A stretch of 58,465 nt of DNA from Candidatus Bathyarchaeota archaeon RBG_16_48_13 (GTDB lineage Archaea > Thermoproteota > Bathyarchaeia > RBG-16-48-13), in contig MEZH01000007.1 of assembly GCA_001775995.1 (NCBI GenBank), positions 264,806-323,270 of the forward strand, in the 5' to 3' direction. Positions within the stretch are counted from its first letter, which is position 1. Every line of letters starts with the position of its first letter. Below, piece by piece: positions 1 through 58,465 of the stretch. Both the position numbers and the translations under genes were made by a program. Below the pieces are notes generated by a model that was given only the letters and a program-made list of their open reading frames with translations, ran no database searches and was not told where the DNA came from.

Positions 1-647
1 AGAAGAAATGCGAAGAAAACAACATAATTTTCATTGACGACGAAGTTCAATCAGGCATGGGCAGAACTGGGAAGATGTTTGCGATTGAGTACTCAGGCGT
101 TGAACCAGATGTGCTGACAACAGGCAAGGGTCTCGCGAGTGGTTTGCCGGTTGGCTCAACGGTTTTCAGAAAAGATCTCTTCGAGACAGAAGAGATGATC
201 AAAAACTACGGCGGCGTCATGACAAGCACCTTCGCGGGCAACGGCATAGTGATGGCAGCAGCCAAGGCCAGCATCGAAACATACATAGAAGAGAAACTAC
301 CGGAGAACGCGGCCAAGCAAGGCTCCTATATAATGAAGAGGCTGGGAGAGATCCAGAAGGAGTCGAAGATCATCGCTAACTTCGAAGGGACCGGTCTGCT
401 AATACTTGTCGAGTTCATGAAAGACGAGAAGCCATGGAGGCACTGGGACTTCACGCCAAGTAAGGAAATGGCTATGGACATGTGCAAGGAATCTTTCGAG
501 CACGGCTTGCTGATGTTTAACTCAGGATGGCATGGCGGCGGAGTAAAGATATGCCCACCACTGGTCATAACAAGAGAACAAGTGGAGAAAGGCATGGATA
601 TCTTCGCAGAATCGGTAAAGGCTGTCCAGAAAAAGCATCTAGCTTAA
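1..647 (+). CDS. Class III PLP aminotransferase, 3' part (5' end outside the window)
   Basis: This is the C-terminal part of a fold-type I, class III aminotransferase (the acetylornithine / 4-aminobutyrate / ornithine aminotransferase group). The open frame runs in from the window edge: codons from base 3 read a FIDDEVQSGMGRTG block, whose Asp-Glu contacts the PLP pyridine nitrogen. DVLTTGKGLASGLPVGS follows, and its Lys (codon 126-128) is the expected Schiff-base residue. The C-terminal segment ending in a HGGGVKICPPLVIT-like block is also typical. The ATG at 57 is internal, not a start. Substrate cannot be told from this fragment. It stands upstream of, but 150 bases away from, the aconitase-X genes, so a shared transcript is possible but not shown. 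Confidence 0.9.
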   Translation, partial: KKCEENNIIFIDDEVQSGMGRTGKMFAIEYSGVEPDVLTTGKGLASGLPVGSTVFRKDLFETEEMIKNYGGVMTSTFAGNGIVMAAAKASIETYIEEKLPENAAKQGSYIMKRLGEIQKESKIIANFEGTGLLILVEFMKDEKPWRHWDFTPSKEMAMDMCKESFEHGLLMFNSGWHGGGVKICPPLVITREQVEKGMDIFAESVKAVQKKHLA

Positions 648-799
648 TCCCCTTTTTTCCTTTTTTTGTTTTTCCTGAACGATTTTTTTGGGTAGCTAGA
701 AATTCACTGATTTTCTAATTTTCCGGACTGTTGCCGAGAAGCAAAAATCTTAGAAGGGTCAACCAAGTCTATTAACGCTAGCAACTAAGAGGGAATTCA

Positions 800-2035
800 A
801 TGTACCTTACGAAGGAAGAGGAGCGGATGTACAATGGGGAGTGCGGCGAGCTCATTGAGTGGGCTATGAAAACCATCGTTGCATGGGGAGAGGTCTTCAA
901 TGCCAAGAGAATGGTTAAGATCGATTGCGCTCACTGTAGCTGCTCGGCCTACATGGTGGATGGAAAAAAATCCATCTTGGACTTTATGGGAGACCTAGCT
1001 AAATCCAAGCCAAGGGTAGTTGTTCCCGCGACATGTCAAGTTGCCTCAACCGATATGGTGGACTGGAAAAATCTCAACATTCCAGAGTACGTTGCTGAAG
1101 GACAACTCAAGTTGAGAGATCTTATAGAAGGTATGGGACCTGCTCCTACATGGACCTGCGCCCCTTACTTGGTCGGAAATATCCCAGTTGGAGGAAGCAA
1201 CATTGCGTGGTGTGAGTCCTCGGCCATTGTCTATGCCAACTCCGTTTTTGGGGCACGAACAAATAGGGAATGCGGTCAAAGCGTCTGGTTTGCCTCGTTT
1301 ATAGGGAGAACCGCCGAATATGGTCTCCGCTTGGATGAGAATAGGCGAGCTAGGGTCTTGATAGACGTTACAGCAAGTCTGAAGAATGAGACCGATTTTG
1401 GTGCATTGGGATATTTCGGAGGAAAGGTAGCGGGTCTACGAATCCCCGCATTCAAAGGAATTAAGAAGATCCCAACCGTCGAAGATTTCATGCAAGTCAG
1501 CGCTGCATTGGCAACCACAGGGGGAGTACCGATGTTTCATGTACTTGGGGTAACCCCTGAAGCTCGAAGAGATAATGAAGCATTCGGTGGGGAAAAGCCT
1601 GAAGAGACAATAGAGTTTGGCGAAGAAGAGCTGAAAAAGACTTACGAAGGAATACATTCGGGAAGCGGAGATAAGGTCGATTTTGTGTTCTTAGGATGCC
1701 CTCACGCTACATATCACCAGGTCAAGAGCGCCGCAGAAATGCTTGATGGTAAGAAGATAAAGAAGGACACGACATTCTGGATAGCCACGGCAAGACAGAC
1801 AAGGAATCTTATAGAGAAGGCTGGATACGGGAATATCATAAGGGCAGCTGGCGGAAAGATCATATGCGACACTTGTCCAGCTGCAGCCTTGGAGATAGGG
1901 TTCAAGCCTCAAGTAATGGTCACAAATTCGTTCAAGCAAGCTCACTATGTTCCAGGGCAATTCAAAGCCGGTTCCATAGCTTCAGATACGAAATCCTGCA
2001 TCAGTGCAGCCCTTGAAGGCAGATGGAGGGCTTAA
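800..2035 (+). CDS. Phosphomevalonate dehydratase large subunit (aconitase X, DUF521)
   Basis: This 411-residue protein is the catalytic subunit of the aconitase-X family. In archaea the two-subunit enzyme dehydrates 5-phosphomevalonate to trans-anhydromevalonate phosphate, a step of the archaeal mevalonate route to isoprenoid lipids. The Cys-rich segments expected for Fe-S binding are visible: CAHCSCSAY near residue 48 and CDTCPAAA near residue 356. The next gene begins one base after its stop and encodes the swivel-domain partner, so the pair is translationally coupled as is usual for split AcnX. Isoprenoid function is inferred from the archaeal context and the split arrangement. Bacterial AcnX relatives act on hydroxyproline-derived substrates. 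Confidence 0.93.
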   Translation: MYLTKEEERMYNGECGELIEWAMKTIVAWGEVFNAKRMVKIDCAHCSCSAYMVDGKKSILDFMGDLAKSKPRVVVPATCQVASTDMVDWKNLNIPEYVAEGQLKLRDLIEGMGPAPTWTCAPYLVGNIPVGGSNIAWCESSAIVYANSVFGARTNRECGQSVWFASFIGRTAEYGLRLDENRRARVLIDVTASLKNETDFGALGYFGGKVAGLRIPAFKGIKKIPTVEDFMQVSAALATTGGVPMFHVLGVTPEARRDNEAFGGEKPEETIEFGEEELKKTYEGIHSGSGDKVDFVFLGCPHATYHQVKSAAEMLDGKKIKKDTTFWIATARQTRNLIEKAGYGNIIRAAGGKIICDTCPAAALEIGFKPQVMVTNSFKQAHYVPGQFKAGSIASDTKSCISAALEGRWRA

Positions 2036-2036
2036 T

Positions 2037-2447
2037 ATGAAGATCATGTTGAGAGGGAGAGGCGTGGTAAAGGGATTCGGAGAAGGGGAGGCCCTCGTCA
2101 CTAGACAAGGGATCTCTTTCACTGGCGGAGTCGACATCGAGAGTGGTATCATAGTAGAGAAAAATCATGAATTAGAAGGAAAGAGCATAGTCAACAAAGT
2201 TTTAGTATTTCCCGCCGGCAAAGGGTCTGTGGGAGCGTCATCTGAGCTCTACCACGCATCGAAGGCTGGAACGGCACCAAGAGCTATAATCAACAAACAA
2301 CTGGATCCCCCACTAGTTTTCGGAGCGATCTTGGTCAAATTACCTCTGATGTGCGACCTGAACAAGGACCCCATAGAGACCATAAGAACAGGGGATTACG
2401 TCAAAGTCGATGCGACGAGAGGGATAGTCGAAATCACAAGAAAGTAG
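2037..2447 (+). CDS. Phosphomevalonate dehydratase small subunit (aconitase X swivel domain, DUF126)
   Basis: This 136-residue protein has the mobile swivel domain that closes over the active site of the aconitase-X large subunit encoded just upstream. It opens with the family's beta-strand RGRGVVKGFGEGEALVT, and the conserved substrate-side loop AGKGSVGASSELYH lies at about residues 61-74. The start is the ATG one base after the upstream stop. An in-frame upstream ATG at 2004 would overlap the large subunit by 32 bases and adds residues not found in the family. The two subunits should assemble as a heterodimer in the cytoplasm. The later decarboxylase of this pathway (UbiD type) is not in this window. 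Confidence 0.92.
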   Translation: MKIMLRGRGVVKGFGEGEALVTRQGISFTGGVDIESGIIVEKNHELEGKSIVNKVLVFPAGKGSVGASSELYHASKAGTAPRAIINKQLDPPLVFGAILVKLPLMCDLNKDPIETIRTGDYVKVDATRGIVEITRK

Positions 2448-2544
2448 TATTGCCCATCTTTTTCAATTGGAAAGGGCCCCTCTCCGAGAAACATTATCTT
2501 ACCCGTATGGCACAGAACATCTGGAGTGTGGCGGGTTCAAGATA

Positions 2545-3174
2545 ATGTCGAAAGATTCCCTTTGTGAATTGATTCGAAGTAGGAGAAGCGTTCGTCGATA
2601 TCAAGAAAGAGCTGTGCCGATCAAGAAGATCAGGCACATACTTAGCATGGTCGCTTGGGCACCTTCGGCTCATAACTCGCAGCCTTGGAGATTCATAATA
2701 ATAACGGACAAGAGGAGGAAAACTAAGCTAGCCGCAAAAATGGCTGAAGGCTTTGAGAGGGACTTGAAAAGGGATGGGGTTCCTGAGAACGTACGCACGA
2801 AGGTCGCCAATGCATCGATCAGGAGGTTCACCGAGGCACCTGTTGTTATAGTTCCATGTTTGAACATGAGAGAAATGAGGATTTATCTTGATGAAAGGCA
2901 AGAGAGTGAGTACACCATGGGGATTCAAAGCGTTTCAACCGCGATCAACACTCTTCTATTATTTGCACACGCTGAAGGCTTTGGAACGTGTTGGTACTGC
3001 TCCCCGTTGTTTTGCAAGGAAGATGTTAGGAAATCTTTGAGCATCCCGAAAGATATAGATCCGCAAGCTCTGGTGACCATGGGCTATGCGGCGGAAAGAC
3101 CAGCGAAGCCACAACGAAAAATCGTGGATGAAATAATCTATCTTGACAAGTGGGGAAGCAATCCAAAGGAGTGA
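2545..3174 (+). CDS. Nitroreductase-fold flavoprotein resembling the FbiB C-terminal (dehydro-F420 reductase) domain
   Basis: This 209-residue protein is an FMN-binding nitroreductase-fold enzyme. The N-terminal RRSVRRY (about residues 13-19), WAPSAHNSQPWRF, and C-terminal GFGTCWYC (about 145) mark the FMN site. What narrows it is the middle block DLKRDGVPENVRTKVA and the APVVIVPCL strand. These match the pattern I know from the C-terminal domain of mycobacterial FbiB, which reduces dehydro-F420 using FMNH2. Its stop lies 8 bases before cofD, so the two are almost certainly co-transcribed, supporting a role in coenzyme F420 synthesis. The ATG at 2545 is preferred; an in-frame upstream ATG at 2467 adds a non-homologous tail. 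A generic nitroreductase remains the alternative. Confidence 0.8.
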   Translation: MSKDSLCELIRSRRSVRRYQERAVPIKKIRHILSMVAWAPSAHNSQPWRFIIITDKRRKTKLAAKMAEGFERDLKRDGVPENVRTKVANASIRRFTEAPVVIVPCLNMREMRIYLDERQESEYTMGIQSVSTAINTLLLFAHAEGFGTCWYCSPLFCKEDVRKSLSIPKDIDPQALVTMGYAAERPAKPQRKIVDEIIYLDKWGSNPKE

Positions 3175-3182
3175 AGAGGAGA

Positions 3183-4112
3183 ATGTACACGGTATTGGCT
3201 GGGGGTGTCGGAGCAGCAAGATTCTTACAGGGATTTCTGAATACAGTCGATCCTTCAGAGGTAACGATCATTGTAAACACAGGCGATGACGAAGAGTTTT
3301 ACGGTCTCCATGTATCGCCTGACCTCGATATAGTGATGTACACCTTAGCAGGGATCGTGGATCAGAAAAAGGGGTGGGGCATCTATAGAGACACATTTCT
3401 CTGTATGGAAGTTCTTCACAGGTACGGCGAAGAGACATGGTTCAAGTTGGGGGATATGGACTTAGCGACTCATGTACTTAGAACCGAGTTGTTGGACGAG
3501 AATGTTACATTATCAGAAGTCACACGGAAATTGTGCCATGAGTTGGGGATTCGATCAAGAATTATTCCGATGAGCAACAATAAAGTTTCAACGATGGTTC
3601 GAATAGGAAGCGGGTTCATAAAGTTTCAAGAATACTTCGTGAAGAGAGCGACCAGTGATGACGTCAATAAGGTGATTTTCAAGGGCATCGCGAACGCGAA
3701 ACCAGCTCCAGACGTCGTAGATTCAATCATGGACTCCAAGGGAATCATCGTTGCACCAAGCAACCCCATTGTCAGCATAGGCACAATTTTGGGTGTCAGG
3801 GGTGTCAGAAAAGCTCTTAGGGATACTAAAGCTCGCAAGGTGGCCATAAGTCCAATCGTTGGTGGCAACGCAATCAAGGGACCCGCGGATAGACTTATGA
3901 GGGGACTCGGAATGGAGCCAAGTGCCTACGGAGTCGCCGCTCTCTATCGAGATTTCTTGGACTGGATGGTGATAGACGAGATTGACGTCGCATTGAAAGG
4001 AAGAATTGAGGGACTTGGCATGAATGTTGGAATTACCGACACCATCATGAGGAACCAGAGAAAGAAAGAGAATTTGGCACGCTTTATCTTGGACATTTTT
4101 GGCCGAGGTTGA
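3183..4112 (+). CDS. cofD: 2-phospho-L-lactate transferase (CofD/FbiA family)
   Basis: This 309-residue enzyme joins the phospholactyl (or phosphoenolpyruvyl) moiety of an activated guanosine diphosphate donor to Fo, giving F420-0 or dehydro-F420-0. The N-terminal nucleotide-binding block LAGGVGAARFLQG and the Fo-binding block NTGDDEEFYGLHVSPDLD (about residues 33-50) are diagnostic. IVGGNAIKGPADRLM lies in the second half. The start chosen (ATG after GAGGAGA) follows the nitroreductase gene by 8 bases. Which three-carbon donor it uses cannot be read from sequence alone, but the neighbouring FbiB-like reductase makes the dehydro route worth considering. Length is normal for the family. Confidence 0.96.
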   Translation: MYTVLAGGVGAARFLQGFLNTVDPSEVTIIVNTGDDEEFYGLHVSPDLDIVMYTLAGIVDQKKGWGIYRDTFLCMEVLHRYGEETWFKLGDMDLATHVLRTELLDENVTLSEVTRKLCHELGIRSRIIPMSNNKVSTMVRIGSGFIKFQEYFVKRATSDDVNKVIFKGIANAKPAPDVVDSIMDSKGIIVAPSNPIVSIGTILGVRGVRKALRDTKARKVAISPIVGGNAIKGPADRLMRGLGMEPSAYGVAALYRDFLDWMVIDEIDVALKGRIEGLGMNVGITDTIMRNQRKKENLARFILDIFGRG

Positions 4113-4116
4113 AGGC

Positions 4117-4126
4117 TTTTATAAAT
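4117..4126 (+). promoter_or_regulatory. TATA box for the HTH regulator gene
   Basis: TTTTATAAAT lies 54 bases before the ATG at 4180. An archaeal start site about 25 bases downstream would leave a leader of roughly 30 bases. The box overlaps the very end of the cofD coding region. Confidence 0.6.
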
Positions 4127-4179
4127 AGACTCATAGCTATTTAACACCAAGGATCTATGGCAATCGATCCTCAACTACA

Positions 4180-4485
4180 ATGGGTGAGAGATTGTACGAC
4201 GAAGACACATTAAACAAATCTGCAACGGTATTCACCGCCCTTAGCAATGTATCTAGGCTTAGGATTTTTCTAATGCTGTCCGAAACCGACAGACCGCTTC
4301 ACATAAAAGCCGTCGCAAGGCAGTTGAAGCTGGACTACGGCACGATATACCGTCACGTGGAAATCTTGGAGAAAGCGAACTTGATAAAGATCTACGAGGT
4401 AGGCAGATCCCGTGTTCTCACGCCCAAGTCAGTTGACGTCATTAAGCAATTTGTGGAACAGGCGAAGAAGATTAAGGAAGAGTGA
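4180..4485 (+). CDS. ArsR-like winged-helix transcriptional regulator
   Basis: This 101-residue cytoplasmic DNA-binding protein has an N-terminal helix (FTALSNVSRLRIFLML) of ArsR type. A helix-turn-helix follows at about residues 46-70, in which LDYGTIYRHVEILEKANLI is the recognition region. The wing is IYEVGRSRVLTPK. No metal-binding cysteines are present, so it is not a classical metal sensor. It has its own TATA box and does not look operon-linked to cofD. The ligand and targets are unknown; the isoprenoid/F420 cluster upstream and the redoxin downstream are the nearest candidates for control. Confidence 0.85.
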   Translation: MGERLYDEDTLNKSATVFTALSNVSRLRIFLMLSETDRPLHIKAVARQLKLDYGTIYRHVEILEKANLIKIYEVGRSRVLTPKSVDVIKQFVEQAKKIKEE

Positions 4486-4753
4486 TTTTCACCTATAGAT
4501 GCGTCTTGCACATTCTTTGGTGAATCAACGCGTCAAATAATGGATCAACTTTTAAGCTAGAGTATCTGTGTAGAAACGAATCTATTGGAATACATCGCTC
4601 TTAGCAATTATCATTACGGCGCTTTTTGATTGAATGATTTAAAAAATTAGAGTTGTAAGAATGAAAATTGATACAAAATATGTCAAAAGCCCTTAAGGGC
4701 ATATCCAACGCGATGGTTTAGAAGTAATCAATTGGGGGGTCGCTGAGTCTTCG

Positions 4754-4990
4754 ATGAGGAGAGTCAAAGTTTACAGCAGTAGAGATTGTCCTAACTGTGT
4801 AATGTTGAAGAGATTCCTGCGGGAGAGAGATATTCCGTACGTTGACATAGACGTTTCCTTCGATGAAGAAGCGACCTATGAATTGGTGATGAAGTCGGGC
4901 CAAATGGCGGTCCCTGTAACAGAAGTTGAGGGGCGCGTCATAGTAGGTTTCAACGTAGATGCATTGACTAAAGCGCTAGAGCTCACGTAA
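4754..4990 (+). CDS. Glutaredoxin/NrdH-like redoxin
   Basis: This 78-residue thioredoxin-fold protein has the redox motif CPNC at residues 12-15 after the first beta strand (VKVYSSRD). The cis-Pro segment MAVPVTEVEG and a C-terminal helix follow, the classic small glutaredoxin/NrdH layout. It would act as a cytoplasmic dithiol reductant or electron donor. Its 3' end overlaps the convergent threonine synthase gene by 8 bases. The partner reductase is not in the window. Start is the ATG at 4754; no longer frame is available. Confidence 0.88.
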   Translation: MRRVKVYSSRDCPNCVMLKRFLRERDIPYVDIDVSFDEEATYELVMKSGQMAVPVTEVEGRVIVGFNVDALTKALELT

Positions 4991-6260
4991 TGCTTAAATT
5001 ATAATATTCTGCGATGGCAGATTCAAACTCATTCATGTCTGCTTCTATCTGAGGAGCACCTCTGAACATCTTGAGAACCGTGCCTGGATCCTTGAGACCT
5101 GTTCCCGTGATTGGAACTACAACTGCATCGTCTCTTTTTATGACCCCCATTTCCAAGAGCCTTTTGAAGCCGGCTAATGAAGTGACTCCCGAGGGCTCTC
5201 CGAATATCCCCTCGTGCGATGCGAGGGCACTCTGCACCTCCAGAATATCTTTATCTGGAACACTTATCGCTGTTCCACCCGATTCGCGAATCGCCCGCAG
5301 TCCGATGTCCCCGTCCCAGGGGAAGGGATCAGAGAGTCCACCCGCAACTGTATTTGGATGTTCCCATGCTTTGATCTCAAAAGGTCCCTTTTTCTCTTGA
5401 TAAGCTCTCACTAATGGCGCGTTTCCGTCTGATTGGACAGCCGCCAGCTTTGGGATACGATCGATCAGGCCCAAGGCCTGGAAGTCCCGAAAGCCCTTCC
5501 AAATTCCTGCGAGAAGACATGAGGCGCCAGTGCTTAGTAACACCCAATCAGGAACCGCCCAATTCATCTGCTCTATGATCTCATATGAGATGGTCTTTGG
5601 GCCTTCCACCTGATAGGGGTTGAATGGCCCGAAACTCGGACAGGGATACCAGCCATACTTCTCAACAACCATCCGCAGCATCTTTACTGTTGGGTCTTCG
5701 CCTTTCTCAATTCCCTTGACAGCCAAGACCTTTGCTCCCAGAAGGAGGAGCTGAGCAATCTTTTCCATTGGAGCGATGTCGAGGACAAAAGCATAGCAGT
5801 CTAGACCGCCCCTTGCTGAGTACGCTGCGAGGGCTGCAGCCGCGTTGCCACTAGAGGCTGTGGCTGCGGTCTTTATTCCGAATTCAAGAGCCTTTGAGAC
5901 ACCGACGGTCATAGCTCGGTCCTTGAAGGAGCCTGTTGGCGAGCGAGTCTCATCCTTCAGATAGAGGTTTTTTGCGCCCCATTTCTCTGCCAGCCGCTTT
6001 GAACGCAGAAGGGGGGTACCTCCCTCACCTAGGGTTACAATCTTTTTCTCATCATTCACAGGAAGGAGTTCTTTGTATTTCCATAATCCAGGTGCTCTTT
6101 TTCTGAGTGTATCCTTGTTCAGAACCTTTGAAATTGCCCTGTAGTCGTAGTACACATCTAAGCGCCCGTCGTCCTTTCGAAGACATAGACAACGTTTATC
6201 GTCCAAGGAATATTCGGTGCCACATTTTGCACATTTAAGATGAGTAACAAAAGACGTTAT
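4983..6260 (-). CDS. thrC: Threonine synthase, apparent AUA start
   Basis: This fold-type II PLP enzyme converts O-phosphohomoserine to threonine. The PLP lysine lies in SPTGSFKDRAM (residue about 113), and the SSGNAAAALAAYS phosphate loop follows. With canonical starts only, the longest frame begins with TTG at 6206 and loses the N-terminal zinc ribbon. Reading on upstream gives, without a stop, a TSFVTHLKCAKCGTEYS segment with Cys10 and Cys13, which pair with Cys24 and Cys26. The codon where Met would stand (6258-6260) is ATA, 5 bases after a perfect GAGGAGG. I therefore annotate the 425-residue form. Either AUA is used as start, or the base is a sequencing or strain variant. It follows iorB by 52 bases on the same strand. 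Confidence 0.93.
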   Translation of the reverse strand: MTSFVTHLKCAKCGTEYSLDDKRCLCLRKDDGRLDVYYDYRAISKVLNKDTLRKRAPGLWKYKELLPVNDEKKIVTLGEGGTPLLRSKRLAEKWGAKNLYLKDETRSPTGSFKDRAMTVGVSKALEFGIKTAATASSGNAAAALAAYSARGGLDCYAFVLDIAPMEKIAQLLLLGAKVLAVKGIEKGEDPTVKMLRMVVEKYGWYPCPSFGPFNPYQVEGPKTISYEIIEQMNWAVPDWVLLSTGASCLLAGIWKGFRDFQALGLIDRIPKLAAVQSDGNAPLVRAYQEKKGPFEIKAWEHPNTVAGGLSDPFPWDGDIGLRAIRESGGTAISVPDKDILEVQSALASHEGIFGEPSGVTSLAGFKRLLEMGVIKRDDAVVVPITGTGLKDPGTVLKMFRGAPQIEADMNEFESAIAEYYNLSIT

Positions 6261-6312
6261 TTTGGCCTCCTCTTTGTGATAAAGTGAGAAATAAAAAACC
6301 CAAAGAAAAGGG

Positions 6313-6924
6313 TCAAAGGAGTTCCTTTGCTGCCTTGTATCCTACGTCGAAGGCCTTCATGTTGAGGTCTTCTGTGCCCTTTGGGACTCTCTCTCTAATC
6401 GTCTCTTTTAGTATTTCAATTGGAAACGGCAACAACTCCGTTGCAGCTGCCATGCCAAGCATAAGCATGTTTAGGGTCTTGGCACTTCCAGATTTTATCG
6501 AGAGCCCAGTGGCATCGATGGCGACTACCTTTTTGCAGAGCCTCTCGAGGGAGGAAACTATAGTGGAGATTTCCGGGTAAGTTGCTTTCCCTATGTTCAC
6601 GTCTATAGATGGCACGGCCTTGGTGTTCAGAATCGCGATTCCAGTGGGTGAAAGGTATTTTACCCCAATTCGCAGGCCTTCCAAAGGTTCTAGGGCGATC
6701 AGAATATCCAGCTTATCTTCGGCAACTAAAGGACCTTGAACGTCTTCACCTATCCGGATGTGGCTTGAAACGGCTCCTCCTCTCATGGCCGCGCCGAATG
6801 TTTCGCCCACTCTGGCTTTCAGTCCGGCCCTCACAGCCGCATCCGCAACTATGTGGGACGCAAGGACGCTGCCTTGCCCTCCTACTCCAGCCACTATGAG
6901 ATTTAGATCCTTGGTTTTGTTCAT
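6313..6924 (-). CDS. iorB: Indolepyruvate ferredoxin oxidoreductase, beta subunit
   Basis: This 203-residue gamma-domain subunit of the 2-oxoacid:ferredoxin oxidoreductase family partners IorA. It carries the nucleotide/CoA-side motif IVAGVGGQGSVLASHIVADAA at the N-terminus and ETFGAAMRGGAVSSHIRIG at about residues 42-60, both typical of IorB. The gene starts on the last base of the iorA stop (TAATG overlap), so the two subunits are translationally coupled. The complex oxidatively decarboxylates aryl pyruvates from aromatic amino acid breakdown to aryl-acetyl-CoA, reducing ferredoxin. Confidence 0.95.
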   Translation of the reverse strand: MNKTKDLNLIVAGVGGQGSVLASHIVADAAVRAGLKARVGETFGAAMRGGAVSSHIRIGEDVQGPLVAEDKLDILIALEPLEGLRIGVKYLSPTGIAILNTKAVPSIDVNIGKATYPEISTIVSSLERLCKKVVAIDATGLSIKSGSAKTLNMLMLGMAAATELLPFPIEILKETIRERVPKGTEDLNMKAFDVGYKAAKELL

Positions 6925-8906
6925 TACTGAGAACCTCCTGGAGAAATAGCCCTAAATGGGCACAGTTGCGCGCACATATCGCATGCAGTACACGTCAATG
7001 GATCTATACCTGCTTTCTTTGATCCATCTTCGAAATCTATAGCAGGGCAACCTAACTGGATACAGATCTTGCACCCGGTGCATTTCTCCTTGTTAACGGC
7101 GTACGGAACTATCTTGGTTTTTGATTTGCGAGCTTCTCTTAGATATTGGAGGGTGCAAAGCCTTCTAGTTATGATTACAGAAACACCAGGGTATTTTATT
7201 CCTTCCTCAATGGCTTCTCTGGCTTCTTTCAGGTTGTATGGATCGGCCACTTTTACCAGACCTGCTCCCAAAGACTTTACGATCTCTTCTATTCGGAAAA
7301 TCGGGCTCTGTTGGCCCATCGCCGTCATCCCCGTAGTCGGATTGGGCTGGTGTCCAGTCATAGCTGTCCAAGCGTTGTCCAAGACCAAGAAGGTTACCTT
7401 GGCTTTGTTGTAAACAGCATTCACGATGGCGGGCATGCAGGCGTGGAAGAATGTGGAATCTCCCGCAACCGCAACTATGGCTCCATCTTCGTATTTGGCA
7501 TGGAACTCACCTTGGCTGAGGCCTATTCCACCGCCCATAATGTAGTTGGTATCGAGCGTGTCGTAGGGCGTGTCTATATCGTACTTCACCGAGTGATCCA
7601 CGAAACTCGGAGCCAGCTTTGTGGCGAATATCCCGTAGCCGCCCTGTTCGTAGCAGCCTATGTCACCGTTGACTATCCAAACCTTTCCACCGCTCCTCCT
7701 TAAAGCGACCTTCAGAGCCCAGTAAGTACCCAAGTGTGGACAACCAGCACAGAGCGTTGAGGACCGTGGCGCAACCAGTTTGCGAATCTCAGCCTTGGCC
7801 TCAAGCCTGCTTTTGCTGATCTCTTCGAATTTGATGTCTAAGAATTTCGCTATCGCGGCAGCGACTACATTAGGCGTGAGTTCATCGTACGGGTTCAGGA
7901 TCTGATCTATGGCCATCTTTCCAGAGATCTTTCTCCCTGGAGCCAAACTATTGGACAGTGCCCTTACCTGCATCTCGACAACTGGATCGCCTTCCTCTAT
8001 CATGATCACTTTCTCAACGGAATTCAGAAGCTGTCCAATCTTCTTCTCAGGCAACGGGTAAGGAGTTCCGATTTTCAGGAAGCTGACCCTGCCATCAAGG
8101 CCCAATCCTCTCACGGCCTCTCTTGCGTAGGATGAACCGATGCCAGAAGCTATGATTCCAACCCTTGCGCCTTTGACAATTTCCAGCGTATTGAACTCTG
8201 TAGACTCCACGAATTCTTTGACCAGAGGAGCCCTTGAAAAGAGCCAAACGTGTTTTGAGACAGTACTTGGCGGCCCGTAAACGTTCCAGCGATATGGCAG
8301 TTTCCAATGCCTATCGAAAATTGCTTTCCTTTTCTCCTTTCTCATATCGCCGTATGTTACGTCCCCGCTTGCGTGGCTCAATCGAGTGACTGAACGAAGG
8401 AAGACGGGCAGCTCGAACTTTTCTGAAAGCTCAAAAGCAATCCTAGCCATATCCTTCGCCTCTTGCTGATTGGCAGGCTCAAAGCACAAAATATTCGCAT
8501 ACATCGCGGCGAATCGCGTGTCCTGCTCGTTTGAAGAGTAGTGGGCGCCAGGATCATCTGCGACGACTATCAAGTACCCTCCCCTAACACCACTGTAAAC
8601 CAGAGTCATGAACATGTCCATGACGACGTTCAAGCCAGCATTCTTCATGCAGACTAGCGATCGAACCCCAGTTATGGCTGCACCAGAGGCAACTTCGAAG
8701 GCTACCATCTCATTGGTAGACCACTCAGCGTAGAAGCCCAAGTCATCAGCAACCGTCGCAAGTGTTTCCATTACCTCAGATGAAGGAGTGCCGGGGTATG
8801 CCGCGGCCAACTGAATGCCTGCTTCGATCGCTCCTCGTGCAATGGCTTCGTTGCCCATAAGAAGGGTACGTTTTCCAATTTTATCTTCAGCAACTACGTG
8901 CACCAA
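6924..8906 (-). CDS. iorA: Indolepyruvate ferredoxin oxidoreductase, alpha subunit
   Basis: This 660-residue fused catalytic subunit has an N-terminal pyrimidine-binding domain (AAYPGTPSSEVMETLA) and a middle CoA-domain. The TPP pyrophosphate domain follows at about residues 400-520: CAGCPHLGTYW, NGDIGCYEQGGYG, AGDSTFFHACMPA. At the C-terminus are two ferredoxin-type 4Fe-4S motifs: CTGCKICIQLGCPAIDF and CTACDMCAQLCPF (about 608-650). It oxidises aryl 2-oxoacids to CoA thioesters with ferredoxin as acceptor. Full length for the family. It leads an iorA-iorB-thrC run on the minus strand. Confidence 0.97.
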   Translation of the reverse strand: MVHVVAEDKIGKRTLLMGNEAIARGAIEAGIQLAAAYPGTPSSEVMETLATVADDLGFYAEWSTNEMVAFEVASGAAITGVRSLVCMKNAGLNVVMDMFMTLVYSGVRGGYLIVVADDPGAHYSSNEQDTRFAAMYANILCFEPANQQEAKDMARIAFELSEKFELPVFLRSVTRLSHASGDVTYGDMRKEKRKAIFDRHWKLPYRWNVYGPPSTVSKHVWLFSRAPLVKEFVESTEFNTLEIVKGARVGIIASGIGSSYAREAVRGLGLDGRVSFLKIGTPYPLPEKKIGQLLNSVEKVIMIEEGDPVVEMQVRALSNSLAPGRKISGKMAIDQILNPYDELTPNVVAAAIAKFLDIKFEEISKSRLEAKAEIRKLVAPRSSTLCAGCPHLGTYWALKVALRRSGGKVWIVNGDIGCYEQGGYGIFATKLAPSFVDHSVKYDIDTPYDTLDTNYIMGGGIGLSQGEFHAKYEDGAIVAVAGDSTFFHACMPAIVNAVYNKAKVTFLVLDNAWTAMTGHQPNPTTGMTAMGQQSPIFRIEEIVKSLGAGLVKVADPYNLKEAREAIEEGIKYPGVSVIITRRLCTLQYLREARKSKTKIVPYAVNKEKCTGCKICIQLGCPAIDFEDGSKKAGIDPLTCTACDMCAQLCPFRAISPGGSQ

Positions 8907-8964
8907 TCTCTTTCCCTCAGTCTCCTTTGCTCACGTCTAAGCTTAGACAGCCTTAATAAAACGA

Positions 8965-8976
8965 GTGATTTAAAAA
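8965..8976 (-). promoter_or_regulatory. Likely TATA box for iorAB
   Basis: On the minus strand the stretch reads TATTTTTAAATC, about 60 bases upstream of the iorA ATG at 8906. This is consistent with a short 5' leader. Confidence 0.5.
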
Positions 8977-9029
8977 TATTGTTGCTTGTGTTGAAAATCG
9001 CTGAAAATTTTTCACCTGTATGAAGGTCT

Positions 9030-9313
9030 CTAGTTAAAAAAAGCCAAAGCCTTGCTGCGCATGACAAGGAATATCAGGATCATGATTATGGCTATGACAA
9101 AGGATATTAGTGCAATATATTCTGGCCTAGGACCGAACCCGAAAGCGATTGGAAACGGTCCAATAATAATGTCCCTCCAAAGCCACCTTCAGATGAAATT
9201 GCAGCGATAATGAAGGAGAAACATGTAACAATCAAGAAAAAGCCCAAGATAATCATGAAATAGAGTCTTTTCCATGGAGACACATTTGTCTCTGCAGAGG
9301 TGTTGGTTTCCAT
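9030..9313 (-). pseudogene. DUF131-type small membrane protein, single frameshift
   Basis: Read from the ATG at 9313, the frame gives a short cytoplasmic head, one hydrophobic helix (YFMIILGFFLIVTCFSFII) and GGFGG, then drifts into a non-hydrophobic tail and stops near 9107. Shifting the frame at about 9170-9180 gives IIIGPFPIAFGFGPRPEY, a second long hydrophobic helix and a basic end stopping at 9030. IGP-P-AFG followed by a terminal membrane helix is the signature of archaeal DUF131/TIGR00304 proteins, so both halves belong to one gene of about 94 codons. The frameshift is either a true inactivation or a base error. Its function in archaea is unknown. Confidence 0.75.
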
Positions 9314-9405
9314 TATGTCTCTAAAATCACCAGAGCGCGCGCTGCTATGACAAGGAACCTTGCCACAATTAGGATAGCTCCTAAAAGATAGTAGATAGCA
9401 AGAAT
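9314..9405 (-). pseudogene. Possible remnant of a small hydrophobic protein upstream of the DUF131 gene
   Basis: The minus-strand frame that ends with TAA overlapping the DUF131 ATG (TAATG) encodes about 29 residues rich in hydrophobics (LLGAILIVARFLVIAARALVIL). It is preceded by an in-frame TAG and has no ATG or TTG start; only an internal GTG is available. The coupling-like overlap and the membrane-helix composition suggest the tail of a decayed neighbour, possibly a tandem DUF131 copy. Evidence is thin. Confidence 0.3.
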
Positions 9406-9473
9406 GTGCTAATTACGCTAGATCGATCTAGGAGCCCCCCTTACAAAGGGCACCCGAAGCGAAAATGAGTAAC

Positions 9474-10583
9474 TCAGGTCTCAATCTGGTCGAGATTGAC
9501 ATCCAAATTTATCCTTTGATCGAACTCAAGGTCGGGTTCAAGGTTATAGAGGTCTACCGGAATGCCAGTGTATCCGGTATAGACATATGGTGAGTCTATC
9601 CCAGTTAAGACCAAGGTTACCTTCATAGAGTCCTCCAGCCTTTCGTCTATCCTTGCGCCCCAAATGACCAGGGCCTCTTCATCAAGTCGTTCGGTGACTA
9701 TTTCAGCAACCTGGGATGCCTCGGCAAGGGTCATTGAGTCGTTTCCGCTCACATGAATCAAAGCGCCGTGCGCCCCGTCATAACTTACGTCGAGGAGCGG
9801 ACATTGAAGGGCATTCCTCACAGCTTCTTCAGCCCTATTAGGGGAATCTGACTCGCCAATGCCCACAAGGGCCAGGCCACCTCTCTTTATGATCGTCCGA
9901 AAGTCCGCGAAGTCGAGATTTATCAAGCTCGGCATTGAGATAATGTTGGTAATTCCGCCTACCATATTGGATAGTATACTATCGGCAACTTTGAAAGCCT
10001 CGCTCAAAGGCAGCTGAGGAACCAACTCCATCAATTTATTGTTGTCAATGACCACAACTGTGTCGCAAAAGCGCCTCATCTCGCTGAGACCTTGGGCGGC
10101 GATGGTGAGCCTGGCCCTTTCGTGGATAAATGGCATAGTCACAACCCCAATGACTATTGAGCCCTTCTCGCGACTGATTTCAGCTATCACAGGAGCGGCT
10201 GCGGTGCCTGTACCTCCTCCCATGCCAGCAGCTATGAATGTCACGTCAACATTGTGAAGTAATGTATTGATTTTTTGCCTAGATTCTTCGATGGCAATTC
10301 TGCCGACCGAGGGATCAGCGCCCGCCCCCAGCCCTCGAGTGGTCTTTTCTCCGATGAGTAGCTTATGGTGAGCGTGAATCGCATCCAGATGTTGTCTATC
10401 GGTGTTTATCGCAACGCACTCAGCACCAATTATTCCGGTCTCCATGAGTCGATTTACAGTGTTGTTCCCTGCGCCACCGACGCCCAAGACCATAATCTTG
10501 GCGAAACCAGGTTCTCTCAGCCCTTCTTTGACGGCCTCGTGCCAAGTGTGTTGAAAAGCTTTGTCGACCAGGTTTCGATTCAT
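9474..10583 (-). CDS. ftsZ: Cell division GTPase FtsZ
   Basis: This 369-residue tubulin-family GTPase polymerises at mid-cell. It has the N-terminal MVLGVGGAGNNTVNRLM block, the tubulin signature MGGGTGTAAAP (about residues 120-130), the T6 region and the synergy (T7) loop NLDFADFRTI that completes the GTP site of the next subunit. The N-terminal extension before the core is about 27 residues, and the C-terminal tail is acidic, as in archaeal FtsZ1. A 45-residue ribbon-helix-helix protein gene ends 14 bases upstream and is probably co-transcribed. FtsZ in a TACK-like genome argues against Thermoproteales and Sulfolobales, which lack it. Confidence 0.97.
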   Translation of the reverse strand: MNRNLVDKAFQHTWHEAVKEGLREPGFAKIMVLGVGGAGNNTVNRLMETGIIGAECVAINTDRQHLDAIHAHHKLLIGEKTTRGLGAGADPSVGRIAIEESRQKINTLLHNVDVTFIAAGMGGGTGTAAAPVIAEISREKGSIVIGVVTMPFIHERARLTIAAQGLSEMRRFCDTVVVIDNNKLMELVPQLPLSEAFKVADSILSNMVGGITNIISMPSLINLDFADFRTIIKRGGLALVGIGESDSPNRAEEAVRNALQCPLLDVSYDGAHGALIHVSGNDSMTLAEASQVAEIVTERLDEEALVIWGARIDERLEDSMKVTLVLTGIDSPYVYTGYTGIPVDLYNLEPDLEFDQRINLDVNLDQIET

Positions 10584-10597
10584 GTCCTTACCCCTGT

Positions 10598-10735
10598 TTA
10601 CCCCAAAGTTCGCTCGCCAATGTCTCTCACGGCGAGACGTATCGCTTCAGCTCGGTTAGGATAAGAGCTTTGATCTATTAGTTCATCGAGGCCTTGAAGG
10701 TAAGCCTCGGGAATGTGTAAAGTGATTATCTTCAA
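10598..10735 (-). CDS. Small ribbon-helix-helix (CopG-like) DNA-binding protein upstream of ftsZ
   Basis: This 45-residue protein starts at TTG (10735), placed 6 bases after AGGAG. It has one short beta strand (KIITLHIPEAYLQGLDELI) and two helices, the second NRAEAIRLAVRDIGERTL. This is the minimal ribbon-helix-helix fold, which dimerises and binds DNA through the strand. Such genes commonly sit just upstream of ftsZ in archaea. Here the gap is 14 bases, implying one transcript and possible autoregulation of the division operon. I recognise the fold from pattern alone; the target is unknown. Confidence 0.8.
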   Translation of the reverse strand: MKIITLHIPEAYLQGLDELIDQSSYPNRAEAIRLAVRDIGERTLG

Positions 10736-10795
10736 AGAAAGCTCCTACGAATGAAGTAATAAGAACTAGTCTGTTTGAGGAATTATGCTCTGCGT

Positions 10796-10822
10796 ATTTA
10801 AATAGTATTACGATTTAAATAC
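10796..10822 (-). promoter_or_regulatory. Tandem TATA-like boxes upstream of the RHH-ftsZ operon
   Basis: Two copies of ATTTAAAT lie 19 bases apart (10797-10803 and 10814-10820). The proximal one is about 60 bases before the TTG start at 10735, the right distance for a TATA box with a short leader. The distal copy could be a second promoter or part of an operator. Confidence 0.5.
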
Positions 10823-10971
10823 CTTCGTGCCAATGCTATATAAAGCTAATTCATCAAAATGATCATGCCTTTAATCGTTTCCTGTGTAAAGCAGCCCCTT
10901 GCAGCCCTTGATATGTCTATATTCACCTACAAAAGTTTCAAAAAACGTAAATATTGTTCTAGACAAGTCAA

Positions 10972-12276
10972 TCACTCGAAATGCGCTAGAACGCCATTCA
11001 AATACGAAGAATGATGACCAGTGACCCGCACAACTGCCATCTTTCCCAATAAATCCTCATTGGTTTTGATCACTATTGGCTTGTAGGCGAAGTTTCTGGC
11101 TATCAAAGAATTGGATTGCCTTCTCTCATCAACGATGACCTCACCATTCCATCCCACCCATTCCATATTTCGGCCAGTTGAGATTTCAACAGAAAGTCTC
11201 GAAAGGGTTCGACCCCGATCATTTATCACGGAGAGAGGCAATTGAGCGAGTTCACTGGCAGTGGTCCCAGGCCGAGGGAAGAAACGAGAGACATTAATGA
11301 CGTCTGGTTTTACATTCCTGAGAAGGGACAGCGAGTTCTTGAAGGCGGCATCCGTCTCAGTTGGGAAGCCGTATATGAAGTCAGTGGCCAGAGTGAATTG
11401 ACTTATCCTCTCCTTGATGTCGGCGACAATCTCTCGAATGGCCTTCGATGTGTATTGTCTGTTCATATCCTTCAAAACCGTGTCGTCTCCGCTCTGAACA
11501 GGCAAATGCAAGAACCTGAAGAACCTCCTGCTCCTGAAGATATTCGTTAGCTCAGGTAGAATAGGCATTACGTTTGCCGGGTTCATCATCCCCAAACGGA
11601 CAAGAAATTCGCCGTCTATTTCGTCTATGTTAAGCAATAGCTCAACTAGGTCAGTATCTATGTCTCTCCCGTAACAGGCTAGATCCTGCGCAGTGAGCCA
11701 TATTTCACGAAATCCGCTCTTGATTGCATCTTTTACCGAGTCAACAATCTCTTCGATCGTATAGCTCCTCAAGTGGCCACGGGCGAAACGGACGCAGCAA
11801 TATGTGCAGGTTCCGAGGCAGCCGTAGCACACTGGCATGATCTTGACGACTCTGGATGAGTCACCGTGTGGAAGTGTGAGTGAGGGCTTCTGATCGTTAT
11901 ACAGAAGGGTAGATTTCTCCCCCTTGATGACGCTGTCAACGACATTCACTACTATCCGCCCAGGCGAAGGACCAGTCAAGCCGTGCCATTGGACCTCCTT
12001 GCTCAGCCTCTTCAGATTTATGAGGGGCAAGCAGCCTGTTATGATCAATCTCTTGTGTTTTGGGACGTTTTTCAGGGCACTGATAACCTTGTTCTCAGTT
12101 TGGGTTTTCACAGCACAAGTATTATAGATGAGAATGCTAGCTTCCTCTTCGTTAGGAACGATCTGGTAGCCACTCTTTGACAAGCAACCACTAATTGTTT
12201 CTCCGTCCGCGATGTTTGCGGCACAGCCATAGTTTCGGATGTATATCTTGGCAGGATTCTCTTGTTCTGAGACCAT
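10972..12276 (-). CDS. tRNA (t6A37) methylthiotransferase, MtaB/CDKAL1-type radical SAM
   Basis: This 434-residue enzyme has three parts. The N-terminal MTTase domain has three conserved cysteines (YGCAANIADGE, NTCAV, TGCLP) for an auxiliary 4Fe-4S cluster. The radical SAM core has the CLGTCTYCCVRFARG motif near residue 150. The C-terminal TRAM-like domain includes NGEVIVDE and GKMAVVRVTGH. It inserts a methylthio group into t6A at position 37 of ANN-decoding tRNAs. Archaeal and eukaryotic members of this branch are the e-MtaB/CDKAL1 type. It follows a MoaD/ThiS-like gene by 18 bases, a suggestive link to sulfur supply. Confidence 0.92.
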   Translation of the reverse strand: MVSEQENPAKIYIRNYGCAANIADGETISGCLSKSGYQIVPNEEEASILIYNTCAVKTQTENKVISALKNVPKHKRLIITGCLPLINLKRLSKEVQWHGLTGPSPGRIVVNVVDSVIKGEKSTLLYNDQKPSLTLPHGDSSRVVKIMPVCYGCLGTCTYCCVRFARGHLRSYTIEEIVDSVKDAIKSGFREIWLTAQDLACYGRDIDTDLVELLLNIDEIDGEFLVRLGMMNPANVMPILPELTNIFRSRRFFRFLHLPVQSGDDTVLKDMNRQYTSKAIREIVADIKERISQFTLATDFIYGFPTETDAAFKNSLSLLRNVKPDVINVSRFFPRPGTTASELAQLPLSVINDRGRTLSRLSVEISTGRNMEWVGWNGEVIVDERRQSNSLIARNFAYKPIVIKTNEDLLGKMAVVRVTGHHSSYLNGVLAHFE

Positions 12277-12294
12277 TTCGTATCAGCTGGGTTC

Positions 12295-12594
12295 CTAAGC
12301 CGTAAATCCGCCCTCGATCGGCGGAATTATGGCTAGGACCGAGTTCTGAGAGAGCTTGGTCTTCTGGCCAGAAATCGTGAAGATGTTTCGTCCGTCGACT
12401 AAGAATTGGAGACCCGACGATAATTGCTTGCCATCCTTCTCATACACGTATTCTTCAAAGGCTTTGCCGTACTCTTCTCTGAGTTTGTCCAGGACCTCTT
12501 CGACCATGGTCTCTTCTCCAATCTCGATGGTTCGCTCCCTCGTCCCCGTGATCTCTCTCAGTGTTGTGAAGAACTTTACTGTTACATTAATCAT
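12295..12594 (-). CDS. MoaD/ThiS/SAMP-like ubiquitin-fold protein with a C-terminal extension past GG
   Basis: This 99-residue beta-grasp protein has the MoaD pattern: an INVTVKFFTTLREITG strand, a central helix (VEEVLDKLREEYG), and the end VLAIIPPIEGG. Family members end in a free Gly-Gly that is adenylated by an E1-like enzyme and carries sulfur or is conjugated to proteins. Here three further residues (FTA) follow the GG, so it would need trimming (for example by a JAMM protease) before activation, or it works differently. It lies between the glycine decarboxylase genes and the tRNA methylthiotransferase, 18 bases from the latter. Confidence 0.87.
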   Translation of the reverse strand: MINVTVKFFTTLREITGTRERTIEIGEETMVEEVLDKLREEYGKAFEEYVYEKDGKQLSSGLQFLVDGRNIFTISGQKTKLSQNSVLAIIPPIEGGFTA

Positions 12595-12662
12595 ATTTTA
12601 TCCTCCTCGCGATTGGGGTTGAGTGGATTCAGACTGAATCAGCCTTGCCATAAAGGGGGAGG

Positions 12663-14195
12663 TCAGGGGTTGCTCTTCTGCTGTTTGTACATCTTCCAGC
12701 TAAGAGCCATAGTCTTGGGGTGGGCTGCTTTGACCTCATCAATCTTGGTGACCGTGGTGTTATGGGGCGAGGACATGACCGTCTGAGGAGTGTTGTAGGC
12801 TTCTTCTGAGATTTGTTTCATGGCGTCGATGAACCTGTCCATCTCTTCCTTGGTTTCGGTGTCGGTCGGTTCTATCATTAGGGCTTCGTCAACTATCTGA
12901 GGGAAGTAGTTCGTCGGAGGATGCATGCCGCTATCCAGTAGTCGTTTCGCAACGTTTAGAGCTCTGACACCCGTGTCGCTGGCCATAGGGGTGGCGCTGA
13001 AGACGCATTCGTGTTTCCTTGGTTTACCTGGGTCATATGGCAATGCATATCCTCGAACCCCCAACAATTTCTTGGCTATGTAGTTGGCATTCAGGGTAGC
13101 AATCTCGGATGTCTCTTCTAGGCCTTCAGAACCCAAGCTCAGGATGTACGCAAAGGACCTCAGGAACACGCCGAAGTTTCCATAATACCCCTTCACCTTG
13201 CCTATGCTTTCCGGTCGGTCGTAGTCGAGGCAATATTCTCCTGCTCTGTAGTCAACCACTGGTATCGGAAGGAATCGATCTAGGGCCCTGCAAACACCTA
13301 CTGGTCCTGAGCCGGGTCCTCCTCCCCCGTGTGGGGTGGAGAACGTCTTGTGAAGGTTGAGGTGAACCACGTCGAACCCCATGTCACCAGGTCTGACCTT
13401 GCCCAAGATGGCGTTGAGGTTGGCACCGTCGTAGTAGAGGAGACCACCTGCTTCATGAACCACTTTTGCTATCTCCCGAATATCCTTCTCGAATATTCCC
13501 AAGGTGTTTGGGTTGGTCAACATTAAGCCCGCCGTCTTCTCCGAGACCACGCTCTTGAGCCCTTCCACATCGATGCACCCATCTTTGCCAGAAGGTAAGA
13601 CCACAATACTGAATCCAGCCATTGCTGCGCTTGCAGGGTTGGTCCCGTGAGCGGAGTCAGGTATGATCATCTCTGTTCTCTTGTCACCTTCCTTGTTGGC
13701 GCGATGGAATGCACGTATGATCAGAACACCTGTATATTCTCCGTGGGCTCCTGCGGCTGGTTGTAGGGTCACCCTGTAGGTTCCAGTGATGCTGGCCAGC
13801 CATTTGGAGAGTTTGTACATTATTTCCAGAGAGCCTTGGGCTGTGGACTCATCTTGATACGGGTGCATCATAGTAGCGGAGTCCAAAGAGACTATGGAAT
13901 CGTTTATTTTAGGATTGTACTTCATTGTACAGCTGCCTAGTGGGTAAATGCCCAAGTCTACACAATAGTTGGTTTGGGATAGGCGGATGTAGTGGCGGAC
14001 AACTTCTACCTCCGAGAGTTCCGGCAGGTTTAGCGATGATCTGAGGAGGGATGCAGGAACTAGGTTTGTGATATCCCCCAAATCCTTCTTTATCTCTTTC
14101 TCTGCCTCTGGAACTACGTGTCCTATTCTCCCTCTCCCGTTGTATTCGAAGAGTGAGGGCTCATTCCACCTAGCTTGTCTGAAGGTTGTTGACAT
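12663..14195 (-). CDS. gcvPB: Glycine dehydrogenase (decarboxylating) subunit 2, P-protein beta
   Basis: This 510-residue PLP subunit of the glycine cleavage system P-protein decarboxylates glycine and passes aminomethyl to lipoyl-H protein. The PLP lysine is in NLHKTFSTPHGGGGPGSGPVG (near residue 283), and ADDSAHGTNPA-type nucleotide-loop sequence (here IIPDSAHGTNPASAAM) is present. Length is normal for the split form. The partner gcvPA ends 6 bases upstream, giving a coupled pair. H, T and L proteins are not in this window. Confidence 0.97.
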   Translation of the reverse strand: MSTTFRQARWNEPSLFEYNGRGRIGHVVPEAEKEIKKDLGDITNLVPASLLRSSLNLPELSEVEVVRHYIRLSQTNYCVDLGIYPLGSCTMKYNPKINDSIVSLDSATMMHPYQDESTAQGSLEIMYKLSKWLASITGTYRVTLQPAAGAHGEYTGVLIIRAFHRANKEGDKRTEMIIPDSAHGTNPASAAMAGFSIVVLPSGKDGCIDVEGLKSVVSEKTAGLMLTNPNTLGIFEKDIREIAKVVHEAGGLLYYDGANLNAILGKVRPGDMGFDVVHLNLHKTFSTPHGGGGPGSGPVGVCRALDRFLPIPVVDYRAGEYCLDYDRPESIGKVKGYYGNFGVFLRSFAYILSLGSEGLEETSEIATLNANYIAKKLLGVRGYALPYDPGKPRKHECVFSATPMASDTGVRALNVAKRLLDSGMHPPTNYFPQIVDEALMIEPTDTETKEEMDRFIDAMKQISEEAYNTPQTVMSSPHNTTVTKIDEVKAAHPKTMALSWKMYKQQKSNP

Positions 14196-14201
14196 CTTTC
14201 A

Positions 14202-15590
14202 TCACTCCATGGATAACGCAATCTGCTCAGCGAGCAAATCTATCTCGTCCTTCGAATGGATCTCGGTGACGCAGTAAAGAGCGCTCTCACCAAGCTCAGG
14301 GAATTCCTTCGCCAAGATCTTGCCGCCGTGAACTCCATTCTTCAGGAGGGACTTGTGGATGCTTGTAGCGGTCTTTCCCGGCTTTTCGTATCTTACAACG
14401 AATTCTTTGAAGTGTGACGATTTGAATAAGGGAGCCTTGACGCCCTTGATGCTGGATAGCTTCTTCATGGCGTAGTTGGACTTGTAGAGAATTGTCTCGC
14501 AGAGTTTTCTGAGACCCTTTGGACCCAAAAGAGCCATGTAGACTCCCGCGGCTACTGCGCACAGCGATTCGTTCGAGCAGATGTTAGATGTAGCTTTCTC
14601 TCTCCGTATGTGCTGTTCCCTTGTCGACAGCGTCATGCAGTATGCTGATTGAAGGCCATCTTGGGTAGTGGTCATCCCCACAATTCTGCCCGGCATCTGC
14701 CTTATGATGGCTCCATCGTTTCTGCACGCGAATATCCCCAGCAGTGGCCCCCCGAAACTCATCGGAAGGCCTAGCGGCTGACCTTCGCCTATGACCAGGT
14801 CAGCATCGTATTCACCGGGCGCTTTGAATATCCCTAAGGATATAGGATCGATGCCCACAACAAACTTGGCTTCTGCTTTATGTGCTATACCTGCTACCTT
14901 CTCAGCATTGTCAGCAATGTAGCCAAGGTATGATGGATTCTCGATATACACGCCTGCAGTGTTGCTTGAGATCTTGTTTTCCAAATCTACCAGATCAACT
15001 TGACCTGTCTGCTTGTCATTCTTAACCTGTACGATTTTCATGCCTACAGGCTCGATGTAGGTTTTGAGGGTCATATATCTCTCAGGGTGGATCCACTGCG
15101 GAACGATGAATTCGCTTCGTCTAGTTACCCTAGAGACAAGTTTAGCTGCTTCCCCGAGGGCTGAGGCCCAATCGTAAAGCGAACAGTTGCAGACTTCCAT
15201 ACTCGTAAGTTCTACCATGAGACTCTGGTACTCAAAAAGGGATTGGAGTATGCCCTGGGATATCTCAGGTTGATAAGGCGTGTATGAGGTGATCAGCTCA
15301 GTTCGGTTTACTATCTCATCCACAACGGCCGGGATATAGTGGGGCCATATACCTCCTCCAAGAAAGGTAGGCATCTCTTTGACCGTTCGATTCTTGTTTA
15401 GGATGCTCTCCGAAATCTTCTTGACCTCAAACTCCGAGTACGGTCCTTCTAGATCAAGCTTTTCCTTGTGGCGTATGTCTTTCGGAACGTCTGAATATAG
15501 GTCTTCTATGCTGTTAAGGCCCATTTCGCTCAGCATCTTCTGTTTGATTTCCTGAACGCTGTTGGGCAAGTATGGATGGGGATTGTTCAA
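14202..15590 (-). CDS. gcvPA: Glycine dehydrogenase (decarboxylating) subunit 1, P-protein alpha
   Basis: This 462-residue alpha subunit pairs with GcvPB in the two-chain P-protein found in archaea and many bacteria. Recognisable blocks are FLGGGIWPHYIPAVVD, TSYTPYQPEISQGILQ, SLYDWASALGEAAK and the C-terminal TSNICSNESLCAVAAGVYM. It lacks the PLP lysine, as expected for this subunit. It heads the minus-strand run gcvPA-gcvPB-MoaD-like-MtaB and is divergent from the phosphoribosyltransferase gene starting about 120 bases away. Confidence 0.97.
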   Translation of the reverse strand: MNNPHPYLPNSVQEIKQKMLSEMGLNSIEDLYSDVPKDIRHKEKLDLEGPYSEFEVKKISESILNKNRTVKEMPTFLGGGIWPHYIPAVVDEIVNRTELITSYTPYQPEISQGILQSLFEYQSLMVELTSMEVCNCSLYDWASALGEAAKLVSRVTRRSEFIVPQWIHPERYMTLKTYIEPVGMKIVQVKNDKQTGQVDLVDLENKISSNTAGVYIENPSYLGYIADNAEKVAGIAHKAEAKFVVGIDPISLGIFKAPGEYDADLVIGEGQPLGLPMSFGGPLLGIFACRNDGAIIRQMPGRIVGMTTTQDGLQSAYCMTLSTREQHIRREKATSNICSNESLCAVAAGVYMALLGPKGLRKLCETILYKSNYAMKKLSSIKGVKAPLFKSSHFKEFVVRYEKPGKTATSIHKSLLKNGVHGGKILAKEFPELGESALYCVTEIHSKDEIDLLAEQIALSME

Positions 15591-15709
15591 CTGGAAACCT
15601 CCAATTTGTTAATGGACAATCAACAACTTGTTCTTATGTTTATCCGAGGGAAATCATGGATGAAAGTCTTAAATTTGTTCGTCAATCATTCAGTTGGAAA
15701 GGGGAGATC

Positions 15710-16387
15710 ATGGCCCAAAAGATGCATTGCGAGTTCGTCAGCTGGGATGAAATTTACTCCATGTGCAAGGAACTCGCGAAGACGGTTGAGTGCTCCGGCT
15801 ACGAACCTAACACTTTGGTGGCCCTCGCGAGGAGCGGATTCATACCCGGAAGACTGCTTTCAGATTTCATGGGAATCACTGATCTAGTCAGCCTCAAGGT
15901 TGAGCATTGGCTTGACACGACCGGCCAACATAAGGACGAGGCAACAATCCCATATATGATACCGTTGAATTTGGATGGCAAACGTGTTCTGGTGGTGGAT
16001 GACATCGTCGACACAGGAAAGAGCATGGTCGTTTCCGTGGACTATATCAAGAGGTACAAACCCGCGGCGATAAAGACGGCCGTCATGCACTACATCAACT
16101 CGTCTATGCATAAGCCCGATTATTACGTTAGGTTCATTGCGGATTGGACTTGGTTTGTGTGGCCCTGGAATAGGGTCGAGGACCTGTGCAACCTTTTCCA
16201 GAGGCTCCTAAAAACGGATCTTAAGAGAGCTTGGAGCGCGAGAGACATAAGGGAAGGGATTATGAAGAGCTTTGACCTGACCGTCTCCAAAGAGCAAGTC
16301 AATGAAGTCCTCAACACTCTTTCTAGGAGAAACAAAGTCGAAAAGAAGATAGAGAACGACCGAGAACTCTGGATGATAAGAAGCTAG
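15710..16387 (+). CDS. Purine-type phosphoribosyltransferase with C-terminal winged-helix domain
   Basis: This 225-residue type I phosphoribosyltransferase has the PRPP loop VLVVDDIVDTGKSM at about residues 91-104 and an ARSGFIPGRLLSDFMG active-site region. The core resembles archaeal hypoxanthine/xanthine-guanine phosphoribosyltransferases. Residues about 165-220 look like a winged helix (RDIREGIMKSFDLTVSKEQ, then a wing ending RELWMI), so a DNA-binding or regulatory role is possible. Start ATG 15710 follows GGGGAG; an in-frame ATG at 15656 would add a non-conserved tail. The MTA phosphorylase gene starts 14 bases downstream, suggesting an adenine salvage operon. Confidence 0.87.
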   Translation: MAQKMHCEFVSWDEIYSMCKELAKTVECSGYEPNTLVALARSGFIPGRLLSDFMGITDLVSLKVEHWLDTTGQHKDEATIPYMIPLNLDGKRVLVVDDIVDTGKSMVVSVDYIKRYKPAAIKTAVMHYINSSMHKPDYYVRFIADWTWFVWPWNRVEDLCNLFQRLLKTDLKRAWSARDIREGIMKSFDLTVSKEQVNEVLNTLSRRNKVEKKIENDRELWMIRS

Positions 16388-16401
16388 AGAGGATAGAAGT
16401 T

Positions 16402-17184
16402 ATGGATCAAGCGGAAATTGGGATTTTCGGCGGCAGCGGACTATATAGCCTCCTAGAGGACGCCAGAGAGGTCAAGGTAGACACCCCATTCGGGTCGCCT
16501 TCCGATAAGATCTCTTTGGGCAAGATAGAAGGCAGGAAGGTCGCTTTCCTGCCCAGACACGGCAAGAATCACCAACATCCCCCTCACATGATCCCCTACA
16601 GAGCGAACATGTGGGCTCTATCGAATCTGGGAATCACACGGATTCTCGGACCTTGCGCTGCTGGAAGCCTCCAACCCGAAATCAAGCCAGGAGATTTTGT
16701 CATATGCGATCAATTCGTCGACCGCACGAGTGGTAGAAAGGATACTTTCTACGACGGCCCCATGACGACCCATATCTCTTCCGCTGATCCGTATTGCCCG
16801 GAGCTAAGGGAAATGGCCCTGAGGGTGGGAGCTAAGCTAGGCTTGCAGGTCCATGAGAAGGGAACGGTAGTAGTGGTACAGGGGCCCAGATTCAGCACCC
16901 GCGCCGAGAGCCGCTGGTTCAAGAACATGGGATGGGAGGTCATCAATATGACGCAGTACCCTGAAGTGGTCTTGGCCAGAGAGCTGGAGATGTGCTACCT
17001 AAACATATCGTTGATCACTGATTACGATGTGTGGCAAGATAAGCCGGTCTCCCATGAAGAGGTCATGAAGGTATTCAACCAGAATCTGGAGAACATCCGA
17101 AGACTTTTGTTCAACCTCATCCCAAAGGTTCAGCAAGAGAGGCACTGCTCCTGCAACTCAGCCCTGAAGACGGCCCGAATCTGA
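16402..17184 (+). CDS. mtnP: S-methyl-5'-thioadenosine phosphorylase
   Basis: This 260-residue member of the purine nucleoside phosphorylase (trimeric) family cleaves methylthioadenosine to adenine and methylthioribose-1-phosphate. Diagnostic blocks are GIFGGSGLYSLLED, LPRHGKNHQHPPHMIPYRAN, GPRFSTRAESRWFKNMGW and NMTQYPEVVLARELEMCY. The Asp in LITDYDVW fits a 6-amino-purine substrate. The C-terminus has a CSCNSA segment, as in thermostable archaeal MTAPs with a CXC disulfide. It sits between the phosphoribosyltransferase and a hexapeptide acyltransferase, with gaps of 14 and 12 bases. Confidence 0.94.
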   Translation: MDQAEIGIFGGSGLYSLLEDAREVKVDTPFGSPSDKISLGKIEGRKVAFLPRHGKNHQHPPHMIPYRANMWALSNLGITRILGPCAAGSLQPEIKPGDFVICDQFVDRTSGRKDTFYDGPMTTHISSADPYCPELREMALRVGAKLGLQVHEKGTVVVVQGPRFSTRAESRWFKNMGWEVINMTQYPEVVLARELEMCYLNISLITDYDVWQDKPVSHEEVMKVFNQNLENIRRLLFNLIPKVQQERHCSCNSALKTARI

Positions 17185-17196
17185 TTTCTTGAGGGG

Positions 17197-17976
17197 ATGA
17201 AAACACATATGAAGGACATTGAGGTTCACGCCACCGCAATCATTTCAAAGAGAACAAAGATTGAGGAAGGATGCAGAGTGGGTCCACATTGCAGGACGGA
17301 GGGAAAGGTTGAACTTCTGAATAACGTAACCATGGATTCGAATGTAATCATTAGAGGCCCCGCCAGAATAGGCAAGGGCAGCTACATCGGCCCAAACTCG
17401 ATAATAGGGTTTCCCCCAGAGAAGTCTCTGAAGAAGATGATCCACGGAGGCGCCCCCGAAGAGGAGATAGCGCAGGTCATCATCGGAGAGAACGTCCTGC
17501 TTCGATCCAACGACGTAATCTATTCGGGAGTCAAGATAGGCAATAATGTACGCTTCGGCCACAACGTGATGATTCGAGAGAATGTACAAGTCGGTGAGGA
17601 CTCTCTAGTAGGAACCGACACAATAGTCGATGGAGGGGTTGCGATAGGACGGAGAGTATCCATTCAAACGGGAGTCTACATATGCACGAATTCGGTCGTA
17701 GAGGACTCCGTCTTCCTAGGACCTAGATGTGTCTTCACCAACGACAAATACCCGATGCAGAAACGGACAGATCTCAAAGGACCAACCATAAAAAGGGATG
17801 CCAGCATAGGAGCGAACGCGACCATTCTTCCCGGCGTGATCATAGGAGAGGGAGCGGTGGTCGGCTCAGGCTCCGTCGTCACTTCCAGTGTAAAGCAGAG
17901 AATCGTGGTAGCAGGAGTTCCAGCCAAGAAGTTAAAAGATGTACCGCCAGACTGGCACAGCCTACTCAGAGAATAG
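17197..17976 (+). CDS. Left-handed beta-helix (hexapeptide repeat) acyltransferase
   Basis: This 259-residue transferase is built of I/V/L-x-x-x-x-x hexapeptide coils across almost its whole length, opening with MKDIEVHATAIISKRTKI. A loop interrupts the coils at about residues 80-95 (EKSLKKMIHGGAPEEE), and the family's final coil is GSGSVVTSSVK...VVAGVPAKKLKDVPPD. Such proteins acetylate amino sugars, for example the UDP-amino-sugar N-acetyltransferase step of GlcNAc3NAcA synthesis. The nucleotide-sugar genes at 21116-24539 make that attractive, but the specificity is inferred. Starts at 17197 and 17209 are both possible; only the second leaves normal spacing from GAGGGG. Confidence 0.88.
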   Translation: MKTHMKDIEVHATAIISKRTKIEEGCRVGPHCRTEGKVELLNNVTMDSNVIIRGPARIGKGSYIGPNSIIGFPPEKSLKKMIHGGAPEEEIAQVIIGENVLLRSNDVIYSGVKIGNNVRFGHNVMIRENVQVGEDSLVGTDTIVDGGVAIGRRVSIQTGVYICTNSVVEDSVFLGPRCVFTNDKYPMQKRTDLKGPTIKRDASIGANATILPGVIIGEGAVVGSGSVVTSSVKQRIVVAGVPAKKLKDVPPDWHSLLRE

Positions 17977-18069
17977 AGTACTCATCAAAAGGTTTTATTG
18001 TAAGCTATATGATTAACGTATCTTCAAAATAGTCGTTAAGGGGAATCTCAACTGAAGACAAACGTAGCT

Positions 18070-19794
18070 TTGTCGATTGTTCTTCTAATCATCATAACTG
18101 CCATTTTATCCGCTACCCAGGTAGCGTATGCTACTCCCGCATCATCGCCATTCTTGACGGTCGATAGGACCCTAGATATAAGCAAAGGTGGAGTGATTAC
18201 TGTTAAGGACATTTACCATCTGCGGAATAATGACACCGATCCGATCTCGGAATTTACTATCTACTTAGAGAAGGACCTGTTGACCAGAATGGATCTAATG
18301 AGCGCTTCAAGCGGCAACCAACCTCTGAGCACAAACATTACACCTGACGCAACTGGCAACTACAGCCTGATCCATGTGACCTTCTCTCACGCCGTTGACC
18401 CGGGCACGGACTACGTCTTTAATATGACCTACGTTTATTCCCTCCTAGTAAGGGGGATCAGCTCTGGAACATATGGCGCATACATGTACATTTACCCGAG
18501 GCTTCCTTTTGCAGCGGTCAACTGCAGCGTAACTATAGTTATGCCTGAAACCACGACGTTGACAACTCTTGATAATGCTAGCTACTCTCTAGATAATGTC
18601 AGCTTCACCCCTATTACGTATAGTCCCAGGTGGGTATACAACAAAATAATAGCTCCTTTGGTACCTCTATCCAACACGACGCAGGCAATATTCTTCAAAG
18701 CCAACGTTATGCAAATGTTCTATGTGGGAAGTATCGACCGGTCCATTGCATTGGACCAGTTCGGAAGAATCTTTGTCTCCGATTCTTACAACATGATGTA
18801 TCTCGACTACACTTCGACATCAACCATTGACTTGAATCTGCTAGAGGGAAGGACAAACGTAAATGCCTCGGATTCGCTCGGCAATCTTAAGGTTGTGAGC
18901 GTGTTCGGCAACGCTACTGTCAACTACGCAACTGTGTCATTCAGGTATTATCTACAGACGTATGAGAATGTCTCCTTCACGGTGAACTACCAAATTCCAG
19001 CCAACAAGTATTTGAGCAAAGTCGGAACCTCGGACAGGTACAGGCTAAATATCACTCTCTATCCGAGTCTGAACTGGACCATCAGGGATGCGGCAGTGAA
19101 GATTAGCTTGCCCGAAGGCGGAGACTACGTGGCTTCGGCCGTCCATCCTCAGACGATCCAGAAAACTTACTTGCAGACAGTCGTGGAGTACCTTCTCCCG
19201 ATCGGTGCGGCAATGAACAACAGCGCCACGATACTGGATTATGATTATGCTATCTTGTGGTCGGCTTTCAGACCCACTCTGTGGGCTGGGCTAACGATCG
19301 CCGCCTTAGGCGGAGTTGTGCTCATAGCGAGAAGAAGAAAGAACGAGAACCCCGTGGAAGCAGAGGCACTGCCACTGGACGACCTCAAGGAATTCGTGGA
19401 CCTCTATGACGAGAAGAATGCCTTGCTGGACGAACTAGAAGAGGCCGAGGAGGAAGAGAAGAGAGGGGTCCTGAGGAAGGAGGACCGGAAGAGGATGAAG
19501 ATTGTCGAGGCTCAACTGGGGACATTGAGCAAGAAGATAGGGGAGCTTAAGCCAGAGATCAGATCAGCATCGACTCAACACGCTAACGCGTTAAAGCGGA
19601 TGGAAGTTGCAGAAGCTGACATGGCTGCGGCAAAAGACAGCTTGAAAAAAGTGGACGCCCAAATCCGAGCTGGACAGATCTCCAGAGAAGCGTACGAAAA
19701 ACTTAAACGAACTTATCAAAAGAGGATAGGAAGCGCGAAGGGCGTCGTAGACTCGGCGATCATCACCTTCAAGGAAGAAGTCGAAGCATTCTAG
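18070..19794 (+). CDS. Signal-peptide, single-anchor surface protein with cytoplasmic coiled coil
   Basis: I do not recognise a named family. The protein opens with a signal sequence (IVLLIIITAILSATQVAYA). About 375 residues follow that are rich in Thr, Ser, Tyr and N-x-S/T sequons, consistent with an extracellular beta-rich, glycosylated domain. One transmembrane helix at about 402-423 is followed by a RRRK stop-transfer. The last 150 residues are highly charged and helical, heptad-like (LDELEEAEEEEKRGVL onward), so likely a cytoplasmic coiled coil. A TTG at 18070 is the first conventional start. A CTG at 18052, 8 bases after AGGGG, would give a better signal peptide (KTNVALSIVLL...). It could be a surface sensor or an envelope anchor. 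Confidence 0.78.
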   Translation: MSIVLLIIITAILSATQVAYATPASSPFLTVDRTLDISKGGVITVKDIYHLRNNDTDPISEFTIYLEKDLLTRMDLMSASSGNQPLSTNITPDATGNYSLIHVTFSHAVDPGTDYVFNMTYVYSLLVRGISSGTYGAYMYIYPRLPFAAVNCSVTIVMPETTTLTTLDNASYSLDNVSFTPITYSPRWVYNKIIAPLVPLSNTTQAIFFKANVMQMFYVGSIDRSIALDQFGRIFVSDSYNMMYLDYTSTSTIDLNLLEGRTNVNASDSLGNLKVVSVFGNATVNYATVSFRYYLQTYENVSFTVNYQIPANKYLSKVGTSDRYRLNITLYPSLNWTIRDAAVKISLPEGGDYVASAVHPQTIQKTYLQTVVEYLLPIGAAMNNSATILDYDYAILWSAFRPTLWAGLTIAALGGVVLIARRRKNENPVEAEALPLDDLKEFVDLYDEKNALLDELEEAEEEEKRGVLRKEDRKRMKIVEAQLGTLSKKIGELKPEIRSASTQHANALKRMEVAEADMAAAKDSLKKVDAQIRAGQISREAYEKLKRTYQKRIGSAKGVVDSAIITFKEEVEAF

Positions 19795-19804
19795 AAGTAG
19801 TGCG

Positions 19805-19925
19805 CGCACTAAGACTCTTTCTGTTTTGTCGATGCCTTCCAACGTTGCAGGCTGAACGATGATGCTTTGCACTGGAACTTCGCCATCTGGAAAGATTTCT
19901 CCCCAACCTTTTGCCCTCAGCGTTC
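19805..19925 (-). pseudogene. Remnant coding segment in decayed region beside tRNA-Gln
   Basis: One minus-strand frame reads a protein-like stretch (AKGWGEIFPDGEVPVQSII, then a charged helix), but it has a stop just upstream and no start. It then runs antisense into the 3' end of the coiled-coil protein gene. It looks like the surviving part of a gene lying downstream of the two small frames at 19941-20396. I cannot assign a family. Confidence 0.3.
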
Positions 19926-19940
19926 AAACGTCCCCATGTC

Positions 19941-20183
19941 TTATACTTTCTCAAAGACTAAACCTCCCAAGCTCTGCCTCTTCAGCGCAGCCTTCCGAGT
20001 AGGACAAGAAGCGTAAACGCCAACATCAGAAAAGCCGAAACACTTCAAACCATCAGATTTGCACTTGCGACCTAAAGCGCCCTCATACATAGACTCTCCA
20101 ACGATCTCGCAGGAACCATCAGGCGCTAAATTAGAATCCACATTCTCAGGATACTTGTAATTCTCTAGCAACCTTGAATCCAT
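19941..20183 (-). CDS. Hypothetical small cysteine-containing protein
   Basis: This 80-residue frame starts at an ATG overlapping the TGA of the frame upstream (TGATG), a coupling arrangement. It contains four cysteines (GSCEIV, RKCKSDGLKCFG, YASCPT) that could bind a metal, and no membrane segment. It lies in a block of damaged genes between the coiled-coil protein and tRNA-Gln and may itself be a fragment. Family not recognised. Confidence 0.45.
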   Translation of the reverse strand: MDSRLLENYKYPENVDSNLAPDGSCEIVGESMYEGALGRKCKSDGLKCFGFSDVGVYASCPTRKAALKRQSLGGLVFEKV

Positions 20184-20396
20184 CACGAAGCCTCCTCACT
20201 CGGGATGTCTATGACCTTTCTTGCAACCGCAGTCTCGGGTAAAGCAATTAGCTGCTGGATTTCGTTCATCCTTGGAATAATCACGTCCTTCAACGTCTTC
20301 TGGCCATCCTTGGAAGCAATATACAGCAGAAACTCAGCGGTCTTGGAACTCTAGCAAATAGGCAGCTTCAAGGTACGATTTAGCCAATAAGTACAT
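20183..20396 (-). pseudogene. Frameshifted small gene of unknown family
   Basis: From the ATG at 20396 the frame reads MYLLAKSYLEAAYLLE, then goes out of frame at about 20345-20352. The neighbouring frame continues smoothly as SSKTAEFLLYIASKDGQ and on through KTLKDVIIPRMNEIQQL to a TGA at 20183. The join is natural if an AG dinucleotide has been lost in a GAGAG context. The restored protein would be about 70 residues, helical and without membrane segments. Its TGA overlaps the ATG of the next small frame, so the two were once an operon. Confidence 0.5.
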
Positions 20397-20521
20397 AACT
20401 CACATACTAATGTCCCAGTTTACACTTTCAGCCTTAGACCGAGTTTCGTGGTCCCAGTTAGAAGGGAAATGACGCGCCCCCTGTTCGCCGTCTTGAAAAG
20501 TATAAATCACGCTCTAGAGGG

Positions 20522-20641
20522 TGGTAGCCCGGGAGAGACTCGAACTCTCGTCTCCGTCTCCCCTTGCTGGGGGACTACGGCTCCAAAGGCCGCTATGCTT
20601 GGCCACTACAATCGGCGGAGCTCTAACTCCTCCACCGGGCT
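20522..20641 (-). tRNA. tRNA-Gln (TTG) with two non-canonical introns
   Basis: The acceptor halves AGCCCGG (20641-20635) and CCGGGCT (20532-20526) pair fully, followed by A73 and an encoded CCA. The T arm is GAGAG-TTCGAGT-CTCTC. The anticodon arm GCGGC-CTTTGGA-GCCGT gives anticodon TTG. Two segments do not fit a tRNA and are read as introns: about 21 bases (20631-20611) near position 10, and about 23 bases (20574-20552) in the variable loop. Removing them gives a standard archaeal tRNA-Gln (AGCCCGGTGGTGTAGTGGCC...). The long second insert could be mistaken for a class II variable arm, but the D and anticodon arms match Gln. Exact splice points may shift by a base or two. Confidence 0.88.
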
Positions 20642-20785
20642 GGATTCCGGGCTGAAAAATCTTCAGTGAACAGCCTTAATAAGTTTTCAACTGAATTTGA
20701 TGACTAGTATCTTCAAGCGGAAATCTTGTATAGTATTCAACAAGTAAGATCCATGTCGAAGTCGCGTGCTTCTGAACATTGGAAT

Positions 20786-21061
20786 CTATGTCTTCGCGCT
20801 CAAGTTGAAGGGTTTTCCTTCTTTCAGGATCTTTTCTGGGAACTTGCCTTTCCACTTCTTCATGAACTGAAGGTCTTCCATTGCCCTGAGTTCGTCAGGA
20901 AGCATGTGGGGTACCTCATCAATTATTGGGTACCATCTTTGGCATACCGGGCAAATTATCACACCTTCTGCGATCGCTTCTTTTTCCTCAAATGCGATCA
21001 GTTCAAGCGGGTGATGTTTGCATATTGGGCACGCCAATAAGTCCATTAGCCATCGCTTCAT
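20786..21061 (-). CDS. Trm112-like zinc-ribbon protein
   Basis: This 91-residue protein has the Trm112/YcaR fold pattern: MKRWLMDLLACPICKHHPLEL followed by a second pair, IICPVCQRWYPIIDEVPHML (Cys11, 14, 37, 40). In eukaryotes and Haloferax, Trm112 is the activating partner of several RNA and protein methyltransferases. Archaeal members likely do the same. The C-terminus after about residue 62 is charged and unique. It stands alone, with tRNA-Gln downstream and the sugar-oxidoreductase gene upstream on the same strand. Confidence 0.87.
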   Translation of the reverse strand: MKRWLMDLLACPICKHHPLELIAFEEKEAIAEGVIICPVCQRWYPIIDEVPHMLPDELRAMEDLQFMKKWKGKFPEKILKEGKPFNLSAKT

Positions 21062-21115
21062 AAGGTGGTTCTCCTAGTCACGTGATATAAGTTGATTTCT
21101 AATTCTCTTTGATTC

Positions 21116-22060
21116 TTATCCGACAGTTACTATCTGGTTTTTCTCTCCAGATGCCAGGGCCGCCTCAGCTATTTCAAGGGCTTTTATTCCGTCCAAAGCT
21201 GTGACCGCGGGTTCCTGATCAATCCGCAAGGACTCCACAAAGTGCTCGAGCTCAGCCGTTAGAGGTTCCTCCCACTTGAGTTTTGGCTGAACAATTTCTT
21301 CCAAACCCTCTACAGTCAACTGTTGGGTTATGTAGTCGATGGTGACTATCTTCTCGCTGCCCGTAACGATGAGCGTCCTCACCTTATGGGGTGTTAGCCA
21401 GTTGGCTTCCACGAAGCCGGTCTTCTTGCTCTTGAAGCCAAGAAGTATCTCGGCGTAGTCCTCGAGTTTGTGTCTGTAGCTGCCTACTCTCGCGTACACT
21501 GTGCTGGGGGTCTCACCCAAGACAAACCTTATCACGTCAAGGTCGTGGATAGCGGTATCCTTTACTACGCCTATGTCGCCTATCCTTTCCGGCCACCTGC
21601 CAACCCTTTTGGCAACTATGAGCACGACCTCGCCTGTGGTCCCTTCGTGGACCATGTTTCTCAGCTTCTGGACGGCGGGGTTGAAGCGCTCTATGAACCC
21701 TACCATGACGTGCAAGCCCTTCTTCTGGGCAGCCTTGAGGATAGCCTTACCCTCATCAGAAGTCTTGCTGATGGGTTTCTCGATTAGGAGGTGCTTTCCG
21801 CACTCGATGGCCTCAAGAGCATGTTCCGTGTGGAATATGGTGGGGGTGCAAATGCTCACGGCGTCTATGTCATCTCTTTCAAGGAGTCGCTGGTTTGAGG
21901 TGTACCAATCGACACCGTACTTTTCGGCTATGGCCTTTGCTGTGGCTTCGTTGGTGTCGCTGATTGCCTTCAACTCCGCCCCCTTTAGCTCCTTGTAGAC
22001 TCTGACATGGTTCTTGCCCCAGAAGCCGGTGCCTATGACTCCGATCCCAAGTTTTTTCAT
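21116..22060 (-). CDS. Gfo/Idh/MocA-family oxidoreductase (probable UDP-N-acetylglucosamine 3-dehydrogenase type)
   Basis: This 314-residue NAD(P)-dependent sugar oxidoreductase has the Rossmann start LGIGVIGTGFWGKNHVRVY and the catalytic EKPISK motif near residue 95. The second-domain features are FIERFNPAV and KDTAIHDLDVIRFVLGE (catalytic His/Asp). Its ATG overlaps the stop of the UDP-sugar dehydrogenase gene by 4 bases, so both act in one nucleotide-sugar pathway. The most likely route is oxidation at C3 of a UDP-HexNAc on the way to a 2,3-diamino sugar. Exact substrate is inferred from context. Confidence 0.88.
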   Translation of the reverse strand: MKKLGIGVIGTGFWGKNHVRVYKELKGAELKAISDTNEATAKAIAEKYGVDWYTSNQRLLERDDIDAVSICTPTIFHTEHALEAIECGKHLLIEKPISKTSDEGKAILKAAQKKGLHVMVGFIERFNPAVQKLRNMVHEGTTGEVVLIVAKRVGRWPERIGDIGVVKDTAIHDLDVIRFVLGETPSTVYARVGSYRHKLEDYAEILLGFKSKKTGFVEANWLTPHKVRTLIVTGSEKIVTIDYITQQLTVEGLEEIVQPKLKWEEPLTAELEHFVESLRIDQEPAVTALDGIKALEIAEAALASGEKNQIVTVG

Positions 22061-23415
22061 TTAGTCCACGTGCCCCTTCCAATTCCTCTGTAGATGAAGC
22101 CCTCCTTCTCCACCGTGTTTGGGTCAAACACGTGGCCGCAGTCGACTATGGCGGCTGGTCTCCTCATCATGAAGGCTATCTTTGAGGGTGCAAGGGTTTT
22201 GAATTCGTCGTGCCCGACAGTGATTAGGATGCAGTCCGCGTTCTCAACCGCCCTTTCAATACTTGAGAAGCCGTTGTATCCGAGGGCCTTCAGCTCCTCG
22301 ACAGTGAACCGCGGGTCGTATACCCTCATAGAGACGCCCTTCCTTTGAAGGGCGTTGTTAACGGTCTTTGCCATAGAGAGGCGGGTTTCCTTCACGTTTG
22401 CTCTAAAGGATACTCCCAGAAGGGCCACATTGCTTCTTCGGAGTTTCTTCCCGCAAGCCCTGAGGGCTTCCGACACGAGTCTGATGGAGTGGGTATACAT
22501 GTTGTCATTTATCTTTCGGGCGAGATGCACCATCCGGAGGTCGACACCTTGCTCCTCTGCCTTCTCCAAGAGGAAATACGGGTTAACAGGTATGCAATGG
22601 CCCCCTACGCCGATGCTTGGTGAATGGAGGTGTGAGTACGGTTGAGTGTTGGCCGCTTGCATCGCCTCATCGAAGTCTACTCCGAGCCTCTCACACAAGA
22701 TGGCGAGCTCGTTCACCAGGGCGATGTTGACGTCCCTGTAGATGTTCTCGAAGAGCTTTATTGATTCGGCAGTTCGGAGGTTCTTCACCTTGATGATCTT
22801 TTCCTTCACGATCGAGCCTATGAGTGCCGAGGCCGTCTCCAGGCTCCTTTGATCGAAGCCTCCCACTATCCGTGGATAGCTTTGGATATCTTTGATCACC
22901 CGTCCGGCTGTAGCCCTGATGGGGCTATAGGCTAGGCTGAAGTCACTCCCAGCGTTCATGCCTGAGGATAGTTCCAGCAACTCGCGCACGAATCCCTCAG
23001 TTGAGCCAGGTCCTATAGTGCTCTCAAGTACTACTAAGGAATCCACCTGGAGGCCCTTCCCTATCTCCCGACAAGCCCTCTCAACGGCAGAATAATCAGG
23101 CTTTCGGTTCTCGTCTATCGCTGTGGGAACGATGATTATTATTGTCTCGTTGTCAGTGGCAGCTTGTTTTATGTTGCTCGTCGCCTTCAGGCGTCCGCTC
23201 TCTACGTTCCTTCTTATCATTGCGTCCACAGTAGGCTCAGGTATAGGGCTCTTCGCATCGTTTATGACCTTAACTACCTTTAGGTCTATGTCGACACCGG
23301 TGACCTTGAACCCTGTCTCCGCGAATAGGCATGCCGTCGGTAGGCCCATCCATCCCAAGCCAATTACGGCGATCCGCATGCTCTTGTCGTTGATCTTCTC
23401 CTGGAGGGCTGCCAA
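22057..23415 (-). CDS. UDP-N-acetyl-sugar 6-dehydrogenase (WecC/WbpA family)
   Basis: This 452-residue, four-electron UDP-sugar dehydrogenase has an N-terminal NAD domain (IAVIGLGWMGLPTACLFAE). The catalytic cysteine is in SIGVGGHCIPVNPYFLL (near residue 270), and the C-terminal domain has VALLGVSFRANVKETR. It makes a UDP-HexNAc uronate. The annotated start is TTG at 23415; ATG at 23379, immediately before the Rossmann strand, is an equally good alternative. It is coupled to the downstream Gfo/Idh/MocA gene and preceded by the DUF354 glycosyltransferase-like gene, forming a surface-glycan cluster. Confidence 0.92.
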   Translation of the reverse strand: MAALQEKINDKSMRIAVIGLGWMGLPTACLFAETGFKVTGVDIDLKVVKVINDAKSPIPEPTVDAMIRRNVESGRLKATSNIKQAATDNETIIIIVPTAIDENRKPDYSAVERACREIGKGLQVDSLVVLESTIGPGSTEGFVRELLELSSGMNAGSDFSLAYSPIRATAGRVIKDIQSYPRIVGGFDQRSLETASALIGSIVKEKIIKVKNLRTAESIKLFENIYRDVNIALVNELAILCERLGVDFDEAMQAANTQPYSHLHSPSIGVGGHCIPVNPYFLLEKAEEQGVDLRMVHLARKINDNMYTHSIRLVSEALRACGKKLRRSNVALLGVSFRANVKETRLSMAKTVNNALQRKGVSMRVYDPRFTVEELKALGYNGFSSIERAVENADCILITVGHDEFKTLAPSKIAFMMRRPAAIVDCGHVFDPNTVEKEGFIYRGIGRGTWTK

Positions 23416-23459
23416 ATTTGTTCAATCCGTATTGTTTTGAGAGAGTCTGATCATATATT

Positions 23460-24539
23460 CTAGGATATAAGTTCGCGCTCAACTTGGCCGGCTATCACGT
23501 CGACTGGGTTCTCCATGTTAGACAGCAGGTTGTTCGCCCGCTCTTTGGAGGCCCGCTTGTATATCTCAAAGTTGTCCAATATGTCAGCCATCTTTAAGAA
23601 GGCCTTGTTTGGGTCCAGTATCCTGTTGATCAACTTCTCTTTCAAGAGAAATTGCTCCACGAATGTTGGCTCTACAGGGTAGCAGGATATCGTAGGTACA
23701 CCGAGCAGCGCAGCCTCGGCGGTCATGGTTCCACCGGCGCCGACGAAGAGGGAACTAAAAAAAAGTAAGCTGGTGCTGTCTATCACCTTGTCCGTCACTG
23801 TCACTTCAGTGTGGAAAGCTGACTTCAGCATGGGGATCTGTTCACTGTAGCGAGGCATGACCACTATCTGGATCTCCTTCTTATACCTCTCCAGCAGGTT
23901 TCTTATGAGGGGGATCACAACGGACTCGCCTTGGGTGACCCTGTCGACGAGGTAGGACGCAAAGGCCTCTTCGACCCTGAATACCACTATGGGCTTGGAC
24001 CCGTCGAGGCTGAGTTGGTATAGGACCGCCGGAGAGGAGGGATAATTCTTGATCCAAGCCGCGGGATCAAGGGCGTTGTACTGAGTGATCAGGTCCGAGC
24101 TTGCACCGAGAGTCAACCAAGCCTTGAGCGGGACAACCTTGGGAGAGAACAATCGTTTGGACAACGGGATGGTCAGTCGAGCCACCGACACTGAGTGGGG
24201 GGAGTCGTTCACAGTGTAGTGTGGTATGGCCAGACCGAAGGCTGTTCGTGCAGCTTCCGGGGAGGCAAAGGCTATTGACAGCTCAGGCTGGAGCTTGGTC
24301 ACGAGGTTGGCAAGCTCAGCGATTCTATTTGCGCTGGCGATTAGTTTGCCCTTGAGGGTTGGCCCCCCGTGCTTGCCGACGACCGCACATTCGAGGCCCT
24401 TCATCTCAACAAGTTCATTGACCTCTTTGTAGTTCCTAGTCGTGTAGAATACTTCGTTCCCCTTAACGCGTAGCTTCTTGCCAAGTTCCACCATGAATAG
24501 GAATTGTTTTGGGGTAAGTATGTCGAGCCAGACCCTCAG
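23460..24539 (-). CDS. DUF354 family protein (GT-B-like, polysaccharide-associated), apparent CUG start
   Basis: DUF354 proteins resemble UDP-GlcNAc 2-epimerases and GT-B glycosyltransferases and usually sit in surface-sugar clusters, as here. Blocks are TVNDSPHSVSVARLTIPL, VVFRVEEAFASYL and the C-terminal FFSSLFVGAGGTMTAEAALLGVP, a nucleotide-sugar site pattern. The first ATG (24494) would truncate the family's N-terminal strand. Reading upstream in frame gives LRVWLDILTPKQFLFMVEL, the expected start, with CTG (24537-24539) in the Met position 6 bases after GGAGGT. I annotate the 359-residue form and treat the CUG start as probable. Confidence 0.85.
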   Translation of the reverse strand: MRVWLDILTPKQFLFMVELGKKLRVKGNEVFYTTRNYKEVNELVEMKGLECAVVGKHGGPTLKGKLIASANRIAELANLVTKLQPELSIAFASPEAARTAFGLAIPHYTVNDSPHSVSVARLTIPLSKRLFSPKVVPLKAWLTLGASSDLITQYNALDPAAWIKNYPSSPAVLYQLSLDGSKPIVVFRVEEAFASYLVDRVTQGESVVIPLIRNLLERYKKEIQIVVMPRYSEQIPMLKSAFHTEVTVTDKVIDSTSLLFFSSLFVGAGGTMTAEAALLGVPTISCYPVEPTFVEQFLLKEKLINRILDPNKAFLKMADILDNFEIYKRASKERANNLLSNMENPVDVIAGQVERELIS

Positions 24540-24616
24540 TTTCTTACCTCCATATCTTGACCCCGATGTTGGGATATAGATAAGATTAAGTTCATTACTT
24601 TAACGGAAGGGCAGGC

Positions 24617-25267
24617 TTATTTTAGGTGGAGCTTCAGAATTGAGAAGGCCTTCTTCAGCTGGTTTGTTAAGCTTGAAGCCATTCCTTCAGGGTGTGTCTT
24701 TTTGTCTCTTATGGCTTTCAGGACTCCTTCAACCGTCAGGGATTCTACCTCTATTACTGTGAAGGTGTCTCCGATGGTTTCCAAGATGTGGGAGTCGCTC
24801 CCCCCCAGCTGGGCGAGACCAAGCCGTTCTGCAAGGGCCATCCCCAGCCTGCTGGAACGCTGGAAGAGGGGGTAGGAGGCGTTCATGACCTCTACTGCGT
24901 CGAACCTCCCAGACTCTATGATCTTCTGGTCTATCTTCTGAGCCATCAAGCTGAAGGGGTGCGAAACCACCGACAAGCCTCCTACCTCCCTTATCCTGTC
25001 AGCAGTCTCAGAGGCTGGGAGCCCGCTCGGTATGGACTGATCAACACCTATCCCTAGGAGGTGGCCCTCTGAGGTGGAGACCTCTATCCCTGGAACTAGG
25101 AGAAAATCGCCGGCGCTGTATTGGGAAGTCTTTGTGGCTACGTCGTGGTCCGTTATGGCTATCCCTTGGAGGCCTCTCTGCCTAGCCTTCGCTATGGCTT
25201 CGGGGATAGTGATTGATGAATCATGGGATCGATCTGAGTGGACATGGAGGTCGATCTTTATACGCAC
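24617..25267 (-). CDS. PHP-domain metallohydrolase
   Basis: This 216-residue member of the polymerase-and-histidinol-phosphatase superfamily has the metal ligands DLHVHSDRSHD at the N-terminus, ITDHD at about residues 38-42, PGIEVST, VVSHPFS, and GGSDSHI near the C-terminus. That is a complete set for a trinuclear metal site. Substrates of such stand-alone PHP proteins include nucleoside 3',5'-bisphosphates and phosphosugars; which applies here cannot be told. The GTG start lies 4 bases after the metG stop, so it is co-transcribed with methionyl-tRNA synthetase. Confidence 0.88.
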   Translation of the reverse strand: MRIKIDLHVHSDRSHDSSITIPEAIAKARQRGLQGIAITDHDVATKTSQYSAGDFLLVPGIEVSTSEGHLLGIGVDQSIPSGLPASETADRIREVGGLSVVSHPFSLMAQKIDQKIIESGRFDAVEVMNASYPLFQRSSRLGMALAERLGLAQLGGSDSHILETIGDTFTVIEVESLTVEGVLKAIRDKKTHPEGMASSLTNQLKKAFSILKLHLK

Positions 25268-25271
25268 CGGA

Positions 25272-27287
25272 TCACCTGATCTTGCTTCCCGGCATGGTCG
25301 GTTGGTTCGGTTGGAGGATGACGATCTTCTCCCCGTCCTCTGCGGCGAGGATCATCACTTGGGATTCCACGTCAAAAATCTTCGTCGGCTTCAGATTGAC
25401 TATGACGGCTATTTCCCTACCTTTGAGCTCTTCCACTGTATATTGCTGAGCGATGCCCGAGATGGCCTGCTTAATGTTCTTTCCTCCTATATCTACGAGG
25501 AGCTTGAGGAGCTTGTCCGAGCCCTTCACCCGCTCGGCATCAACGATCTTCCCGATCCTCAGGTCGTTCTTCATGAAGTCCTCCATGGTTATCTGAGGCT
25601 TCGTGCCGACTGCTTCGAGAGATTCTTTGAGCTCTTCCTTCTGCTTTTGAAGAGTCTTGTCTTCTATCTTGACGAATAGGGGTTGTGGCTTCAATATCGC
25701 GTGACCGGGCGAGATTTCCTTGGGGATGTCTTGCCACCTCTGTTCGTGAATGCTTCCTTCCATGTCGAGGGTGCTCCAGATCTTCTCGGCAGTAAATGGG
25801 AGGAAGGGTTCAAGCATGATCGCAAGTGCTTTGACAATCTGGGTTCCGACGTTTAGAGTTGTGGCTGCGCTCTCTTTGGCGGTCTTCAGGAATTTCCAGG
25901 GTTCCTTGTCGTTGAAGTATTTGTTTCCGTGGGCGGCCAGATCGATTATGGTCTTGAGGGCTGAGTGGAAACTGAACTCATCGAGGAAGATAGCCACCTG
26001 GTCCGCGGCCTCTCGGATCTTTTTCAGCGCTACTTTGTCGTCCTCGTTCATTTCTGCTGGGGCGGGGATCTTGGCGTCGAAGTAGTTGGCGACGAAGGAG
26101 AGATTCCTGTGGATGAAGTTGCCGAGGATGTCAGCGAGCTCGTCATTGTGTCTCTTTGCGAAGTCGTCCCAAGAGAAATCTGCGTCCTTGTTGAGTGGGG
26201 ACGAGATTGTGAGATAGTACCTAAGAGGGTCGGGCTCAAAGGTTTTCAGGTACTCAGATATCTCCACTACCCATCTGCGGGTCTTGGACATCTTCTTCCC
26301 CTCAAGGGTCAAGTACTCCCCGGCCACTACGGCTGTGGGCAAGTTGTACTCGCCGCGGGCCTTTAGCATAGCTGGCCAGAAGATGGCGTGGTGGTAGATT
26401 ATGTCCTTCCCTATGAAGTGGTAGATCTCGCTCCCCTCGCTCTGCCAGTACTGGTGCCACCCATTTGGGTTGCCTTTGGACTCCTGCCAGAGTCGCGTCG
26501 CGGTTATGTAACCGATAGGGGCGTCGAACCAGACGTAGAGGACTTTGTCCTCTGCACCCTCCATCGGGACTGGGGTACCCCACTTCATGTCCCTTGTTAT
26601 GCACCAGTCTCTCAACCCCTCGTTTATCCACTGGATAGCGTAGTTCTTGACATTGCTCGCTATCCTCTTGTTGCCCTTCAGCCATCCTTCAACGAAGGGT
26701 TGCAGGGCACTGAGCTTAAAGAACCAATGCTTTGTCGCCCTTATGATCGGTCTTGTGCCGCACGTTATGCAGTATGGTGCTATAAGCTCCGTGGGCTTCA
26801 GATATCTGCCGCAGCTCTCGCATTGATCCCCTCGTGCGTTCTCGGCTTTGCAGTGGGGGCAGTTCCCTTGGACGTAACGGTCCGGCAGGAATCTCTTGTC
26901 CTTCGGGCAGTAGAACTGTTCGATCTCAGATTCGTAAATGTAGCCGTTTTCGAGGATGCGGCTGAAGAAGTCCTGAGTGAGCTCATCGTGGGCCGGTTCG
27001 GTGGTGCGTGAGAAGATGTCAAAGGAGCAGCCCATTTTCTGCAAGTCTTGGCGGATGAGGGCGTGATACTTGTCGGCGACCGCTTTTGGAGTTATGTGTT
27101 CCTTCTCGGCTTCGACGGCTATCGGGGTGCCGTGTTCATCGGTGGCGCAGATATAGGCGGCGTCGTACCCTTGGAGCCTCTTGAACCGCGCGAATATGTC
27201 GGCGGGTATGTACGTCGAGCGCAAGTGTCCGAGGTGAAGGCGGTAGTTGGCATATGGTAGGGCAGCCGTCACTAGTATCTTCTTCAT
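25272..27287 (-). CDS. metG: Methionyl-tRNA synthetase with fused C-terminal tRNA-binding domain
   Basis: This 671-residue class I synthetase has the HIGH-like HLGH in YANYRLHLGHLRSTY and a zinc-knuckle pair CPHCKAENARGDQCESCGR plus APYCITCGTRP. The KMSKS motif KMSKTRRW follows. The C-terminal EMAP-II/Trbp-like OB domain occupies about the last 105 residues (FMKNDLRIGKIVDAERVKG through VIVNLKPTKIF). In many archaea this OB domain is a separate gene; here it is fused. The gene follows ahcY by 27 bases and precedes the PHP gene by 4, so one transcript is likely. Confidence 0.97.
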   Translation of the reverse strand: MKKILVTAALPYANYRLHLGHLRSTYIPADIFARFKRLQGYDAAYICATDEHGTPIAVEAEKEHITPKAVADKYHALIRQDLQKMGCSFDIFSRTTEPAHDELTQDFFSRILENGYIYESEIEQFYCPKDKRFLPDRYVQGNCPHCKAENARGDQCESCGRYLKPTELIAPYCITCGTRPIIRATKHWFFKLSALQPFVEGWLKGNKRIASNVKNYAIQWINEGLRDWCITRDMKWGTPVPMEGAEDKVLYVWFDAPIGYITATRLWQESKGNPNGWHQYWQSEGSEIYHFIGKDIIYHHAIFWPAMLKARGEYNLPTAVVAGEYLTLEGKKMSKTRRWVVEISEYLKTFEPDPLRYYLTISSPLNKDADFSWDDFAKRHNDELADILGNFIHRNLSFVANYFDAKIPAPAEMNEDDKVALKKIREAADQVAIFLDEFSFHSALKTIIDLAAHGNKYFNDKEPWKFLKTAKESAATTLNVGTQIVKALAIMLEPFLPFTAEKIWSTLDMEGSIHEQRWQDIPKEISPGHAILKPQPLFVKIEDKTLQKQKEELKESLEAVGTKPQITMEDFMKNDLRIGKIVDAERVKGSDKLLKLLVDIGGKNIKQAISGIAQQYTVEELKGREIAVIVNLKPTKIFDVESQVMILAAEDGEKIVILQPNQPTMPGSKIR

Positions 27288-27314
27288 GAGTTTGCACTCG
27301 CTTCCTTGATTATC

Positions 27315-28577
27315 CTAAATGGTGCCGATTTCCCAGCTCGCGAGGTATTTGCGCTGTTCCTCTGTTAGGGTATCTATCTGCACGCCCATGGATTCGAGCT
27401 TGTGCTGGGCCACGGAGAGGTCTAGTTTCTCCGGGACAGTGTAAACCTTTGGCTTCAGCTCCTTTCCGTGGTTCTTTATGTATTCGGCGCTGAGGCTCTG
27501 GTTTGCGAAGGACATATCCATGACCTCACTGGGGTGGCCTTCCGCGGCCGCCAAGTTGACCAGCCGGCCATCTGCAAGGAGGTAGAGGTGTTTCCCATTC
27601 TTGAAAACGTATTCCTCAACGTTCTCTCGGATCTTCCTCTTCGCCTTGGCAAGATTCTCCAGGTCGTTTATGGCGAGTTCGACGTTGAAGTGGCCGCTGT
27701 TCGCCAGGATGGCCAAGTCCTTCATCTTGGACATATGTTTGGCTGTTATAACGTTGATGTTGCCGGTAACAGTCACGAATATGTCGCCGACCTCGGCAGC
27801 CTCGTCCATGGTGGAGACGGTGAAGCCGTCCATAATGGCCTCAAGTGCTTTCAGAGGATTAACCTCGGTGACGATGACGTTGGACCCCATGCCCCTCGCC
27901 CTCATAGCTAGGCCCCTACCGCACCACCCATAGCCAGCGACTACGAAGGTTTTTCCGGCCAAGAGGACGTTGGTGGCCCGAAGTATGCCGTCGAGGGTGC
28001 TCTGGCCCGTCCCGTACCTATTGTCGAAAAGGTATTTTGTGTAGGCGTCGTTGACAGCTATGATGGGATATTTAAGCTCACCTCGTTCGGCCATCGCCCT
28101 GAGTCTAACTACACCCGTGGTGGTTTCCTCAGTGCCACCTATGACATTCGTCAGGAGGGGTCGCTTCTTGGTGTGGAGGGTTGTGACCAGGTCAGCACCA
28201 TCGTCCATGGTGACGTTGGGTTCGATCTTTAGTGCGTTCTCTATGCAGTGGAAATATTCATCTGGATTTTGGCCGCGCCATGCATACACTGCGACGCCTT
28301 CCTCGGCCAAGGCCGCAGCCACTTCGTCTTGAGTGGAGAGCGGATTGGATCCACAAAGGGAGACCTGGGCTCCTCCAACCCTCAGCGTCCTGACAAGGAC
28401 ACCTGTCTCCTTCGTGACATGCAGGCACGCCGCCAGCTTGACCCCTTCGAGGGGTTTCTCCATCTGGAAGCGCGCCTTGATCTTCATGAGGACAGGCATG
28501 TGATCTTCTGCCCATTGCATGAGAGAGTGTCCATCCTCAGCGAGTGCAATATCCTTTACCTGATACTCTTTCGCCAA
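27315..28577 (-). CDS. ahcY: S-adenosylhomocysteinase
   Basis: This 420-residue NAD-dependent enzyme splits S-adenosylhomocysteine to homocysteine and adenosine, closing the methyl cycle. Key blocks are [52 protein letters not shown] (catalytic Lys/Asn) and the Rossmann motif [19 protein letters not shown]. The C-terminal [14 protein letters not shown] helix precedes [11 protein letters not shown] rather than the KPDHYRY end of bacterial/eukaryal long forms, as is usual in archaea. It leads ahcY-metG-PHP and is divergent from the aIF2-beta gene. Confidence 0.97.
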
Positions 28578-28641
28578 AAGTCTCGACCTCGGTACATCCC
28601 TTTTCGGGTTCGTTTCACCAGATAAAAGCTCAGCTGCAACT

Positions 28642-28652
28642 TAATATATATT
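28642..28652. promoter_or_regulatory. Palindromic TATA box between ahcY and the aIF2-beta gene
   Basis: TAATATATATT lies about 57 bases from the aIF2-beta ATG (28709) and 65 bases from the ahcY ATG (28577). Being symmetric, it could serve both divergent genes. A second T-rich box (GTTTTATC at 28661) may serve the plus strand. Confidence 0.5.
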
Positions 28653-28708
28653 GCACAAAGGTTTTATCGGCGGTGGGCTGGTAGAATAATCTAAAATAAA
28701 AGGGAAAG

Positions 28709-29131
28709 ATGATTGCCGTGGACCTCAGAGAATACGAGAAGAACCTCGACCTTGCACTCAGCCAGCTCCCCCAAATGAAGGAGGCAAGGGACAGGTTCGA
28801 GATGCCGAAGCTGCAAGTCAACGTTAGTGGCAACAGGACGACGATCGCCAACTTCAAGGAGGTATGCGACGCCATCAACAGGGATCCGATGCACGTTATG
28901 AAGTTCCTCGCCAAGGAGATGGCAACCTCTGGAACGATCGAAGGGGGGCGGGTAGTGTTCCAAGGGAAGTTCTGGGAGGACGCCCTGACAAGGCTCATGG
29001 GTCGATACGTCAAGGAGTTCGTCATCTGCAGCACCTGCGGCAGGCCAGACACCAAGATCGTGAAGCAGGAAAGGTTCTTCTTTTTGGTGTGCGAGGCGTG
29101 TGGCGCGAGGGCACCGATGAGGCACGTATAG
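28709..29131 (+). CDS. Translation initiation factor aIF2, beta subunit
   Basis: This 140-residue subunit of the heterotrimeric aIF2 delivers Met-tRNAi to the small ribosomal subunit. It has the alpha-beta core (RFEMPKLQVNVSGNRTTIANF, MHVMKFLAKEMATSG, RVVFQGKF) followed by the C4 zinc ribbon (FVICSTCGRPDTKI and FLVCEACGARAPM). Length is standard. It begins the plus-strand information-processing run through topoisomerase VI B, and the DUF424 gene follows within 4 to 16 bases. Confidence 0.96.
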   Translation: MIAVDLREYEKNLDLALSQLPQMKEARDRFEMPKLQVNVSGNRTTIANFKEVCDAINRDPMHVMKFLAKEMATSGTIEGGRVVFQGKFWEDALTRLMGRYVKEFVICSTCGRPDTKIVKQERFFFLVCEACGARAPMRHV

Positions 29132-29135
29132 TGGA

Positions 29136-29447
29136 GTGACCGGAGCGATGCCAAGCGCCTACGTGAACGTGATCAGGGCCCAGGGACAGGTCTTAGTGGC
29201 AGCTTGCGACGAGGGCATCCTAGGCAAGACGCTCACCGACGGGAAGATCAGGTTCGAGGTGAAAAGCTCCTTCTATAAGGGGAACAAGATGGACGTGGAC
29301 AGGGCGCTGGAGCTGATAGACAACTGCACAATAGCGAACCTTGTAGGCACGGAAATCGTTGGGAAGGCAGTCGATGCGGGGCTGGTCCATCCTCAGGGTA
29401 TACTGAAGATCTGCGGCGTGCCTCACGCTCAAATAGTGAAGCTCTAA
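29136..29447 (+). CDS. DUF424 family protein
   Basis: This protein of about 100 residues belongs to the archaeal DUF424 family, commonly found next to the aIF2-beta gene as here. Recognisable features are VNVIRAQGQVLVAACDEGILG near the N-terminus, a central helix containing MDVDRALELIDNC, and the ending GILKICGVPHAQIVKL. Function is unknown; conserved linkage with aIF2-beta suggests translation or RNA. GTG 29136 and ATG 29148 are both possible starts. The second gives MPSAYVNV, closer to family length, but has CGGAG only 2 bases away. Confidence 0.85.
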   Translation: MTGAMPSAYVNVIRAQGQVLVAACDEGILGKTLTDGKIRFEVKSSFYKGNKMDVDRALELIDNCTIANLVGTEIVGKAVDAGLVHPQGILKICGVPHAQIVKL

Positions 29448-29547
29448 AGTCCAAAGAAAGTTGGATCTATAGCGCTCGTGCATACTAGAAAAATGAGTGG
29501 GCACTTACTTTTGAGTTGTCCCATAAGACAAGGTGGGAAGGTAACCT

Positions 29548-29859
29548 CTAAGAAGCGACCTTCATCAAGACTTCTGTCCGAGAGTTCGGGTAGGTAGAAT
29601 AGCGAGATGAAGCGGATTCCCAATCTCTTCTGTCTTGGAGGATATATTCATAGATTATCCTGATCCTAGTTCCCTCCTTATGTTTGCCGTCCTCAATCTG
29701 TTCATAGTGTGAATTGGCATAGGTATATGCTACCTTCCAATTGGAGGTCAGGCGCACCCCTCGTTCATCTCCAGTTCCCTTGAATGGAAGGTTTGAAGGG
29801 CCCAGTGCTCTAGCTACTACAATCTCGACCGATTTGGAGTCGCTTCTCCTTCTCGTCAT
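29548..29859 (-). CDS. Hypothetical protein
   Basis: This 103-residue basic protein lies on the strand opposite to its neighbours and stands between DUF424 and aIF1A. It reads smoothly, with alternating beta-like segments (VRLTSNWKVAYTYANSHY, TRIRIIYEYIL), and has no signal peptide, membrane helix or cysteine. I recognise no family. Its isolation and lack of a clear ribosome-binding site lower confidence, but its amino-acid composition is that of a real globular protein. Confidence 0.5.
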   Translation of the reverse strand: MTRRRSDSKSVEIVVARALGPSNLPFKGTGDERGVRLTSNWKVAYTYANSHYEQIEDGKHKEGTRIRIIYEYILQDRRDWESASSRYSTYPNSRTEVLMKVAS

Positions 29860-29985
29860 GGATATTACTCAGGTTGGAAGTTTATTGTAGCGGGACACTA
29901 TTATGATCTTTCAAGAACTAGCTGTATCGCATTTGTAATATTTTTGTGTACTAAGAGTTATCATTAGTAAACCATATGAATTTGT

Positions 29986-30056
29986 TGCCAGGGATATGTG
30001 TAAGAAATAGGCGATTAAACACGCACCCTAAGGCTAGGGCGTGATATTCCCTGGCA
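29986..30056 (+). ncRNA. Candidate structured RNA (long closed hairpin)
   Basis: The segment closes on itself. TGCCAGGGA at the 5' end pairs with TCCCTGGCA at the 3' end (9 bp), then TAT with ATA after a one-base bulge. Inside, GTGT (29998-30001 region) can pair with ACAC, and CACG...CCCTA pairs with TAGGG...CGTG around an AGGC tetraloop. It lies just upstream of the probable aIF1A TATA box. It does not fold as a tRNA (no T loop) and I see no clear C/D boxes. An H/ACA-like guide or an unknown RNA is possible. Transcription on either strand is unproven. Confidence 0.35.
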
Positions 30057-30119
30057 CCCATGGGCATAAGTTTAAGATCACTCGCCAGCGATAAGTCTAG
30101 AAGAGATGGGGCTAGAAGG

Positions 30120-30422
30120 ATGGGAAAGAAGAAGGTTCTTAGCGAGGACGAAATAGGAGAGATGGTCTACCCCAAACAGGGGGAGATCCTTGGCATAGTC
30201 ACGCAGCTCCTCGGGTACGACAGGCTCAATGTCAAATGCAACGATGGCGTTGAAAGGCTCTGCCGGATAAAGGGAAGGATGAAGCGTAAGGTCTGGATCA
30301 AGGTCAACGACATTGTAGTGGTGGCGCCCTGGGACTTTCAGGACAAGCGGGGCGACATTATCTGGAGGTACACGAAGGGCCAAAACCAGTGGCTCAGAAA
30401 CCACGGATACTTGAAAATCTGA
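30120..30422 (+). CDS. Translation initiation factor aIF1A
   Basis: This 100-residue S1/OB-fold protein is the archaeal orthologue of IF1/eIF1A, which binds the A site of the small subunit during initiation. The start MGKKKVLSEDEI is the usual archaeal beginning. YPKQGEILGIVTQLLGYDRL, RIKGRMKRKVWIKVNDIVV and DIIWRYTKGQ complete the OB barrel and C-terminal helix. An in-frame ATG at 30060 would add 20 non-conserved residues overlapping the presumed TATA region (TTTAAG at about 30070), so it is not preferred. The Rio1 kinase gene follows directly. Confidence 0.94.
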   Translation: MGKKKVLSEDEIGEMVYPKQGEILGIVTQLLGYDRLNVKCNDGVERLCRIKGRMKRKVWIKVNDIVVVAPWDFQDKRGDIIWRYTKGQNQWLRNHGYLKI

Positions 30423-30428
30423 CAGTTT

Positions 30429-31250
30429 TTGGAGATTATTGGGGAGAGAATTCGCTCTTTTATGAGGGAAGTCGTCGAGAGAAGGCTCTGGCGCCTCGAA
30501 AAGAGGCACGACAAGGAGCAGTTCGTGAAGCGCAAGCGCTCTGAGGACTACGGGACGCTTGAGGAAGTCTTCGACAAGCCGACCCTCATGACTATTTACA
30601 GGATGCTGAACACGGGTGCGCTGCGAGGGCTCTACGGCATCCTGAACACCGGGAAGGAAGCTCGGGTCTACTTAGGTGAGCTGCCTGACGGTAGCGAGGT
30701 GGCCGTAAAGATTTACTTGACCACCTCCTCTGAGTTCAAGAAGGGCATGCTGATGTACATCGAGGGGGACCCGAGGTTCACCCGAGTCAGGAAGGACACC
30801 CGATCCCTGGTTTACACATGGGCTATGAAGGAGTACAGGAACCTCCTCGCCGCTTTCTACGCAGGGGTCAAGGTGCCGAAGCCCATGAAGGTTGAGAAGA
30901 ACGTGTTGCTCATGGAGTTCATAGGGAAGGATGGCTCTCCGGCTCCGCTCCTCAGGGAGACCCACGCCGAAGATATGCACCAGATCTACAGGACTCTCAT
31001 GAAGTACGTCAGGGCCATGTACAGGAAGGCTCAGCTGGTACACGGAGACCTAAGTGAGTACAATGTCATGATTTACAAGGGGAAACCGGTCGTCTTCGAC
31101 CTCTCCCAAGCCGTCCTTACTGCTCACCCTAGGGCTAAGGAGTATCTCCAGAGGGACCTCTCCAACCTCGAGAGATACTTTGGGAACCTTGGGGTGGAGG
31201 TCAAGCCTATGGACAAGGCGTATGAATGGGTGACAGGGGGCAAGGAGTAG
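30429..31250 (+). CDS. Rio1-type serine/threonine kinase
   Basis: This 273-residue atypical kinase acts in late small-subunit maturation. The Rio-specific GILNTGKEARVYLGEL nucleotide loop is followed by VAVKIYLTTSSEFKK, the catalytic loop LVHGDLSEYNVMI (Asp near residue 206) and the metal-binding Asp in VVFDLSQAV. The N-terminal region is short and basic. Start is TTG at 30429 or ATG at 30462. The cluster aIF1A-Rio1-KH protein is a common archaeal arrangement coupling initiation and ribosome assembly; the KH gene starts at the base after this stop. Confidence 0.93.
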   Translation: MEIIGERIRSFMREVVERRLWRLEKRHDKEQFVKRKRSEDYGTLEEVFDKPTLMTIYRMLNTGALRGLYGILNTGKEARVYLGELPDGSEVAVKIYLTTSSEFKKGMLMYIEGDPRFTRVRKDTRSLVYTWAMKEYRNLLAAFYAGVKVPKPMKVEKNVLLMEFIGKDGSPAPLLRETHAEDMHQIYRTLMKYVRAMYRKAQLVHGDLSEYNVMIYKGKPVVFDLSQAVLTAHPRAKEYLQRDLSNLERYFGNLGVEVKPMDKAYEWVTGGKE

Positions 31251-31820
31251 ATGAACTTCAAAATCCCATTGGACAGGGTCGGTGTTATCATAGGGCCGAA
31301 GGGTTCTACTAAGAGGAAGATTGAGGAGAACTGTGACGTCAGCATCAAAGTTGACGGCGAAACAGGCGACATAGAAGTGATATCGACCTCCCCAAGCGAT
31401 CCCTCAGGAGTTCTGAACGCCCAGAACGTGGTAAATGCTATTGGAAGGGGCTTCTCGCCAGAAAAGGCGTTCCTGCTTTTCAGCGATGAGCGTTACCTAG
31501 AAATATTAGACCTGCGGGATTATCTGGGAAAGTCTCCTGAGAACATCAGGCGAATCAAGGCTAGGTTGATAGGCTCGAAGGGAAAAGCGTGGAGGCTGAT
31601 GGAGGAGCTGAGCGGCGTCGACCTCGCTATCTATGGCCACACAGTAGCCATTATTGGCTACTTAGGCAGAATCGGGATAGCCAAGGAAGCCATACAGATG
31701 ATCATTCAGGGCAACCAGCATGGAACGGTTTACTCCTTCCTACTGAACAAGAAGCGGGAGATAAAGAAGGCTAGAATCCAACTTTGGGAAGAGTCACCGA
31801 AGGGCGAGGAAAGGGACTGA
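31251..31820 (+). CDS. KH-domain protein, archaeal Dim2/Pno1-like
   Basis: This 189-residue RNA-binding protein has two KH domains. The first has VGVIIGPKGSTKRKIEENC (GxxG loop near residue 15), the second ARLIGSKGKAWRLMEELSG near residues 105-123. It matches the Dim2/Krr1-like proteins that bind the 3' end of pre-16S rRNA. Being sandwiched between rio1 and top6B is typical. It starts immediately after the rio1 stop, and its TGA overlaps the top6B ATG (TGATG). Confidence 0.92.
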   Translation: MNFKIPLDRVGVIIGPKGSTKRKIEENCDVSIKVDGETGDIEVISTSPSDPSGVLNAQNVVNAIGRGFSPEKAFLLFSDERYLEILDLRDYLGKSPENIRRIKARLIGSKGKAWRLMEELSGVDLAIYGHTVAIIGYLGRIGIAKEAIQMIIQGNQHGTVYSFLLNKKREIKKARIQLWEESPKGEERD

Positions 31821-33349
31821 TGGTTCAAAATAAAGAGGTTTTCTCCGAGATAAGCCCAGCTGACTTCTTCTACCGGAATAGGGATATTGCGGGTTTCAGC
31901 AATCCCTCCCGCGCCATCTACTCAGCCATCAGAGAGTTCGTGGAGAACTCCTTGGACACTTGCGAGCTGAATGCCATACCACCTGATGTCTATATCAGGA
32001 TCTCCTACGTCTCCGGCGACATGGAGGGCCCAGCGACCTACAAGATACGGGTAGAGGACAACGGCGGGGGTGTCCCGCCGGAGCATATACCTATGGCTTT
32101 CGGAAGAGTCTTCTACGGCTCCAAGTACAAACTCCGTCAGACGAGGGGAACCTTCGGTCTTGGAGGCACCATGGCGATCCTCTACGGCCAAATAACGACG
32201 CATAAGCCAGTCTATGTCATGTCCAGCACCGGGACCAGCAAGATACACGAAAACGAGCTTACCATCGACATTCAGAGGAACAAACCTGTTGTCCTGTCCC
32301 AGCGGACCAAGGATAACAAGGCGAGGTGGCATGGGACGGTCGTAGAGCTCCAGATAGAGGGTGATTACTTCAGAGCCATGCCCAAGATTCTTGACTACTT
32401 CAAGCAGACGGCCATGGTGAGCCCCTACGCCGACATTGTATTCGTCGACCCTCGAGGCAGGCTTTACATGTTCCAACGGAATACTACCAAGATGCCAAGC
32501 GCCGCTAAGGAGGTAAAGCCCCATCCCTATGGCGTCGACGTCGAAACTATCCAGAGGATAACGAGGGCAACAGATGCGAAGGACATGGCCTCATTCATGA
32601 CTACCCATTTCCATAGGGTGGGAGAGAAGATAGCCCAGAAGTTCCTTAAAGAGGCGAAGATCGACCCCGACTTGGACCCAAAGAGACTCGCCTCCCACGA
32701 CATAGTCAGTCTTGTTCATCACTTGAAGAGCTTTAAAGAGTTCCTGCCACCCGACGCCAGCTGTCTCTCGCCTTTGGGGGAAGAACTGCTCGAGAAAGGG
32801 GTAAGGAAGGAGTTGACCCCCGAGTTCGTCGCCGTGGACCAGAGGAAGCCCGCAGCGTACTCCGGTTTCTCGTTCATCGTGGAGACCGCCATAGCCTACG
32901 GCGGAGAAGTTCAGAGACCGGGGATAGAGCTCTACAGGTTCGCCAACCGAATACCGCTCCTCTATGACGAGGCCAGCGACGTGTCATGGAAGGTGATCAG
33001 CACGCTTATCAACTGGAGGCACTACAAGATCGCCCCGGAGGTGCCCATAGCCATCATCGTCCATCTTTGCTCCACGAAGATACCGTACAAGAGCGTTGGG
33101 AAGGAGTTCATCGCCGACAGGCCTGAAGTCGAGAGGGAGATCCTCAACAGCGTTAGGGAGCTGGCGAGAAAGCTCTCACTTTTCATCTCCAGAAAGGCCA
33201 GCGTGGAGCGGGAGAAGGAGAAATTTGATATCTTCACCAAGTACATGCCGAAGATAGCGCACTTCTCCGCGAAGCTCGCAGGGAAGAGCAAGGATGCGAA
33301 CATAGAGCCCCTCCTGAAGAACATAAGCAAGCTTGACCCTGAAGATTAG
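31820..33349 (+). CDS. top6B: DNA topoisomerase VI subunit B
   Basis: This 509-residue ATPase subunit of the type IIB topoisomerase has a GHKL ATPase domain with EFVENSLDTC (Glu/Asn near residues 40-43), EDNGGGVPPEH and GTFGLGGTMAI. An H2TH segment and the transducer domain with the switch lysine region (QRKPAAYSGFSF) follow. Start is the ATG overlapping the KH stop; an upstream in-frame ATG at 31784 lies inside the KH gene. The catalytic subunit top6A, often next to top6B, is not downstream here, where tRNA-Asn lies on the opposite strand. Confidence 0.96.
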   Translation: MVQNKEVFSEISPADFFYRNRDIAGFSNPSRAIYSAIREFVENSLDTCELNAIPPDVYIRISYVSGDMEGPATYKIRVEDNGGGVPPEHIPMAFGRVFYGSKYKLRQTRGTFGLGGTMAILYGQITTHKPVYVMSSTGTSKIHENELTIDIQRNKPVVLSQRTKDNKARWHGTVVELQIEGDYFRAMPKILDYFKQTAMVSPYADIVFVDPRGRLYMFQRNTTKMPSAAKEVKPHPYGVDVETIQRITRATDAKDMASFMTTHFHRVGEKIAQKFLKEAKIDPDLDPKRLASHDIVSLVHHLKSFKEFLPPDASCLSPLGEELLEKGVRKELTPEFVAVDQRKPAAYSGFSFIVETAIAYGGEVQRPGIELYRFANRIPLLYDEASDVSWKVISTLINWRHYKIAPEVPIAIIVHLCSTKIPYKSVGKEFIADRPEVEREILNSVRELARKLSLFISRKASVEREKEKFDIFTKYMPKIAHFSAKLAGKSKDANIEPLLKNISKLDPED

Positions 33350-33397
33350 AACCAATAGCACCTCTCGAATGTTTAGTCAATACAAGACCAGCGCGTA

Positions 33398-33541
33398 TGG
33401 CGCCGCCGGAAGGACTCGAACCTTCGACCAACGGGTTTCCGTTCCCGTTTTAAGAGGATTAACAGCTTCAGCCCCTTGCATCATTTTGAAGGGTCCGCTG
33501 CTCTACCGACTGAGCTTTCGTCCATGATTGCGTACGGCGGC
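33398..33541 (-). tRNA. tRNA-Asn (GTT) with three introns
   Basis: The acceptor GCCGCCG (33541-33535) pairs with CGGCGGC (33408-33402); G73 and an encoded CCA follow. D arm GCTC...GAGC and T arm GAAGG-TTCGAGT-CCTTC are intact. A canonical anticodon arm GCGGA-CTGTTAA-TCCGT (anticodon GTT) appears only if three inserts are removed. These are about 17 bases (33532-33516) between acceptor and D stem, about 28 bases (33493-33466) at the 5' side of the anticodon loop, and about 23 bases (33455-33433) in the 3' anticodon stem. The last two contain hairpins (CCCTT/AAGGG and ACGGG/CCCGT) as expected for splicing substrates. Discriminator G supports Asn. Confidence 0.88.
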
Positions 33542-33617
33542 CCAGGGGCCTCTTCGGCGGCGCTACTTTTTGGAGATTTGATGCTCTATTTAAGTTTTGA
33601 GAAGGCTCATGGAAAAC

Positions 33618-33625
33618 GTTTAAAT
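33618..33625 (+). promoter_or_regulatory. TATA box for tRNA-Met
   Basis: GTTTAAAT lies 33-40 bases before the tRNA-Met 5' end, normal for archaeal tRNA promoters. Confidence 0.5.
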
Positions 33626-33657
33626 CAAGATCGGAAAGAGCTATTCTTTGTCTCGGC

Positions 33658-33752
33658 GGGCCCGTAGCTCAGCTAGGTTAGAGCGACAGGCTCATAATCG
33701 AACGTAATGAGAGACCTGTTGGCCGGGTGTTCAAGTCGCCCCGGGCCCACCA
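33658..33752 (+). tRNA. Elongator tRNA-Met (CAT) with a canonical-position intron
   Basis: Acceptor GGGCCCG/CGGGCCC, D arm GCTC-AGCTAGGTTA-GAGC, anticodon arm ACAGG-CTCATA...A-CCTGT and T arm GGGTG-TTCAAGT-CGCCC fit an elongator Met tRNA, with A73 and encoded CCA. A 17-base insert (33697-33713) sits between positions 37 and 38, the standard archaeal intron site. The acceptor starts with a G-C pair and the anticodon stem lacks three G-C pairs, so this is not the initiator. Confidence 0.92.
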
Positions 33753-34003
33753 CTTTCGCTGACAGGGAGCAGCAAGACATTAGTATATCTCGATCATTTT
33801 TTTCTGCATCTCAGTACTAGCATGCACGCGCAGCTGACCAGTTATGCAAACGCATGTTCATTGGTTTAGGGAATAAGATAAGTTCGTGCCAAGCTAGAGC
33901 GGGTTAGTGGCAGCTGGGTAGCGTGTTCCGAGGAGGACCAGTAAAAATGCCGGGTCAATCGCTAAGGTGACTAGGACCTTCAGCTGAGGGGGCTAGCTAA
34001 GGC

Positions 34004-34705
34004 GTGAGCAAGCAAAGCAAACGACCAAGCAAACCAAGCAAGCAAACGAAGCAAACAAAGCGAAGGGGCCTTTCCATGCTCCTGGCCCGGCTGCAAACTG
34101 ACTTTCAAGAGCGAACATGCTCGAGCCGGGCATCTGCCCACCCATTATGCTGAGGAGCGAATGAAAAAATTGCTGAGCCAGGCTCAAATAGCTCGCGGGG
34201 CTGAGCCAGGCTGAGCTAAATTTGCCGCCGCCTCCGCCAGGTCTCAGCACCCCTAGTGACTCCCAAAACACCCCTAGCGCTACTAGTAGCCCCACAGGGG
34301 GTGTAGAGGGCTCAGAAGGGTTGAAGGAAGTGAACGAAACGAGCAAAGAGAGTGAGCAAACGAGCCAGGCTAGCAAAATGAGCAAAAAGGAGCTAAAATC
34401 GAGCCAGGCTAGCGAGGCTGAGCAAAAGAAGGATCTGAAGAACCCCATAGACGACAGGCTAGCCAGGCTCGGCTTCGACCCCGAAGCGATGATGGCGTCG
34501 ATAACTGCGAAGGTCAACAAGCCCGTCAAGGACCAGCTGAAAGCAAAGGGCCTCATTCAGGAGGTGGGCAGCGATGATGATGGTTCCAAGTACAGAGATA
34601 CGCCAGAGGTGATACAGGTCCACGAGGTGCCGGGCAAAGGGTTCATTTCACCGAAGCTGGTTGACTTCGAGCCATTGGTGCCCCAGTTCACTTGTCTATT
34701 CGTGG
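34004..34705 (+). pseudogene. Broken gene for a C2H2 zinc-finger, low-complexity protein
   Basis: Three frames supply one protein. A GTG at 34004 (GAGGGGG upstream) opens a Lys/Ser/Gln-rich start. In the next frame (34062-34190) comes CSWPGCKLTF...GHLPTH, an exact C-x4-C-x12-H-x3-H zinc finger, then a helix MKKLLSQAQIA. From about 34195 a third frame gives AGLSQAEL, a proline run, a Ser/Thr/Glu-rich linker and a folded-looking end (DDRLARLGFDPEAMMA, KPVKDQLKAKGLIQE). So at least two frameshifts are needed. Repeats of AGCAAA and GAGCCAGGCT lie at the break points. The 3' end runs into the convergent guaA end without a natural stop. C2H2 fingers are sparse in archaea and often viral or plasmid-borne. 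Confidence 0.6.
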
Positions 34706-34735
34706 ATCTAAGTCGCTCAAGCTGTCATACCAATT

Positions 34736-36274
34736 CTAACATGGTTCGATGGTTGACGGCGGCTTCGAGGTTATGGCGTATGTCACCCATGTGACCCCCC
34801 GAATCTCATTCGTTATGCGGGTGCTTATCCTTTCGAGCAGTTGCGGAGGGAGTCGCATCCAGTCGGCGGTCATGCCATCCGTTGACTCCACAACCCTAAC
34901 TGTGACAATGTGGCCCGAGCATCTTTCGTCCCCCATAACACCAACAGCTTTGTCGTCGCCCACCATTGCGAAGGCTTGCCACGCCTTGCCATAGATCTTG
35001 ATCTTCCTCAATTCCTCCTCCACTATGGCGCTGGCCTCTCTGCAGATGTACAGCTTATCTGAGGTTATTTCTCCTAATATCCGTACAGCCAACCCGGGGC
35101 CTGGGAAGGGATGCCGGTTCACTATCTCTCCCGGCAAGCCTATGATTGCAGCAACTTCCCTGACTTCGTCCTTGTAGAGGAACCGCAAGGGTTCTAGGAG
35201 CTGGAATTTCATCCACGACGGCAGACCTGCAACGTTGTGGTGCGTCTTGATCCTTGAGGCCTTGCCCGCGGTTGCCGCGCTCTCTATAACATCTGGATAG
35301 AGTGTCCCCTGTGCCAGCCACTTGAAGGCCCCAAGCTTCTTCGTTTCCTCGGAGAAGACCTTGATGAACTCTTCGCCTATTACCCTGCGTTTTTCCTCGG
35401 GGTCTGCGACGCCCTTCAATCTTCGCAAGAAGCGGTCAGAGGCGTCCACCTGGATTAGTTTGAGCTTGAAGCTATCTCGAAGTATTCTCAACACCTTGGT
35501 GGCCTCACTCTTCCTGAGAAGGCCGTGGTCGACAAAGACGCACGTCAGGTTCCTGCCTATGGCACGGTCGACCAAGAGGGCTGTGACCGTCGAGTCCACG
35601 CCTCCGCTGAGGGCGCAGACCACCTTCTCTCCCTTCACCTTCGCCCTTATTTCGTGCACAGCCTGGTCTACGAAGGACATCATCGTCCACGATGGCGTGC
35701 AGCCGCAGATCTTGAGAGCAAAGTTTTCGAGTATTGTCATTCCCTTCGGCGTATGGGTGACCTCGGGGTGGAACTGAAGACCGTATAGCGCTCTCTTCGA
35801 GTTCTCGATGGCGGCGTTCTCCGAGTTCCCGGTGTGGGCGACGCTCCTGAAGCCCAGCGGCAGGTGCGTAATGTGATCGCTGTGGCTCATCCAGCACACG
35901 GTCTTCTTCAACAGTCCCTCAAAGAGAAGGGAGGAATTATCCAATTCCACGACGGTCTTACCGTATTCCCTCTTCGACGCCTTCGCGACGACGCCGCCCA
36001 GAACCTTGGCGATGAGCTGGAGGCCGTAGCATATCCCCAATACCGGGATTCCAAGCGCAAAGATGCCGGCGTCTGGCATGGGTGCGCCTTTGTCGTAGAC
36101 GCTGGCCGGGCCGCCCGAAAGAATTATTCCCTTCGGGACGATTGATCTTATCTTCACCAAGGGCGTGTCGAAGGGGATCAGTTCCGAGTAGACTTTGAGT
36201 TGCCTCATCCTTCTGGTGATCAGGTGGGAATACTGTCCACCAAAGTCCAGAACAAGTACGGAGTCCTTTGGCAT
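34736..36274 (-). CDS. guaA: GMP synthase (glutamine-hydrolysing), single chain
   Basis: This 512-residue fused enzyme converts XMP to GMP. The N-terminal glutamine amidotransferase has LDFGGQYSHLITRRMRQL, the catalytic Cys in LGICYGLQLIAKVLGG (near residue 82) and FHPEVTHT. The ATP-pyrophosphatase has the LSGGVDSTV P-loop near residue 220, DHGLLRKSEA and the dimerisation domain with RHPFPGPGLAVRILGE. Many euryarchaea encode the two halves separately; here they are joined. It ends convergent with the broken zinc-finger gene and is preceded on its own strand by about 100 bases of leader. Confidence 0.97.
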   Translation of the reverse strand: MPKDSVLVLDFGGQYSHLITRRMRQLKVYSELIPFDTPLVKIRSIVPKGIILSGGPASVYDKGAPMPDAGIFALGIPVLGICYGLQLIAKVLGGVVAKASKREYGKTVVELDNSSLLFEGLLKKTVCWMSHSDHITHLPLGFRSVAHTGNSENAAIENSKRALYGLQFHPEVTHTPKGMTILENFALKICGCTPSWTMMSFVDQAVHEIRAKVKGEKVVCALSGGVDSTVTALLVDRAIGRNLTCVFVDHGLLRKSEATKVLRILRDSFKLKLIQVDASDRFLRRLKGVADPEEKRRVIGEEFIKVFSEETKKLGAFKWLAQGTLYPDVIESAATAGKASRIKTHHNVAGLPSWMKFQLLEPLRFLYKDEVREVAAIIGLPGEIVNRHPFPGPGLAVRILGEITSDKLYICREASAIVEEELRKIKIYGKAWQAFAMVGDDKAVGVMGDERCSGHIVTVRVVESTDGMTADWMRLPPQLLERISTRITNEIRGVTWVTYAITSKPPSTIEPC

Positions 36275-36387
36275 GTGCTATTCCTTTTCCTATTAAGGAA
36301 TCAGTTTGTCGCTAAAAAAGGTAGCCGTAATGCCCATTGCCAGCCTCTGAATCTCATTCGCACTCGACCCGTTCGCCATAATCAGTG

Positions 36388-36399
36388 CTATAAAAGACG
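36388..36399 (-). promoter_or_regulatory. TATA box for guaA
   Basis: CTTTTATAGCAC on the minus strand is about 115 bases before the guaA ATG, so a 5' leader of roughly 90 bases would be transcribed. I could not recognise a known riboswitch in the leader. Confidence 0.45.
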
Positions 36400-36469
36400 G
36401 AGAGTTCAAAATCCGGAAAGGATACGTCAACAAAAGCCTTTAGAACTACCGAATTTATTCGTATATGAA

Positions 36470-36576
36470 GCTCCGGTAGTATAGTCCGGTCAAGTATTCC
36501 GGCCTTTTCTCACCCCGTCAGAGGTGGGAGGCCAATCGAGCCGGAAACCCGGGTTCGAATCCCGGCCGGAGCACCA
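36470..36576 (+). tRNA. tRNA-Glu (TTC) with an intron inside the anticodon
   Basis: Acceptor GCTCCGG/CCGGAGC with A73 and encoded CCA, and T arm CCGGG-TTCGAAT-CCCGG, identify a tRNA. The anticodon stem CCGGC/GCCGG encloses loop C-T-T-T, a 29-base insert (36508-36536), then C-G-A. Removing the insert gives loop CTTTCGA with anticodon TTC. The insert folds as TCTCACC/GGTGGGA (7 bp). Boundaries are ambiguous by one base because both ends carry T, but in every register the break falls at or inside the anticodon, not at 37/38. The T-arm half overlaps the end of the convergent protease gene. Confidence 0.9.
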
Positions 36577-37555
36577 TCCGAGTTTCCATAATTGCACGTT
36601 GAACCAGAATCTGAGCAACGCTTAGATTCGACGGCACAGGACCGTATTGCGAGTACTCCTCATTGGATTGAGGGTATTTCCTTCGCCTTCTTAGGGATAT
36701 GTCCACTAAAGTCACTACGATTACCACTGCAAGTATGGTGAATAAGGACTCGGGGCTCGCGAGGAGTTGGAGGATCGGGTCAAGCGAATTCTCAGACGGC
36801 GGAGGAAGGGACGGAAGGTCCCCATAACTTACTGGCAGAAATTGGTATGTAATGTTCTCGGGCAGTGCAACTGAGGGAATCTGGGGAGGACTTCTGAGAG
36901 GGTCGTAAACTGAACTGGCCATCCAGGCCATAATGGTTGAGACCGCGTACAGATCGAGTGTTGAAAGGGCTTGAACTGTCGTTTTAGGGGTATAGCTCGG
37001 GTACATTATGTCCGCGGAGTAACTGCTGTGGCTGAGGCCCAGGCTGTGACCTACCTCATGGAGGGCGATGCTCTGCATATCGTATTCGTTCAGCACTCGA
37101 CCGTGTGCGTTCTCTGAGGCCAAGATGATTGTATTGTTTGTCATAGTGCCAGGCGGCTCGTACACCGCCTGGGAGGAGCCGATCTCGTCGGAGGTGGGGT
37201 TCTGGAACACTTTCACCCACGTAATGTAGACGTCGTAGCCTGACGCTGTTGACTCCGCTACGGTGGGGATCAACCGCAGTCTTGACAGGTAGCTGAACCC
37301 GGAGTAGTTCATCGCGAAATAGTAGATCGCGTTATTCCATTCGTCAACAGCGTGGAGCGTGGCGTTCAGGTAGGAAGGCTGCCACCAAGACATGCCTTCT
37401 TGGGGGACAATTAGGACGCTTATGGTTGAATGACCCCATGCGAGACCTTGGAGGCCTAAGGAGAATTGTGACTGTGCCTCCGCCATGCCGAGACTGCCAA
37501 CGACCAAGATTAGGCCTATTACCAGTGAAGCTGCAAGGATCCGTTTCAACAGCAT
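36518..37555 (-). CDS. Matrixin-like secreted zinc metalloprotease with C-terminal anchor
   Basis: This 345-residue protein begins with a signal peptide (MLLKRILAASLVIGLILVVG). Its catalytic zinc motif is IALHEVGHSLGLSHSSYS (HExxHxxGxxH, near residue 166) followed by the Met-turn ADIMYPSY, the metzincin/matrixin signature. A proline/serine linker, one transmembrane helix (FTILAVVIVVTLVDI) and a basic tail follow, so the protease domain faces outside the cell. Start ATG 37555 is set by the signal peptide; an in-frame upstream ATG at 37666 only adds non-hydrophobic residues. The last 20 codons are antisense to tRNA-Glu. Confidence 0.87.
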   Translation of the reverse strand: MLLKRILAASLVIGLILVVGSLGMAEAQSQFSLGLQGLAWGHSTISVLIVPQEGMSWWQPSYLNATLHAVDEWNNAIYYFAMNYSGFSYLSRLRLIPTVAESTASGYDVYITWVKVFQNPTSDEIGSSQAVYEPPGTMTNNTIILASENAHGRVLNEYDMQSIALHEVGHSLGLSHSSYSADIMYPSYTPKTTVQALSTLDLYAVSTIMAWMASSVYDPLRSPPQIPSVALPENITYQFLPVSYGDLPSLPPPSENSLDPILQLLASPESLFTILAVVIVVTLVDISLRRRRKYPQSNEEYSQYGPVPSNLSVAQILVQRAIMETRMVLRPGFEPGFPARLASHL

Positions 37556-37978
37556 ATTTTTGTACACACAGCTGAATGGGGCTCGGTGACTGTAGGATCG
37601 CCAAGCGACCGACAAATGCCTATTGTTAAGGACCAGGTTTAAGATAGTTGTTATGGAGACAACCATACATAGTGATCATCATATTCTTCATACTATGCTG
37701 AGCTTCTTCAGCTTCATCTCAGCAGACATATCACTGTTCAGTTTGGTCATACCGGGGGCAGTTTCCCAGGGCTATGATGCATCGATCAGCGAGGATTCAA
37801 AGCCATCCCAACCTCTGAGATTTATCAGTCTGAGAAGTCTGTATCAGACAGACCCTTTCGAGGTTAGGGCTTAATGTCACCTCTGACTGGGTGAACCTTA
37901 ACGTACATAAGGGAAGAGGATTAATTAGTCAATTCACATATCTCTGCGAAGAGCAGAATTGAAGCGAGATATTCCTAG
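37556..37978. other. Intergenic region between protease gene and tRNA-Leu
   Basis: I see no convincing gene in this stretch. A plus-strand frame at 37623-37874 lacks a ribosome-binding site and coherent composition. A T/A-rich box near 37635-37645 (minus strand ATCTTAAACC) may drive the protease gene. Confidence 0.5.
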
Positions 37979-38088
37979 GCGGGGATATCCGAGTTTGGTC
38001 TAAGGAGCAGGGCTTAGGTGCCAACTAAGGTGGCTAAGAAACCCTGTGGCGCAGGCCTTCGTGGGTTCAAGTCCCACTCCCCGCACCA
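37979..38088 (+). tRNA. tRNA-Leu (TAG) with a canonical-position intron
   Basis: Acceptor GCGGGGA/TCCCCGC with A73 and encoded CCA, anticodon stem CAGGG/CCCTG, T arm GTGGG-TTCAAGT-CCCAC, and a long class II variable arm (TGGCGCAGGCCTTC). The anticodon loop reads CTTAGG, then a 22-base insert (38019-38040), then A: anticodon TAG with the intron at 37/38. Long variable arm plus TAG fixes Leu. Confidence 0.92.
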
Positions 38089-38213
38089 TCTTTCTAAAGC
38101 TAAACTCAATTTCGCAAACTTCAATGACCAACTAACGCTGGCAAGAAATTCGAAACATGTGACGGCGACCGCGGGTGCATCATCACTGCGCAGGATGCCG
38201 CCAAACCCCCAAG

Positions 38214-39287
38214 TTATCTTTGGTTAATCAGGAGCCCAATGTCCTTGCGCAGGTCTACAAGGTTGAGAGGCTTGAGAGTGTAAGCGTATGAGTACATCCT
38301 GACGCAGGTTCGGACGCATAGGTTGCAGCCCTCGGCCCTCTTGACGTGTTCCTTGTAGACGGGGCTAGAGAAGTATTCCCTGAAGGAGCCGCTGTTAAGG
38401 TCGTAGGTGTGGTCGCAGGTGCAGCTGTAGATCTTGTTGTTGGGCGAGACGTAAACGAAGATCTTTGGGAAGTGGCACGTGAAAGGCTTTACTTCGGCGT
38501 AGTGCCTCAGCACGTACTCCGTCTCCATCAATGGGTAGCCCTCTTTCTTCAGCCTAAGAATAGTATGATAGAAGGCTTGGAGTTGCTCCCTGCTCAGGCC
38601 GTAGTCCTCCACCAAGGAGGATTTGCTGCCCTCATCGTAGCTCTGCTGGAACGTGAGCCCGAAGGAGTCGTACAACTGGTTCGCCACCTCCACGGCGTTG
38701 TAGGAGATGCCTACCCCCAAATCCCGTGCGAGCTTTGCCATGGGCTCGATGGCGTCTAAGTTCAGCCTGCTGATGGTGGTGACCAGCGTGACACGGGTGT
38801 TTCCAATCGCCCTTATCCTCTCTATCCCTTTGATGACCTCCCGGAAGGCGCCACGCCTTCCCCTGATGAAGTCGTGGTACTCATTGAAGTAGTCGAGGGA
38901 GACGAACGTGAAGTCTAGATCCTTCCACAGAGAGTCGCGTTTGCTTTCGACGAGCGAACCGTTTGTGTTCATAACGGTCATGTAGCCGAGGTTCTTGGCG
39001 TGCTTGACGACGTCCTCGATGTCTCTCCGGATCATGGGCTCCCCGCCGAAGAGGTAGTAGGCGCGCATGCCGGAGTCATAGGCCTCCTCGAGGAGCCGAT
39101 ACACGCCCTCGGTAGACAGATCGTCTCTCATCATGTGAGATGTCTGCCAGAAGGAGCAGGTCTTGCACATGGAGTTGCATCCGTAGGTTATGGCGTGTGC
39201 CAAGAAGAAGGGCTTGTGGGTCACGAATCTCGATTTCAGCATGGAAACGAATGATCTGAGAAGTCTGGTGCTGTCCCTTGAGGTCAT
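38214..39287 (-). CDS. Radical SAM enzyme with SPASM-like C-terminus
   Basis: This 357-residue enzyme has the radical SAM cluster motif YGCNSMCKTCSFW (Cys near residues 37, 41, 44), the GGEP motif (YYLFGGEPMIRRD) and a C-terminal Cys-rich part (YSCTCDHTYD, EGCNLCVRTCVRM) that could hold an auxiliary cluster. The N-terminus is basic and amphipathic. It is monocistronic and divergent from the copper ATPase. The overall pattern is that of MoaA/PqqE/SPASM maturases or HpnH-like lipid enzymes. Substrate cannot be assigned, and no candidate peptide substrate lies nearby. Confidence 0.85.
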   Translation of the reverse strand: MTSRDSTRLLRSFVSMLKSRFVTHKPFFLAHAITYGCNSMCKTCSFWQTSHMMRDDLSTEGVYRLLEEAYDSGMRAYYLFGGEPMIRRDIEDVVKHAKNLGYMTVMNTNGSLVESKRDSLWKDLDFTFVSLDYFNEYHDFIRGRRGAFREVIKGIERIRAIGNTRVTLVTTISRLNLDAIEPMAKLARDLGVGISYNAVEVANQLYDSFGLTFQQSYDEGSKSSLVEDYGLSREQLQAFYHTILRLKKEGYPLMETEYVLRHYAEVKPFTCHFPKIFVYVSPNNKIYSCTCDHTYDLNSGSFREYFSSPVYKEHVKRAEGCNLCVRTCVRMYSYAYTLKPLNLVDLRKDIGLLINQR

Positions 39288-39410
39288 CTGTTCGAGGTTT
39301 CCCTTCGTATAAGAAGCTCAAAAGTTCTATTAAAGGGTTCTAAGGTGATTGTACCGGACAAGAATCATATGCAATCTCAAGATCAAAAAATCTCCTTGCC
39401 CCTGAGCTCC

Positions 39411-39427
39411 TCGTGGCTTCACCACGA
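39411..39427. promoter_or_regulatory. Inverted repeat, candidate operator for copA
   Basis: TCGTGG-CTTCA-CCACGA is a perfect 6-bp inverted repeat ending one base before a TATA-like ACTAAATAAT (39429-39438), which in turn lies about 55 bases from the copA ATG. A metal-responsive repressor or activator site is plausible. It could also form an RNA hairpin. Confidence 0.45.
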
Positions 39428-39490
39428 CACTAAATAATGAGCTAGTGCAAATCGGTTGTATTCAGATAGTCGTTCGAGGGATCGTGAACT

Positions 39491-41578
39491 ATGGCTAAGG
39501 ATCCAGTCTGTGGCATGTACGTGGACGAGAAGACCGCCCAGCTCAAGGCAGTCGTCAGGGGTACCACGTACTACTTCTGCTCAGAAGCATGTCTGAAGGA
39601 GTTCACTGCGCCCGAGATTGAGTTCAGGAAGCTAAAGATCCAATTCGCGGTAGGGCTTGCGCTCACCATTCCGACGGCACTCTTCACCTTTGTCAACATC
39701 CTGCCCATAGACGTGAGGAATTATGTCCTCCTGACACTGGCAACACCGATCCAGTTCGGCGTCGGATGGCGCTTCTACAGGGGTACTTACGACTCTATAA
39801 GGAACAGGATGGCAAACATGGACGTGCTAATAGCGCTTGGGACAACGACCGCTTGGCTGTACAGCATGATCATAACGTTCTTTCCGTCTGTGTTCCCCAC
39901 CAGAGAAGCCTACTTCGAGACCGGCGCGATAATCATAACGCTGATCCTGTTAGGCAAACTCCTCGAGCACACGGCGAAGGGAAGGGCATCTGAAGCGGTA
40001 AGGAAGCTCATGGACCTTCAGCCAACCATGGCCCACGTGATTAGGGAGGGACAGGAAGTTGAGGTCCCGGTGGAGCAGGTCGACGTGGACGAGGTGGTGA
40101 TCATACGACCCGGCGAGCGCGTGCCCATGGACGGTGTGGTGATCGGCGGCGGCTCATCCGTGGACGAGTCCATGGTGACTGGCGAAAGCATCCCGGTCGA
40201 AAAGAACCCCGGGAGCGAGGTGATCGGGGCGACCATCAATAAGACTGGAATGCTCAGAGTCAGAGCGACCAAAGTCGGTCAGGATACCATCCTTTCCCAA
40301 ATAGTCAAGCTGGTCGAGGAGGCGCAAATAGGCAAGGCACCGATACAGCGGTTGGCTGACAGGATCGCCTCAGTCTTCGTCCCGGTCATCGTGGCGATAG
40401 CGACCGCATCTGCCTTGCTCTGGTACTTCGTCGGCAACATCGGCCTTAACTTCTCAGTACTGGCCTTCATCTCAGTGGTTGTCATTGCGTGCCCGTGCGC
40501 CCTCGGGATAGCGACCCCCGCGGCGCTCCTAGTGGGGACTGGAAAAGGCGCCCAGAACGGAGTCTTGATCAAGAGCGGGGAATATCTTGAAACCGCCCAC
40601 AGGGTGAAGACCATCGTCTTCGATAAGACAGGCACCCTAACAAAGGGGCAGCCCTCGGTCACGGACATCGTGGCGCTCGATGACTACACGGAAGAGGAGG
40701 TACTCTCAATGGCAGCGACCCTGGAGAAGGGCTCTGAACACCCACTTGCCGAGGCCATCAACGGTGCAGCCCAAGCAAAGGGAATTCAAGCGCCGGAGCC
40801 GAAGGAGTTTCAGGCGGTCCCGGGCAAGGGAGTCACCGCCCAGTTAGGGAAAGACCGATTGTTCTTTGGCAACAGGAAGATGATGGCCGACTATTCCGTC
40901 GATACCAGCCCCCTTGAGGAGCACCTCAAGGCGCTTGAGGAGGACGGAAAGACCGTGATGGTGTTGGCCAAAGGGAGCCACCTGGTAGGGCTTGTGGCCG
41001 TCGCAGACACGATCAAAGAGCACGCCTTGGATGCGGTCGCAAGACTGAGGCAGATGGGAATTAGGGTGGTCATGCTGACGGGGGACAACGAGAGGACGGC
41101 CAATGCCATAGGAAGGCGCCTAGGGATAGACAGAGTGATAGCGGAGGTGTTGCCGGGGCAGAAGGAGCGGACCATAGAGAAGCTACAATCCGGCGGCGAG
41201 AAGGTGGCCATGGTCGGGGATGGGATCAACGACGCGCCGGCTCTGGCGAGGGCAGATGTCGGCATAGCCATCGGGAGCGGTACTGATGTAGCGAAGGAGA
41301 CAGGGGGAATCGTGTTGATCAAGGAGGATTTACGAGACGTAGTAACGGCCATAGAACTCAGCAAAAAGACGGTTGCTAAAATAAGGCAGAACCTCTTTTG
41401 GGCCTTCATATACAACATTGGGCTGATCCCTATAGCGGCTGGAGCCCTTGTGCCCATATTTGGGCCCTCGGTATATAATGTGCTGCCGATGTTGGCGGCG
41501 GGTGCTATGGCCTTCAGTTCCGTGACGGTTGTCACAAACTCCCTGCTCCTAGGTAGGTTCAAACCATCAATGCTCTGA
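39491..41578 (+). CDS. copA: Copper-type P1B ATPase with N-terminal YHS domain
   Basis: This 695-residue heavy-metal transporting ATPase lies in the cytoplasmic membrane. It starts with a YHS metal domain (Cys7, Cys30, Cys34 in DPVCGM and FCSEAC) instead of HMA repeats. Eight membrane helices surround the ion motif [18 protein letters not shown] (near residue 335). The phosphorylated Asp is in [11 protein letters not shown] (near 378), the HP motif is SEHPLAEAI, and the hinge is [23 protein letters not shown] indicates Cu(I)/Ag(I). The downstream gene encodes a 76-residue metallochaperone, forming a copper export pair. Confidence 0.94.
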
Positions 41579-41591
41579 GGTGGAAGTGAAT

Positions 41592-41822
41592 ATGACAAAG
41601 GAAGTAAGGATAGTGATCACCGTTCCAGGCCTGGACTGCGTGACCTGCGCTCCGGGGATAAAGCGTGCCCTGATGGAGTTGAGCGGCGTAAAGAAGGTTG
41701 AGGTGTCGATCATGTTAAACAAGATCTTCGTTGACTACGATCCGGAACAGACAGACACCATGCACATTGCCAGAGTGATAGAGAAGACAGGCTACAAGAT
41801 CCATATGTCACAAGCCATGTAA
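41592..41822 (+). CDS. Heavy-metal-associated (HMA) copper chaperone-like protein
   Basis: This 76-residue ferredoxin-like HMA protein has a CVTC motif (Cys16, Cys19) after the first strand and the pattern VKKVEVSIMLNKIFVDYDPEQ in the second half. The metal loop is GLDCVTCAPG rather than the usual MxCxxC, lacking the Met and with Asp before the first Cys. It begins 13 bases after copA and likely hands copper to it. A GTG at 41580 is a less likely start. Confidence 0.88.
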   Translation: MTKEVRIVITVPGLDCVTCAPGIKRALMELSGVKKVEVSIMLNKIFVDYDPEQTDTMHIARVIEKTGYKIHMSQAM

Positions 41823-41941
41823 CGACCCATTGAAGATCAAGAATATCGTGGTAATTGCGCTTTTCTCTGTTCTTCGGCTTTCGGTGGACATAGTGCAGTT
41901 TATAACACAGTTATGCAACCTAGAGACAGCTGTGCCTTGAT

Positions 41942-42757
41942 ATGCCGATAGTAGCTGTTGTCAAAGGAGAGAGAAGCTTTGATACCGTTGAAAGGGCGGT
42001 GAACCTAGCGGGCGGCCTGAAGCATCTGGTCGACAGACCAGTTCTCATCAAGGTTAACTTCATAACTCGCAAGACCTGGGATACAGGGGCGACGACGGAT
42101 CCGATGCTGGTGGAGGCCCTCATACGAATCTTGAAGCCACTCACAAAGGTGGCGATCGTCGAGTCGGATGCCACTCTGACCAACGCGGACAAAGCCTTTG
42201 AAGCCACTGGCATGATAGATGTCTGCAAGGAGTACGACGTGCCGTTCATCAACCTTCGCCGAGAGAGGGATAGGGTGAGCGTCGGAGTCTCAGGCTACGA
42301 CGCCCTATCTGAGATAGAGTTCCCAAAGATCGTCATGGAGAGCAACATCATTAGTGCTGCGAAACTGAAGACACACGCCGAGACACAGGTCACTTTGGGG
42401 ATGAAGAACATGTTCGGCCTCATCCCGGACAAGTTCAAGGGAAAGTACCACTTCAAGGGCATCGAGAAGGTCATCGTTGATATCAACTCAGTGGTCAAGC
42501 CTGCTTTCACGTTAATAGATGGGTTCGTAGCCATGGAGGGCAGAGGCCCAGTTAATGGGGATCCTGTCAAGATGGACTTGGTCATAGCCGGCATGGACCC
42601 AGTGGCTACCGACGCCGTCGCCGCCAAGATCATGGGCTTCGAGCCGAGCAAGATATATCATATAGCGAGGGCTAGCGAAAGAGGCTTAGGAAACATTGAA
42701 GATATCGAAGTGGTTGGAGAATCAATAGAAAAGGTCAAGCGGATTTTCAGAAGATGA
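41942..42757 (+). CDS. DUF362 family protein
   Basis: This 271-residue DUF362 protein has the blocks VLIKVNFITRKTWDTGATTDP, AKLKTHAETQVTLGMKNMFG and AGMDPVATDAVAAKIMGFE. These proteins are common in anaerobes. Some are iron-sulfur proteins with C-terminal ferredoxin motifs, but this one lacks them. Biochemical function is not established. Its stop is directly followed, without a gap, by the stop of the convergent flavin reductase-like gene. Confidence 0.9.
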   Translation: MPIVAVVKGERSFDTVERAVNLAGGLKHLVDRPVLIKVNFITRKTWDTGATTDPMLVEALIRILKPLTKVAIVESDATLTNADKAFEATGMIDVCKEYDVPFINLRRERDRVSVGVSGYDALSEIEFPKIVMESNIISAAKLKTHAETQVTLGMKNMFGLIPDKFKGKYHFKGIEKVIVDINSVVKPAFTLIDGFVAMEGRGPVNGDPVKMDLVIAGMDPVATDAVAAKIMGFEPSKIYHIARASERGLGNIEDIEVVGESIEKVKRIFRR

Positions 42758-43306
42758 TCAGACCACCTGTCGGTTGCAGGTGACAAACTCGTTTCCACCC
42801 ACATGGTAGAGCAAGGGCAGGAGCCCCAACGCATATTTTCTGTCGTATGATCCATCCGTGCAGTATGCGGCGGTGACCTCCCCTATGAACAGCGTGTGGT
42901 CACCTGCTACGATCTCGCTAGCCAATTTGCATTCTAGGCTGGCAACGCATTCCTTTATGGCTGACGAGGCCACAGTCATCCCTGGCGTAGGAGTGAGTTT
43001 TGTCTCAGCGAACTTGTCGTGTTCCCGCCCACTCGTCTTGCCACAGAGGAGGGTGACGTCTTTGAGTTCAACGATCGGGACGTTCACCACGAATTCCTTC
43101 ATTTCTCTTATGAGCGCGTAGGAATACCTTCTGGGGTGAATGCCTATGGCGACCATTGGTGGGTTGATCGAGACAGGCATCGACCAGCCTACGGCTATTA
43201 TGTTCCTCTTGTCCTTTCCTCCGCACGTCACGAGCACTGTGTGTCGTGGGTACATGAGCCGCTGGATTAGTGGCTTGTCAATGTTTACCTTTGCATAATC
43301 CATCAT
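42758..43306 (-). CDS. Flavin reductase-like (split-barrel FMN-binding) protein
   Basis: This 182-residue protein has the flavoredoxin/flavin-reductase-like split barrel. MYPRHTVLVTCGGKDKRNIIAVGWSMPVSINPPMVAIGIHP is the FMN phosphate-binding start, with EFVVNVP and HTLFIGEVTAAYC following. Archaeal relatives such as flavoredoxin mediate electron transfer or reduce flavins. No partner oxygenase is nearby. It is convergent with DUF362 at zero distance and divergent from a winged-helix regulator. Confidence 0.9.
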   Translation of the reverse strand: MMDYAKVNIDKPLIQRLMYPRHTVLVTCGGKDKRNIIAVGWSMPVSINPPMVAIGIHPRRYSYALIREMKEFVVNVPIVELKDVTLLCGKTSGREHDKFAETKLTPTPGMTVASSAIKECVASLECKLASEIVAGDHTLFIGEVTAAYCTDGSYDRKYALGLLPLLYHVGGNEFVTCNRQVV

Positions 43307-43366
43307 TTTCCCTCAGAAAACTGAGCATTTATGAAGGAAATATTTAGATTCAAGAACTTTTTTTCA

Positions 43367-43375
43367 ATTTATAAG
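43367..43375 (+). promoter_or_regulatory. TATA box for the winged-helix gene at 43441
   Basis: ATTTATAAG lies 66-74 bases before the GTG start, leaving a leader of about 40 bases. It is in the divergent region shared with the flavin reductase-like gene. Confidence 0.5.
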
Positions 43376-43440
43376 ACTTGTTGTCATATTGCACAACGGT
43401 GACTATTTAGATCGATTTCCAACCAATGTTGGAGTAAGGT

Positions 43441-43785
43441 GTGGTTTTGACAAATTTAATGGACCTTTTTGGCAGTAAACAGCAGACTCGTCTCATCCAG
43501 TACATGTTGGACAACCCGGGCAAGATCTTCAATCAGGCTAGCCTCGCTCGTTTCCTGTCATGCTCGCCCAGCACCGTGGCCCGGGTCGTGAACCCCTTCA
43601 TCTTTACGGGAATGGTGAAGTTCGAGATGATAGGAAAGCAGATGAAAGTCTTCGCGCTGGATACGGAATCCTCAAAGACCAAGCTCTTGACTGAGTTTTA
43701 TCAGAAGCTCACAGCGTCAGAGCCCACCGAGGAGAAGGACCGCGATCATGATGACGAAGATGGCACCAAAGCTAATGTAGTATAG
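43441..43785 (+). CDS. Winged-helix transcriptional regulator
   Basis: This 114-residue protein has a helix-turn-helix (GKIFNQASLARFLSCSPSTV) and wing (FEMIGKQMKVFALD) followed by an acidic C-terminal tail (EEKDRDHDDEDG). It resembles small archaeal MarR/PadR-like regulators without a ligand domain. GTG at 43441 is used; ATG 43459 is possible. Divergence from the flavin reductase-like gene suggests it may regulate it. Its last 69 bases overlap the convergent DUF2116 gene. Confidence 0.82.
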   Translation: MVLTNLMDLFGSKQQTRLIQYMLDNPGKIFNQASLARFLSCSPSTVARVVNPFIFTGMVKFEMIGKQMKVFALDTESSKTKLLTEFYQKLTASEPTEEKDRDHDDEDGTKANVV

Positions 43786-43929
43786 CCGATTAAACTTCTT
43801 CTGGCGCTTCATCCTGTTAGTATAAGATTGGTTGCATTTATCTGAGCAGAGACTTAGGTTCTCAGCCATGGCTTTGGCGCAAACCGGGCAATGCTTGTGG
43901 GGTGGGAACTTCGATTCTCTTGAAGGCAT
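43717..43929 (-). CDS. DUF2116 zinc-ribbon membrane protein
   Basis: This 70-residue protein has an N-terminal treble-clef-like zinc site (HKHCPVCAKAMAENLSLCSDKC; Cys14, 17, 28, 32), a basic linker (NRMKRQKKFNRL) and one C-terminal transmembrane helix (YYISFGAIFVIMIAVLLLGG). The DUF2116 family in archaea has this exact architecture; function is unknown. It overlaps the winged-helix gene tail-to-tail by 69 bases and follows the UMP kinase gene by 10 bases, so it is probably in the UMP kinase transcript. Confidence 0.88.
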   Translation of the reverse strand: MPSRESKFPPHKHCPVCAKAMAENLSLCSDKCNQSYTNRMKRQKKFNRLYYISFGAIFVIMIAVLLLGGL

Positions 43930-43939
43930 TTCTATTCAC

Positions 43940-44629
43940 CTACTTGTACCGCAGACGGGTCCCCATGATTTCCCCGTGGACAACTCGCGCTATGTTTTCG
44001 GGCTTCCTGCCGTCAATTATCACCGTTGGTATCTTGGATCGCTCGACTATCTTGGCGGCCACCATGTCGAAAAGCTCGTAACCCCCTGCTTCAAACCCCT
44101 TGTTGAATAGAATCTCTATGAGTCTAGAGGAATCGATCTCGGTCAGGAGCTTGGCCTTCGGGTCTTTCTTAGGGTCTGAAGTGTACACCCCCTCCACGTT
44201 GGTTGCATTCACGAGGAGGTCGGCTCGCATCTCGTCGGCTGCAATCGCGGCCACGGCGTTGGTCGATTGGCCCGGTTGGAGACCGCCGAGTACCGTGATC
44301 TTGTCGCCTTCAAGAGCCACCCTCAATTCATCCTGATTTGACGGTGATTTCGGATAGGCGTTCTCCCCAAGCTTCGCCATCAGGAGCGACGCGTTCAGCC
44401 GCGAGACCGCGATTCCAAGTTCGTCGCAGAAGGCTTCAGTGGCACCTAGTCGTCTGGCCGTTGAAATGTACTTCCTCGATACCTCTCCGCCTCCCGCTAC
44501 AACTAGAATCTGGTGACCTTCGGACTTCAACCGTAGGAGCACGTCGGTGTAGGAAGAGATTCTTGTAACGTCCATGTCAAAGGGAAACAGGTGTCCACCG
44601 AGTTTTATCGCAACACGCATATCTATCAT
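43940..44629 (-). CDS. pyrH: Uridylate kinase (archaeal type)
   Basis: This 229-residue amino-acid-kinase-fold enzyme phosphorylates UMP to UDP. The ATP-binding VAIKLGGHLF, the VVAGGGEVSRKYI loop, GGLQPGQSTNAVAAIAADEM and NATNVEGVYTSDPKKDPKA are typical of archaeal PyrH. Length is normal. The start at 44629 gives MIDMRVAIKLGG; the second Met three codons in would also do. It is divergent from the aRF1 gene and followed by DUF2116. Confidence 0.95.
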   Translation of the reverse strand: MIDMRVAIKLGGHLFPFDMDVTRISSYTDVLLRLKSEGHQILVVAGGGEVSRKYISTARRLGATEAFCDELGIAVSRLNASLLMAKLGENAYPKSPSNQDELRVALEGDKITVLGGLQPGQSTNAVAAIAADEMRADLLVNATNVEGVYTSDPKKDPKAKLLTEIDSSRLIEILFNKGFEAGGYELFDMVAAKIVERSKIPTVIIDGRKPENIARVVHGEIMGTRLRYK

Positions 44630-44701
44630 CCTAAGGATATTATCTGAAAGAACTTATATAATTCGCGATTCAAGGCTTAACTTCGTTTACGTCTTCTGAT
44701 T

Positions 44702-45973
44702 GTGGTGCACGGAGTGCCAGATAAGAGTTCTCTATCCCAGTTCAGGTTGAAACGCGCATTAGGGGTCCTCGCATCAAAGGAGGGCCGTGGGACTGAGTTA
44801 ATATCGCTCTACGTGACCCCGGGGAAACAGATTTATGATGTGATCAGTCAGCTTCGCCAAGAATATACCACCGCGAGCAACATAAAGTCCGCAACTACCA
44901 GAAAGCACGTTCAGGACGCTATAACTCGCACCATGCAGAGACTCAAACTATTCAAGACACCCCCCGATACAGGCCTCGTCATCTTTTGTGGGGCGTTACC
45001 CCAAAACGGACCAGGCAGCGAACGCATCGAACTCTACGTCATAGTCCCTCCTGATCCGATACGAATTTACACCTACAGATGCGACAGCAAGTTTCTTCTA
45101 GATCCCATCAGAGAAATGGTCAAAGTAAAGGAAGTATATGGCATTCTTGTCATGGATGCCAGCGGCGCAATTTTCGCCCTCCTTAAGGGGGGAAACTTGG
45201 AAATAGTGCGCGAAATAACGTCCGGTGTCTCTGGCAAGCACAGGGCGGGTGGACAGTCAGCGCGACGTTTCGAGCGTTTAAGGGAGGCGGAGCTGAACTC
45301 ATTTTTTAATAGGGTGGGCATATACGCCTCAGAGATCTTCTTGCAGGTGCCGAACCTCAAAGGCATCCTCGTTGGAGGACCAGGCCCCACTAAATACGAT
45401 TTTGTCGATGGCGACCATATGCAGTACACCCTGAGGGGGAAGGTGCTCTCAATAGTGGACACGGCCTACGTCGAGGAGCAGGGCGTCGAAGAGGTCGTCG
45501 AGAAGTCCCCCGGGACTCTACTCGCCGTTCGATACCGGGAGGAGAAGCAGGCGGTACAGAAGTTCCTTTACGAGTTAGGACACGGGACAGGTCTGGCAAC
45601 CTATGGGGAAGAAGAGGTTCGGAGGAGCCTTAAGGGCGGAATCGCCCAGATGTTATTACTCTCGGCGGAGTTGAAGAAGACCCGACTTTACGTCAAGTGC
45701 CAGAGTTGCGACCACCGAGAGGAAAGAACAGTGAGCACTGCCGACCTTCACGATGCAGAAGACGAGATAAAGAATACGCCATGCCCCAAGTGCAATAATA
45801 AGAACATGGTTATAGACGAGACGAAAGACCTCGTGGATGACTTCGCTGACATGGCGGAACAGGCTGGAACAGACATAGAGATAATTACGAAGGAGACCGC
45901 GGAGGGCGAGATGTTGCGGGACTCCTTCGGCGGTATCGCTGCCATCCTCAGGTTTAAACAGTCGCAGACTTAG
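44702..45973 (+). CDS. Peptide chain release factor aRF1
   Basis: This 423-residue class I factor reads all three stop codons. Domain 1 has the NIKS motif (TTASNIKSATTRKHV), domain 2 the catalytic GGQ (KHRAGGQSARRFERL, near residue 183), and domain 3 a mini-zinc ribbon (CQSCDHREERT and CPKCNNKNM) near the C-terminus. The start is GTG. Its 3' end overlaps the convergent valS by 20 bases. Confidence 0.96.
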   Translation: MVHGVPDKSSLSQFRLKRALGVLASKEGRGTELISLYVTPGKQIYDVISQLRQEYTTASNIKSATTRKHVQDAITRTMQRLKLFKTPPDTGLVIFCGALPQNGPGSERIELYVIVPPDPIRIYTYRCDSKFLLDPIREMVKVKEVYGILVMDASGAIFALLKGGNLEIVREITSGVSGKHRAGGQSARRFERLREAELNSFFNRVGIYASEIFLQVPNLKGILVGGPGPTKYDFVDGDHMQYTLRGKVLSIVDTAYVEEQGVEEVVEKSPGTLLAVRYREEKQAVQKFLYELGHGTGLATYGEEEVRRSLKGGIAQMLLLSAELKKTRLYVKCQSCDHREERTVSTADLHDAEDEIKNTPCPKCNNKNMVIDETKDLVDDFADMAEQAGTDIEIITKETAEGEMLRDSFGGIAAILRFKQSQT

Positions 45974-48449
45974 CCGAGCCTATAGAAACTGTAATCTCCG
46001 AGAACCCTTCAACTGCTCTCTCTAAGGTCTCGTGCGAGTCGAATTTTATGTATTCTATCTTACAGGTACCCTTTATGTCGTTTTCAAGCTCCTTTAGCGT
46101 CTCCAAGGCCTCGAGGTTCTTTGAAGATACGGAGACGTCTTCCAGCAGTTTGTTCAAAGGAATATTCCGCTCGGCCTTCAGCCTTCGGATCTCGGATATC
46201 ACCGCTATCGCTAGGTCACCCTTCTTCAGAGACGATTCGTCCACCTGTTTCTCATCGTAGTCGGGCCACGATAGCCTGTGGACGCTGGGTTCCTTCCTTT
46301 TCCCCGTGCAGATGAATTGGTGAATCTCTTCAGTGATGTGGGGGCATATTGGTGCTAGCAGTCGGATCACCTTGTTCATGGTCTTGAATATCGTGTATTG
46401 GGAAGCAGTTCGGGATTCCTTCCTGTACAGGTCAGGGTTGTAGAGGCGGTGCTTTGATGCCTCTAGATATTGGTCACAGAAGACGTGCCAAGTGAAATGT
46501 CTTATTTCCTCCAAGGCGTTGTTGAACTGGAACTTTTCCAGGGCGTCGGAGGCGTTTCTGGTCGCCAGTTCCAGCTTGCTTAGGATCCAGCGGTCCAAAA
46601 CCTCCAACGCAGGCGGTGTTCCGGTCTCTTGGAAGTCAGTGAGCTGCAGGATCGAGAAACGTGAGGCGTTCCACAGCTTCGTCAAGAATTTCTGACCGTA
46701 CTCAACATCGGCCCACCTGAACGGTATGTCGGAGCCAGTCGAGCCTCCACCAGCAGCCCATTGGCGTACGGCGTCAGAGCCGAATTTCTGGAGGACTTCC
46801 GGAGCGGTAACGTAGTTCTTCTTCGATTTGCTCATCTTAGTACCGTCTTGACCTAAAACCATCCCATTAATCAGGCATGCCTTGTAGGGCTTTTCGTTGA
46901 AGAGCGCCAGATGCCTTACCATAAGATAGTAGGCCCAAGTCCTTATGATGTCGGTACCGGATGGGTGAAGGCTCGCTGGGAATAGTCTTTTCCAGTCCTC
47001 CTTTATAGGCCATCCAGCGTGGACTGCACACGTTATAGACGAGTCCATCCATGTGTCCATCACATCCTGCTCCGCTTGGAAGCTCCTACTACCGCACTTC
47101 GGGCATTTATTGATCTTGGGCTGCTCAATTTTTGGGTCTATGGGTAGCCAATCGGCTTTGGCTATGATAGACTCCCCGCACTTGGAGCAGTACCATACAG
47201 GTATTGGGGTAGCGAAGATCCGCTGCCTCGATATTACCCAGTCCCAGTCGAGGGATGTCGCCCAGTTCAGTAGGCGCCACTTCATATGGTTTGGTGTCCA
47301 GTGTACCTCTTCAGTTGACTTGACTACTTGCTCTGTGAGGCCCCTGACGGCCATGAACCATTGATTCTTTTCCAATATTTCTACGGGGGAGTTGCATCTC
47401 CAACACAGTCCAACCTCGTGGTCGAGATCCTGTTCCTTCTCGAGGAGCCCGGCGTCTCTGACGTCCTCTTTGATAGCCTTCCTGAATTCAGCCATTGCGA
47501 GCCCCCGATATTTGCCAGCTGCATCCGTCATTCTCCCTTGCTCGTCTAGGGATATGATTGGCTGAAGCCCATACTTAGCGGCAAATTGGACGTCCGCTTT
47601 ATCGCCGTAGGTGCAGATCATCATAACGCCTGTGCCAAACTTCGGGTCAACACCTTCATCCTCAAAGATCTTGACTTTCCTGTCGAAAATTGGCACGCGA
47701 ATCTCTCTGCCGCCATAGCCCTTGTAACGCTCGTCCTTAGGGTTGACGGCGACGGCTACACATGAGGGCAGTAACTCAGGGCGGGTCGTCGCGATGATGA
47801 GGTATTCGCCGTCTTGGAGCTGAAATTTGATCGAGTAGATCTTTCCGTGTCTTGTCTCGTGCTCAACCTCAGCATCAGCTATTGCCGTTTCGCAACGTGG
47901 GCACCATAGAACGGGGTGTTTTCCCTGATATATAAGCCCCTTATCGTAGAGCAGAATGAAAGATAGCTGAGTCCTTCCCCAGTAGTCCGGGTCCATGGTT
48001 TTGTATTCTGTGGACCAGTCCACCGAGCAGCCTAGGGATATGATAGCCTCCTTCATCAGTTTGATGAATTGGTCAACTTGTTCTTCGCAAAGGCTCCTGA
48101 ACTTACCCGGGGGTATGTCGGACTTTTTTATTCCATACTTCTTCTCTACTTGAACCTCGGTCGGGAGACCGTGGCAGTCCCATCCCTGAGGAAAATGAAC
48201 GTTGTAGCCCTTCATCCTTTTGTACCGGGCGACTATGTCGAAGTAGGTCCAGTTTAGGACGTTGCCCATGTGGAAGTCACCTGAGGGGTATGGTGGAGGT
48301 GTGTCTATAGTGTAGATTGGGCGCTTCATGTCGCTTCTATCGAATGCATATGTGCCTGTCTCTATCCACTTCTGCTGCCATCTTTTCTCGGTCTCTGAGG
48401 CGTTATACCGGTTTGCAAGCGACATTCTGGTGCTTCCTGGGGTGATCAA
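45954..48449 (-). CDS. valS: Valyl-tRNA synthetase
   Basis: This 831-residue class I synthetase has HIGH as HMGN (SGDFHMGNVLNWTYFD), the WDCHGLPTE block, a CP1 editing domain with ATTRPELL, zinc-binding CPRC and CSKCGES...CPKCG, and KMSKS in DGTKMSKSKKNYV. The anticodon-binding domain and a short C-terminal part follow; the long coiled-coil arm of bacterial ValRS is reduced, as in archaea. MSLANRYNASETEKRW, eight codons in, is an alternative start. Confidence 0.96.
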   Translation of the reverse strand: MITPGSTRMSLANRYNASETEKRWQQKWIETGTYAFDRSDMKRPIYTIDTPPPYPSGDFHMGNVLNWTYFDIVARYKRMKGYNVHFPQGWDCHGLPTEVQVEKKYGIKKSDIPPGKFRSLCEEQVDQFIKLMKEAIISLGCSVDWSTEYKTMDPDYWGRTQLSFILLYDKGLIYQGKHPVLWCPRCETAIADAEVEHETRHGKIYSIKFQLQDGEYLIIATTRPELLPSCVAVAVNPKDERYKGYGGREIRVPIFDRKVKIFEDEGVDPKFGTGVMMICTYGDKADVQFAAKYGLQPIISLDEQGRMTDAAGKYRGLAMAEFRKAIKEDVRDAGLLEKEQDLDHEVGLCWRCNSPVEILEKNQWFMAVRGLTEQVVKSTEEVHWTPNHMKWRLLNWATSLDWDWVISRQRIFATPIPVWYCSKCGESIIAKADWLPIDPKIEQPKINKCPKCGSRSFQAEQDVMDTWMDSSITCAVHAGWPIKEDWKRLFPASLHPSGTDIIRTWAYYLMVRHLALFNEKPYKACLINGMVLGQDGTKMSKSKKNYVTAPEVLQKFGSDAVRQWAAGGGSTGSDIPFRWADVEYGQKFLTKLWNASRFSILQLTDFQETGTPPALEVLDRWILSKLELATRNASDALEKFQFNNALEEIRHFTWHVFCDQYLEASKHRLYNPDLYRKESRTASQYTIFKTMNKVIRLLAPICPHITEEIHQFICTGKRKEPSVHRLSWPDYDEKQVDESSLKKGDLAIAVISEIRRLKAERNIPLNKLLEDVSVSSKNLEALETLKELENDIKGTCKIEYIKFDSHETLERAVEGFSEITVSIGSAKSATV

Positions 48450-48454
48450 TCAAT

Positions 48455-49273
48455 CTAACGTTTGAACGTGTCTATGGACTTAGACAAGCCTGGCTTTTTA
48501 ACGTTAATTCCTTTTGCAACCTGGATCTCCATGCTGTCAGCTGCCGCGAAGGTCTTTATGCCCGTCTTCTTTTCGACGAAACACGCTTCCTTTGAGGGAT
48601 TTGCAAAGATCATGCGCATCCCAAAATGCGTTATCACTGCGGCTTCTGGCTTGACTTCTTCCACGATCTTGGTTGCTTCGTCTGTCGATATGTGGCCCTT
48701 CCAAGGAAGACCTCTAGGTCTCAGCACGCAGAGTATGAGAAGTTTTACTCCCTTGTAGTAGTCTGATATGCCATTGAAATACTCAGTGTCAGACGTGTAG
48801 CCGATTTCGCCGATTCCGGGGAAGTCGAATCGGAATCCGACGGTGTCAGGGTCCCCGTGAGATGCCCTGGTCGGCTTTATCGTCATTCCTCTCATCTTAA
48901 AGATCTCTCCAGGTTTTGCTTCATAGGTCGCTTCGACGATACTTTTATGATAGTTTGAGATAGCAGCTCCATAATTTCCGTTCCCTTGCAGGACGCTTCG
49001 CGGCGCAATGAGGACGCCCTGTTTTCTCGTGCCGCCCCGTGTCATTGCCTCTATCATGACCTCAGCATCGCCGTAATGATCGAGATGGCAATGAGAGACT
49101 AGAACAGCACCTAAGGTCAGTTGGCTCAAGTGCAGGTTTAAGGAATGGACTAGAGCCCCCGGGCCTGGATCCACATGGATTTGGTCATCGCCGTGAATCA
49201 TTCTTATCCCTCCAGTGTGCCTCTCCTGCGTACTTGTAACGAACCTACCTCCGCCAGTCCCAACGAAGATCAC
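48455..49273 (-). CDS. Metallo-beta-lactamase fold hydrolase
   Basis: This 272-residue MBL-fold protein has the zinc motif VSHCHLDHYGDAEVMI (HxHxDH, near residue 61). The later ligands are ASHGDPDTVG, a SDTEYF Asp and the final ITHFGMRM His. The start has the family's VGTGGGRFVTSTQERHTGG loop that leads into a substrate-lid region. Related archaeal proteins are RNA- or nucleotide-processing, or unknown. The GTG start is 6 bases upstream of valS in the same orientation order, so both may share a transcript. Substrate unknown. Confidence 0.87.
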   Translation of the reverse strand: MIFVGTGGGRFVTSTQERHTGGIRMIHGDDQIHVDPGPGALVHSLNLHLSQLTLGAVLVSHCHLDHYGDAEVMIEAMTRGGTRKQGVLIAPRSVLQGNGNYGAAISNYHKSIVEATYEAKPGEIFKMRGMTIKPTRASHGDPDTVGFRFDFPGIGEIGYTSDTEYFNGISDYYKGVKLLILCVLRPRGLPWKGHISTDEATKIVEEVKPEAAVITHFGMRMIFANPSKEACFVEKKTGIKTFAAADSMEIQVAKGINVKKPGLSKSIDTFKR

Positions 49274-49405
49274 TTTTAGAGGCTCTAATGCGATGGCCTC
49301 CGAGAATTAGGTGGGGGCTTCAATTGAAGGAGGGAGGCGAAGTCCTTTGATATACATTCTGGTTCGTCGGAAAGAGTAAGACTGTACAGCATGCTGATGT
49401 GAGTG

Positions 49406-49545
49406 TGGTGGGCCGGATGGGATTTGAACCCGCGACCTTTCGGTTCCTGAGCATTGATCATATCAGCTTCGTCCCCAGCCCCATGAGGGCCAAGTCGAAC
49501 GCTCTCTATGGCCATGTTGTGGAAACCATGCTGAGCTACCGGCCC
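49406..49545 (-). tRNA. tRNA-Ile (GAT) with three introns
   Basis: Acceptor GGGCCGG (49545-49539) pairs with CCGGCCC (49416-49410), then A73 and encoded CCA. A proper tRNA emerges only after three removals. About 18 bases come out of the D loop (49523-49506), 28 bases within the 5' anticodon stem at 30/31 (49495-49468) and 16 bases at 37/38 (49460-49445). The product has anticodon arm TTCGG-CTGATAA-CCGAA, anticodon GAT. The T arm GCGGG-TTCAAAT-CCCAT holds a G-T and a C-A opposition, unusual for a functional tRNA. Other anticodon readings (TGG, CAT within the inserts) leave unpaired stems, so Ile is preferred. Confidence 0.85.
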
Positions 49546-49673
49546 ATGCAACCAATTGCACTAGATCAGCCAACATTTATTAAAGGATTTCTTGAGCATC
49601 CCGGACAAGCGATTCCGAAACCAGCATTGTTATGCAAACATTAAAAACAACCTCTTAAGAATTCTATTCGTCA

Positions 49674-49789
49674 GGGCCGGTAGTTCAGCCTGGTATGAAG
49701 GTACCATTCAGGATCATGCAAACGACGCCTTCGCATGTTAGTACAGAAAGAGGCGGAGGTCCGGGGTTCAAATCCCCGCCGGTCCACCA
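49674..49789 (+). tRNA. tRNA-Ala (CGC) with two introns
   Basis: Acceptor GGGCCGG with CCGGTCC places a G3-U70 wobble pair, the universal alanine identity element; A73 and CCA follow. Removing about 23 bases (49700-49722) at the 3' side of the D stem and 15 bases (49736-49750) at 37/38 gives anticodon arm ACGCC-TTCGCAA-GGCGG with anticodon CGC. The T arm CGGGG-TTCAAAT-CCCCG is perfect. The outermost anticodon-stem pair would be A27-G43, a mismatch. Confidence 0.88.
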
Positions 49790-49793
49790 GATT

Positions 49794-50075
49794 TCAAAAT
49801 AGGTTCAGAAAATTCTTTGTAGGTTTAAAGGCAGAACTGTTGACCAGCTTGAGTTTCTGACTGTGAGTCAGCTTTTTGATCTGTCTTTCTCGCCGCATCG
49901 CTTCACACTGCAAATCGTGTCCTTCAATATAGACTAACCTTTTCGGCCTGTGCAGATGAGTGTATTTGGCTCCTTTTCCCCTCTTGTGAAACCCCATACG
50001 GGACTCTGGGTTCTTTGTGTAGCCGGTATAGAAGGTATCACCTTCGCATAGAAGCATGTAGACATAGTATGGCAT
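49794..50075 (-). CDS. GIY-YIG domain nuclease-like protein
   Basis: This 93-residue stand-alone GIY-YIG protein (UPF0213/YhbQ-like) has YYVYMLLCEGDTFYTGYT (GIY-YIG strands), the conserved Arg in PESRMGFHKRGKGAKYTHLH and the Glu in ERQIKKLTHSQK. Small proteins of this type are found scattered across bacteria and archaea, sometimes in mobile contexts; their substrate is unclear. It ends 5 bases from the tRNA-Ala 3' end. Confidence 0.9.
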   Translation of the reverse strand: MPYYVYMLLCEGDTFYTGYTKNPESRMGFHKRGKGAKYTHLHRPKRLVYIEGHDLQCEAMRRERQIKKLTHSQKLKLVNSSAFKPTKNFLNLF

Positions 50076-50164
50076 CCCTCCAACTCCTTCAAAGATTCGC
50101 TGACAGGCGATCTAGACGTGTGGAACAGATTGTGTTCATGGAGCAATCGCGGAAAATGGAATTC

Positions 50165-50395
50165 TTACATCAACGGCTCCACGATCTTTACTCCGGGGAC
50201 GCGTTTCTTCAAAGTTGCTTCTACGAGACTCAGGAAAGTCAAGCCTGACATTGGGCAACTCGCACAGCTACCCATGAGTCTGACTCTCACCACTCCCTTC
50301 TTCTCGTCGACATCTATGAGCTCGACGTCTCCGCCGTCAGCAGCTAATCTCGGTCGAACGTATTCATTCAGGACTTTTTCGACATCCTCACGCAT
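50165..50395 (-). CDS. NifU C-terminal (Nfu-type) Fe-S scaffold protein
   Basis: This 76-residue Nfu-domain protein has the start VLNEYVRPRLAADGGDVEL and the cluster-binding MGSCASCPMSGLT (Cys44, Cys47). Such stand-alone domains carry 4Fe-4S clusters to apo-proteins. Complete for a single-domain Nfu; no other Fe-S assembly genes are adjacent. Confidence 0.92.
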   Translation of the reverse strand: MREDVEKVLNEYVRPRLAADGGDVELIDVDEKKGVVRVRLMGSCASCPMSGLTFLSLVEATLKKRVPGVKIVEPLM

Positions 50396-50820
50396 GGAAA
50401 TCTCCTCTTTATGCAGGATATCAGATTAACCTTGCTGGCTTTCATATAATCGTTGCTTCCGAGGGAGGAGATTCTTCTCATGAGAGCAGTCAATTATTGG
50501 GGTAAAGCCCATTGGTGGAGGTACGTTTGTCATCGGCTTGCCCGTATGATGAGTCAAAAGGAAGGTTTATCTCTGACCAAGAACAAAAGAGTTAAATGTT
50601 CTGCTATTGAGTTGAGCAGACGCCCCGCAACTAATTACAGTGGCGGCATCGACTTGGACGCTGAGGGCGGTTCGCCCGTAAGGATGACAAAGTCGATCTC
50701 CAGGTGCGGGGAAAGTAATGAAGACCCAAATAACCGTCAAGAACATTTGGGTCCGATGTTGGTTCGACGTTTAGCCCGTCAATCTTCAGCCAGTTGAACA
50801 ATTTGGTCGTCTCCTAGACA
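50396..50820 (+). other. rRNA leader and promoter region
   Basis: There is no convincing protein gene here. TATA-like stretches occur at about 50565-50573 (GGTTTATCT) and 50590-50599 (GAGTTAAATG), which could start the rRNA transcript. The segment 50786-50800 (CTTCAGCCAGTTGAA) pairs with 52326-52340 after the 16S gene, forming the 16S processing stem. Confidence 0.65.
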
Positions 50821-52321
<1,501 letters not shown>

Positions 52322-52479
52322 AGATTTCGACTGGCTGAAGGACGATAGTTATACGTCGAACCAGGAAGATGCAACCAGGGAGATTCATGCTCTGCTGGTG
52401 AAGGGCTCAGTGGGCTGTGGCTCATGATGAAGGCCGTGCATAGGTATTGGACGCCATCTAGGTATTGGGTTTCATAGTA
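52322..52479 (+). other. 16S-23S spacer with processing stems, no tRNA
   Basis: This spacer of about 160 bases holds the 3' half of the 16S stem (52326-52340) and the 5' half of the 23S stem (52443-52467). Unlike most euryarchaeal operons it has no tRNA-Ala. Confidence 0.75.
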
Positions 52480-55560
<3,081 letters not shown>

Positions 55561-55564
55561 AGCT

Positions 55565-55589
55565 CAATACCTGGGCGATATCCAATACC
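55565..55589 (+). other. 3' half of the 23S processing stem
   Basis: CAATACC...CCAATACC pairs with 52443-52467. The outer 8-9 bp and the inner 7-8 bp pair well around an imperfect middle, which may hold the bulge-helix-bulge cut by the splicing endonuclease. Confidence 0.6.
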
Positions 55590-55645
55590 GATAGAATGCG
55601 CGGCAAATCTTGATCCAAAGTTCTAATTTTTTAAGTATAGTTATT

Positions 55646-55660
55646 CCTTTTTTTGTTTCT
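55646..55660 (+). terminator. Oligo-T terminator after 23S
   Basis: A run of seven T followed by GTTTCT lies between the 23S stem and the RNase P RNA promoter, typical of archaeal termination. Confidence 0.5.
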
Positions 55661-55669
55661 TTGGAGAAC

Positions 55670-55677
55670 TTTTTATT
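55670..55677 (+). promoter_or_regulatory. TATA box for RNase P RNA
   Basis: TTTTTATT lies 24-31 bases before the predicted RNA 5' end at about 55701, the expected distance for transcription starting at the mature end. Confidence 0.55.
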
Positions 55678-55700
55678 GATGATCTCCAGTAGAGTTGTTA

Positions 55701-56000
55701 GGGCAAGCCGGTGAGCAGGTTACGGATGCCATAGGCGTCTGAGGAAGCTCCTCCCTCCCCATAGAATAGGGGCATCGCGAGATGCAGGGGGAAACCCCTA
55801 GCTCCTGCACAGAAACGATATCTCCGCCATCCAATGGAAATGACGCGGTCGAACCGTCGATGACGATGGCAGGTGGAGTGAAACGTCTGCCTCCCTTGGA
55901 GAAAGGCCATATAGGGGCTGATGAGACTATGTGAGAGCCCGGGTAGGCCGATTAGCTGAATCCTGCTTAAAACAGAAGGAGGGCTACGGCCGGCTTGCCT
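55701..56000 (+). ncRNA. rnpB: RNase P RNA (archaeal type A)
   Basis: This RNA of about 300 bases is the catalytic component that trims tRNA 5' leaders. Its ends pair (GGGCAAGCCGG with CCGGCTTGCC) as helix P1. Conserved parts are GAGGAAGCTCCTCCC (CR-I), GGGGGAAACCCC, ACAGAAACGATATC (CR-II/III), GGAGTGAAACGTCTGCC and, near the 3' end, CTGCTTAAAACAGAAGGAGGGCTACGG (CR-V region). It sits between the rRNA genes and tsr3 with its own TATA box. A frame on the opposite strand (55698-56051) is a by-product of this structure. Confidence 0.93.
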
Positions 56001-56031
56001 CTTAGATATCCTCCGATTGGATGAACTGCAG

Positions 56032-56577
56032 ATGAGGAGCGAGACAAACAAAGCATTTGGCCCTAAGTTAATGGCTTTGATAATGGGTCAGGATGACCCG
56101 AAAAAGTGCAGCTCGGCTAAGCTTAACCGTTTTGGTTATGTGCGAGAGATCTTTCGGTTTTCACAAATCCCCGCAAACGCCATAGTCCTAAACCCGCTCT
56201 CGAGTTTGGTCCTAATTCCACAGGATAGGAAGTTCTTGCATCACGGGCTGGTCGTCGTGGATTGCTCGTGGGAGAGGTTCAAGGAAGCGTTCAGAACAGG
56301 AACACGTGGAGTACAAAGGCGCTTGCCGAGCCTCCTAGCGGCAAACCCCATAAATTACGGAAAGATCGGCAAGCTATCCTCGGTAGAGGCATGGGCGGCT
56401 GCTCTTTGTGTAATGGGAGATGAGAAAGAGGCTGAGCTGATACTCTCAAAATTCAAATGGGGCCCAAATTTCCTAATCCTAAATGAGGAACCCCTAAAGG
56501 AGTACAGTCTATCCGGAAATATTGAAGCTGTTCTGGAAGCAGAGAGATCTTACTTCTCTAGATCAGAGGCAGGATAG
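56032..56577 (+). CDS. tsr3: Tsr3-family 16S rRNA aminocarboxypropyltransferase (DUF367)
   Basis: This protein of about 181 residues transfers the aminocarboxypropyl group of SAM to a hypermodified uridine of small-subunit rRNA. Diagnostic blocks are DDPKKCSSAKL, VVVDCSWERF, RRLPSLLAANPINYGKIGKLSSVEAWAAAL and FKWGPNFLILNEEPLKEY. ATG 56032 is chosen; a TTG at 56017 adds five residues and begins only 17 bases after the RNase P RNA. It overlaps convergent nnr by 15 bases. Confidence 0.93.
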   Translation: MRSETNKAFGPKLMALIMGQDDPKKCSSAKLNRFGYVREIFRFSQIPANAIVLNPLSSLVLIPQDRKFLHHGLVVVDCSWERFKEAFRTGTRGVQRRLPSLLAANPINYGKIGKLSSVEAWAAALCVMGDEKEAELILSKFKWGPNFLILNEEPLKEYSLSGNIEAVLEAERSYFSRSEAG

Positions 56578-58110
56578 GGCATCTTCTATTGCTTTGGGTA
56601 TCTTCTCAACGATGTCGGAGGCGACCAAGTGATAGCCCTTCTCAGCTGCTACCAAGTCACCTGCAACGCCATTGACGAATGCTCCGGCTGTCGCCGCCTT
56701 AAGTGGTTCATTCCCCTGCGATAGGAAGGCCCCAACAATACCGGACAACGTATCACCAGTCCCTCCCACCGTCATGCCGGGGTTACCAGTGAAATTGAAC
56801 CTCACTGAAATGCCATCAGATATTATGTCAACGGGCCCCTTCAACAAGATCACAGCGCCAAGTTTTTTTGCTTCCTTTCTGACATGCTCAGCCTTGGACA
56901 TGATTTCGTCAGGTGGGCTCGTTCCTGCGAGCATCTCGTACTCCTTTATATGTGGGGTGCAGACCAGCGGTACTTTCAACCTTCGCTTAACATTGGCGAA
57001 CGCTTTGAGTCCATCAGCGTCTAGAAGCATAGGTACCCCCCTATCCTCGACCATGCGGACTATCTTCTCAACTGCGTCAACAGTCTCTCTTTCAAGACCT
57101 AGCCCTGGCCCAATGACGACCGCGTCCACTTTGGAGAGCGCCGCCTCTATTGCGGATAGCGCTCTGGAGGAGAGGTTCTTTCCCTCCAGCTTGATTGTTA
57201 TAAGGTCTGGAGACATGGAAGATATATCGTGAGCTACCTTTTCAGGGGTTGCTACATAGGCCAAGTCAATGCCGGTTCTAAGAGCGGCGGTGGCGACCAA
57301 GGCTGGCGCACCAATGAAGGTTTCGCTGCCGCCTACAACTAGAAGTCTACCATTGTCTCCTTTGTGGGACGTTTTCTTCCTTCTACGGGCTGCGAGGTAA
57401 AGATCGCCGGGCCCGACGAAGAGTTCCGCTTCCGGAGGGATGCCTATGCTGACTTCAACCAACTCGCCTATATATTTCCTGGCCTTCATGAGTCCGGACT
57501 TAGCTCGGTGAAAGGTAATTGTCATGTCCGCTTTAACGGCAACGTTTTCTACGGACCCGGAATCTGCGTTCAAGCCGGTAGGGCAATCAATGGCCACTAG
57601 GAAGCTTTTCATCTGATTTATCTTCTCGACGGCTTCCAATATGGGGGTCCTGAGAGGACCCGAAGAACTCGTACCTAAAAGCGCATCAATGATCACCTCC
57701 CCTTTGGGATCTGGAATTAGCTTCGAATCTGGCGATATCTGAACCCTTACAGATCGCGTCATCCTAGATAATGCATTCCAGTTTGTCTTGGCTGCTGGGT
57801 TCTTGATCTCATCTGGACTTCCAATCAGAACGACTGTGGTATTGAAATCTCTTGAGGCTAAGTGCCTAGCCGCAACAAAACCGTCGCCCCCGTTCCCGCC
57901 AATGCCTGCAAATATCATGACCTTAGCCTTCTTGGGGTCGAAGCGCGACGAGACAAAACGAGCGACCTCAGCTCCCGCGTTCTCCATGAGTTGAAGAGTT
58001 GAGACGCCGAGGTAGGATGAGTTGAGCTCAAGAGCTTTCATATCCTGGCTGGATATTATTTTAATCCCACTCTCTTTCATATCAATCAGCGCTTGGGTGT
58101 TTGTCTGCAA
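56563..58110 (-). CDS. nnr: Bifunctional NAD(P)HX epimerase / ADP-dependent NAD(P)HX dehydratase
   Basis: This 515-residue repair enzyme for hydrated nicotinamide cofactors has two domains. The N-terminal YjeF epimerase domain has IISSQDMKALELNSSYLGVS, MENAGAEVARF, FAGIGGNGGDGFVAARHLA and ATDCPTG-like VAIDCPTGLNADSG. The C-terminal ribokinase-like dehydratase has HKGDNGRLLVVGGSETFIGAP, VIGPGLGLERE, LLDADGLKAF and the catalytic GGTGDTLSGIVGAFL. The fusion is the common bacterial and archaeal form. Length normal. Confidence 0.96.
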   Translation of the reverse strand: MQTNTQALIDMKESGIKIISSQDMKALELNSSYLGVSTLQLMENAGAEVARFVSSRFDPKKAKVMIFAGIGGNGGDGFVAARHLASRDFNTTVVLIGSPDEIKNPAAKTNWNALSRMTRSVRVQISPDSKLIPDPKGEVIIDALLGTSSSGPLRTPILEAVEKINQMKSFLVAIDCPTGLNADSGSVENVAVKADMTITFHRAKSGLMKARKYIGELVEVSIGIPPEAELFVGPGDLYLAARRRKKTSHKGDNGRLLVVGGSETFIGAPALVATAALRTGIDLAYVATPEKVAHDISSMSPDLITIKLEGKNLSSRALSAIEAALSKVDAVVIGPGLGLERETVDAVEKIVRMVEDRGVPMLLDADGLKAFANVKRRLKVPLVCTPHIKEYEMLAGTSPPDEIMSKAEHVRKEAKKLGAVILLKGPVDIISDGISVRFNFTGNPGMTVGGTGDTLSGIVGAFLSQGNEPLKAATAGAFVNGVAGDLVAAEKGYHLVASDIVEKIPKAIEDALSCL

Positions 58111-58129
58111 TTAATTCAGAAAGTCTTTT

Positions 58130-58163
58130 TAGGCATTTAAAGATGAATTACAGTTAGGAGGAT
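58130..58163 (+). promoter_or_regulatory. TATA-like box and ribosome-binding site for the RAM-domain gene
   Basis: CATTTAAAG (about 58133-58141) is 28-36 bases before the ATG, and TAGGAGG (58156-58162) gives a strong ribosome-binding site. The region is also the divergent promoter for nnr. Confidence 0.45.
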
Positions 58164-58168
58164 TCAAG

Positions 58169-58405
58169 ATGCCCTTAGCTTTTGTGTTAATAAATGCGGA
58201 GATAGGCTCCGAGAACGCCGTCCTTGCGGAGCTAAAAAAGATAGAAAACGTGAAGGAAGCAAATGTTGTCTATGGAGTATATGATATTATTGCGAAGGTC
58301 GAGGCTGACACCATGGACAAGTTGAAGGCGATGGTTACCTGGAGAGTTAGAAGGCTTGACAAAGTGCGTTCAACGTTGACCATGATCGTCGTGGAAGGCT
58401 CCTAG
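58169..58405 (+). CDS. Lrp/AsnC-type ligand-binding (RAM) domain protein
   Basis: This 78-residue protein consists only of the RAM (ACT-like) sensor domain of Lrp/AsnC regulators: AFVLINAEIGSENAVLAEL, NVVYGVYDIIAKVEADTMDKL, and the closing VRSTLTMIVVEGS. There is no helix-turn-helix, so it is one of the stand-alone RAM proteins common in archaea, thought to bind amino acids or assemble with full-length regulators. Strong GGAGG upstream. Confidence 0.9.
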   Translation: MPLAFVLINAEIGSENAVLAELKKIENVKEANVVYGVYDIIAKVEADTMDKLKAMVTWRVRRLDKVRSTLTMIVVEGS

Positions 58406-58465
58406 ACATACCTTTGCCGTCACGGTGATTCAGGGAGGCTCCAAGAATGGTCCCTGACCGAAGGC

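What the first reader, a model, noticed from the sequence alone, without database searches (positions are those of the whole stretch)
2545..4112. Archaeal FbiB-like dehydro-F420 reductase coupled to cofD
The nitroreductase is a single-domain protein whose central block matches the FbiB C-terminal domain of actinobacteria, and it lies 8 bases before cofD. In mycobacteria that domain reduces dehydro-F420 formed when phosphoenolpyruvate, not phospholactate, is the donor. Archaea are usually described as using 2-phospholactate. This arrangement suggests some archaea make F420 through the dehydro intermediate.
Basis: partly seen in the sequence, partly recalled or inferred. Interest (0 to 1): 0.75.

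Follow-up and report, generated by a model that had tools for sequence, protein, structure and literature searches.

The report
Archaeal FbiE (dehydro-F420 reductase) beside cofD
A Bathyarchaeia-class archaeon carries a stand-alone FMN reductase, coupled to the F420 gene cofD, that belongs to the family that reduces dehydro-F420 in mycobacteria and Thermomicrobia; a PEP-based route to the cofactor in these archaea is therefore likely, as already proposed in general, although this genome and most of its relatives lack the genes for the cofactor's chromophore.

Summary
A 209-aa nitroreductase (2545-3174) ends 8 bases before cofD (3183-4112). [quoted passage not shown] Orthologues are a sharply separated group (185-238 bits, against 96 or less for other nitroreductases). 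In 61 related genomes they occur only where CofD occurs (13/13, against 0/33 without CofD). Among 80 named loci the gene abuts cofD in 41, mostly overlapping or within a few bases, in Bathyarchaeota, several Asgard groups and Chloroflexi. In Lokiarchaeota it is fused to CofE and followed by cofD. A tree puts archaeal proteins, Loki fusions, Thermomicrobium FbiE and FbiB-C in one clade. FbiE+ CofCs all have glycine at FbiD-G163; methanogen and haloarchaeal CofCs tested have Tyr or His. So this is an archaeal FbiE, most likely reducing dehydro-F420-0 made from PEP (about 0.75). Dehydro-F420 was not measured.

Two limits. Stand-alone FbiE in archaea, and the PEP inference, were published in 2021. 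CofG and CofH are absent from this 75%-complete genome and from 12 of 13 FbiE+ genomes in the sample, though present in Helarchaeota and Lokiarchaeota. Most must import Fo or use another acceptor: the most interesting loose end.

The parts
2545..3174 (+). fbiE-like gene: stand-alone FMN nitroreductase-fold protein (209 aa), predicted dehydro-F420(-0) reductase
   Evidence: TIGR03553 125 bits, PF00881 114 bits; PDB best match FbiB-C 4xom by sequence and by fold (AF2 pLDDT 91.9, TM 0.84-0.90); clade with FbiB-C and Thermomicrobium FbiE
2662..2685 (+). active-site motif PSAHNSQP, residues 40-47; H43 corresponds to FbiB H290, A42 to FbiB P289
   Evidence: H43 is present in every family member sampled, while the 17 paralogues mostly have Ala, Gly, Ser or Trp
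2884..2919 (+). substrate-side segment, residues 114-125: Y114, R118, E122 and M125 (M125 = FbiB M372, pocket for the methylene group in Bashiri 2019)
   Evidence: largely conserved in FbiB-C, Thermomicrobium FbiE, Loki fusions and archaeal FbiE; mostly absent from paralogous nitroreductases; M372 role from PMC6450877
3175..3182 (+). 8-base spacer between fbiE stop and cofD start
   Evidence: read directly; orthologous junctions mostly overlap or lie within a few bases
3183..4112 (+). cofD: 2-phospho-L-lactate / enolpyruvyl transferase (309 aa)
   Evidence: TIGR01819 330 bits, PF01933 170 bits; PDB 3c3d CofD 225 bits, 6uvx FbiA 178 bits

Best explanation
The gene is an archaeal fbiE, probably translated together with cofD. 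Proposed working: CofC, encoded elsewhere in the genome, activates phosphoenolpyruvate with GTP to EPPG; CofD transfers the enolpyruvyl-phosphate to Fo, giving dehydro-F420-0; the FbiE protein, an FMN enzyme of the nitroreductase fold, delivers a hydride from FMNH2 to the methylene of the enolpyruvyl group, giving F420-0; the separate CofE adds the glutamates. Shown here: homology, fold, clade, gene coupling, co-occurrence, pocket residues, and CofC and CofE genes in the genome. Inferred: the reaction, the PEP substrate, FMN as cofactor. In this organism Fo probably comes from outside, since no Fo synthase was found.
For: FbiB-C is the best match in NCBIfam, PDB sequence and PDB fold searches. 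One clade with FbiB-C, Thermomicrobium FbiE and Loki CofE-FbiE fusions against 16 other nitroreductases, SH-aLRT 99 once long-branch rows were left out. 41 of 80 named loci have fbiE directly before cofD, 7 Loki fusions precede cofD, 5 are divergent from it. 13/13 FbiE genomes have CofD against 0/33 CofD-less genomes with FbiE. Even where fbiE is not near cofD, 24/25 genomes encode CofD. Pocket residues H290, M313, D320, Y360, R365, E369 and M372 are largely kept. CofC has Gly at FbiD-G163 in 30/30 readable FbiE+ archaeal and bacterial sequences. CofG, CofH, CofC, CofD and FbiE lie on one contig in G051.
Against: No biochemistry. CofG and CofH not found in this genome (75% complete) or, counting it, in 12 of 13 FbiE+ genomes of the sample. 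15 of 28 CofD+ relatives lack FbiE, five of them with a G163 CofC. Two archaeal CofC/D pairs tested elsewhere preferred 2-phospholactate. FbiB P289 is Ala here. Two betaproteobacterial plasmid nitroreductases fall in the same clade with no F420 genes beside them, so clade membership alone does not fix the substrate. The own CofC is masked at the diagnostic position.
Confidence: 0.75

Rival explanations
1. Metabolite repair: the organism makes its cofactor mainly from 2-phospholactate, and FbiE only mends dehydro-F420 formed when the promiscuous CofC/CofD takes PEP by mistake.
For: CofC enzymes are promiscuous in vitro, and two archaeal CofC/D pairs preferred 2-phospholactate (PMC8764529). 15 CofD+ relatives manage without a detected FbiE.
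Against: Strict dependence of FbiE on CofD, close gene coupling and fusion to CofE suggest an obligatory step. FbiE-lacking genomes of family f8 and G013 have a different CofC pocket residue (E or D, not G) and deep-branching CofD, which fits a different donor rather than a missing repair enzyme.
Confidence: 0.1
2. The cluster builds a tail on an acceptor other than Fo, giving an F420-like cofactor that is not F420; FbiE reduces the enolpyruvyl group of that product.
For: CofG and CofH are absent from 12 of 13 FbiE+ genomes in the sample, several at least 94% complete, and CofH was found in none of the Bathy-, Odin-, Baldr-, Hermod- or Brockarchaeota FbiE genomes searched by name.
Against: CofD scores well above the F420 equivalog cut-off. 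Relatives with the same fbiE-cofD pair (G051, Helarchaeota) do have Fo synthase genes. Import of Fo is simpler.
Confidence: 0.08
3. An unrelated FMN nitroreductase (detoxification, BluB-like or flavin reductase) that merely shares a transcript with cofD.
For: The nitroreductase superfamily is broad; TIGR03553 is below its curated cut-off; two members of the clade sit in non-F420 plasmid contexts.
Against: Co-occurrence with CofD, repeated adjacency across phyla, the Loki CofE fusion, pocket residues and the tree. Thermomicrobium FbiE is likewise below that cut-off.
Confidence: 0.05

Closest known systems
FbiE of Thermomicrobium roseum (stand-alone dehydro-F420 reductase; Braga et al. 2020 as cited in PMC8498797)
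   Same: Stand-alone nitroreductase-fold protein in a cofD-cofC neighbourhood (NC_011961); 45% identity over 168 aa; same clade.
   Different: Order there is cofD-cofC-transporter-fbiE, not fbiE-cofD; P289 is kept there and is Ala here. That WP_012643075.1 is the assayed enzyme was not verified, as the paper is not held.
[quoted passage not shown]
   Same: Fold (TM 0.84-0.90), pocket residues H290 and M372, same clade.
   Different: 32% identity; a domain of a CofE fusion in actinobacteria, a separate gene here.
CofE-nitroreductase fusion of Lokiarchaeota (noted in PMC6450877)
   Same: C-terminal domain in the same clade, gene directly before cofD.
   Different: Fused to CofE; here CofE is a separate gene at G000:C7:245929-246579.
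Euryarchaeal (methanogen) F420 pathway from 2-phospholactate
   Same: CofC, CofD, CofE homologues.
   Different: M. mazei CofC has Tyr at FbiD-G163; the CofD tree places M. mazei and the FbiE-less family f8 apart.

Membership tests
FbiE / FbiB C-terminal domain (dehydro-F420 reductase) | Nitroreductase (FMN) fold with FbiB-C as closest structure | tested here: met
   AF2 mean pLDDT 91.9; the eight best Foldseek PDB matches are all FbiB-C chains
FbiE / FbiB C-terminal domain (dehydro-F420 reductase) | Falls in one clade with FbiB-C and Thermomicrobium FbiE to the exclusion of other nitroreductases | tested here: met
   SH-aLRT 99 against 16 other rows (82 when long-branch rows are kept); place of actinobacterial FbiB-C inside the clade unresolved
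FbiE / FbiB C-terminal domain (dehydro-F420 reductase) | Score above curated cut-off of TIGR03553 | tested here: not met
   125 bits against 249.55; Thermomicrobium FbiE 163 and Loki fusion 130 also fail, actinobacterial FbiB 316 passes, so the cut-off marks the actinobacterial form rather than the reductase family
FbiE / FbiB C-terminal domain (dehydro-F420 reductase) | Substrate pocket residues P289 and M372 of FbiB | tested here: inconclusive
   M372 kept; P289 is Ala, as in nearly all archaeal and Chloroflexi members
FbiE / FbiB C-terminal domain (dehydro-F420 reductase) | Genetic linkage to F420 tail genes | tested here: met
   Abuts cofD here and in 41 of 80 named loci; only in CofD+ genomes in the sample
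FbiE / FbiB C-terminal domain (dehydro-F420 reductase) | Reduces dehydro-F420 with FMNH2 | not testable with these tools
   needs an enzyme assay
CofD / FbiA | Above curated cut-off of TIGR01819 | tested here: met
   330 bits against 257.45
PEP-dependent F420 pathway | CofC of the PEP-using type | tested here: inconclusive
   Gly at FbiD-G163 in all readable FbiE+ CofCs, but the own CofC is masked there, and published mutants at the equivalent residue (S162) of a 3-PG CofC turned over mainly 2-phospholactate, and PEP less, in assays with M. jannaschii CofD
Complete F420 pathway | Fo synthase CofG and CofH | tested here: not met
   Only weak radical-SAM matches (22.5 bits or less) in the 75%-complete assembly

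The most novel reading that the evidence does not exclude
Most Bathyarchaeia, and several Asgard groups, run a tail-only F420 pathway: CofC, CofD, FbiE and CofE without any Fo synthase. They scavenge Fo from neighbours (or use another acceptor) and finish the cofactor from PEP through a dehydro intermediate, making F420 in these archaea a community-dependent vitamin.
Probability: 0.4. Interest if true: 0.72.

Novelty: new member of a known kind. Interest (0 to 1): 0.5.

Why it matters
Bashiri et al. (PMC6450877) could not explain how archaea would finish F420 from PEP, having searched only near cofE. The reductase sits next to cofD instead, in Bathyarchaeota and several Asgard groups, and its presence goes with a CofC pocket residue. 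That splits archaeal F420 synthesis into two testable types (FbiE with G163 CofC, against FbiE-less with E, D, Y or H). The lack of Fo synthase in most FbiE+ archaea raises a new question: where does their chromophore come from?

Tried and rejected
Braga 2020 and Bashiri 2016 are not held, so F420-binding residues from the 4XOQ paper could not be checked. FrhB (PF04432) as a marker of F420 use did not discriminate: it is in 48/61 genomes, with or without CofD, and not in the own assembly. CofE (PF01996) did not discriminate either: 59/61 genomes, including CofD-less ones. The reading as an ordinary nitroreductase was rejected on tree and co-occurrence. The position of actinobacterial FbiB-C relative to the archaeal proteins (inside or sister) could not be resolved (AU p 0.73), so the direction of any gene transfer is left open. 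G163 as a proven PEP/2-PL switch was rejected: mutants at the equivalent residue in PMC8764529 do not show that; it is used only as a marker.

Full report
What is there. The window carries a 209-aa gene (2545-3174, +) whose stop lies 8 bases before the ATG of cofD (3183-4112, +). The first protein is a single-domain nitroreductase (PF00881, 114 bits); among NCBIfam models its best matches are the FbiB full-length and C-terminal models (128 and 125 bits), then BluB at 84. The second is CofD by TIGR01819, above the curated cut-off.

Where it lives. The window lies in an 848,615-base, 75%-complete assembly. Relatives of the same class include contigs whose lengths match Bathyarchaeota records (G026 contig 1 = PCNA01000014.1, G039 contig 157 = CALMWK010000157.1), and a same-order relative, G008, matches JAUPKU010000021.1. 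I therefore take it as class Bathyarchaeia, by inference.

It is one orthologous group, not any nitroreductase. In 61 genomes the query finds 12 relatives at 185-238 bits (44-53% identity); the next match drops to 96 bits. Nine of the twelve are directly followed by cofD on the same strand, mostly as ATGA-type overlaps; one is divergent from cofD; two have no cofD within 1.5 kb. CofD was then sought in the same genomes: all 13 FbiE+ genomes (own included) have it, and none of the 33 CofD-less genomes has FbiE (Fisher p 6e-6, uncorrected for kinship).

Spread. A scan of named genomes returned 80 loci: Bathyarchaeota, Helarchaeota, Odin-, Baldr-, Hermod-, Brock-, Nezha- and Lokiarchaeota, and Chloroflexi. 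Scored with profiles built here, 41 have fbiE directly before cofD, often followed by cofC; 5 are divergent; 2 lie about 1.3 kb off; 7 Lokiarchaeota have a CofE-FbiE fusion directly before cofD; Chloroflexi loci L092 and L106 read cofE-fbiE-cofD-cofC. In 25 loci no cofD is within reach, but 24 of those 25 genomes hold CofD elsewhere.

Tree and fold. With actinobacterial FbiB-C from plasmid records, the Thermomicrobium roseum nitroreductase beside cofD-cofC, Loki fusions, Chloroflexi, and other nitroreductases of the same archaea, all FbiE and FbiB-C rows form one clade (support 82; 99 after dropping four long-branch rows). The exact place of FbiB-C inside it is unresolved. The AF2 model (pLDDT 91.9) finds FbiB-C chains as its eight best PDB matches, TM 0.84-0.90. 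FbiB residues H290, M313, D320, Y360, R365, E369 and M372 are largely kept across the clade and mostly absent from the paralogues; P289 is Ala in nearly all archaeal and Chloroflexi members. M372 and P289 form the methylene pocket in PMC6450877.

The donor. Nothing here shows PEP use directly. One indirect sign: at the CofC position of M. tuberculosis FbiD G163, whose backbone contacts PEP, every readable FbiE+ sequence has Gly (30 of 30 archaeal and bacterial), as do Thermomicrobium and Rhodococcus; FbiE-less family f8 and G013 have Glu or Asp, M. mazei Tyr, three haloarchaeal plasmid copies His. But FbiE-less G030 and family f21 also have Gly, proteobacterial CofCs with no FbiE nearby have Gly, and mutants at this site in PMC8764529 do not separate PEP from 2-phospholactate. 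It is a marker, not a proven switch. The CofD tree likewise sets family f8 and M. mazei apart from FbiE-associated CofDs, with modest support. The own CofC (G000:C12) is masked at this position.

The chromophore gap. CofG and CofH give only weak radical-SAM matches in the own genome. In the 61-genome sample strong CofG or CofH occurs in nine genomes: six of family f8 (four of them CofD+; none with FbiE), a seventh f8-type genome, G054, and FbiE+ G051. Twelve of 13 FbiE+ genomes lack it, many at least 94% complete. Among 50 named fbiE genomes, CofH is strong in 4 of 4 Helarchaeota, in the 3 Loki fusion genomes searched and in 3 of 4 bacteria, and absent from the Bathy-, Odin-, Baldr-, Hermod- and Brockarchaeota searched. 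The complete FbiE route thus exists in Helarchaeota, Lokiarchaeota and G051; most others, this organism included as far as assembled, must import Fo or use another acceptor. I found no paper in the held library on this.

A diverged subgroup. 22 Bathyarchaeial FbiE proteins not adjacent to cofD form one supported clade (98); M372 is Leu in 21 of 22, and the preceding residue is Asp in all. Many sit beside a zinc alcohol dehydrogenase and a DeoC/LacD aldolase. They may have a shifted function. The window protein is not in that clade.

Prior knowledge. PMC8498797 names FbiE, cites its demonstration in T. roseum, and says independent FbiE homologues in archaea suggest a PEP route there. PMC6450877 looked only near cofE and found no good archaeal candidate except the Loki fusion. 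The finding is a new member of a known kind; the cofD coupling, the co-occurrence table, the CofC marker and the missing Fo synthase are what this work adds.

Noticed in passing
own genome G000 and relatives; G051:C70 as the exception: CofG and CofH (Fo synthase) not found in the own assembly or in most FbiE+ relatives, though CofD, FbiE and CofE homologues are there; G051 has CofH, CofG, CofC, CofD and FbiE on one contig.
   Followed up: partly
L032, L035, L041, L047, L049, L054, L063-L065, L068, L071, L078, L081, L082, L086, L088, L090, L091, L093, L094, L096, L097: A clade of FbiE proteins away from cofD with altered pocket (M372 to Leu, invariant Asp before it), often beside a zinc alcohol dehydrogenase and a DeoC/LacD aldolase: possible new function.
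   Followed up: partly
L222:3929-4600, L223:3887-4579: Betaproteobacterial plasmid nitroreductases (Paraburkholderia, Variovorax) fall in the FbiE/FbiB-C clade but have no F420 genes beside them.
   Followed up: partly
G021, G031, G056 (family f13), G039, G053: FbiE+ CofD+ genomes, 95-98% complete, with no convincing CofC match (none, or under 25 bits): another nucleotidyltransferase may take its place.
   Followed up: no
CofE (PF01996) across 61 genomes: CofE-type ligases occur in 59 of 61 genomes, including many without CofD; two score classes. Some may act on another substrate, such as a folate-type one (TIGR04132 is a weaker match of the CofE domains scanned).
   Followed up: no
window 800-2447: Large and small aconitase-X subunits (AcnX, swivel) just upstream; from general knowledge likely the archaeal phosphomevalonate dehydratase.
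   Followed up: no
G036, G040, G044, G060 (family f21), G030: CofD+ genomes with the Gly-type CofC but no FbiE and no Fo synthase detected: a missing or replaced reductase.
   Followed up: no
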